From assembly GCA_003246455.1 (NCBI GenBank), contig QKAF01000043.1, positions 1-36,475 of the forward strand: a DNA stretch of 36,475 nucleotides. Direction: 5' to 3'. This DNA is from Bacteroidota bacterium (GTDB taxonomy: Bacteria > Bacteroidota > Ignavibacteria > SZUA-365). The notes beneath the pieces were generated by a model that saw nothing but the letters and a program-made list of their open reading frames with translations, searched no databases and had not been told where the DNA came from. Shown one piece after another: positions 1-36,475 of the stretch. Position 1 is the first letter of the stretch. Each line of letters starts with the position of its first letter. The translations under genes were made by a program, and so were the position numbers.

Positions 1-458
1 GGCGCGATGACGCCGCCGAGGTATACGCCGCGTTCGTCCACGACGTTGACCGTCGTAGCCGTACCGCAGTCGACTACTATCACCGGCGCCCCGTATCGCG
101 CTCGCGCGGCGAGCGCCCCGCAGTACCTGTCCGCACCCAGCGTTTCCATGCTCCGGTACACGGATGGGAAAAACGACGACGCGGCGGGACGCACCGCCGT
201 CAGCTCCGCTCCCGCGGCCTCGCGCACAAGCTGCGCGACCGCGTCTTCGCGGGACGGCACCACCGAACACAGACCGGCTTCCTCTACCCGCGCATCCCCG
301 CAGAGCTCCCGGAGCCGTTCGATCGCAGCGGGCTCCCGGAGCTCGTCATGAGAGAGCACCAGCGTCCCGCGCGCCTCAAGTCCCTCCATGAGGGCGATCC
401 TGCATGTGGTATTACCGAGAATGGCTGCGAGACGATATCCGGCGGCATCGACGGTCAT
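1..458 (-). CDS. coaX: Type III pantothenate kinase (CoaX), 5' part, cut by window edge
   Basis: This is the N-terminal 152 residues of a type III pantothenate kinase, which phosphorylates pantothenate in the first step of coenzyme A synthesis. Family marks are LGADRYCGALAAR (about residues 101-113) and VDCGTATTVNVVDERG, followed by YLGGVIAP at the window edge. These match the conserved GADR and phosphate-2 regions of the ASKHA fold. The ATG at 458 overlaps the rnr stop in an ATGA, so translation is probably coupled. Oddly, the first motif, normally DxGNT, reads AAILGNTT (residues 11-18), so its aspartate is replaced by isoleucine. The remaining C-terminal part lies outside the window. The family call is firm; catalytic competence is not. 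A Baf-type regulator is the main alternative reading. Confidence 0.88.
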   Translation of the reverse strand, partial: MTVDAAGYRLAAILGNTTCRIALMEGLEARGTLVLSHDELREPAAIERLRELCGDARVEEAGLCSVVPSREDAVAQLVREAAGAELTAVRPAASSFFPSVYRSMETLGADRYCGALAARARYGAPVIVVDCGTATTVNVVDERGVYLGGVIA

Positions 459-2611
459 CGACGCCCTCCGCCGCGTTTCCGCCCTTTTCCGCCCTTTCGG
501 TCGTTCTGCGCGTGCCTGTTGCCGCTGCCGGAACGCCCCGCGCCCGTTCCTCCGCGTTTCGCTCCGCTCGAACGCTTGCCGCCACGCCCTGATGCGTTTT
601 CGTCGTTCCTCACGCGTCCGCCGGACTGATCACTAGCATGTTCTCTGCCGCCCCCGCGTTCGTGGCCTTCGGCGATCGGCGCTTCGTTGTCCGCCAGAAC
701 AAAATCGATCTGCAGCTCGATGCTGTCGACCCGTGCCACCTGCACCCGCACGTGATCGCCGAGCCGATACCGCCGTCCGCTTCGCTGCCCCACCAGCTGA
801 AGGCGCGTCTTGTCGAAGTCGAAGTAATCGTCCATGCTGCGCACGTGCACCAGTCCCTCCACCAGCGTCGGATAAATCTCGACGTAGATCCCGTAGCGCG
901 TCACCCCGCTGATCACGGCATCGAATTCATCCCCCTCGTGCCGCTTCATGTACTCGACCTGCTTGATCTTGATCGACTCGCGTTCTGCCTCGACCGCCAG
1001 CCGCTCGCGGACGGAGCTCTGACGCGCTATGTCGCCGAGACGCTTGAGCGAAGGCGGACGCCCCTCACCGCCGCCGAAATACTGATGCAGCAGCCGGTGT
1101 ACGATGAGATCGGGATACCGCCGGATGGGCGAGGTGAAATGCGTGTAGTACTTGAATCCGAGCCCGAAGTGGCCGATGTTCTGCTCGCTGTACACCGCTT
1201 TCGCCATGGAACGGATGGTCACGTCCTGGACGACATCCTCTTCCGGACGCCCCCGCACGGTCTCGAGCATGCTCTGGAAGCTTTTCGAAGTGGTGTGGTC
1301 GAGCTGCACCCTGATCCCCAGGTGGCGGAGAAATTCCACCAGTTCCTGCGTTTTTTCAGGATCGGGAAGATCATGCACGCGGTAGATGAACGGACGCGGC
1401 GTTCCCTCGCCGCGCGCAACCTGCTGCGCGACGACACGGTTGGCCAGCAGCATGAATTCCTCGATCATCCGCATGCTCATCAGCCGCTTTTTCGGCACGA
1501 TGTCCACCGGGTAGCCGGTGTTGTCGAGAATGAATTTCACCTCGGGTACGCCGAAATCGACGGATCCTTCACGGAATCGCTTTTTCATCAGCATTCGCGC
1601 CATGCGCTCCATGGACTCGAGGGTCGCGGCGTGCGGTCCCTCCCCCGCATCGAGGATGCTTTGCACTTCCTCGTACGTGAAACGCTTCCGCGAGCGGATC
1701 ACCGACTTCGTCAGCACATGGTCACGGATGGCTCCCCGTGGCGAAACCGTCATCAGCACGCTGTAGGTGAGCCGGTCCTTGCCTTCCTTGAGGCTGCACA
1801 TGTGGTTGGAGAGGCGTTCGGGAAGCATCGGGAACACCCCGTCGACAAGATACACGCTCGTGCCGCGCCGCAGCGCCTCGCGATCGAGGGGCGTCCCTTC
1901 GGGCACGTAATGACTCACGTCGGCGATATGCACGCCGAGCTGATAGTTGCCTTCCGCATCGATCGACAGCGAGACGGCGTCGTCGAAATCGCGCGCATCC
2001 TCCGGATCGATGGTGAAACATTCCATGTCGCGCAGGTCCATGCGCCCCGCGAGATCCTTCGCTTCGAGATTTGCGGGAATCGCAAAGGCCTGCTCGTCCA
2101 CATCCTCCGGGAATTCGAGGCTGAGCCCGAAGCGGCGCGCAAGCGCGACCATTTCCACATCGGCGCGGCCGCGACGCCCGAGCACTTCGACAACTTCGCC
2201 CTCGAGCCCTTCGCTGCGGCCCCTTCTCGGAAGAAGGCGCACGACGACCTTGTCGCCGTCCTCGGCACCGCCGGTGGCATTCCGGGAAATCGCGATGTCG
2301 CCCTCGATGTCCCGGTCGTCGGGTTCGACGTAGGAGACGCGCCGGAATTCCTTGAACGCGCCGACGACCGTGCGTTCGAGCTTCTCCGGTTTTTCCGCGG
2401 CAGCTTCCGCCTGAGGCGTCATCCACCTGCTGTTTTTCAGCCGGACAATCAGTCCCTCCTGCTGCAGCGTCCGCAGGACGATCTTCAGCTGCTGATACTG
2501 CTCACCCTGTTTCGGCAGCTCCAGCTCCCTGGCGAGTTCCTTTGTCTTGAATGCTCTTCCGTCCTGGGCGGAGAGAAAGGTGAGTGTGCGATCGCGTAGT
2601 GTTTTATTCAA
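455..2611 (-). CDS. rnr: Ribonuclease R (RNase II/VacB family exoribonuclease)
   Basis: A 718-residue 3'-5' exoribonuclease that degrades structured RNA in the cytoplasm. Residues 1-64 look like the N-terminal winged-helix domain (TLTFLSAQDGRAFKTKELA onward), followed by cold-shock-type OB folds. The RNB catalytic core carries IDPEDARDFDDAVSL (residues 201-215), whose aspartates bind the catalytic magnesium. An S1 RNA-binding domain lies at about 570-655. The last 60 residues are rich in Gly, Arg and Lys, a disordered RNA-binding tail typical of RNase R. The start is TTG at 2611, because no ATG or GTG precedes the winged helix. It sits 2 nt after the tamB stop and overlaps coaX by 4 nt. Length and domain order fit RNase R rather than RNase II. 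Confidence 0.95.
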   Translation of the reverse strand: MNKTLRDRTLTFLSAQDGRAFKTKELARELELPKQGEQYQQLKIVLRTLQQEGLIVRLKNSRWMTPQAEAAAEKPEKLERTVVGAFKEFRRVSYVEPDDRDIEGDIAISRNATGGAEDGDKVVVRLLPRRGRSEGLEGEVVEVLGRRGRADVEMVALARRFGLSLEFPEDVDEQAFAIPANLEAKDLAGRMDLRDMECFTIDPEDARDFDDAVSLSIDAEGNYQLGVHIADVSHYVPEGTPLDREALRRGTSVYLVDGVFPMLPERLSNHMCSLKEGKDRLTYSVLMTVSPRGAIRDHVLTKSVIRSRKRFTYEEVQSILDAGEGPHAATLESMERMARMLMKKRFREGSVDFGVPEVKFILDNTGYPVDIVPKKRLMSMRMIEEFMLLANRVVAQQVARGEGTPRPFIYRVHDLPDPEKTQELVEFLRHLGIRVQLDHTTSKSFQSMLETVRGRPEEDVVQDVTIRSMAKAVYSEQNIGHFGLGFKYYTHFTSPIRRYPDLIVHRLLHQYFGGGEGRPPSLKRLGDIARQSSVRERLAVEAERESIKIKQVEYMKRHEGDEFDAVISGVTRYGIYVEIYPTLVEGLVHVRSMDDYFDFDKTRLQLVGQRSGRRYRLGDHVRVQVARVDSIELQIDFVLADNEAPIAEGHERGGGREHASDQSGGRVRNDENASGRGGKRSSGAKRGGTGAGRSGSGNRHAQNDRKGGKGRKRGGGRR

Positions 2612-2613
2612 TG

Positions 2614-5600
2614 TTAAAATGAGAACCTCTGAAGTATTTTAAGTTCCCAGACCGAATACTGCTGCGACTGCGTGGTGCTTTCGTAGGATTCGTTCAGGGT
2701 TTTGCGTGAGATCTGCACCATGAGATTGGTCCAGGGGATGCCCAGCACACGGCTCAGGGGAAAGTCCACCGACATGTTCGAACTCTCCAGATCGTTGATC
2801 TTCCCGTCGTAGGTGATGATGGCGCGGCCGATTTCGCTCGTCAGTTTCACCCGCGACTCCTGCGTCCCGAGTCCCGCGATATCCACCCGCTTGATGTACT
2901 CCTGCAGTCCCGCCCGATTGAGAAACTCCGTGGCCGCGCTCGATGCGAGCGAGGAGGCGATCTGGTTCAGCACCTCCGGAGACTTCTCGACGAGAGAACT
3001 CCGATCGCCTTCCGAACCGCTGACGTCTTTGGTGAACACCCCGAGCACGAGGAAGGAGACGACATCGGATTTCACGTCGCTGGCGCTTGCGACGGATTCT
3101 CCGTTGGGCTCGTCCCAGCGCAGGTCGTACCCGAGTTCCATTTTGTTTTTTGTCCCGGTGATCCGCACGGTGACGAAAACCTGGCGGCGAACCTGGGTGC
3201 GGGGATCGATATAGTAATCCGAATACACCGCGGTCAGATCGAGGTCGGGATTCTGCGGATCGCGCGTAAACCGGATCGATCCGCTCGCCGTCATCCGCTT
3301 CCCGAGAAACACGAAATAGGAATCGGGACCGAGCGTCACTTCGCCGACAAACTTGACCCCGCCGAAATTGTTCACCTTCAGATTATTGACGATGAGCTGC
3401 GCATTGAGTTCTTCCTGCAGCACGGAGAACGGAATCTCCAGCTGCAGCCGGCCCGTGGTGTTGAGCGTCAGATCGTACGCCAGGCCGTCCAGCACCGATC
3501 GCTGGGGCATGCGCGCCTCGGTACCGGTGCCGTTGGCCTGATCCGACAGCCGCGCAAACCGTCCGGCGGAAAGCGAACTGGTCACCTGTTTCGTCGTATC
3601 GTCGACGACCACGTAGGTGATATCGGTGTACTTGTTGACGGCGCCGCCCGACTGTTCGAGCGGGAACACGAGATTGCCTTCCTCGATGACGATGTCCCCG
3701 ATCAGCCGGGAGCGGTCGAGGCGTCCGCGGTAGCTCAGGGGCTGGTCACCGGTCGAAATGTACAGGTCTCCATACAGTGCCCGCATGGCGGAGCGGGATG
3801 CGAAGCGCAGCACTTTCAGGCGGCCGTTGACGGTAAGGTCGAATTCGCTGATACTGAACGCCTCGGTCGTGATGGTGCCGGTGGCGGCCAGCCGGCCGTC
3901 GCGCCAGTCGGTGGGAAGATTGGCCGCGGAGAGATCCACGATGCGAATGTCGCGGCCGACGGCCTCGATCCGCATGCCGAGATCGTACTCCATGTTGTTG
4001 AACAGGAATCTTCCCCGCGCATCGCTCAGCGTCATGAATCCGTTGAACGACGGGTTGCTGGCGGTACCCGTGACGGTCAGGTCGGCATTCGCGGTACCGG
4101 TCAGCGGCGAAAACAGCCCGAGGAATTCCTCGATCAGGGCAAGAGGGAAATCGCGCATCTGCATGCGAAGGTTCGCGGAGGATTCCGCGGGCGCATCCGT
4201 CTCCCCGTCGAAGGAAATCGATACGGGAATGCTTCCCGACACAAAGAAAACCTTTTCGTCCTTCCCCTGCGGGGTTTCATAGGTGAGTTCGGAATACAGC
4301 TCCATTTTATTGCTGCTGTAACGCGACTCGAGCACCACTTCGCCGAAATGCGCGCGCCTGTACCCGAGGCTGTCAATATAGACATCCGCCGCGAGCAGCG
4401 GCAGGTGGTCATCGCCGGAGAGCGTGGCCTCGACAAATCCGATCCCGGCGAAGCTCTCTCCGTCACGCGCCGCACTGCTGCCGGTAAGAAGGAATTCCAC
4501 TTCCCCGATATCGAGACTGTCGGCGTACACGGTGAAGTCATTTCGCCCGTCCAGCGAACGGGTTCCCGTCGCCGAAATGCGCATGGCGCCATTGGCCAGG
4601 TCGAACTGCCGGAGGGCTATCCCCGAGGAATCGAAGCGCAGCGAGATTTCCTTTTTATTCTGCCACGTCTCCCCGCGGTAGATCAGCTGCAGCACCGGCA
4701 CCGCGATCGCGAACGCATGCTGTTCGTATCGCGCTCCAAGCTGAATATCGACCTGGGCGAGCGTGTCGACCAGGCTCCGCAGGCGCAGTGTGGGAGCGCC
4801 GTCGCGCCAGTCGACCTGCAGCTGGGCCCGGCTCAGGCGCAACCCGTTGATGTTCAGGTCCGACACCGAAAGTCGCGTGTTCATTGCGAGCTGTTCGAGC
4901 GGATCGGTCAGCCGCAGGTCCTCCACGCCGTAGCTGCAGCGCACCCCCGCGGCGAGCCAGGTGCGGGCGCTGTCGACATAATAGAAATCGCTCAGGTTGA
5001 GTTCGCCCCCGATATCGAAACCGTTCAACCCGCCGGAAATGCTCCCCTGCCAGGTCCCGCGCACGAGAAAGGTCGAGGCGTCGAAGAACTTCGCGATGCG
5101 GTCCGGATTCTTGAGCGTCATGCTGTAGCGTACGTCCATGAACGCCGTTGTGTCTTCGTCCATCGCCAGGGACGCGCTTTCGGCTGCCGTGCCGGGGGAA
5201 CGGCGCCGGACGCTGCCCCCTGTGTCGGTGTCAGCGCTGCTGTCGGACTGCACGGAGAACGCGGACAGCGCGGCCGTGAGCGAATCGACCTGACGGGAGA
5301 GGTACCGACCGAAACGCGGAAGATCGAACTGCCCGACGAGCCGCGCGTCAGCGTACTGGGATTCGAGCAGCAGCAGCTCCGGTTCGCCGATCCTCTGCCG
5401 CAGCTCCAGACGGAACGTGTCCTGGTCGATGCTGAGTCCCTGCAGCCGTGACGGCGAGAATGCCACTTCAATGCCTCCCGAGAGGGTGGAGAGATCCACA
5501 CCGTCTCCGCGGGCTTTGAGCGCGAAGGTCAGATCGCTGGACATTTCGTCGTCGTCGAGAATTTTCGCGAGATCGAGTTTCCGCGCATCGGCCGAGAGCC

Positions 5601-7206
5601 GGAATCCGGTGATGCTGTCGGGCTGGAAGCTCATGCCTCCCTCGGCGGCGATCGCACTCCCGCTGAGCGCGGAACGGAGATCGAAGGTGAGGCTGTCTCT
5701 GCGTATGTCCATACTGAGCGTGAGCGCGTTCGCAAGGTACCGCTGATAGCGCGTGGAATCTGCCTGCAGGTTCACGACCGCCGTCATCTTGCCCAGGCGG
5801 GTTCCCTGCCCCTTGATGGACGCCTGCAGGTTGAGGTCGCTCCGCAGCTTCGCATTGCCGAGCACGCTCTGCAGGTCGATGCCGCGTGTTCGGATCATTC
5901 CTTCGTATGCCAGCTCTTCCCCGGTCACGTCGAGGGTGATGTTCCCGGCAGCGGCACCGGCGTCGCTTTCCATGTCCATCGCCGCCTTGAACTGCAGGGG
6001 CCGGCCGTGGAACTCGATCTGGGAGAATCGGGCCGTCCCGAGTCCGGAAACGTCCATGATGGGGATACCCGGAAGGATCAGCGGCACATCCGCTCCGTGA
6101 ATGGCGGAATTGTCGGAACGGACATCGATGGTCATATCCACGCCGTCGAGGATGCGGCGAAGCGTCCCGCTGAATGTGAGCGTGCTTTCGAGGGCTTCGA
6201 GCTGCAGGTGCTTGATGTTGAGTTCGTCAAGCGTGCCTTCCGCATCCACTTCGAGCGCCGCAGTGCCGCCGAGGATATCGAGCGACGGGAGAAAGTACTG
6301 CAAATCGCGGGCATCAACCGACGGTGCGTCGAGACTCAGATCCATGCGCATGCGGCGGAGCGTTTCCGTATCGAGGCCGCCGAGCAGATCCCCGCCGGCA
6401 GCGGCGGCACTGAAGATGAAGGACGACCGCCCGGTCTGAATCGACAGCCCCTGCACCGAAGCGAAATCCTTTTCGAGCAGGATATCTCCCGAAAGGTTGC
6501 GCATCGAAACGTCGCCGAACACGTTGTACCACGATCCCTGGTTGATCGAGAGCGATTTTCTGTCCGGGGCGATCACCGCGGAAAGCGCGAGATTGAGATG
6601 ATCGAGCTGCATGTGCCGGGCATCGAGCCGATCACGGCGAAGAGGTCCCGGTGTCGTGGAATCGAAGACCAGCACCGTTGCATCGAGGAGGCGGATATTC
6701 TCCACGACGATGGTCCAGTCGAACGTCGATGACGAGGTATCCTCCTCGGTGGGTTTGATCAGCGTGCTGAGGTTCCAGTCCCGTCCCTGCCCCTTTGTGA
6801 TCGATATGCGCGGCGCATTGATCGTCAGCTCGTTGATGGTGATGCGTTTCCACGGAGCGCTGAAAAGATCATACCGCAGCACGATGCTCTCGATGTCCGC
6901 GACGGTTCCACTCGTATCGGTGAGCGTCACCCCACGGAGCTTCCAGCCGGCAAACAGGTTTCCTTCGATGGATTCGATATTCAGGTGGGCATTGAGCGAT
7001 GACTCCGTGGCGTCGATGATGATTCCGCGAAGCATCGACCGGAAGGTTTCCGTCTCCGAAAAACCGACGACACCGGCGAGGAGGACGACGAGTCCGAGCC
7101 CGGTGAACACGATCAGGCGCAGGAGACGCATCCCGAGGGAGCGCTTGCGCCCGGGCGCGGGAGTGTCAGTGTTCGTTTTTACAGTATCGCTCAATGATGG
7201 TCGCAA
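2614..7206 (-). CDS. tamB: TamB-like translocation and assembly module protein (DUF490/AsmA-like)
   Basis: A very long (up to 1530 residues) envelope protein with one N-terminal membrane anchor (residues 27-48, LLRLIVFTGLGLVVLLAGVV). The rest is repetitive beta-rich sequence, ending in a DUF490/TamB C-terminal domain (about 1150-1530) that finishes with a beta-strand-like aromatic end (LKILQRFSF). TamB-type proteins bridge inner and outer membranes and serve outer-membrane protein assembly or phospholipid transport. The longest reading starts at TTG 7206, overlapping rfaE2 by 41 nt. The ATG at 7131 (MRLLRL) would leave a 34-nt gap and still keep the membrane anchor. Neither has a clear ribosome binding site, so the start is uncertain. 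No tamA/BAM-fold gene is adjacent. Neighbours are LPS heptose genes upstream and rnr 2 nt downstream. Confidence 0.88.
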   Translation of the reverse strand: MRPSLSDTVKTNTDTPAPGRKRSLGMRLLRLIVFTGLGLVVLLAGVVGFSETETFRSMLRGIIIDATESSLNAHLNIESIEGNLFAGWKLRGVTLTDTSGTVADIESIVLRYDLFSAPWKRITINELTINAPRISITKGQGRDWNLSTLIKPTEEDTSSSTFDWTIVVENIRLLDATVLVFDSTTPGPLRRDRLDARHMQLDHLNLALSAVIAPDRKSLSINQGSWYNVFGDVSMRNLSGDILLEKDFASVQGLSIQTGRSSFIFSAAAAGGDLLGGLDTETLRRMRMDLSLDAPSVDARDLQYFLPSLDILGGTAALEVDAEGTLDELNIKHLQLEALESTLTFSGTLRRILDGVDMTIDVRSDNSAIHGADVPLILPGIPIMDVSGLGTARFSQIEFHGRPLQFKAAMDMESDAGAAAGNITLDVTGEELAYEGMIRTRGIDLQSVLGNAKLRSDLNLQASIKGQGTRLGKMTAVVNLQADSTRYQRYLANALTLSMDIRRDSLTFDLRSALSGSAIAAEGGMSFQPDSITGFRLSADARKLDLAKILDDDEMSSDLTFALKARGDGVDLSTLSGGIEVAFSPSRLQGLSIDQDTFRLELRQRIGEPELLLLESQYADARLVGQFDLPRFGRYLSRQVDSLTAALSAFSVQSDSSADTDTGGSVRRRSPGTAAESASLAMDEDTTAFMDVRYSMTLKNPDRIAKFFDASTFLVRGTWQGSISGGLNGFDIGGELNLSDFYYVDSARTWLAAGVRCSYGVEDLRLTDPLEQLAMNTRLSVSDLNINGLRLSRAQLQVDWRDGAPTLRLRSLVDTLAQVDIQLGARYEQHAFAIAVPVLQLIYRGETWQNKKEISLRFDSSGIALRQFDLANGAMRISATGTRSLDGRNDFTVYADSLDIGEVEFLLTGSSAARDGESFAGIGFVEATLSGDDHLPLLAADVYIDSLGYRRAHFGEVVLESRYSSNKMELYSELTYETPQGKDEKVFFVSGSIPVSISFDGETDAPAESSANLRMQMRDFPLALIEEFLGLFSPLTGTANADLTVTGTASNPSFNGFMTLSDARGRFLFNNMEYDLGMRIEAVGRDIRIVDLSAANLPTDWRDGRLAATGTITTEAFSISEFDLTVNGRLKVLRFASRSAMRALYGDLYISTGDQPLSYRGRLDRSRLIGDIVIEEGNLVFPLEQSGGAVNKYTDITYVVVDDTTKQVTSSLSAGRFARLSDQANGTGTEARMPQRSVLDGLAYDLTLNTTGRLQLEIPFSVLQEELNAQLIVNNLKVNNFGGVKFVGEVTLGPDSYFVFLGKRMTASGSIRFTRDPQNPDLDLTAVYSDYYIDPRTQVRRQVFVTVRITGTKNKMELGYDLRWDEPNGESVASASDVKSDVVSFLVLGVFTKDVSGSEGDRSSLVEKSPEVLNQIASSLASSAATEFLNRAGLQEYIKRVDIAGLGTQESRVKLTSEIGRAIITYDGKINDLESSNMSVDFPLSRVLGIPWTNLMVQISRKTLNESYESTTQSQQYSVWELKILQRFSF

Positions 7207-7654
7207 TAATGTTTGTCGAAGAACGGCCCACTGTCAGGGGAATGGTGCGCACAGTTCCGCCCGCCGCCTCGACTTCGATGCGGCCGACGATATCTTCGAG
7301 TGCATAATCACCGCCCTTGATCAGAACATCGGGCAGAAGCTCTGAAATGAGCACATGAGGTGTATCTTCATCAAATATCACGACATAATCAACAGACGCC
7401 AGCGCCGCCAAAACGGCTGCCCGGTCTTCCTCCGGCACGATCGGCTTTTTCGCGCCTTTCAGGCGCCGGACGCTCGCATCGCTGTTGAGTCCGACGACCA
7501 TGGCGTCACCCTGCGCACGGGCGTCGCGAAGGTACTCGCAGTGTCCGCGGTGAATGATGTCGAACACCCCGTTGGTGAAGACGAGCCGCCGGCCTTCCGC
7601 ACGGAACTGCGCGCGAACGGCCTTCATCTCTTCCAGCGTGCAGAGCTGTCCCAT
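7166..7654 (-). CDS. rfaE2: D-glycero-beta-D-manno-heptose 1-phosphate adenylyltransferase
   Basis: A 162-residue cytidylyltransferase-fold enzyme that makes ADP-heptose from heptose 1-phosphate for the LPS inner core. FTNGVFDIIHRGHCEYL (residues 26-42) holds the HxGH nucleotide-binding motif (HRGH, 35-38). VGRSSTNIIATI near the C-terminus is the S-S-T-x-x-I type motif of this family. Its length equals the C-terminal half of E. coli HldE, so the two activities are separate proteins here. The ATG at 7654 overlaps the rfaE1 stop by one base (TGATG). A plain glycerol-3-phosphate cytidylyltransferase is unlikely given the adjacent kinase. Confidence 0.94.
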   Translation of the reverse strand: MGQLCTLEEMKAVRAQFRAEGRRLVFTNGVFDIIHRGHCEYLRDARAQGDAMVVGLNSDASVRRLKGAKKPIVPEEDRAAVLAALASVDYVVIFDEDTPHVLISELLPDVLIKGGDYALEDIVGRIEVEAAGGTVRTIPLTVGRSSTNIIATIIERYCKNEH

Positions 7655-8661
7655 CAGTCGAGCACTCCCAGGCGTCCGAGCGCGGCGTCATACAGCATGT
7701 CGCGATCGACCGGAACGATGCCGACTTCCTCGCAGACGAGACCGCCCGCGAAATTCGCGATATGCGCCGCTTCGTTCATATCCGCACCGCCCGCCATCGC
7801 GACGGCCAGCGTCGCAATCACCGTGTCGCCGGCTCCCGAAACGTCCGCGACCTTGCGGGCTTTCGTCGGCACACGCGTGATGCTGTCGTCATTCTGGAGC
7901 AGCAGCATCCCCTTCTCGCCGAGTGTCAGCAGGACATGCTCGCAGCCGAGCCGCTGCCGCAGCGCGCGCGCGGCATCCGCGAAACTGTTTTCATCGCTCA
8001 GTCGGAGCTTCAGCGCGTCTTCGGTTTCCTTGCGGTTGGGTTTGAAAACGGTCACCCCCCTGTATTCGAAGAAATTGCTGTACTTCGGATCCACGAGCAC
8101 CGGGATCCCGTTCCGCTCCGCGAGTTCGATCACCTGACGGATGAGGTCCGGCCCGATAACGCCCTTGTTGTAATCCTGAAGGATGATGATGTTGATCGAA
8201 CTGAGATGATTCTCCAGCCGGTCGATCAGCTTTCGCGCGGTATCTTCGCTGACATGCTGCCTGTTCTCATAATCGATGCGCGCGACATGCTGGCTGCCGG
8301 CGATGATGCGCGTTTTTACCGTGGTCGGGCGGGTGGCGTCCTCGATCAGGAAATCCGTAATGATCCGTTCCCGATCCAGAATGCCGCGCAGTTCATTGGC
8401 GGTGGTGTCGCTGCCGACCACGCCGAACAGGACCGGTACGGCTCCGAGACTCCGGATATTCAGGGCGACGTTCGATGCGCCGCCGAGGTGGTTACTTTCG
8501 CTGAGCACATCCACCACGGGCACCGGCGCCTCGGGCGAGATGCGCGTGACGCTTCCCCAGATATATCGGTCGAGCATCACGTCCCCGATCACCGCGACGA
8601 AGCGGTTCTGGATCTGTGAGAATATTTCGTGCAGGCGATTTTCGTTGAATTGCATGGTCAT
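7654..8661 (-). CDS. rfaE1: D-glycero-beta-D-manno-heptose-7-phosphate kinase
   Basis: A 335-residue PfkB/ribokinase-family kinase that phosphorylates heptose 7-phosphate at C1, the step before the rfaE2 product. The substrate region GDVMLDRYIWGSVTRISPEA (26-45) and HLGGASNVALNIRSLGA (58-74) are characteristic of HldA/HldE kinases. DVSGAGDT (273-280) carries the anion hole and the catalytic base D279. VLVDPK (188-193) and FKPNRKE (206-212) are further PfkB marks. The start at 8661 overlaps the upstream hydrolase-like gene by ATGA; an ATG two codons later (8655) is an alternative. No epimerase (hldD) or phosphatase (gmhB) gene is in the window. Confidence 0.95.
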   Translation of the reverse strand: MTMQFNENRLHEIFSQIQNRFVAVIGDVMLDRYIWGSVTRISPEAPVPVVDVLSESNHLGGASNVALNIRSLGAVPVLFGVVGSDTTANELRGILDRERIITDFLIEDATRPTTVKTRIIAGSQHVARIDYENRQHVSEDTARKLIDRLENHLSSINIIILQDYNKGVIGPDLIRQVIELAERNGIPVLVDPKYSNFFEYRGVTVFKPNRKETEDALKLRLSDENSFADAARALRQRLGCEHVLLTLGEKGMLLLQNDDSITRVPTKARKVADVSGAGDTVIATLAVAMAGGADMNEAAHIANFAGGLVCEEVGIVPVDRDMLYDAALGRLGVLD

Positions 8662-9395
8662 TGGTTTCGGAAGAACTTGTTGATTTGATTCCAGGCTGTA
8701 TTCGTATTGACCTTGTGGTGATCGGGATGCTGGGGATTGAAGAAAAAGCGCCGGGCCTCCTTGTAATAGAAGACGTGCATCCGCTTACCCCGTTCCATGC
8801 ACAACTCACGCATGGCGTTCACGTCACTCAGGCTGCAGTCCGGGTCGAACTGCGCCGTATTGAGAAGAAAGCGGCATTGCGCATCGAGCAGCCGGCGCAG
8901 CGCTGCCGCGCCGCCCGTCGGGTAGAAAAGCACCGCACCCTTGTAAAAGGGAAAACGCGCGATGACCTCCATCGCGATATTCGCGCCGACATCGAATCCG
9001 AGCAGCATGACCCGGCCGTCACACCCGCGTTCATTGATGAGTTCGACGGCAAGGGCCGTGACCAGCGGGACGTCGGAGGAGTCGATCGCCGCTTCGGGGA
9101 GCACGTTGAACGGCTGCTCCGGTGCGGAATGCAGCGGCAGCGCGTACGCGCGAAAACCGAGCGTCGCGAGCACCCTGAGCGTCGCACGCACGTTGTCCTG
9201 CAGTCCGTAGCGGTCGCTGAGGACGATGACCACGGGACGCACCGCGCTGACTTTCGGGAGGGCGTATTCCACGCGCACCGAATCCGATGCCAGCCGGATC
9301 CACCTGGCACGGACAGACGGTACCTGCCCAACGCATGCCGCGCCGGTCAGTCCGAAAATGAGCAGGCTGAGGAGATAGCGTTTTATCCGTGCCAT
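8658..9395 (-). CDS. Exported dienelactone-hydrolase-like alpha/beta protein with altered catalytic residues
   Basis: A 245-residue protein with an N-terminal export signal (residues 1-21, KRYLLSLLIFGLTGAAC) and an alpha/beta-hydrolase domain of the dienelactone hydrolase type. VVIVLSDRYGLQDNVRATLR (56-75) and RVMLLGFDVGANIAME (128-143) fit the fold. The nucleophile elbow G-x-Nuc-x-G reads GFDVG, giving Asp135 where the family has Cys or Ser. The C-terminal stretch YYKEARRFFFN (210-220) has Arg216 where a His is normally found in the AGHGF-like motif. It may therefore be inactive, or use a different mechanism. The ATG at 9395 was chosen because the upstream TTG (9410) would lie in the terminator's T-run. 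It overlaps rfaE1 by 4 nt, so it belongs to the heptose operon, but its role there is unknown. Confidence 0.72.
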   Translation of the reverse strand: MARIKRYLLSLLIFGLTGAACVGQVPSVRARWIRLASDSVRVEYALPKVSAVRPVVIVLSDRYGLQDNVRATLRVLATLGFRAYALPLHSAPEQPFNVLPEAAIDSSDVPLVTALAVELINERGCDGRVMLLGFDVGANIAMEVIARFPFYKGAVLFYPTGGAAALRRLLDAQCRFLLNTAQFDPDCSLSDVNAMRELCMERGKRMHVFYYKEARRFFFNPQHPDHHKVNTNTAWNQINKFFRNQ

Positions 9396-9400
9396 AAGAG

Positions 9401-9434
9401 TGTCAAACAAATCGCCACGGCGAACCGTGGCGAT
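9401..9434 (-). terminator. Intrinsic terminator after the aminotransferase gene
   Basis: A perfect 10-bp stem (9411-9420 with 9425-9434, ATCGCCACGG/CCGTGGCGAT) closes on a 4-base loop. On the minus strand it is followed by TTGTTTGACA. It lies 38 bases after the aminotransferase stop and directly before the hydrolase-like gene, so it should separate the two transcription units. The T-run is interrupted, so termination may be partial. Confidence 0.6.
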
Positions 9435-9471
9435 AAAAAATACAAAATTTCGGGCTCAAATCGCGCCGCGG

Positions 9472-10791
9472 TCAGGCCGGCTGATGATTTTCGTGAAACA
9501 CCTGCAGGCGACGCTCCAGTTCCGGCAGCTGCGCATCAGGAACCAGCGACACGCAGGCACGAATGCCCTCCAGGCGCTCGCTTCCGGTATTGGCGAGGGA
9601 GATGGCGCTGATTCCGTAATACAGGAGTTCCTCGATCAGGGCGACGCCGTCCATGCCGGGATACGCGACGGTGAAATAGAAGCCGTCGGCGATGGGTTCG
9701 TCCTCATCCTTGTCATAGACGATATAGAAGCCGTTGTCGACGAAGAACTTCTTCATGACCCGAGCCCGCTCGCCGTAGATCTTCACCTCGTCGATAAAGC
9801 GGTAGGTGGCGTCGTTCGTGGCCTTGAGCAGCGCGGCGAGACCGTACTGGGATGAGTGGGTCACCCCTGCCGACACGGCGTAGGCGGACCCGAAGACCAT
9901 CGCGCGTCCGAATTTCGTCTGGGTGAAATACCGGGAGAGCGTCGGGACTTCGCGTTCGAAAAGGACATTCGAAATGGCGATCATGCCGACACGCTGTCCC
10001 GCGTAGCTGAAGGCCTTGGAGCTCGAAATCAGCAGGATGTAGTTATCCGTGTACTTCCCGACGCTCGGCTGAAACGGCGGTTTTCCCGGGATGGAATAAT
10101 CCTTACGGAAATCCATCGTGAAATACGCGAGATCCTCCATGACGACGACGTCATAACGCGTGGCCAGTTCGCCGATGATGCGCAGTTCGGTGTCGGTGAA
10201 ACAGATCCACGTCGGGTTGTTCGGATTGGAGTACAGGATACAGGAAATATTCCCTTCTTTCAGAATCGCTTCCAGCGCCTCGCGCAGTTTCTCACCGCGG
10301 TAATTGTAGACGTCGAGGCTGCGATGCTTGATGCCGAGGACGTTGAGCTGCTGCTTGTGTACGGGGAAACCCGGATCGAGAAAGAGCACCGTATCCTTCT
10401 CGGGGATCATGCGTCCCGCGACCATGAAGGTGACGAAGCTTCCGCTCGTGGAGCCGGTGCACGGAAGGCATCCGGCCGGATTGACGTCGAGATCCAGAAA
10501 GAGCTTGACGAATCGCGATATTTCACTTTTCAGTTCCGGGATGCCCTGGATATCGGGATAGTACGATGCGCATCCGCTGTCGAGGGCTTTCTTCTCGGCT
10601 TCGATACCGATTTTCGCGGCCGGGAGTCCGGGAATTCCCATCTCCATGCGAATGAACTTTTCTCCGCTCGCCTGCTCGATTCCGTCGATCAAGCTGCGAA
10701 TTTCACGGATGGAGGCGCGGCCGATGCTTTTCAGTCCGCTGGCCTGAATTTTTTCACTGACGATGCTGCTGTCAATCGGAGTTTCTTTCAT
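9472..10791 (-). CDS. PLP-dependent aminotransferase, class I/II (fold type I)
   Basis: A 439-residue cytoplasmic aminotransferase. The PLP-binding lysine is K259 in SSSKAFSYAGQRVG (256-269). NPNNPT (189-194) is the usual Asn loop, and VVVMEDLAYF (215-224) supplies the Asp and Tyr that contact the cofactor. YYPDIQGIPELKSEISRF (77-94) is the class-typical N-terminal helix region. The substrate cannot be read from sequence; the closest general types are aspartate/alanine-like enzymes. ATG 10791 was chosen over a TTG six codons upstream. It stands alone, with a hairpin terminator and possible promoter upstream and another terminator downstream. Confidence 0.88.
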   Translation of the reverse strand: MKETPIDSSIVSEKIQASGLKSIGRASIREIRSLIDGIEQASGEKFIRMEMGIPGLPAAKIGIEAEKKALDSGCASYYPDIQGIPELKSEISRFVKLFLDLDVNPAGCLPCTGSTSGSFVTFMVAGRMIPEKDTVLFLDPGFPVHKQQLNVLGIKHRSLDVYNYRGEKLREALEAILKEGNISCILYSNPNNPTWICFTDTELRIIGELATRYDVVVMEDLAYFTMDFRKDYSIPGKPPFQPSVGKYTDNYILLISSSKAFSYAGQRVGMIAISNVLFEREVPTLSRYFTQTKFGRAMVFGSAYAVSAGVTHSSQYGLAALLKATNDATYRFIDEVKIYGERARVMKKFFVDNGFYIVYDKDEDEPIADGFYFTVAYPGMDGVALIEELLYYGISAISLANTGSERLEGIRACVSLVPDAQLPELERRLQVFHENHQPA

Positions 10792-10881
10792 GTGCTGCCT
10801 GCTGCTCAATGGGGGAAATGGACAGGTGCTCGCTGTGCGGGCGACGCAATCGGAAGGCGAAAAGCTCCCTTTGCACGATGT

Positions 10882-10912
10882 GAAACCTACGGAAATTCGC
10901 CAGCTTTTTCAA
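10882..10912 (-). promoter_or_regulatory. Possible Bacteroidota-type promoter for the aminotransferase gene
   Basis: On the minus strand a TTG (10912-10910) is followed after exactly 20 bases by TAGGTTTC (10889-10882). This resembles the Bacteroidota -33 TTG and -7 TAnnTTTG elements. It lies about 90 bases upstream of the ATG and just after the ccmF terminator. It is a motif match only, with no transcript evidence. Confidence 0.35.
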
Positions 10913-10916
10913 TCGT

Positions 10917-10952
10917 GAAAAGAGCGCGCAGCCGGGGCTGCACGCTCTTTTC
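10917..10952 (-). terminator. Hairpin terminator after ccmF
   Basis: GAAAAGAGCG (10917-10926) pairs with CGCTCTTTTC (10943-10952). An inner GCAGC/GCTGC stem follows after one mismatch. The T-rich arm of the stem (CTCTTTTC) stands in for a separate T-run on the minus strand. It lies about 85 bases after the ccmF stop. The symmetrical A/T ends would also allow function on the plus strand, but no plus-strand gene is present. Confidence 0.6.
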
Positions 10953-11035
10953 GATTTCGCCCGAGGCGGAGACGCCTCGATGATGTCGGTTTATCCCGGC
11001 GGTTCCGCGTCACACTGCGGTGCCGGGATCCTGTT

Positions 11036-13726
11036 TCAGGCCTCGCGTTCTTCCACGCTTTCCTGCGCGTCCTCCATGACCGGCGCATCGTGCGGCACAC
11101 CGGTGAGCGCGGTTTTCTTTGCGTCAGGCGCGAGTTCGTAGGTTTCGAGTCTGCGTGCATCGTGCGCGCGCCGCGAGCGTGCGACGCCGAAGCCGAGCAC
11201 CATGATGATGATGCCTGCCCAGACGAAACTGATGAACGGTTTCAGCGACGCTTCCACGACAAGGGTCTCACGGAGATCCTTCGGATCCACCGCCACGTTC
11301 GGATTCTTCATCCGCACCTCGAGCTGTGAAAGCGCCAGGTCTTCCTTATTGGGAACCATGTTCAGAATTTCGATCTGCAGATCGCCGGCGGCGACCACGC
11401 CGGGCTCGTTCGAGACGCCGTCGGGCCCCGTCGTCTGCGCGACCATGATCTCCTGCACGTCCTTCCCATATTTCTCGACGCGGAACACGCCGCCGATGCG
11501 GAACGCCTGAGAGGTGCGGGAATTGTTCATGTCGAAATCGGTGAAGGTGATCTGGTATCCGCCGTACTCGAAGGTCTGGCCCTTCACGAATGCGAAGCGC
11601 TTGCCGCCCTCGTTGTCGGGCGCGTAGAGCGCCTGCGGTTCCACGTACACATCCGTCGCGAAAAACTTGGCGATGCCGGGATTCCGCATGATCTGTTCCT
11701 GCCCGCCGTACATCGAGACAAACATCACGGTATTGATGGTCTCGATTTCCTTTCCGGACGCAGCATCATCGAGCTTCACCTTGAAGTAGAAGCGCTCGCC
11801 GTTCCAGAACGGTTCGTTGCCGACATACGTCATACGGTAGCCTTTCCAGTCCACGGGTTCGCCCTGCTTGAGCTCGATGCTCTGGGAGGTGCTGTAGAAA
11901 CCGGAGCCGATCACACCGAGCAGCATCATGGCGACGCCGATATGGGCGACATACGCGCCGGTGTATTTCGGATTCCCGCGCACGATGCGGAAGCCGATCA
12001 CCGCGTTGGAAAGGAAGCTGAAGGAGGAGGAAAACGCGAGCAGGATCATTCCGGGGTCGTACACACCGCCGACGAACACGATGACCAGGGTCGTCGCCAG
12101 GGCGAGCGACGCGGGAAGAACCAGCTTGCGCAGCAGGTGGCTGCCGTTGGTGCTGCTCCACATGAGCAGCAGCGTGAAGCCGATCATCAGCGTCATGAGG
12201 ATGGCCAGCGGCAGGCCCATCGCATCGTAGAACGCGGCGTCGACGGTATTGCCGAGCCGCAGATCCGTCCCGAGGGTCTGGAACACGCTGTTTACCGCAT
12301 CGATGATGAACTGCGGAATGATGGGCATGGACGTTCCGACGAGAACGATGAAGGTCAGCAGTCCGACCACGCCGGCGCCGATGCCGAGCCAGGTCTCGCG
12401 CGACATCATCGCGAAGCTGTCGAATTCCTTTTCACTGTGCAGGCGGCCAGAGAACGTGTAGACGATCATCGCGAGTTTCACGATCAGCGCGGGCAGCCAG
12501 AGATAGCTCGCCAGGTTGAGCAGATGCGCGAGGCCGAGCATCGGGTAATACACCAGCAGAAGTACCGGGTTCGCGCTGCTTATCATGTCGCTGAAAACCG
12601 GGACCAGATCGCCGCTTACCTGCGCGAAGATCGGGATGCTCGGTCCGATGACGATGAGATACAGCAGGCCGTACAGTTTCCATCCGTCGTATTTCTCGAA
12701 GAGTCCCCGGCCCCACTTGGTGAAGCGGCCGAAAAGCAGCCCGAAGCCCACATCCGTGAAGGCGAACATGAAAAGCACCAGCAGCGTGAAGCTGAAACGC
12801 CCGGGATCCACGAACGAATGCACCGAAGCATCACCAAGCACACCGCTGCGCGTCAGGAAGGTCGAGTAGAGCACGAGAACGAATGCCAGGATGGCGAGAA
12901 TGAAGTTTGTGAGAATCAGACCCTTGGTCCGCTTCTGTGCGACCATGGTGTGAATCAGGGAGACGGAGATCAGCCAGGGAATCAGCGAGGCGTTCTCGAC
13001 CGGATCCCAGCCCCACCAGCCGCCCCATCCGAGCGTTTCGTATGCCCAGAAGCCGCCGAGCGCGATGCCCAGTCCGAGCACCATTGATCCGCCAACCACC
13101 CAGGGGAGAGAACTGACAACCCAGGCCTGGTATTTCCGCCGCATCAGTCCTCCGATCGCAAGCGCGAACGGCGGTGCCATCGCGGCAAAGCCCAGGAAGA
13201 GAATCGGCGGATGAATCTGCATCCAGAAATTCTGCAGAAGCGGGTTCAGTCCGCGGCCGTCCGCGGGAATCACGTTGCCCTCGATCGGGGCGAACGGATT
13301 CTTGACGATCAGCAGGAGCATGAGGAAGGACAGGATGCTCGTGTACACCCCCATGACTTCCCGCTCATTGTCGTGCTTCTGCGTGTAGGCCATAAGCACG
13401 ATGCCGATGATCGACACCATCACCGTCCAGAGCAAGAAGCTGCCTTCCTGCCCGGCGTAGAAGGTCGACATCAGCAGTCCCAGGGGCAGATCACGCGAGC
13501 TGTACGCCCAGACGTAATGAAACTGGAACTGGTGCTTGACGATGAGGATCAGCAGCAGCACGGCTGCGATGAACACCGTCGTGACCGTGATATGGAATCC
13601 CGCGCGTGCGAATCCGATGACACGCGGGTTCTGTATGCTGCGGAAGTACGCGGCGAGTCCAACCACCGAGGCGATGAAACCCAGGATGATCGCGGCGTTG
13701 CCTACGAGACCGAGAAAATCATACAT
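11036..13726 (-). CDS. ccmF: Cytochrome c maturation haem lyase subunit CcmF
   Basis: An 896-residue polytopic membrane protein of the haem-handling (CcmC/CcmF/CcsA) superfamily. The tryptophan-rich haem-binding signature GWGGWWGWDPVENASLIPW lies at about 233-251. QIHPP (H172) and further conserved histidines follow the CcmF pattern, as does AGQEGSFLLW (91-100). It receives haem from holo-CcmE and joins it to apocytochrome c at the periplasmic face. At 896 residues it is longer than the roughly 650-residue proteobacterial protein, mainly because of a soluble beta-rich region (about 600-840) before the last membrane helix. The start ATG 13726 has GGAAGGAAG upstream. A terminator lies between it and ccmE, so it may be expressed separately or at a lower level. 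Confidence 0.93.
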   Translation of the reverse strand: MYDFLGLVGNAAIILGFIASVVGLAAYFRSIQNPRVIGFARAGFHITVTTVFIAAVLLLILIVKHQFQFHYVWAYSSRDLPLGLLMSTFYAGQEGSFLLWTVMVSIIGIVLMAYTQKHDNEREVMGVYTSILSFLMLLLIVKNPFAPIEGNVIPADGRGLNPLLQNFWMQIHPPILFLGFAAMAPPFALAIGGLMRRKYQAWVVSSLPWVVGGSMVLGLGIALGGFWAYETLGWGGWWGWDPVENASLIPWLISVSLIHTMVAQKRTKGLILTNFILAILAFVLVLYSTFLTRSGVLGDASVHSFVDPGRFSFTLLVLFMFAFTDVGFGLLFGRFTKWGRGLFEKYDGWKLYGLLYLIVIGPSIPIFAQVSGDLVPVFSDMISSANPVLLLVYYPMLGLAHLLNLASYLWLPALIVKLAMIVYTFSGRLHSEKEFDSFAMMSRETWLGIGAGVVGLLTFIVLVGTSMPIIPQFIIDAVNSVFQTLGTDLRLGNTVDAAFYDAMGLPLAILMTLMIGFTLLLMWSSTNGSHLLRKLVLPASLALATTLVIVFVGGVYDPGMILLAFSSSFSFLSNAVIGFRIVRGNPKYTGAYVAHIGVAMMLLGVIGSGFYSTSQSIELKQGEPVDWKGYRMTYVGNEPFWNGERFYFKVKLDDAASGKEIETINTVMFVSMYGGQEQIMRNPGIAKFFATDVYVEPQALYAPDNEGGKRFAFVKGQTFEYGGYQITFTDFDMNNSRTSQAFRIGGVFRVEKYGKDVQEIMVAQTTGPDGVSNEPGVVAAGDLQIEILNMVPNKEDLALSQLEVRMKNPNVAVDPKDLRETLVVEASLKPFISFVWAGIIIMVLGFGVARSRRAHDARRLETYELAPDAKKTALTGVPHDAPVMEDAQESVEEREA

Positions 13727-13802
13727 GTGCTGCTTCCTTCCTGCGCCGTGCGCAGCCGGTCGATGCCGGATAATTCAGATGCGTATTAGGGGCTATATGA
13801 GG

Positions 13803-13836
13803 AAAAAACGCGGGGCGGCACAGCTGCGCCTCCCCG
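13803..13836 (-). terminator. Intrinsic terminator between ccmE and ccmF
   Basis: On the minus strand the stem CGGGG-A-GGCGCA pairs with TGTGCC-G-CCCCG (13811-13836, one mismatch, one G-T pair) and is followed by CG and six T (13808-13803). The stem begins five bases after the ccmE stop. It is a textbook rho-independent terminator placed inside the ccm cluster. Confidence 0.75.
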
Positions 13837-13840
13837 TCTG

Positions 13841-14263
13841 TCAGAGCGCTGATTTCTGAACGCCATTCGTCTCGATGCCCTCGGGATGCGTCCCGTCGGG
13901 ATTGCCTTCGTACTTCGAGGGACACTTTGTCAGAACTTCACTGGCCTTGAAGACACCGTCTTCGAAACGGCCTTTCGCGACCACGCTGGTGGCGATGTCG
14001 AAGTTGTTCGGTTTCGCGCCCGCGAATTCCACTTTCGCGATGCGGTTTTCCTCGTCACGAATATAGAAACTGAACGTGTTGTTCTTTGTGTCGTAGTCGG
14101 TGCTCATGTCCTGCACCCAGCTTCCGGTGACCTGGACCTTCTTCCCGCTCTGCTCCGCCTTGCTCAGCGTGGCGTATTCCACCGAGGAGTTGAGGAAGGA
14201 GAGTCCGCCGACAATGAGAAAGGCGACGACAATGACACCGCCGATCAGATACCGCTTTTTCAT
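13841..14263 (-). CDS. ccmE: Haem chaperone CcmE, CxxxY type
   Basis: A 140-residue periplasmic haem chaperone anchored by one N-terminal helix (residues 5-24). The beta-barrel OB-fold core follows (VQVTGSWVQ, FYIRDEENRIAKVEF). The haem-attachment motif at the C-terminus is LTKCPSKYEG, that is Cys114-x-x-x-Tyr118, in place of the common HxxxY. Cys-type CcmE belongs to a variant System I known from archaea and some bacteria. The start ATG 14263 has AAAGGA 9 bases upstream, overlapping the ccmD stop region. A terminator lies immediately downstream. Confidence 0.95.
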   Translation of the reverse strand: MKKRYLIGGVIVVAFLIVGGLSFLNSSVEYATLSKAEQSGKKVQVTGSWVQDMSTDYDTKNNTFSFYIRDEENRIAKVEFAGAKPNNFDIATSVVAKGRFEDGVFKASEVLTKCPSKYEGNPDGTHPEGIETNGVQKSAL

Positions 14264-14275
14264 GATTGGGGTCCT

Positions 14276-14398
14276 TTATTTTTCCAGTTCTTTGACACTG
14301 CGATCGATGCGGAAAAGGTAGAAAAACACTCCCGCCCAGATCATCAGGACGATGAGCATTACTACGTAAATCGAATTCTGTTCCAGAAAATCGTACAT
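14276..14398 (-). CDS. ccmD: CcmD-like small membrane protein
   Basis: A 40-residue open reading frame too short for routine gene finding. It starts MYDFLEQNSIYVVMLIV and ends RIDRSVKELEK, with one membrane helix (about residues 11-29) and a charged cytoplasmic tail. This is the size and layout of CcmD, which holds the CcmABC-CcmE complex together and helps release holo-CcmE. Its position between ccmC and ccmE is the usual one for ccmD. It has a TGGAG-like ribosome site and ends 12 bases before the ccmE start. Confidence 0.85.
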   Translation of the reverse strand: MYDFLEQNSIYVVMLIVLMIWAGVFFYLFRIDRSVKELEK

Positions 14399-14419
14399 GC
14401 AGATTGCTCCAGGGTTTCG

Positions 14420-15379
14420 TTACGAAGCCGTTTCGGCCCGTCTGAGTTTGATGCGGTGAATGCGCATCTGGATGCTCATCAACCAGCCGTAAAGGACGAT
14501 ATAACCGACCAGCATCGCGTACAGCACGATGCGCATCATCGCATCCATACCGCCGCTGCTCATCACCGGACCGGAGTTGCTGTCGTCGGCCGAACCGGGA
14601 TGCAGACCCGGCATGATCCGCGGCATGATGAAAATGAAGAACGGCACGGTCGCGGCCGCGATAATGCTGTAAACCGCCGACAGTGTGGCCTTCTTCTCTT
14701 CGATCTCCACCGCGGATCGCAGTGCGAAATACGCACCGTACACGAGCAGCAGAACAAAGATCGACGTTTCCCGCGGGTCCCAGTTCCAGAACGACCCCCA
14801 GTTGAATTTCGCCCAGAGGGATCCGGTGGTGGTGCCGAGGATGCAGAAAAGCAGTCCGAGCCCGGCGGAAACCGCGGATCGGTAGTCGTCATCCATGTCC
14901 TTTTTGCGCAGGTAACGGATCCCGTACCACATCGAAACGAGGAAGGCGATCACGGTCATCCAGGCCATGGGCACATGGAAGAAAATGATTTTCGCGCGTT
15001 CCTCCAGGCCGGGAATCAGGGGGAAGGAAAAAGCGGGATATTCTCCGGTGACACGCTCGACTTCGACGCGATGGTTGTCATTATCATAGCGTGCGACCAC
15101 CAGATATCCTTCGGCATTGTCGAGACCGTCCGGACGCGACGTGAAATGGAAATCGGCCTCGCGGTCATGCGCATCGCGCCCGCGGAGCAGCCAGCCGCCG
15201 CCCTCTTCCTCCGTCGCTGCCCGGCCTCGGTCCACGATCGTGAACTTCAGCGGAACCGTTTTCGCCTTGTCCATCTGCGCGAACATCGCGACGCTGCCAA
15301 GATCTCCCGCGATGGGAGTGACAATGCCGACGACACTGAGGACGGCGATCCAGAAGAAGAGCAGAATTTTCCACCACAT
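14420..15379 (-). CDS. ccmC: Haem delivery protein CcmC with inserted soluble segment
   Basis: A 319-residue membrane protein that loads haem onto CcmE. It contains the tryptophan-rich signature NWGSFWNWDPRETS (193-206), the haem-ligand His in FFHVPMAW (H135) and the second conserved His in MPGLHPG (H260). Proteobacterial CcmC is about 240 residues. Here about 95 extra residues (26-122) separate the first helix from the HVPMAW region. They are hydrophilic and beta-like (LKFTIVDRGR, GYLVVARYDN) and probably periplasmic. ATG 15379 was chosen; a TTG two codons upstream is also open. The gap to the upstream metalloprotease is 141 bases, so an internal promoter is possible. Confidence 0.92.
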   Translation of the reverse strand: MWWKILLFFWIAVLSVVGIVTPIAGDLGSVAMFAQMDKAKTVPLKFTIVDRGRAATEEEGGGWLLRGRDAHDREADFHFTSRPDGLDNAEGYLVVARYDNDNHRVEVERVTGEYPAFSFPLIPGLEERAKIIFFHVPMAWMTVIAFLVSMWYGIRYLRKKDMDDDYRSAVSAGLGLLFCILGTTTGSLWAKFNWGSFWNWDPRETSIFVLLLVYGAYFALRSAVEIEEKKATLSAVYSIIAAATVPFFIFIMPRIMPGLHPGSADDSNSGPVMSSGGMDAMMRIVLYAMLVGYIVLYGWLMSIQMRIHRIKLRRAETAS

Positions 15380-15520
15380 ATGCAATATTTTCCTTCGTCA
15401 AGTATTCCGGACAATGTACCAACAATGTCAAAAACTTACAATGACAAGATTCCTGCCCTCGCCATCCGAATTCAAATGCAATAAATACAAAGATTTGCAG
15501 AAGCGCAATGGAAATGAGAC
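15380..15520. other. AT-rich gap upstream of ccmC
   Basis: 141 bases between metalloprotease 1 and ccmC, clearly richer in A+T than the surrounding genes. A TTGACA-like box and several TA-rich stretches lie on the minus strand, but no pair of promoter elements has convincing spacing. I see no clear terminator hairpin and no reading frame. Confidence 0.3.
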
Positions 15521-17284
15521 CTACCTGCGGATGACGGCGATTTTCCCCGTTTTCGCACCGCCCGTCCAGGTGATGCGGTAAAAGTAGACGCCGCTGGGTG
15601 CGAGCGTCCCGTGATCGGTCCTTCCGTTCCAGCTGACCGTGACTCCGGTGAGCGCATCCACCCCTATTTCCTGGTTGTCGAGCGAAGCGATCAGGTCCAT
15701 TGAAGGTCCGAAAATGCGGATTGACGCGCGATTCGCGCTGATCGCACGCGGAAGCGGCAGGTAGACTTTCGATGTACCGTCGGGACGGAATGGATTGGGA
15801 AACGGGAGGTCGTGCTCCCCGGCGATCGCACCGCCGCCTTCGAGAACGCGGGCGCAAAAATCATGATCGGACTCTACTCTGTAAGCCCACCCGTTGTCGA
15901 GCGCGTGCCAGCCCGTGTCCGAGCCGCTGCTCCGTACGCGGAGCCGGAACTGCTTGCCGCTCTTCTCCCGTTTCGACGCGGCGGCCAGATCGGTGTTGCT
16001 GACGAGAATGACGACCGTGTCGATGCCGCGGTGAACCCGGAAATACATCGATGCGAGGGGAAGAAGCGTCGCAGTGAATTCCGCTTCATCACCGAACAGC
16101 TGCTGGTCGGCCTGGAAGCTTACCACCGGGAACTCGGCGGCATGATCGTAATACTGCGGCGAGATGCGGCCCGCGCGGTACCCGGTCCAGTACACGGACT
16201 CCCCCCACTGGCAGAACAGCTGCGCGTAGTCTGCACCTGCAGCGGCGGCGGCTTCACGCAGCGCGGCCACCGGCTCAACTGTGCGCATGTTCTCCCATGT
16301 ATCGCGGAATACTCCGTCACCGAATCGCTGCGTAAGATACATCGGGTGAAGCACGAGTTCGTATCCCCGGTTTGCCCATTGATAGAACGAGACGTACGGG
16401 GTACGCATGAAATCATCCACGTACTGATGATAATCCCGGATATCGGGATAGAGTCGCGTTTCCATGAACGTGGACGACATCTCGTACATCCAGCGGTCGT
16501 TCCCCCACATTCCGTACTCCGACATCTGCACCAGGTGATGGAATTCATGCGCGACCGTCACGCGCGCCCCCTGCAGTCCGGTGGTGGCGAACTCCCGGAA
16601 ATCGTTGTCAAGATGAAGGGCGCATTCGTAGGTCGGCATCGCGGTGCCGGCATTGGGCCGGGGGAGTCCCGGGTTCACGTACCCGTACCAGACGCCGCCA
16701 AGCTCGCTGATCTCGATGGGGATGGTCGTCGTGCCGGTCGGTGGCGACGGTCGGCGATAGCCGATCTCCGAGAATCGCTGGGAGACGGAGTCCAGGATGG
16801 AGGCAAGATGATCGACGAACACATGTGCGCTCCCTTCGATGCGCCGTCCCTCGGCATCCAGCATTGCCGGTGCGTCGATACCGACGGTATCGTAGTAAAT
16901 CTCGATCAATCCGGACGGTGTCAGCCGGCGCACCTGCCGCGACTGCGGCGCGAACGCCGCCCGTATGGCTGCTGCGCTCTGCAGATCCGCGTGCTCTCTG
17001 CGGCGCAGCGCTTCGAGGATCAACCCGAAACCGCAGCCGCGCCCCTGCGGAAGCAGGGCGAGAAGTCGCGCTTCCGGGGATGCGCCAGTGGGGTGCGTCG
17101 CATATGCGAGCAGCCGGACGAACTCCGCGTCGCTCAGCGCCTGCAGCGCGGATTCGCTTTGCGACGCCGATACAGCGGACTCCTCCCCGCTGCGCCGGAG
17201 GTTGTCCTGCGCCCGCAGCGGTGTGCGGCCGGGCAATGCGAGGATGACGGACACGAGTACGAGAAGCGTGAGAACGAACTTCAT
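15521..17284 (-). CDS. Secreted HEFHH zinc metalloprotease with T9SS sorting domain (copy 1)
   Basis: A 587-residue exported protein. A signal peptide (residues 1-25, ending PLRAQ) is followed by a mixed N-terminal region and a catalytic segment TVAHEFHHLVQMSEYG (243-258) with the zinc motif HEFHH at 246-250. WMYEMSSTFMET (265-276) offers Glu268 or Glu275 as third ligand, as in M30-like enzymes. The last 100 residues (DLPFPNPFRPDG ... SGVYFYRITW ... KIAVIRR) are a T9SS type-A sorting domain, so it should be exported across the outer membrane. It resembles the MXAN_6640-type putative metalloproteases. GGAGGG 7 bases upstream fixes the ATG at 17284. It is 31 bases after ccmB and paralogous to the gene at 18599-20323. 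Substrate unknown. Confidence 0.85.
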   Translation of the reverse strand: MKFVLTLLVLVSVILALPGRTPLRAQDNLRRSGEESAVSASQSESALQALSDAEFVRLLAYATHPTGASPEARLLALLPQGRGCGFGLILEALRRREHADLQSAAAIRAAFAPQSRQVRRLTPSGLIEIYYDTVGIDAPAMLDAEGRRIEGSAHVFVDHLASILDSVSQRFSEIGYRRPSPPTGTTTIPIEISELGGVWYGYVNPGLPRPNAGTAMPTYECALHLDNDFREFATTGLQGARVTVAHEFHHLVQMSEYGMWGNDRWMYEMSSTFMETRLYPDIRDYHQYVDDFMRTPYVSFYQWANRGYELVLHPMYLTQRFGDGVFRDTWENMRTVEPVAALREAAAAAGADYAQLFCQWGESVYWTGYRAGRISPQYYDHAAEFPVVSFQADQQLFGDEAEFTATLLPLASMYFRVHRGIDTVVILVSNTDLAAASKREKSGKQFRLRVRSSGSDTGWHALDNGWAYRVESDHDFCARVLEGGGAIAGEHDLPFPNPFRPDGTSKVYLPLPRAISANRASIRIFGPSMDLIASLDNQEIGVDALTGVTVSWNGRTDHGTLAPSGVYFYRITWTGGAKTGKIAVIRR

Positions 17285-17291
17285 GCGAATT

Positions 17292-17297
17292 CCCTCC
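17292..17297 (-). promoter_or_regulatory. Strong ribosome binding site of metalloprotease 1
   Basis: GGAGGG lies 7 bases before the ATG at 17284. It decides this start over an upstream extension (to 17410) that would overlap ccmB. Confidence 0.7.
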
Positions 17298-17315
17298 GCA
17301 GTGTTCCCGGAAATG

Positions 17316-17981
17316 TCAGTCCTTCCAGACGAAATCGAACAGCAGGAATGACACGGTGGTGATAACGACGATGTACGATCCCAGCAGCTGCAGATCGGGC
17401 CACGCGGCATCCCAGCGTACGTCTTCGACGGCGATCTTCGTCGCGTTGATCCCCGCCATGAGCAGCGGCAGCAGGACGGGAAAAGACAGCACCGGGAACA
17501 GTGTTCCCTTCGTGTTCGCCTTCGCGATGATCGCCGCGATGATTGTCGTCGCAGATGCGATGCCCAGGCTTCCCAGCAGCATCACCAGCCAGAAAAGACC
17601 GAACTGGTGCACGACGAACTGGTCCATCGTCAGGAGAAACAGCGCAATGATGAACAGGTTCAGTGCCATGACCAGCACGAGATTGAAGATCAGTTTGCCG
17701 AGATAGACGGCCATCGGCTTTGCGAGAAGCTGCAGCGTCATGGTGGTGCCGCGTTCCTCCTCCGCCACGAAGCTGCGGGAGAGTCCGCTCATGGCCGCAA
17801 AAAACATGACGACCCAGAGCATGCCCGTGAGGGCGCCGGGAGTCATTGTTTCGCCGGCAAGCGCGAACATGATCACGGCCAGCGTGACGACAACGAACAT
17901 CAGCAGCGCGTTGATGGCATAACGCGTACGCAGTTCGCTTGCAAGGTCCTTGTAAAAGACGGCGATGGCCTGACGGATCAT
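17316..17981 (-). CDS. ccmB: Haem exporter permease CcmB
   Basis: A 221-residue integral membrane protein with about six helices, the ABC-2-type permease of the CcmAB complex that releases holo-CcmE from CcmC. The opening IRQAIAVFYKDLASELRTRY matches the CcmB N-terminus. EEERGTTMTLQLLAKP is the conserved cytoplasmic loop that contacts CcmA. The ATG at 17981 overlaps the ccmA stop in an ATGA, which decides this start over an upstream one at 18011. The 31-base gap after it leads into metalloprotease 1, not ccmC. Confidence 0.93.
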   Translation of the reverse strand: MIRQAIAVFYKDLASELRTRYAINALLMFVVVTLAVIMFALAGETMTPGALTGMLWVVMFFAAMSGLSRSFVAEEERGTTMTLQLLAKPMAVYLGKLIFNLVLVMALNLFIIALFLLTMDQFVVHQFGLFWLVMLLGSLGIASATTIIAAIIAKANTKGTLFPVLSFPVLLPLLMAGINATKIAVEDVRWDAAWPDLQLLGSYIVVITTVSFLLFDFVWKD

Positions 17982-18595
17982 GCGGCCTCCACGCTGATGG
18001 TGCGGTCGCATTGCGCAATATCTTCCGCGTCGTTCGTCGCGATGATCACGGTCCCGTGCGTACGGAAGTCCGCGACGATCCCGTACACGGTATTCATCCC
18101 CTGCGCATCGAGATTCGAGATCGGTTCGTCGAGCAACAGCAGAGGCGGTTTGTGCAGAATCGCGAAGACCAGGCGCATGCGCTGCTTCATGCCGGACGAA
18201 AACGCGCGGATGGGATCCGTGCGGTCGACCGGCAGACCGACGCGCTCGAGCAGTTCCTGTGCATCCCGCCGGGTATGCGTGAGACCGCGGATGCGGGCAT
18301 ACAGGGCGATGTTTTCTTCTGCGGAGAACTCTTCATACAGCGTCAGATACGGAGCGACGTAGCCCATTACCCGATGCAGATTCTCGTGCGTCACCTCGCT
18401 TCCGTCGTTGTGATAGCGAAGTGTCCCGCCCGTCGGTGTCAGAAGTCCGCCCACGATGCGCAGCAGCGTCGACTTCCCCGACCCGTTGCGCCCGGTGATG
18501 CCGAACACCTCGCCCGGTTCAACGGTGAAGGATATATCCTTGAATATCGGCCGGCGATTGAATTTCTTGCTCACATGTTCCGCGACAACCCGCAC
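17978..18595 (-). CDS. ccmA: Haem exporter ATP-binding protein CcmA
   Basis: A 205-residue ABC ATPase that powers release of haem-loaded CcmE. Walker A is GRNGSGKST (35-43). The signature reads FSSGMKQRM, and Walker B is LLLLDEP with a D-loop (SNLD). The switch region reads IIATNDAED, with Asn where most ABC ATPases have the switch His. The start is GTG at 18595, three bases after the stop of metalloprotease 2. The gene overlaps ccmB by 4 nt. Isolated, it could be any short ABC-2 ATPase; the ccmB-C-D-E-F neighbours make CcmA the best call. Confidence 0.92.
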   Translation of the reverse strand: MRVVAEHVSKKFNRRPIFKDISFTVEPGEVFGITGRNGSGKSTLLRIVGGLLTPTGGTLRYHNDGSEVTHENLHRVMGYVAPYLTLYEEFSAEENIALYARIRGLTHTRRDAQELLERVGLPVDRTDPIRAFSSGMKQRMRLVFAILHKPPLLLLDEPISNLDAQGMNTVYGIVADFRTHGTVIIATNDAEDIAQCDRTISVEAA

Positions 18596-18598
18596 GAA

Positions 18599-20323
18599 TT
18601 ACCTCTTGATCACTGCGAATTTCCCGGTTTTCTGTTCTTTGCCATACTTGATGACATAGAAGTACACACCGGAGGGAAGAAGGTCGCCCCCGTCCGTTCT
18701 CCCGTCGAATCCGACAAAGGCGCCGAAGGTATCGTCCAGTTCGATCGTCTGTGACTCGCGTCGCGCGACGGCATTCATGCTCGCGGAGAAAATGAAGAGA
18801 TCCGCCCTGTTCGTCGACAGGTTCCGCGGCAGCGGAAACTGGATGCGCGAGAACTCGTTCGGATTGAACGGATTGGGAAACGGAAGATCGCGTTCGACTT
18901 CGCTCGACGCCCCGCCTTCGAGTACGGACAGGCAGAGGCTGTTCGCCTCGCTGACACTGAATCGATATGCCCAGCCGTTATCGAGCGGCGTGAAGCTGCC
19001 GTCCCAGCCTGAGGCCATCACTTCGAGGGTGAAATCGACGCCGGTTCCCGCGCGCTGGATCGCCTGCGCGACGTTGGAGTTCGCGACGGCGAAACTGACG
19101 GTATCGATGCCCCGGTAGACGCGCATGTACATCGCTCCGGTCGGCGCCAGTGACCCGCTGATCGAGGCTTCGTTCGCGGCCAGCGACTGGTTCGCGTACA
19201 GCTGCACGCGGGCGAACGCCGGCGCGTCGTCGTAGACCGGAGGCGCGATTGCTGAAGCCCGGTACCCGGTGAAGAAATTCGCATGCGACCATGAACAGAG
19301 ATCCGCTCCCATGTCGCCGCCGCGCTGCTGGATGGCATCGCGCATCGCGATCATGGGTTCCACCTGGCGCATGCGGACCCAGAAATCACGCACGATCGTC
19401 CGATCGTACTTCTGCGTGAGAAAGAGCGGCCAGAGCGCCAGCTCGTACCCGTCGTTCCCCCACAGCCACATGGCCCGATCGGTATTGCGCATGAAGGCCC
19501 GGATGTACTGGAAATAGTCATTGACCTCGGGGTAGACCGCTTCTTCGAAGTAGGTCGAGGACATTTCATGCATCCAGCGGTCGGAAACCCAGAGCCCGTA
19601 CGTCCCGAGCTGCACCATATGGTGGAATTCATGCGCGGCGGTAACTCGCAGGCCGTTCAATCCGCGGGTTTCATACCCCAGAAAGTCGTTGTCGATTTCC
19701 ATGTACGAGGCATAGGTTGGTCGCACGGTCCCGGTCGACGGCGTCGGGAGCAGAAATCTCGTCTGTCCGTAGAGCGCACCGCGGAAATCCATCACGAAAA
19801 TATTGTACTGCGTCAGCGTCTCCTCAAACGGGGGGGCATCGAATCCGTACTCGACGACTTCGATCTGATACACGCTGTCGAAAACGGCCGCGACGGCCTG
19901 GGCGTACTCGTGGGCGGTGTTGGGAATGCGAAGGCTGTCTCCGGCGAGCAGCGCTCCCGCGTCCGTGCCGGAGGTATCATAATAGATGCGGAAGCGGCCC
20001 GAGGGACTCACGATGCTCGTGTGGCGCGCCTGCGGCTCGAGCAGTGCGCGAATGTCGGCGGCGATGGCGGGGCTGGCGGTCTGCATGCGGCGTGCCGCCT
20101 CGCTGGACACCGCGAAACCGCACTTCTCCGCCACGGAATGTCCGCCGCTGCCCGGCGTCACTGCGAGTGACGCAGGATCGCGGTACGAGCGCAAATACTC
20201 GACGAATTGCAGATCCGTCATCTCTTCCAGCGCAGTTTGCTGCGCCTGCGCGGGGACGGAGGAAAGCAGCACTGCTGCAGTCAACACGCTCAGAGTCAGT
20301 GCTCTCATGCCGGCCTTTCTCAT
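18599..20323 (-). CDS. Secreted HEFHH zinc metalloprotease with T9SS sorting domain (copy 2)
   Basis: A 574-residue exported protein, paralogous to the gene at 15521-17284. Residues 1-27 form a signal peptide ending VPAQAQ. The zinc motif HEFHH is at 231-235 in TAAHEFHHMVQLGTYG. WMHEMSSTYFEEA (250-262) holds Glu253 and Glu260, possible third ligands. Both copies share YRGIDTV-like, LDNGWAYR and DLPFPNPF segments. The C-terminus (FPNPFNPNEF ... SGVYFYVIKY ... KFAVIKR) is a T9SS type-A sorting domain. AAGGA 9 bases before the ATG at 20323 favours this start over ATG 20353, which adds ten residues. The ccmA GTG follows its stop by three bases, so the pair is certainly cotranscribed. Substrate unknown. 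Confidence 0.85.
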   Translation of the reverse strand: MRKAGMRALTLSVLTAAVLLSSVPAQAQQTALEEMTDLQFVEYLRSYRDPASLAVTPGSGGHSVAEKCGFAVSSEAARRMQTASPAIAADIRALLEPQARHTSIVSPSGRFRIYYDTSGTDAGALLAGDSLRIPNTAHEYAQAVAAVFDSVYQIEVVEYGFDAPPFEETLTQYNIFVMDFRGALYGQTRFLLPTPSTGTVRPTYASYMEIDNDFLGYETRGLNGLRVTAAHEFHHMVQLGTYGLWVSDRWMHEMSSTYFEEAVYPEVNDYFQYIRAFMRNTDRAMWLWGNDGYELALWPLFLTQKYDRTIVRDFWVRMRQVEPMIAMRDAIQQRGGDMGADLCSWSHANFFTGYRASAIAPPVYDDAPAFARVQLYANQSLAANEASISGSLAPTGAMYMRVYRGIDTVSFAVANSNVAQAIQRAGTGVDFTLEVMASGWDGSFTPLDNGWAYRFSVSEANSLCLSVLEGGASSEVERDLPFPNPFNPNEFSRIQFPLPRNLSTNRADLFIFSASMNAVARRESQTIELDDTFGAFVGFDGRTDGGDLLPSGVYFYVIKYGKEQKTGKFAVIKR

Positions 20324-20332
20324 TGTTCCATT

Positions 20333-20337
20333 TCCTT
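20333..20337 (-). promoter_or_regulatory. Ribosome binding site supporting the 20323 start
   Basis: AAGGA lies 9 bases before the ATG at 20323. The competing ATG at 20353 gives an N-terminus less like a signal peptide (NRELQGNGT before MRKAGMRAL). Confidence 0.5.
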
Positions 20338-20376
20338 GAAGCTCTCTGTTCATTCAACCATCAGCCGTGAATTCGG

Positions 20377-20871
20377 TCAGCCCATGCGCTTCTGACGGCG
20401 CTCGAGCGCCTGCTCGAACCTGCGGCTCTGCTCGTCCGTCTCCGGTATCACCTGCGGCGACGGAGTCGGGACGCCCTCGTCGCTGAGTCCCACGAAGGTC
20501 ATATACGCCGAGTTGGTATGCAGCCGCCGTCCGGTTTGCGTGTCCTCGCCGAAAACCTTCACGCCGACTTCCATCGAACTGCGGAAAACGCGGTTGACGG
20601 AGGCCTGCAGCACCACGACCTGGCCGAGTTTGATGGGATTGTGGAAATCAATGCGGTCCACGGACGCCGTGACGCACACCAGCCCGGAATGCCGCGACGC
20701 GGCGATGCCCATCGCAATATCCATCCAGTGCATGAGGCGTCCGCCGAGGAGGTTCCCGAGGAGATTCGTATCGTTCGGAAGCACCAGTTCGGTCATCTCG
20801 ACCTGGGATGCGCGCACGGTATGCCGCGGCGCGGGAGCTTCGACCGGGAGGGAGGGATTCTGTCCGCTCAT
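20377..20871 (-). CDS. Acyl-CoA thioesterase, hot-dog fold (YciA/ACOT type)
   Basis: A 164-residue cytoplasmic thioesterase that hydrolyses acyl-CoA to the free acid and CoA. LPNDTNLLGNLLGGRLMHWM (31-50) followed by Asp51 is the hot-dog catalytic helix, and VTASVDRIDFHNPIKLGQVV is the following conserved strand region. The size is right for one hot-dog domain; members act as oligomers. It overlaps bamD by 4 nt (ATGA) and is the last gene of this coupled run, 53 bases before metalloprotease 2. Chain-length preference cannot be read from the sequence. Confidence 0.88.
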   Translation of the reverse strand: MSGQNPSLPVEAPAPRHTVRASQVEMTELVLPNDTNLLGNLLGGRLMHWMDIAMGIAASRHSGLVCVTASVDRIDFHNPIKLGQVVVLQASVNRVFRSSMEVGVKVFGEDTQTGRRLHTNSAYMTFVGLSDEGVPTPSPQVIPETDEQSRRFEQALERRQKRMG

Positions 20872-21644
20872 CGCAGCTCACTGCTCTGGCGCAGCCGATC
20901 CGAGGCGGCGGCCATGTTCGACTCCACCTCGCCGCGGTACTCGCTCGACGGATATTTTTCCATGAATTCCTTGCCGGAGGCGATGGCATCCGCGTAGCGT
21001 TTCATGGCGAGGAGGGAGCGCACCTTTCCGGCCATGGCGTCATCCGCGTACTCGGTGCTGTAATACCGATCGACCACGCCGCTGAAATAGATCAGCGCCG
21101 ATTCCGGCACTTCCAGCTTCTCATAGAGGATGGCGGTGTTGTATTCCTTTTCCGCGAGCCGATTCACCAGTTCGAGCACCTGCTGTTCCACGTCCTGCGC
21201 CTTCGGATGCTTGGGATAGGCTTCAACGAAGTTCTGCAGGGCATCGATGGCGCGCATGGTGTAGGACTGATCCAGATCCACCTTTGGCGAAAGTTCGTAG
21301 TAGCACTGTGCGAACTGATAGTACGAATCGGCCATCAGTTCCCGCGACGCGCCGCTCTGGATGATCTGGTTGAATTCATAGGAGGCGAGCAGGTATTCCT
21401 CTCGCTGGAAACGGGAAAGCGCCGTAAAATACCGCGCGCTGTCAGCCACGGAACTCCCGGGATACTGCAGCCGGATCACTTCGAAATGCTGAATGGCTTC
21501 CTGGTAATTTTCATCCTGGAACTCTTCCATACCGAGCCGGAACTGCTGCTCCGCCGTTGGATTGTCAGGCAGGTCGCTGGAACTGCAGGCGAACAGCACG
21601 GCAGCGGTGCACAGGAGCGGCACGATTCTGAAGAACGATGTCAT
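20868..21644 (-). CDS. bamD: Outer membrane assembly lipoprotein BamD
   Basis: A 258-residue lipoprotein of the BAM complex, which inserts beta-barrels into the outer membrane. The signal ends in LFAC (Cys20, the lipidation site), followed by SSSDLPDNPTAEQQFRLGME and a run of TPR helices (YPGSSVADSARYFTAL, YPKHPKAQDVEQQV, KYPSSEYRGEV) typical of BamD/ComL. ATG 21644 was chosen because it opens the signal peptide and overlaps the upstream stop by ATGA; a longer frame to 21731 has no such support. It also overlaps the thioesterase gene. bamA is not in the window. Confidence 0.93.
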   Translation of the reverse strand: MTSFFRIVPLLCTAAVLFACSSSDLPDNPTAEQQFRLGMEEFQDENYQEAIQHFEVIRLQYPGSSVADSARYFTALSRFQREEYLLASYEFNQIIQSGASRELMADSYYQFAQCYYELSPKVDLDQSYTMRAIDALQNFVEAYPKHPKAQDVEQQVLELVNRLAEKEYNTAILYEKLEVPESALIYFSGVVDRYYSTEYADDAMAGKVRSLLAMKRYADAIASGKEFMEKYPSSEYRGEVESNMAAASDRLRQSSELR

Positions 21645-22246
21645 GAAGATCCTCGTACGGTGAAAAGCAAAACGACAATGACGGCGGCGGTGACAGTCAC
21701 GAGCACGGGCTCGAGCAGTCCGTCCCACCACGACGTCTCGTCGTCGAGATACGAATGATACGCGAACGGCGCCTCGCCCTGCAGCGTGTCGCTGCGCTCT
21801 GCGGTGCGTTCGCGTGAATAGGCCAGTTTCCCCGAGCGTTCCTCCACGAGAATGCCGAGAGTGGCCACAGTCTTACGAAGATAGGAAGAATTTCCGGCGG
21901 AAACAGCAGACGAATACATCTCCCTCGCATCCACGTGCACCCGGCACTGCTCCCCGTCGCCCGTGGTCTGGACCGGGAGTCCGCGATCCATCAGCGCCTC
22001 GGAGAACACCTGTCTGAGCACGACCGGGGCTTCGCCGGGCGTGATCTGCAGGAGAACCGGACCCGACGGACATGCCGAAGCGGTTTCCGCCGCGATTTCG
22101 CGGAGAACCTGTACGATCGCCTGCTGCTCGCTGACGGGTCCGCTCTGCGCCGACACGCTCTGCGTTGACACAGGCTGCGCCGACACGGGCCGCGCCGCAG
22201 TGCCGCAGACAAACGCGATCATGAGGTATGCGGCGATCCGCCTCAC
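21641..22246 (-). CDS. Unknown exported, C-terminally anchored protein coupled to bamD
   Basis: A 201-residue protein that I do not recognise. Residues 1-24 are a signal peptide (RRIAAYLMIAFVCG). Next comes a short Ser/Gln-rich repeat (SAQPVSTQSVSAQSGPVSEQ), then an alpha/beta-like soluble region with two cysteines. One C-terminal membrane helix follows (LLEPVLVTVTAAVIVVLLFTV, about 177-197). It starts with GTG at 22246, overlapping the nitrilase stop in GTGA, and ends in an ATGA overlap with bamD. A much longer frame to 22663 only runs antisense to coding phase inside the nitrilase gene and was not used. The coupling suggests an envelope role, but this is inference. Confidence 0.75.
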   Translation of the reverse strand: MRRIAAYLMIAFVCGTAARPVSAQPVSTQSVSAQSGPVSEQQAIVQVLREIAAETASACPSGPVLLQITPGEAPVVLRQVFSEALMDRGLPVQTTGDGEQCRVHVDAREMYSSAVSAGNSSYLRKTVATLGILVEERSGKLAYSRERTAERSDTLQGEAPFAYHSYLDDETSWWDGLLEPVLVTVTAAVIVVLLFTVRGSS

Positions 22247-23094
22247 CGGCGCATCTCCCTGCCGCCGATCACCCGTGCGAGTTCGCGCTGGAGGAACCAG
22301 GGGTCCTCGTCGAGAAAATGCCGCGATTCCCGCCTTGCAGCACGCACGGCCTCGGAATCGATCATCGCGGTCTGCAGTTCCTCGTTCTGACTTCCGCACA
22401 CGGCGAGCACTTCGCCGCCCGCGTCGACGATTTCCGAACCTCCCCAGAACTGCACCCCGTCTTCGTAACCGACGCGGTTCGTGAACACCATATTCACGGT
22501 CAGCAGGCGGCAGAGTGCGCGATGATGTTCGCTGTTGATATCGTAAAGCGAGCGTCCGCCGGCCGGCGCCATGCGCGTCGGACTCGCGGAGATGACACAG
22601 ATCAGTTCCGCTCCGTCGAACGCCTGAAGCATCGGCAGCGAGGGATGCCAGAGATCCTCGCACACCAGCACGCCGATGGCGCCGAAACGCGTGTGGACGA
22701 GGGCCGCGGATTCGCCTTTGAGGAAATAGCGTCCTTCCTCGAAGATGCCGTAATCCGGCGGATAGATCTTCCGGTACGTCTGCGTGGTTCCCCCGTCGAA
22801 AACGAAGGCGCTGTTATACACCCCGTAACGCTCGTCTTCCTCTATCCCGCCGAGAATGATGACGAGGTCCGCACTCTCACGCCGAAAGACGTCGAGACGC
22901 TCGTCATCCGGACGAAGGCAGAGTTCGTAGTTCATGTCGCGGACCGTGTACCCGGTCAGACTCAGTTCGGGAAACACCACGAGCTGCGCGCCGGCTTCCC
23001 GGGCGCGTGCGATGAAATCCAGATGAAGGTCGATATTCGCCTCCAGATCTCCCAGACGCGGGGCGATCTGCGCGACGGCGGCCTTTACGTTCAT
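22243..23094 (-). CDS. Nitrilase-family carbon-nitrogen hydrolase
   Basis: A 283-residue cytoplasmic amidohydrolase. The Glu-Lys-Cys triad is complete: E43 in VVFPELSLTGY, K109 in TYRKIYPP, C145 in VLVCEDLWHPS. CEDLWHP and the FEEGRYF loop resemble the glutaminase domain of NAD synthetase, but the protein ends after this one domain, so no synthetase part is attached. It may act on a small amide or glutamine, or supply ammonia; the substrate is not deducible. It overlaps its neighbours by 4 nt on both sides (ATGA upstream, GTGA downstream). Confidence 0.9.
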   Translation of the reverse strand: MNVKAAVAQIAPRLGDLEANIDLHLDFIARAREAGAQLVVFPELSLTGYTVRDMNYELCLRPDDERLDVFRRESADLVIILGGIEEDERYGVYNSAFVFDGGTTQTYRKIYPPDYGIFEEGRYFLKGESAALVHTRFGAIGVLVCEDLWHPSLPMLQAFDGAELICVISASPTRMAPAGGRSLYDINSEHHRALCRLLTVNMVFTNRVGYEDGVQFWGGSEIVDAGGEVLAVCGSQNEELQTAMIDSEAVRAARRESRHFLDEDPWFLQRELARVIGGREMRR

Positions 23095-24038
23095 GATATG
23101 CGCTGCTCCGCTGGTTTGACTTCCATTTCGTTGATATCGTCGACGAAGCCCTCGAGATCGCCGAACTGCTCCTCGCTCAGCTTCTGCCGCAGGAACGGCT
23201 GTTCCGCGCGCCAGACGGCGTTGAGGCGGTGCACCCCGCCGCGGGCGAGATTCCAGACCAGATACTCCGCTGCCCGGGTATAGAGCATCAGACGACCTTC
23301 CTCGCTGTCAGGGGCGCGCCGCGCCTGTTCGTAGTCCTTTTTCCGCGCGGCAACGATGGGGTCGAACCACGACGCGAAGGCGTCGTTTGCGAAGACATAC
23401 GCCTCGCCGTCGTACGCATACACCTCCCGCGTGAAGCCGATCACGTCGGAATGGGCCATCATGCCCCAGAACTGATCGGAGACGAGAATCTCCATGCTGC
23501 CGTCGCCGTCGAGATCCCGCAGTACGGGTGCGCCGCTCTGCGAATAAAACAGGAGCGTCATGTTCCCTTTCGCATTGAGGCCGTAGACATGCAGCCCCTG
23601 TGCCGCGATGGGATTGTTCCCCCCTGCATCGAGCCGCACGAGAATGTCGGGGACATGGTCGCCGGTCACATCCCGGCATTCGACCGAAACCCCGTAATCG
23701 ATCACGTCGAGGAAGAGACGCCGGTATCCCTCCGCCGCCTGACGGTAGATATCGATGCGGTCGAAGCGGTCGAGCAGGAGCGCGTCTTCCGCCTCCTCAT
23801 CGATGCGGGACGTCACGATGAGCTCTTCCACCCCGTCGCCGTTGACGTCCGCCCGCACGCTGTCGAGAAGGACGCTCCCTTCCAGGGCGGGCAGGATGGC
23901 CTGCCGCGTGCTGTCGTCCGCCGCGGCTTCGGCCCTGCGCTTCTCCTCCCCGCTGCCGCAGCCGCCGAGCAGGATCGCCGCAAGGAATACGGCAAGCGGA
24001 GCATGTCGAAGAAAGGGAATCATCGGGAAATGCTTCAT
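23091..24038 (-). CDS. Lipoprotein with FG-GAP/VCBS-like calcium repeats
   Basis: A 315-residue predicted lipoprotein with the lipobox LLGGC (Cys27). The mature part holds three DxNGDG-type loops (DVNGDGVEELIV, DVTGDHVPDILV, DLDGDGSMEILV). Such loops bind calcium in VCBS/FG-GAP and dockerin-like repeats and often form propeller blades. The rest is helical (KKDYEQARRAPDSEEGRL) and unassigned. Function unknown; a surface or periplasmic binding role is likely. It starts 15 bases after the TPM gene and overlaps the nitrilase gene by ATGA. Confidence 0.8.
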   Translation of the reverse strand: MKHFPMIPFLRHAPLAVFLAAILLGGCGSGEEKRRAEAAADDSTRQAILPALEGSVLLDSVRADVNGDGVEELIVTSRIDEEAEDALLLDRFDRIDIYRQAAEGYRRLFLDVIDYGVSVECRDVTGDHVPDILVRLDAGGNNPIAAQGLHVYGLNAKGNMTLLFYSQSGAPVLRDLDGDGSMEILVSDQFWGMMAHSDVIGFTREVYAYDGEAYVFANDAFASWFDPIVAARKKDYEQARRAPDSEEGRLMLYTRAAEYLVWNLARGGVHRLNAVWRAEQPFLRQKLSEEQFGDLEGFVDDINEMEVKPAEQRIS

Positions 24039-24053
24039 GTGTGTATGGGATGC

Positions 24054-24809
24054 CTACCAGCTGCCTGAGGAACCGCCGCCGCCGAAACCGCCGCCGCCTC
24101 CGGAGAAGCCGCTGAATCCGCCGCCGCCGCCAAACCCGCCGCCGCCGCCGAATCCACTGCCGCCGAAGGGACCGCCGATAAACCAGATGCCGCCGCCGCG
24201 TCCGCCGCGCCCCTTGTTTCCCTTGATGATGATGTACATGATCACGAGAAAAATGATGAGCCCGACGATATTGCCGTCCTTGTCTTTTGTCTGACGCCTT
24301 TGACTGCGTTCGCTGACCGTGAATTCTCCGGTGGAAATCTTGATGGCGGTCTGCATCGCGTCATAGATGCCCTGCGCGTAGTTTCCGCTGCGGAAATGCG
24401 GCGCCACCACCTCGCTGATGATCAGCGACGTCGCGGCGTCGGTCAGCACGCCTTCAAGGCCATAGCCCACTTCGAAGCGCATTTTCCGGTCGTTGACGGC
24501 GACCAGGAAAAGCAGTCCGTTGTCCTTGCCCTTCTGCCCGATCCGATTGAGTTCGACGACGCGGATACTGAACTCCTCGAGGGACTCCCCTTCAAGGGAA
24601 GGAACGATGAGCACGACGAACTGGTTGGTGGTCGCTTCTTCGTACTGCCTGAGCAGCTGTTCGATATGATCGATGTCACTCGGCGCGAGCACTCCGGCCA
24701 GGTCGGTCACATAGCGCGTCAGCTTCGGCGGTTCGAGCGCTGCCGCAGGCAGCGTACACCCGAGAAGCAGCAGTATGAGCGCCAGTATCCGTCCCTGGGA
24801 ACGCTGCAT
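24054..24809 (-). CDS. TPM-domain protein (YgcG family) with glycine-rich tail
   Basis: A 251-residue envelope protein. A signal peptide (1-25) is followed by a TPM domain (about 30-155, VTDLAGVLAPSDIDHIEQLL ... NQFVVLIVPSLEGES ... MRFEVGYGLEGVLTDA). A membrane helix follows (about 187-200, LIIFLVIMYIII), then a tail of glycine blocks ending GGGGSSGSW. TPM proteins are linked to photosystem repair in plants and to membrane-protein quality control, and occur beside LemA in many bacteria. The start overlaps the lemA stop by one base (TAATG). The tail makes 24060-24200 a GGC/GGN low-complexity tract. Confidence 0.9.
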   Translation of the reverse strand: MQRSQGRILALILLLLGCTLPAAALEPPKLTRYVTDLAGVLAPSDIDHIEQLLRQYEEATTNQFVVLIVPSLEGESLEEFSIRVVELNRIGQKGKDNGLLFLVAVNDRKMRFEVGYGLEGVLTDAATSLIISEVVAPHFRSGNYAQGIYDAMQTAIKISTGEFTVSERSQRRQTKDKDGNIVGLIIFLVIMYIIIKGNKGRGGRGGGIWFIGGPFGGSGFGGGGGFGGGGGFSGFSGGGGGFGGGGSSGSW

Positions 24810-25399
24810 TAAAACTCCACTTTCGGCGCCTGATCCGCGCCGGCTGCCGCGCTGAAGGTGGCTTTCTTGCTGAAGCCGCCGATACCCGCCACGAGCGAGG
24901 CCGGGAAGCGGCGAATGGCCGTGTTGTATTCCTGCACCGCATCGATGAAACGCTTGCGCGCGACGGCGATGCGATTCTCGGAACCTTCGAGCTGCGACTG
25001 CAGCGCGAGGAAATTCTGATTGGACTTGAGATCGGGATAGTTCTCGGTGACGACCAGGAGCCGCGAGAGCGCACCGCCCAGTTCTCCCTGCGCGGCCTGG
25101 AAGCGCTCAAATGCCGCCGGATCATCGAGAATGTCCTTGGACACGTTCATCTGGCCGACACGGGAACGCAGCTCGGTGATCTGCGTGAGCAGCTCCCGCT
25201 CCTGCGTCGCGTATCCTTTCACGGTCTCGACGAGATTAGGGATGAGATCGAGGCGCCGCTGGTACATGTTTTCCACCTGGCTCCAGTTCGCGGCCACGTT
25301 CTCGTCATAGGAAACGAGGTTGTTCTGCGTCTTGACGTACATGATCACCAGGATCACGATGACGCCGACGGCGATCCATAATGGCAGATTCTTCTTCAT
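24809..25399 (-). CDS. lemA: LemA family protein
   Basis: A 196-residue protein with an N-terminal membrane helix (7-21) and a long helical bundle. YDENVAANWSQVENMYQRR (27-45) and LIPNLVETVKGYATQE are the family signature; SLVAGIGGFSKKATF lies near the C-terminus. LemA proteins are membrane-anchored and often paired with TPM or HtpX-type genes; no enzymatic activity is known. AGCAGGA stands just before the ATG at 25399. It is the first gene of a run reaching bamD and the thioesterase. Confidence 0.93.
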   Translation of the reverse strand: MKKNLPLWIAVGVIVILVIMYVKTQNNLVSYDENVAANWSQVENMYQRRLDLIPNLVETVKGYATQERELLTQITELRSRVGQMNVSKDILDDPAAFERFQAAQGELGGALSRLLVVTENYPDLKSNQNFLALQSQLEGSENRIAVARKRFIDAVQEYNTAIRRFPASLVAGIGGFSKKATFSAAAGADQAPKVEF

Positions 25400-25494
25400 T
25401 CCTGCTCCGTTCTCCTCTGTATGACTGTGTTTTCTCTTTCGTTGTATAGCGGGTGATATCGTGAAAAACTACGAAAACAGCGCGTGAGATGAAA

Positions 25495-25514
25495 GGCAGA
25501 GGAAATGCTCTGCC
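25495..25514. repeat. Hairpin GGCAGAG/CTCTGCC upstream of lemA
   Basis: A perfect 7-bp inverted repeat with a 6-base loop, one of three hairpins in the 250-base gap before lemA. On the minus strand it is followed by TTTCATC, so it might be a weak terminator or part of a leader. Confidence 0.4.
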
Positions 25515-25541
25515 GATTACGACGAGTCGGGGCTCAGAGGC

Positions 25542-25569
25542 GCAGGGGCGCAGGATGCTGCGCCCCTGC
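25542..25569. repeat. 12-bp perfect palindromic hairpin upstream of lemA
   Basis: GCAGGGGCGCAG (25542-25553) pairs perfectly with CTGCGCCCCTGC (25558-25569) around a 4-base loop. No T-run follows on either strand, so it is not a standard terminator. It may be an interspersed extragenic palindrome or an RNA structure. Confidence 0.5.
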
Positions 25570-25580
25570 AATAAAGTGCT

Positions 25581-25610
25581 TTAAACAAAAGAACCGCCCG
25601 TAGGCGGTTC
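25581..25610 (-). terminator. Intrinsic terminator of the second beta-barrel gene
   Basis: GAACCGCC (25591-25598) pairs with GGCGGTTC (25603-25610) around a 4-base loop. On the minus strand it is followed by TTTTGTTTAA. It lies about 40 bases after the stop at 25650. Confidence 0.75.
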
Positions 25611-25649
25611 TTCGATACCCTCGATACCCTGGAACGGGAGACGGTGAAA

Positions 25650-26222
25650 TCAGTCGAGCGAGAAGTTCACCGAGAACATCATGCCGCTGTCGGCCTGATT
25701 GTCGAAGTAATCCTGATCATTGACCAGGAAGTACTCCAGTGTCCCGTCGATGCTGATTTTCGGACTCACGTAATAGCGGAAGCCGCCCATGATGCTCATG
25801 GTGACGTCGCTCTCCGCGGCAGGGGTCGGTTTCGTGCGCGTGACGATGCCTTCTGTCTGCCAGTCTTCGGTGTAAATCGAATATCCCAGGCGGACGCCGC
25901 CGTATGCGTCGAAGCGCGCCTTGGGGAGGAAGTGATATGCTGCCTGAAGGAGCGGCATGATCGTCGAACGCTGCAGCGTGCCTGTACCCGTGGATTCGTA
26001 GTGCTTGCCTTCCTCGCGGCCGAAGTACCGCACGACCACGCCCAGCCCGATGTTTTCATCGAAGCCGAATTCGTAATTCACGCCCCAGCCGATGGGTTCG
26101 GTGACAATCGTGGCGTTCACGCCGATGTAATGCGCGCCCATCTTGTACTGCGCGTTGCTCGTGGCACTCGCGAGGATGAAGGCCAACAGGGTAAGCAGCG
26201 AAAGGGTAAACCAACGTTTCAT
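25650..26222 (-). CDS. Small beta-barrel outer membrane protein (paralog B)
   Basis: A 190-residue exported protein. The signal peptide (1-24) ends in SNAQ. The mature part consists of alternating aromatic/hydrophobic strands (YIGVNATIVTEPIGWGVNYE, IGLGVVVRYFG, FDAYGGVRLGYSIY, MMFSVNFSLD) as in eight-stranded OmpA/OmpW-like barrels. It shares the layout and several segments (EPIGWGVNYEFGFDENIGLG) with the adjacent gene at 26440-26961. AAGGA lies about 7 bases before the ATG. Function unknown; it has its own terminator. Confidence 0.78.
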   Translation of the reverse strand: MKRWFTLSLLTLLAFILASATSNAQYKMGAHYIGVNATIVTEPIGWGVNYEFGFDENIGLGVVVRYFGREEGKHYESTGTGTLQRSTIMPLLQAAYHFLPKARFDAYGGVRLGYSIYTEDWQTEGIVTRTKPTPAAESDVTMSIMGGFRYYVSPKISIDGTLEYFLVNDQDYFDNQADSGMMFSVNFSLD

Positions 26223-26380
26223 CCCACCGTCCTTGATAAGTGAATGATGATGGTGACTCAGCCCAGGGTATCCGGGTGTATGGAATATCGTAAACAGCAG
26301 CGTAAAAGAGAAATGTATCGGAAACGGAAAAAGACTTCGGGTCTGCTGCTCTGATTAGCGGAATCTACCGAAAATCCGCA

Positions 26381-26414
26381 CAACAAAAAAACGTCCCCGC
26401 GGATGCGGGGACGT
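26381..26414 (-). terminator. Intrinsic terminator of the first beta-barrel gene
   Basis: ACGTCCCCGC (26391-26400) pairs perfectly with GCGGGGACGT (26405-26414) around a 4-base loop. On the minus strand it is followed by TTTTTTGTTG. It lies 25 bases after the stop at 26440 and is the strongest terminator in the window. Confidence 0.85.
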
Positions 26415-26439
26415 TCAGAGGATCTAAGTCAGGAGCCGA

Positions 26440-26961
26440 TCAAAGAGTGAAATCCACTCCGATCGAAAGCTGGACCGCACTGCCGAAATAGTCGTCGCCG
26501 GCGACGCGAAATTCCAGCTGACCGTTCCCGGCAACCTTCGGACTGAAGAAATACCGGAGACCGCCGTACGCGGTGAGAAAGAGACCGCCGCTGTCACTGG
26601 CGCTTACGAAGTCGCTGTCGTAGCTGTAAATCGCCCAGCCGAGACGCCCGCCCGCATACGGATCGAGCTGGTCACCCGGCATGAAGTGGTAGGCACCCTG
26701 GAACTGCGGCATGACGACGGACCACGAATAATCGTATCCTGCGACGCTGCCGGATTTTCCCCAGTAGCGGATGATACCGCCGATGCCGACATTCTCGCTG
26801 ATTCCGTATTCATACTGTGCGCCGAAACCAATGGGATCGGTGGCAAGGGTCAGAACAGGGCCAAGCCAGTTGCCGCGCTCGCGGAACTGTGCCTGGGAAC
26901 TCGAGCTGCACAGCACGAATGCGACAGCTGCGAGCAGAGCGACGTGGAGAACGGATTTCAT
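26440..26961 (-). CDS. Small beta-barrel outer membrane protein (paralog A)
   Basis: A 173-residue exported protein with a signal peptide ending SSQAQ (about 1-25). Barrel-like strands follow (GPVLTLATDPIGFGAQYEYG, IGGIIRYWG, LDPYAGGRLGWAIYSY, LSIGVDFTL). It is paralogous to the next gene downstream: DPIGFGAQYEYGISENVGIG lines up with EPIGWGVNYEFGFDENIGLG. GAGGAG lies 6 bases before the ATG at 26961. Both genes have strong terminators, so they can be expressed separately. Confidence 0.78.
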   Translation of the reverse strand: MKSVLHVALLAAVAFVLCSSSSQAQFRERGNWLGPVLTLATDPIGFGAQYEYGISENVGIGGIIRYWGKSGSVAGYDYSWSVVMPQFQGAYHFMPGDQLDPYAGGRLGWAIYSYDSDFVSASDSGGLFLTAYGGLRYFFSPKVAGNGQLEFRVAGDDYFGSAVQLSIGVDFTL

Positions 26962-27000
26962 ATGAGACTCCTCTTTGGGTGGATGGTGTTGCGCTTTCAG

Positions 27001-27046
27001 CAGGACGAGTCCGCGCAGCGTGTGTGCGGCCGCACGGTTCGTCCTG
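27001..27046. repeat. Long stem-loop between the acyl-CoA dehydrogenase and beta-barrel genes
   Basis: CAGGACGA (27001-27008) pairs with TCGTCCTG (27039-27046). The enclosed sequence contains the 12-base palindrome GTGCGGCCGCAC (27024-27035). There is no T-run on the minus strand. It starts 11 bases after the acyl-CoA dehydrogenase stop and could protect that mRNA end or form a leader for the beta-barrel gene. Confidence 0.4.
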
Positions 27047-27056
27047 AATCTGTGCC

Positions 27057-28199
27057 TTACGCTTTCAGCAGTTCACGAGCGATAACAATGTTCTGAACTT
27101 CCGAGGTTCCCTCGTAGATCTCGGTGATCTTTGCATCGCGCAGATACCGCTCGACGAGGTACTCCCGCACATAGCCGTAGCCGCCATGAATCTGGATCGC
27201 TTCGAGGGCATTTTCTACGGCAACACGTGACGCGTACAATTTAGCCATCGCCGCCTCTTTTACAAACTTCTGATGCGTATCCTTCAGCCATGCGGCGCGG
27301 TACACCAGAAGACGGGCAGCATCGAGTTCCATCGCCATTTTCGAAAGCTTGAACTGGATGGCCTGGAATTCCGATATCGTCTGACCGAACGCCTTGCGCT
27401 CCTTGCTGTACTTGAGCGCCGCCTCGAAACTCGCCGCGGCGATGCCGAGCGCCTGCGCGGCGATGCCGATGCGTCCGCCGTTGAGCGTATCCATCGCGAA
27501 GTTGAAGCCCTTGCCGACTTCCCATACGACGTTCTCATCCGGAACGAAGCACTTGTTGAACAGCAGCGAACAGGTGTCGGAGCTGCGGATGCCCAGCTTG
27601 TCTTCCTTCACGCCGTAATCGAAACCGGGCGTGCCCTTCTCGACGATGAAGCAGGAGATGCCGCGGTATCCTTTTTCGCGGTCGGTCTGCGCGATCACGA
27701 GCACGTAATCCGCGGTCGTTCCGCTGGTGATCCAGTTCTTGATACCGGTGATTTCCCATCCGCCGTCGACTTTCACGCCCTCGGTTTTCTGCGACGTCGC
27801 GTCGCTTCCCGCTTCCGGCTCGCTGAGCGCGAAGGCGCCGAGCTTCTGGCCGTTGGACAGCGGCTTGAGGTACTTTTCCTTGATGAAATCAGAACCGTAC
27901 TTCTGCACGCCGTAGGTCACCAGGGAGTTGTTCACCGACATGATGACGCCCACGGAAGCGTCGACCTTGGAGATTTCCTCCATGGCGAGCACGTAGCTCA
28001 TCGTGTCCATTCCGGCACCTTCGTACTGCGGATCCACCATCATGCCGAGAAAGCCGAGCTCGCCCAGCTTCTTGACGATTTCTGCGGGGAATTCCGCATT
28101 CTTGTCGCGTTCCACCGCGGAAGGAGCGATTTCCTCCTGGGCAAATTCCCGGGCGGTCTGCTGAATCATTTTCTGATCTTCTGTTAACTCGAAATGCAT
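27057..28199 (-). CDS. Acyl-CoA dehydrogenase, short-chain (butyryl-CoA) type
   Basis: A 380-residue FAD enzyme that oxidises acyl-CoA to trans-2-enoyl-CoA. GAFALSEPEAGSDATSQKTE is the FAD/substrate motif, and RDAKITEIYEGTSEVQNIVI near the C-terminus carries the catalytic base E363. That position is typical of short-chain and butyryl-CoA dehydrogenases, not of isovaleryl-type enzymes. Its place after thiolase and hydroxyacyl-CoA dehydrogenase genes fits beta-oxidation or C4-acyl-CoA metabolism. No etfAB genes are in the window to take its electrons. AGGTAGGAT lies before the ATG. Confidence 0.94.
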   Translation of the reverse strand: MHFELTEDQKMIQQTAREFAQEEIAPSAVERDKNAEFPAEIVKKLGELGFLGMMVDPQYEGAGMDTMSYVLAMEEISKVDASVGVIMSVNNSLVTYGVQKYGSDFIKEKYLKPLSNGQKLGAFALSEPEAGSDATSQKTEGVKVDGGWEITGIKNWITSGTTADYVLVIAQTDREKGYRGISCFIVEKGTPGFDYGVKEDKLGIRSSDTCSLLFNKCFVPDENVVWEVGKGFNFAMDTLNGGRIGIAAQALGIAAASFEAALKYSKERKAFGQTISEFQAIQFKLSKMAMELDAARLLVYRAAWLKDTHQKFVKEAAMAKLYASRVAVENALEAIQIHGGYGYVREYLVERYLRDAKITEIYEGTSEVQNIVIARELLKA

Positions 28200-28234
28200 A
28201 TCCTACCTGCCTTGTTCTGAAGTGAGCGGAAACG

Positions 28235-29089
28235 TCAGGATGCCGAATAATCGTAGAAGCCCTTGCCGGATTTGCGTCCGAGATGTCCGGCGGCGACCAT
28301 TTTCTTGAGCAGCGGACACGGACGATACTTCGGATCACCCAGTCCGTCAAGCAGTACGTTCATGATGTCGAGACAGACGTCGAGACCGATGAAATCCGCG
28401 AGCGTGAGCGGTCCCATCGGATGCGCCATGCCCAGCTTCATCACGGTATCGATCGACTCGACCGTGGCGACGCCTTCCATGAGCGCGTACACGGCTTCGT
28501 TGATCATCGGCATGAGCACGCGGTTGGAGACGAAGCCGGGGTAATCCTGCACTTCGACCGGCACCTTGCCGAGCTTCTCGCTGAGTTCATGAATCGTCCT
28601 GTAGACGTCGGACGACGTCTCGTGTCCGCGGATGATTTCGACAAGCTTCATCACGGGCACGGGATTGAAGAAATGCATGCCGATCACCTGCGCCGGACGC
28701 TTGGTGACGGCGCCGATCTTGGTGATGGAAATCGACGACGTGTTGCTGGCGAGGATGCACTCCGGTTTCGTCTTCTCATCGAAGGTGCGGAAGAGATTCT
28801 TCTTGATCTCCTCGTTCTCCGACGCGGCCTCGATCACGAGATCCGCATCCGCAAGCGCAGCGCCGAGATCGGTGTGCGCGTTGATGCGCCCGAGCGTCTC
28901 CTGTTTCTGCTCTTCGGTGATGGCTTCCTTTTTGACCTGACGGTCGAGGTTCTTCGTAATGGTGGCGAGGGCCCGGTCGAGGTATTCCTGTTTGACGTCG
29001 ACCAGCTGCACCTGGTAACCCGTCATCGCGAACACGTGCGCGATGCCGTTCCCCATGGTGCCGGCCCCTACAACGGTAATGTGCTGCAT
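28235..29089 (-). CDS. 3-hydroxybutyryl-CoA dehydrogenase
   Basis: A 284-residue NAD(P)-dependent dehydrogenase interconverting 3-hydroxyacyl-CoA and acetoacetyl-CoA. The dinucleotide motif is [16 protein letters not shown] (6-21). The catalytic His lies in [20 protein letters not shown], and [19 protein letters not shown] opens the C-terminal dimer domain. The stand-alone length matches Hbd/PaaH types without a crotonase domain. AAGGAAG precedes the ATG. It lies between thiolase and acyl-CoA dehydrogenase with gaps of 51 and 35 bases. Confidence 0.95.
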
Positions 29090-29140
29090 GGCTGCTTCCT
29101 TGACATATGAAAAAGATGGATGATGGACTTCGTTACGGCA

Positions 29141-30316
29141 TCAACGCTCGACGATCAGGGCACTGGCTTCGCCGCCGCCGATGCAGAGGGAGGCCAGACC
29201 GCGCTTTTTGTCGAAACGGCGCATGGCATAGAGCAGCGTCACGAGCACGCGGGTACCCGACGCGCCGATGGGATGTCCCATAGCGACAGCGCCTCCGTGT
29301 ACATTGACCTTGGCCGGATCGAGCTTCAGAAGATCGTTGTTGACCAGCGAAACGACCGAAAAGGCCTCGTTGATTTCGTAGAGATCGATATCGTCGACGC
29401 CGAGACCCGCTTTCCCGAGCGCCTTGTTGACGGCGTCGGTCGGTGCGGTCGTGAACCATTCGGGCGCCTTCGCGGCGGATGCCTGCGCGACAATGCGCGC
29501 CAGCGGTTCGAGACCGAGTTCCTTCGCTTTCGCTTCCGACATCAGCACCACGGCGGCCGCGCCGTCATTGAGCGACGAGGCGTTGGCGGCGGTGACGGTC
29601 CCGTCTTTCTTGAATGCGGGGCGCAGTTCGGGCACTTTCTCGAACTTCACCTTCCGGATGTCCTCGTCCTCGGTGACGATGATCGGGTCGCCCTTGCGCT
29701 GCGGGATTTCCACGGGCACGATCTCTTCGGTGAAGATTCCCCTGTCGAGCGCGTCGATGGCACGCTTGTAGCTCTCGATCGCGTATGCGTCCTGCCGCGA
29801 ACGGTCGATATTGCACTCGGTGGCGCAGAGCTCCGCGGCCATGCCCATGTGGTAGTCGTTGTAGACATCCCACAGTCCGTCCTTGATCATGCCGTCGACG
29901 AGCGTCGCGTGGCCGAAGTTGTAGCCGGTGCGCGCGCGGTCGAGGTAGTACGGGGAGTTGGACATGCTTTCCTGGCCGCCGGCCACGACCACATCGGCGT
30001 CACCGACCATGATGGCCTGGGCGCCGAGCATGATCGCTTTCAATCCCGACCCGCAGACCTTGTTGATGGTCATGCAGGGGACGGACTGCGGAAGACCGGC
30101 AAACAGGGCGGCCTGGCGTGCGGGCGCCTGTCCCACACCGGCGGTGAGCACGTTGCCCATGATGACTTCGGAGACGTCCTCCGGCTTCACATTCGCGCGC
30201 TTGAGCGCCTCCTTGATGGCGATCGCGCCGAGCTGCGGTGCAGTGAAGGATTTGAGCGACCCGTTGAACGCACCGATGGGCGTGCGGGCGGCGCTGACGA
30301 TGACGACTGTATTCAT
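29141..30316 (-). CDS. Acetyl-CoA C-acetyltransferase (thiolase)
   Basis: A 391-residue thiolase that condenses two acetyl-CoA or cleaves 3-ketoacyl-CoA. The acyl-carrying Cys88 is in INKVCGSGLKAI. The second set, GGAVAMGHPIGASGTR and LCIGGGEASALIVE (C378), is complete. The short chain length and PhaA/AtoB-like sequence favour acetyl-CoA acetyltransferase over a long-chain FadA. It starts 25 bases after the rho stop, so rho readthrough may drive this gene and the two after it. Confidence 0.95.
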   Translation of the reverse strand: MNTVVIVSAARTPIGAFNGSLKSFTAPQLGAIAIKEALKRANVKPEDVSEVIMGNVLTAGVGQAPARQAALFAGLPQSVPCMTINKVCGSGLKAIMLGAQAIMVGDADVVVAGGQESMSNSPYYLDRARTGYNFGHATLVDGMIKDGLWDVYNDYHMGMAAELCATECNIDRSRQDAYAIESYKRAIDALDRGIFTEEIVPVEIPQRKGDPIIVTEDEDIRKVKFEKVPELRPAFKKDGTVTAANASSLNDGAAAVVLMSEAKAKELGLEPLARIVAQASAAKAPEWFTTAPTDAVNKALGKAGLGVDDIDLYEINEAFSVVSLVNNDLLKLDPAKVNVHGGAVAMGHPIGASGTRVLVTLLYAMRRFDKKRGLASLCIGGGEASALIVER

Positions 30317-30341
30317 GGCGTTTCCGTGAATTGGTGAAAAA

Positions 30342-31595
<1,254 letters not shown>

Positions 31596-31664
31596 GATGC
31601 GTACCCTGTGGTATTGAAACGGTAATACATGTTTTGAAATCTATCTTGCGGTGGGCGCCTTCGC

Positions 31665-31811
31665 GACCCTGTAGTGCGGAGAAAAGCCACATCGCGGCCG
31701 TGGCCGGCGAGCGTCACTGCTATGAATCGAGGAATTGCGTTACTGGAAGTGCGGGACGTCTGTGTACTTGGCAGGGATGGGGCTCCAGACACAAATATCC
31801 GCTACAGGGTC
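31665..31811. repeat. Imperfect inverted repeat upstream of rho
   Basis: GACCCTGTAGTGCGGA (31665-31680) is inverted at 31798-31811 as TCCGCTACAGGGTC, with one extra base in the left arm. The arms are 117 bases apart in the rho-folC gap. They could be termini of a decayed miniature element, or arms of a leader structure. No target-site duplication is obvious. Confidence 0.4.
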
Positions 31812-31822
31812 CAAAGAATCAA
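31794..31822 (-). promoter_or_regulatory. Possible sigma-70-like promoter of rho
   Basis: On the minus strand TTGATT (31822-31817) and GATATT (31799-31794) are separated by 17 bases, each matching 4 of 6 consensus positions. It would give a leader of about 190 bases. A motif match only. Confidence 0.25.
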
Positions 31823-31828
31823 GCGACT

Positions 31829-33133
31829 TCAGCGTCGGTCACGCTTTTTTTCCCATTCCTGGAGGAATGCCCCCACCACGTAATGCGATCCGAAAAGCAG
31901 AACCGACCCCTCACCCGCCGTTCTCAGCTTCTGCTGTACAGCATCTTGGACGCGGCCGGCACCTTCCGCCTCGATACCCGCGGCACGGGCCTCGTGAAGC
32001 ATATCCTCGAGCGACCGCGCGTCGTGCGACACTGCCTGCACCAGCGTGATCGAACGGGGAGAATACCGGGTGAGTACGCTAAAGATACCCTGAAGATCCT
32101 TGCTTTTCAAGACCCCGAACACGAGATCTGTCTTTTTAATGTCACGTACCGCCGTCCAGCTCTCCAGCATCGCGCGGATGCCGTCCGGGTTGTGCCCGAC
32201 GTCCGCCACGAGTTCCGGGGTCCCCTGCAGCCGTTCGAGCCGCCCCCGCAGTCCGCTGCGCTTCCGGACCTCACGGAATCCCTCCGCGATCCGTCCGCTG
32301 GTGAGACGCGGAAATCCCTTCGTCGCCAGGATCCGCAGGGCCGCGGCCGCGGTTGCCGCGTTCTCGACCTGATGCGCACCGGTCAAACCGATCTCCACCG
32401 GTCGATCGAAATCCGGGAGGACGCACTCCATGCGATCGAGATCACGGAGCAGGGGCGCATCGGCACATGGCGGCACGAGATGCAGCGGGGCGCCGATCGC
32501 CGCCGCCCGTGCGCGAAGCACGGCCAGCACCTCCTCCGCGCGATTCGGCGTGACGCAGGGGACACCGGCTTTCATGATGCCCGCTTTCTCCGCCGCGATC
32601 TCCGCGATGGTGTCGCCGAGGAATTCCCGGTGTTCGATCGAAAGGCTCGTAATGACGGTGAGCGCAGGGGAGACCACGTTGGTCGCATCGAGACGGCCGC
32701 CCAGGCCTGTTTCGATCACGGCGACGTCTGCCCCTTCCTCGGCGAAGTGCTGAAACGCCATCAGCGTGGTGGCTTCGAAAAAGGTCGCCTGCAGCGCTTC
32801 GATCTGCGGCCGGAGACGGCGCGTGTATTCCACCACCCGTTCCTCCCCGATGGGAATCCCGTCGACGCGGATGCGCTCGGAGAAATCGACCAGATGCGGC
32901 GACGTGTAGAGTCCGGTCCTGTACCCCGCGGCCTGCAGGGCCGAGGCGATGAGGCTGCACGTCGATCCTTTGCCGTTTGTCCCTGCAACGTGAATGACGG
33001 GAAAGCGACGCTGGGGATCGCCCCATGACGCGGCGAGGGACCGGATATTGTCCAGTCCCAGTTTGATGCCGACAAATTGCAGGTCGAACAGCCAGCGTAT
33101 GGTTTCGTCGTAGGTCAGGGTTGAATCGTCCAT
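31829..33133 (-). CDS. folC: Bifunctional folylpolyglutamate/dihydrofolate synthase
   Basis: A 434-residue Mur-ligase-family enzyme that adds glutamate to (di)hydrofolates. The P-loop GTNGKGST is at 51-58. TGLYTSPHLVDFSERIRVDG and VIETGLGGRLDATNVV are FolC signatures; the C-terminal domain includes VADVGHNPDGIRAM. The ATG at 33133 lies within the end of the upstream gene (19-base overlap), so the two are cotranscribed and probably coupled. An AGCGT/ACGCT stem covers its last codons, without a following T-run. Confidence 0.95.
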   Translation of the reverse strand: MDDSTLTYDETIRWLFDLQFVGIKLGLDNIRSLAASWGDPQRRFPVIHVAGTNGKGSTCSLIASALQAAGYRTGLYTSPHLVDFSERIRVDGIPIGEERVVEYTRRLRPQIEALQATFFEATTLMAFQHFAEEGADVAVIETGLGGRLDATNVVSPALTVITSLSIEHREFLGDTIAEIAAEKAGIMKAGVPCVTPNRAEEVLAVLRARAAAIGAPLHLVPPCADAPLLRDLDRMECVLPDFDRPVEIGLTGAHQVENAATAAAALRILATKGFPRLTSGRIAEGFREVRKRSGLRGRLERLQGTPELVADVGHNPDGIRAMLESWTAVRDIKKTDLVFGVLKSKDLQGIFSVLTRYSPRSITLVQAVSHDARSLEDMLHEARAAGIEAEGAGRVQDAVQQKLRTAGEGSVLLFGSHYVVGAFLQEWEKKRDRR

Positions 33134-33783
33134 GTCATGGTTTCGTCAGGCTGCACGAACAGCACTTCGCTGACGGTATTGCCGAAGGCGTCTGTGACGC
33201 GTGCGTGCGTGGTTCCGTTACCGGTGGAATACACGACATCGTCCCCGCCGTACTGGAAGCCCACATATTTTCCGTCGATGTAAATATCGAGGAGCCGGTC
33301 GCAGTCATTGACGATGCGAACGAAGCCGAGAAACTCTCCTTCGCCGCGATTTTCCGCAAACAGCGACGATGCCTCGGCGAGACGCTGCACGACAGGCTCG
33401 CTGCCGGGAATGTAGGCGCTCGCGCTCTCGACGGCGATCACGGCATCCCGGTTCTGCTGCTCCTCGGCAATGCGCGCGGCTTCCGCCAGCAGCTGTGTCG
33501 CGGTGACGGTCTGCGCTTTCTTGCCGGCAAGTTTCTCCGCGAAACTCAGCAGTACGGCCTGCGCGGCCACCGCAGCGCCGTCGGCGTCGCGGCGCGCGTC
33601 ATCGACTCGTGCGCCGAACCCGCGGAGGATCTCCGCCTCGAAGCCGAGTTCTGCGTTGAGGTTCACGTATTCGAGTTTCGGGAATATGGGCTTGCCGAGC
33701 GTGGAGGATTTATCCTGCGCCCTGAGGTTACCGGCGCTCAATCCGACTGCGAGTGCGAACAGGAACAGTACGAAAGGTTTCAT
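33115..33783 (-). CDS. Secreted protein of unknown function
   Basis: A 222-residue protein with a signal peptide ending NLRAQ (1-22). A helical middle (KLAGKKAQTVTATQLLAEAA ... RIAEEQQNRDAVIAV) comes before a beta-rich C-terminal part (FLGFVRIVNDCDRLLDIYID ... GTTHARVTDAFGN ... MTWTIQP). That last part looks like a small carbohydrate- or ligand-binding-type sandwich, but I do not recognise a family. GGAGG 6 bases upstream sets the ATG at 33783. It overlaps folC by 19 bases, an odd partner for a secreted protein. Confidence 0.75.
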   Translation of the reverse strand: MKPFVLFLFALAVGLSAGNLRAQDKSSTLGKPIFPKLEYVNLNAELGFEAEILRGFGARVDDARRDADGAAVAAQAVLLSFAEKLAGKKAQTVTATQLLAEAARIAEEQQNRDAVIAVESASAYIPGSEPVVQRLAEASSLFAENRGEGEFLGFVRIVNDCDRLLDIYIDGKYVGFQYGGDDVVYSTGNGTTHARVTDAFGNTVSEVLFVQPDETMTWTIQP

Positions 33784-33789
33784 GACGTG

Positions 33790-33794
33790 CCTCC
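33790..33794 (-). promoter_or_regulatory. Consensus ribosome binding site (GGAGG)
   Basis: GGAGG stands 6 bases before the ATG at 33783 and decides this start over a longer frame to 33822. Confidence 0.7.
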
Positions 33795-33819
33795 GAATGC
33801 GGACAACGATGTGAAAGTG

Positions 33820-33849
33820 CAAAGTATCCCGGTTCTACGAATTGAGCAA
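33820..33849 (-). promoter_or_regulatory. Possible Bacteroidota-type promoter of the secreted-protein/folC unit
   Basis: TTG (33849-33847) is followed after 20 bases by TACTTTG (33826-33820), one base short of the TAnnTTTG element. It lies 36 bases upstream of the start codon. A motif match only. Confidence 0.35.
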
Positions 33850-33880
33850 TGTCCGTGTTCCGCAGAACCTCACCCCCTGC

Positions 33881-33907
33881 TCCCCCTCTCCTGGAAGGAG
33901 AGGGGGA
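33881..33907. repeat. 12-bp palindrome TCCCCCTCTCCT/AGGAGAGGGGGA
   Basis: A perfect 12-bp inverted repeat with a 3-base centre, flanked by further C-rich sequence (CTCACCCCCTGC). No T-run follows on either strand. The sequence type resembles extragenic palindromes seen in many genomes, so more copies elsewhere in this genome are likely. Confidence 0.6.
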
Positions 33908-33923
33908 CTGCGGGAGCTTATTT

Positions 33924-33972
33924 CCTATGTCCTATGTCCTACGTCCTACGACCTACGTCCTGCGACCGACGT
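33924..33972. repeat. Heptamer tandem repeat, seven copies
   Basis: Seven successive 7-base units follow the pattern CCTAYGT: CCTATGT twice, CCTACGT, CCTACGA, CCTACGT, CCTGCGA, CCGACGT. They decay towards the CHAT gene. Tandem heptamers of this kind (short tandemly repeated repetitive sequences) are known from cyanobacteria and other genomes. Confidence 0.75.
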
Positions 33973-33985
33973 CGCGCAGCGCGAC
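33971..33985. repeat. Perfect 7-bp palindrome at the CHAT gene stop
   Basis: GTCGCGC and GCGCGAC flank a single central base and end directly at the stop codon of the CHAT gene. It merges with the heptamer repeat. It may be an end hairpin for the mRNA, but no T-run follows. Confidence 0.4.
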
Positions 33986-36400
33986 TCAGCGAGCGTCGCC
34001 GAGATACACGAAGGCCGCCCAGTAGTACGGGAACGTCCAGTCTTCGTCCTCGCCCTGCGCGAGCATGTCGAGGGCGGCGCGGCGCGCGGCCTGCATCTTG
34101 CTCATGCCGCCGCGCAGCCAGGCACGGTAGAAATTCCGCATCCAGGTCAGCGTGGCGGCGTCATCCACCACCCAGAGCGAGGCGATCACGGACGGTGTCC
34201 CCGCGTACATGAACGAACGGGTCAGACCGACCAGGTCATCGCCGGCCGTGAACGCTCCTTCTCCGCCCGAAAGCTGCGCGGTCTGGCACGCACTGAGCGT
34301 GACCAGTACGGCATTGAGGTCGAGATTGAAGATCTTGGCGACGGTCAGATCGCCGTCGTTGACGCTGTCGGGATGCGCCGCGGCCAGAAGGATGCGCGAC
34401 TGCATGGGATTGTCCTTGTTCAGTTCCCCGTGCGTGGCGAAATGCAGCAGATCGCGCGAGCCCATCACCCCTTTGACGACGCTTTCTTCCGCAGCTTCAC
34501 GCTTGAGCACGAGAGCATCGCCCGCATACCGGGCAACCGTGTCGGCTTCGATCAGCGCCCCGTCGAGCGGATGGCGCCGGTACTTTGCATCGGCATACAG
34601 CGGATCACCGACGATGAGCGCCGTGGCGGCGCGGTGCACGTCCTTCTGCATCGCAAAGCCCAGCACGCTGGCAGACGGAAGGTAGGCCACGGCGTAGTCC
34701 TCGATGAGGTAGCGGGGACGCACCACGTGCCGGTCCGCCGAGAAATCTATCCCGAGCGGAGTAACGAGTGCCTGGAACGGCAGGTGATGCAGAGGGCCGT
34801 GGGGAACGACGTACAGCTGGGTGACTCCCCGAAGGGCCGGCGCGACAGGCGCGACGAGCAGGGAGTACATGTTCAGGAGTTCGTATTGCCACGATGGATC
34901 CGTTTTCTCGGCATACCATGCGCGAAGCGCTTCCTCGCTGCCCGCATTCCTGCCGAGCCGCTGCTCGCGAATGAACCCCAGCTTTTTCATCGGGAAATCG
35001 TAGTAGAGGCTGCGGCGCACTTTTTCGATCGCCTTGTCGAGATTGAAATCGGGATCGAATTCGAGGCGACGGACGAGGACCGTGTCCCGCCGCACGAGAA
35101 AAACAAAGGACGCGGCTTCGCCCACGAAATACTCGAGCACTGCGGTACTGTCGTCGAGCATTGCCTGCAGGCGAGGCAAGGGCACGGGGTCGATGCTCTT
35201 GACGGACGCATATTCCGGATCGGCATGACGGAGTTCCGCGAGCGTCTCCTGATGTTCGGCGATGGCTTTGCCCAGGGCGTCGCTGCTGTCGGTGCTGCGT
35301 ACGAGATCGGAGATCCGCTGCTGAAGTTGCTGTTCGCGCTGTACGAGCCGCTCGACCTCCGGCGGACGCTCCTTCCCCTCGCCGATCGCCTTGTTCCCGA
35401 GCAGATCGAGGAACGAACGCGCTTTCGCTCGTTCGACGTACTCGAAGGCGCGGCTGACCTCGCCCCGCGTCACGAGAATGTTGATCAGGTTTTCATAGAT
35501 GAAAAATTTGCTCGAAATAAAGCTGGTGCGAATATCCACCGACGAGAGATTTCCGCGCAGCTCTTCGAGAATCTCGATGCTTTTTTCGAGCACGTCCGCA
35601 GCCTCGTCGAGGCGTCCGAGCCGCTGGGCCAGCACGCCGATGTTCCCGAGCGCGAGCGCGCGCTGCACGCGGAAACCGTCCCGCGCATAGATCTCCTCGG
35701 CCCGGCGATAGCAGACGATGGAACTGTCGAGGGCATTGTCGAGCGAATAGTTGTTGCCGAGGTTCAGCCATGCGTCTCCCGTCGGATACAGCGCGAGGGA
35801 GCGCAGGAAACAGCCCTGTGCGATTTGATGAAGATGCAGGGCAGCAGTGGTGTCTCCCCCGGCGAGACGAACGATCGCGTGCTGATGATACACGTCACCG
35901 AGGTTATACAGCGAAATGGCGGCATGGTAGGTGTCGCCGCGCGCGCTGTCGTAGGCGTGGACATTGCGAAACAGCTGCTCCGCGTCCGCGAAGCGCCCGG
36001 CGCCCTTGTACACCACCCCGGTGTTGCTCAGCACGTTTTGCCGTTCGTCGAACCACCGGCGGTCGACCGGAATTCGCAGACTGTCGCCGCGCGCGATGCC
36101 CTGTTCGAGCAAGGCAAGGCTGCGCTGATAATGCTTCAGCGCGGCGTCCGCCTGTTCGTAGGCCAGCTGAATGCTCCCGAGCCATTTTTCGGACTGTGCC
36201 TCGAGGAGAAGATCCGCCGTGCTCGCGGCCTCGTCGCGGAGATCCGTAAAGTGTTTTTCCGCGCGATCGAACTCCGCCCGGTCATACAGCGCCCGGCCCG
36301 AGACGATGCGCGGATCTTCGGGTGCAAGATCGCTTCCTCCGCCGCAGGCGGTGAACAGGATTCCGGCAATCAGCAGCGCCAGGTGAATGCGGCGTTTCAT
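33986..36400 (-). CDS. Predicted lipoprotein with TPR repeats and a CHAT caspase-like protease domain
   Basis: An 804-residue protein. The signal ends in LFTACGGG (Cys19), a probable but not perfect lipobox. Residues 30-330 are TPR repeats (ALYDRAEFDRAEKHFTDL, YNLGDVYHQHAIVRLAGGDT, ALALGNIGVLAQRLGRLDEA). A coiled-coil stretch follows (VQREQQLQQRISDLV). The CHAT domain fills about 400-804, with the catalytic His657 in HFATHGEL and Cys705 in TLSACQTAQLSGGEG, both intact. CHAT proteases cut partner proteins, often in programmed death or defence; a secreted, membrane-attached one would act outside the cytoplasm. Its ATG overlaps the preceding gene's stop (ATGA). Substrate unknown. Confidence 0.9.
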   Translation of the reverse strand: MKRRIHLALLIAGILFTACGGGSDLAPEDPRIVSGRALYDRAEFDRAEKHFTDLRDEAASTADLLLEAQSEKWLGSIQLAYEQADAALKHYQRSLALLEQGIARGDSLRIPVDRRWFDERQNVLSNTGVVYKGAGRFADAEQLFRNVHAYDSARGDTYHAAISLYNLGDVYHQHAIVRLAGGDTTAALHLHQIAQGCFLRSLALYPTGDAWLNLGNNYSLDNALDSSIVCYRRAEEIYARDGFRVQRALALGNIGVLAQRLGRLDEAADVLEKSIEILEELRGNLSSVDIRTSFISSKFFIYENLINILVTRGEVSRAFEYVERAKARSFLDLLGNKAIGEGKERPPEVERLVQREQQLQQRISDLVRSTDSSDALGKAIAEHQETLAELRHADPEYASVKSIDPVPLPRLQAMLDDSTAVLEYFVGEAASFVFLVRRDTVLVRRLEFDPDFNLDKAIEKVRRSLYYDFPMKKLGFIREQRLGRNAGSEEALRAWYAEKTDPSWQYELLNMYSLLVAPVAPALRGVTQLYVVPHGPLHHLPFQALVTPLGIDFSADRHVVRPRYLIEDYAVAYLPSASVLGFAMQKDVHRAATALIVGDPLYADAKYRRHPLDGALIEADTVARYAGDALVLKREAAEESVVKGVMGSRDLLHFATHGELNKDNPMQSRILLAAAHPDSVNDGDLTVAKIFNLDLNAVLVTLSACQTAQLSGGEGAFTAGDDLVGLTRSFMYAGTPSVIASLWVVDDAATLTWMRNFYRAWLRGGMSKMQAARRAALDMLAQGEDEDWTFPYYWAAFVYLGDAR

Positions 36401-36475
36401 TTCCCGATGTATGCCCCGGGCATACGGTTGAACAACGGCGCGAGCGTGGAGACCTGGTTTCCGAAACGAAGGAAC
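36397..36475 (-). CDS. C-terminal end of an unknown protein upstream of the CHAT gene
   Basis: The last 25 codons of a minus-strand gene, ending MPGAYIGK and a TGA that overlaps the CHAT ATG by 4 nt. The frame is open to the window edge. Too little remains to name it. The coupling makes it a candidate partner or substrate of the CHAT protease. Confidence 0.55.
   Translation of the reverse strand, partial: FLRFGNQVSTLAPLFNRMPGAYIGK

Follow-up and report, generated by a model that had tools for sequence, protein, structure and literature searches.

Why should the gene for a secreted zinc metallopeptidase stand inside an operon for cytochrome c maturation, and why should it stand there twice? 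The question is raised by the window, a stretch of 36,475 nucleotides from a Bacteroidota genome (GCA_003246455.1, contig QKAF01000043.1). The genes ccmA, B, C, D-like, E and F occur here in the usual order of the System I operon (ccmABCDEFGH); unlike in that operon, a gene for a secreted metallopeptidase precedes ccmA and a second copy of it splits ccmB from ccmC. Read along the minus strand, the order is nitrilase-like gene, BamD, 4HBT thioesterase, protease-2, ccmA, ccmB, protease-1, ccmC, ccmD-like, ccmE and ccmF, and the features discussed below are:

20868–21731, minus strand: BamD/YfiO lipoprotein, conserved upstream neighbour (TIGR03302 above cut-off; synteny)
20377–20871, minus strand: 4HBT thioesterase, upstream neighbour kept in most of the class (PF03061; synteny)
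18599–20323, minus strand: protease-2, MXAN_6640-family zinc metallopeptidase, 574 aa (NF045524, 152 bits)
18602–18607, minus strand: AAGAGG, the last two codons of protease-2 and likely ribosome binding site of ccmA (read from the sequence)
17978–18595, minus strand: ccmA, haem-release ABC ATPase, GTG start (PF00005; TIGR01189, 127 bits)
17316–18011, minus strand: ccmB (PF03379, 60.6 bits)
15521–17284, minus strand: protease-1, second copy, 587 aa, between ccmB and ccmC (NF045524, 135 bits)
14420–15385, minus strand: ccmC, with the ATG at 15379 as a possible start (PF01578, 86.9 bits; TIGR01191, 95.7 bits)
14276–14398, minus strand: ccmD-like ORF, 40 aa, one hydrophobic span (size, position and appearance, without a profile match)
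13841–14263, minus strand: ccmE (PF03100, 66 bits)
11036–13726, minus strand: ccmF/nrfE-type haem lyase (PF01578, PF16327; TIGR03145, 263 bits)

Open reading frames and profiles bear out the order given in the initial annotation, protease-ccmAB-protease-ccmCDEF, with ccmD identified by form and position only. Pfam and NCBIfam profiles place the System I genes ccmA, ccmB, ccmC, ccmE and ccmF together at the locus, the CcmA score being slightly short of the TIGR01189 cut-off (131.6 bits); no ccmG or ccmH was seen there among the annotated ORFs of the window. The start of protease-2 was taken at MRKAG (the ORF could begin at 20353) and that of protease-1 at MKFVL (the longest ORF begins at 17410, within ccmB). 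Rfam found no RNA families in the window, and a scan of it for promoters and terminators did no better than on shuffled sequence. Elsewhere in the window, an 804-aa minus-strand ORF (33986–36400) was read by eye as a TPR protein whose C-terminal domain is a CHAT peptidase.

Aligned over 561 aa, the two proteases are identical at 43% of positions (E = 2e-158); their own genome holds no other member of the family. Their description as HEFHH zinc-protease paralogues is confirmed: both contain HEFHH (residues 231–235 in protease-2) and both belong to the MXAN_6640 HExxH family NF045524 (cut-off 140 bits), which protease-2 passes and protease-1 narrowly misses. The NF045524 model is matched by all 38 homologues that were aligned, and H231, E232, H235, Q238, E253 and E260, which include the HExxH motif and the downstream glutamates, are invariant among them, as would fit an active zinc peptidase. 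Purifying selection acts on both copies (dN/dS about 0.14 for protease-1 against its counterpart in the sister species G003, and 0.09 for the other copy, with dS saturated). When the alignment profile was compared with solved structures, the peptidase part found no match and only the C-terminal domain was matched; a structure predicted from eight sequences was of poor quality (mean pLDDT 53), with the catalytic half mostly below 50.

NF045524 has no assigned function, and the linkage to ccmA described here was observed in one class only. Within that class, 100 relatives were surveyed, ranging from congeners to more distant members of the class and comprising 21 families (18 with the protease); linkage was scored where ccmA lay downstream in the same orientation, no more than about 150 nt from the protease match. 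The protease was found in 88 of the 100 relatives, and ccmA lies directly downstream of it in 71 of these 88 genomes and in 15 of the 18 protease-bearing families. Matches in G011 and G037 sit at contig ends and fall outside the 71, and a gap of 962 nt in G074 is mostly an artefact of a partial match. Gene neighbourhoods were annotated for 60 loci, which put f21, f22, f23, f25 and f26 among the linked families. The block is fuller in many families (BamD, 4HBT, FG-GAP beta-propeller, protease, ccmA, ccmB, ccmC, ccmE, ccmF); the protease-ccmA pair stands without ccmB downstream in 21 genomes of f5, f9, f16 and f17. The MXAN_6640-type protease gene is thus an old, class-wide member of a BamD-thioesterase-(beta-propeller)-protease-ccmABCEF string. 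A search of full-text literature, whose coverage excluded subscription papers, found no description of the protease-ccmA pair.

The association has limits within the class and beyond it. Ccm genes are present and no protease was detected in families f7, f10 and f15, in two of which (f7 and f15) ccmA directly follows the 4HBT gene, and in f12 the protease is located elsewhere, away from ccmA; the protease is therefore not essential to Ccm. Ten loci sampled from five families in other classes of the phylum (L104–L112, L114) have no ccm neighbour, nor do the two examined loci of Latescibacterota (L043 and L044), which alone represent other phyla; one of the latter carries a tandem pair of MXAN_6640-type proteases with no ccm genes nearby (L044, 9809–13280). 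CcmB also occurs in 75 of the 76 protease genomes listed outside the class, a figure that is confounded by kinship and was given no weight. Such proteases might have proved to occur mostly in unrelated contexts: this is not so within the class, but it holds in other classes. The functional link proposed in the initial annotation survives in changed form, as a tight, class-wide linkage of a single-copy protease to ccmA, and not as a flanking of ccmAB by two copies, which is local.

The junction between the two genes is short. Across 29 loci, with ccmA start codons chosen by alignment, the spacing between the protease stop codon and the probable start of ccmA is 0 nt at the median and at most 10 nt in 26 loci, and the genes overlap in 13; this suggests that protease and ccmA are translationally coupled. 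Protease-2 ends in AAG AGG TAA; next come TTC and then the ccmA start codon GTG, exactly the three-base spacing that had been claimed. From its place directly before TAA TTC GTG, AAG AGG is the likely ribosome binding site of ccmA, and similar motifs (GAGG, GGAG or GGAA) occur in G001, G002, G003 and G005.

The second copy has a narrower history. Among the genomes searched, a protease gene between ccmB and ccmC occurs only in the genome of the window (G000) and in its sister species G003, so the bracketing arrangement is not confined to one genome but extends to one relative; the two copies bracketing ccmAB are a local accident and not a feature of the class. In a midpoint-rooted protease tree, sequences of the class split from unlinked homologues (support 100/96), and protease-1 groups with its G003 counterpart, nested within the same family. 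The proposed duplication into the operon is real in this sense, the second copy being a duplicate that is specific to this lineage and was inserted between ccmB and ccmC. In topology tests, to be read with caution for long branches, a single clade with all copies of the genus was not rejected (p 0.15), and an origin of protease-1 inside the copy-2 lineage of G000 and G003 was rejected (p 0.0002); because of this rejection, the duplicate either is so old that G001 and G002 could since have lost it or has evolved fast. A different insertion was observed in two relatives of the same family, where a multi-PAS hybrid histidine kinase (about 950–1050 aa) lies between ccmA and ccmB (L050, 7468–10629; L051, 9749–12586).

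A signal peptide is present on both proteases, as judged by eye, in agreement with the initial annotation; the T9SS sorting domain also described there does not hold as a canonical one, since the tail is divergent and below every curated cut-off (12.9 and 13.1 bits against TIGR04183, cut-off 23; 21.1 and 16.4 bits against PF13585, cut-off 27). T9SS type A tails (PorU, PorZ, Tannerella KLIKK) have in common with the linked proteases an Ig-like fold and a near-invariant lysine in the C-terminal strand (K568, kept in 90% or more of the 38 rows), but the linked proteases differ from them in these low scores and in the glycine of the strand 3–4 loop. Only 9 of 51 linked members retain this glycine, the other 42 having replaced it, most commonly with Met, as in both window copies; it is present throughout the sets compared, namely unlinked homologues (15 of 15), PorU-type proteins (5 of 5) and other tailed proteins (6 of 6). 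At this site in RgpB of P. gingivalis, a Gly-to-Arg change blocks secretion and a Gly-to-Pro change was reported to be tolerated, and in mirolase, a T9SS cargo of T. forsythia, Met replaces the motif glycine (PMC11285876). Since a T. forsythia cargo has the Met variant, loss of the glycine does not exclude secretion, and the argument that this loss proves a periplasmic location was rejected on the mirolase swap and the tolerated Gly-to-Pro change. T9SS parts are encoded in the window's own genome and found across the class, SprA being present in 98 of 100 relatives, G000 included. With the lysine kept, the glycine swap tolerated elsewhere and the tail resembling a sorting domain, T9SS export of the ccmA-linked protease is likely.

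The same genome holds a candidate for a shared route: an octahaem c-type cytochrome whose T9SS sorting domain scores above the Pfam cut-off (L147, 3381–4784; G000 contig 111). Given the T9SS parts and this tailed cytochrome, the Ccm and T9SS routes would meet in this organism, and Ccm-made cytochromes probably enter the T9SS route, which makes processing of surface cytochromes by the linked protease plausible. G000 also has a very large locus for multihaem cytochrome, in which dozens of CxxCH motifs are distributed among three reading frames (L145, 5300–11503; contig 2); it is perhaps one gene in a frameshifted assembly.

The explanation that we consider best overall, and put forward tentatively from sequence comparisons, is that the protease is a zinc endopeptidase of the envelope, translated together with the genes for cytochrome c maturation and sharing Ccm's route. 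Protease and CcmA would be co-transcribed and translationally coupled; the protease would be exported by Sec into the envelope and then probably pass to the surface by T9SS, using its divergent C-terminal domain; there it would work as a zinc endopeptidase and, in what is the least certain step, may serve the envelope route of Ccm by trimming c-type cytochromes or other exported proteins, or by clearing them. A narrower version, in which the CcmA-coupled MXAN_6640-type protease helps System I maturation or the T9SS export of multihaem cytochromes by clearing or processing apocytochromes, CcmE or surface cytochromes, is rather unlikely in this specific form.

A different account, a serious possibility that we would not yet prefer, is a frozen housekeeping operon, in which the genes share a promoter for similar levels of envelope-building products and the protease has no biochemical tie to cytochromes. 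The neighbours BamD, 4HBT and nitrilase are unrelated to haem, and BamD-4HBT-ccmA is retained in families without the protease. On a concatenated tree of neighbour genes, which is rough because several rows have few genes, the protease-ccmA adjacency and the ccmA-ccmB adjacency each require five changes; the former is thus conserved no better than operon pairs in general, and the proposal that it is the more durable of the two was not upheld. In the same tree f7 and f15, which lack the protease, branch among linked families, a position that favours its loss there. A specific tie is nevertheless hinted at by f16, f17, f25 and one f21 genome, in which the protease-ccmA pair stands alone, with neither BamD and 4HBT nor the other ccm genes beside it. 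The frozen envelope operon fits almost as well as the cytochrome-linked reading.

It is improbable that the protease is an accessory of T9SS itself, whose C-terminal domain would stay attached, as it does in PorU and PorZ, and not be removed as it is from cargo. The tails of PorU and PorZ stay uncleaved (PMC11285876), and among solved structures the alignment best matches the C-terminal domain of PorZ (5m11, E = 1e-5). Several linked members weakly match PorU or PorZ models and remain below the cut-off of the canonical tail model TIGR04183, which the five unlinked homologues scanned all pass; but every one of the PorU/PorZ matches is weak and falls on the shared Ig-like fold, and PorU is matched by unlinked homologues as well. 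C25/PorU-type peptidases occur in every one of the 100 relatives, which leaves no sortase missing, and a role for the protease as stand-in for such a sortase was rejected on the same count.

More improbable still is the scavenging of haem, also raised in the initial annotation, or of nutrients, in which a protease at the cell surface would break down haem proteins from the environment and so supply the Ccm pathway. The gene lies near haem-handling genes and surface export is probable, but acquisition of haem from haem proteins finds no support; the annotated neighbours include no haem receptor or uptake gene, and CcmABC acts on haem already within the cell.

For NF045524, a zinc peptidase family without a function, the tie to ccmA in one class, usually with no spacer, provides a strong lead. 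If the cytochrome-linked reading is right and the tie is functional, cytochrome c biogenesis in these T9SS-bearing bacteria would gain a proteolytic step that is absent from standard models; if it is not, protease-ccmA would be a clean case of a deeply frozen envelope operon.

Two further genes were observed upstream of the protease. An exported FG-GAP beta-propeller protein of about 700–740 aa is encoded between thioesterase and protease in many families (for example L060, 6709–8940; L063, 6683–8821; L059, 12339–14522; L065, 5711–7909) and is missing from this gap in the family of the window. In f8, f16 and f21, a small exported protein of 137–145 aa is encoded just upstream of the protease (L061, 7954–8379; L097, 9603–10040; L068, 7905–8318; L098, 9282–9707; L099, 7920–8345; L066, 6547–6960); the two that were scanned had no Pfam match, and its tail, (R/K)TWGM(I/L)KEMFR, is nearly invariant.
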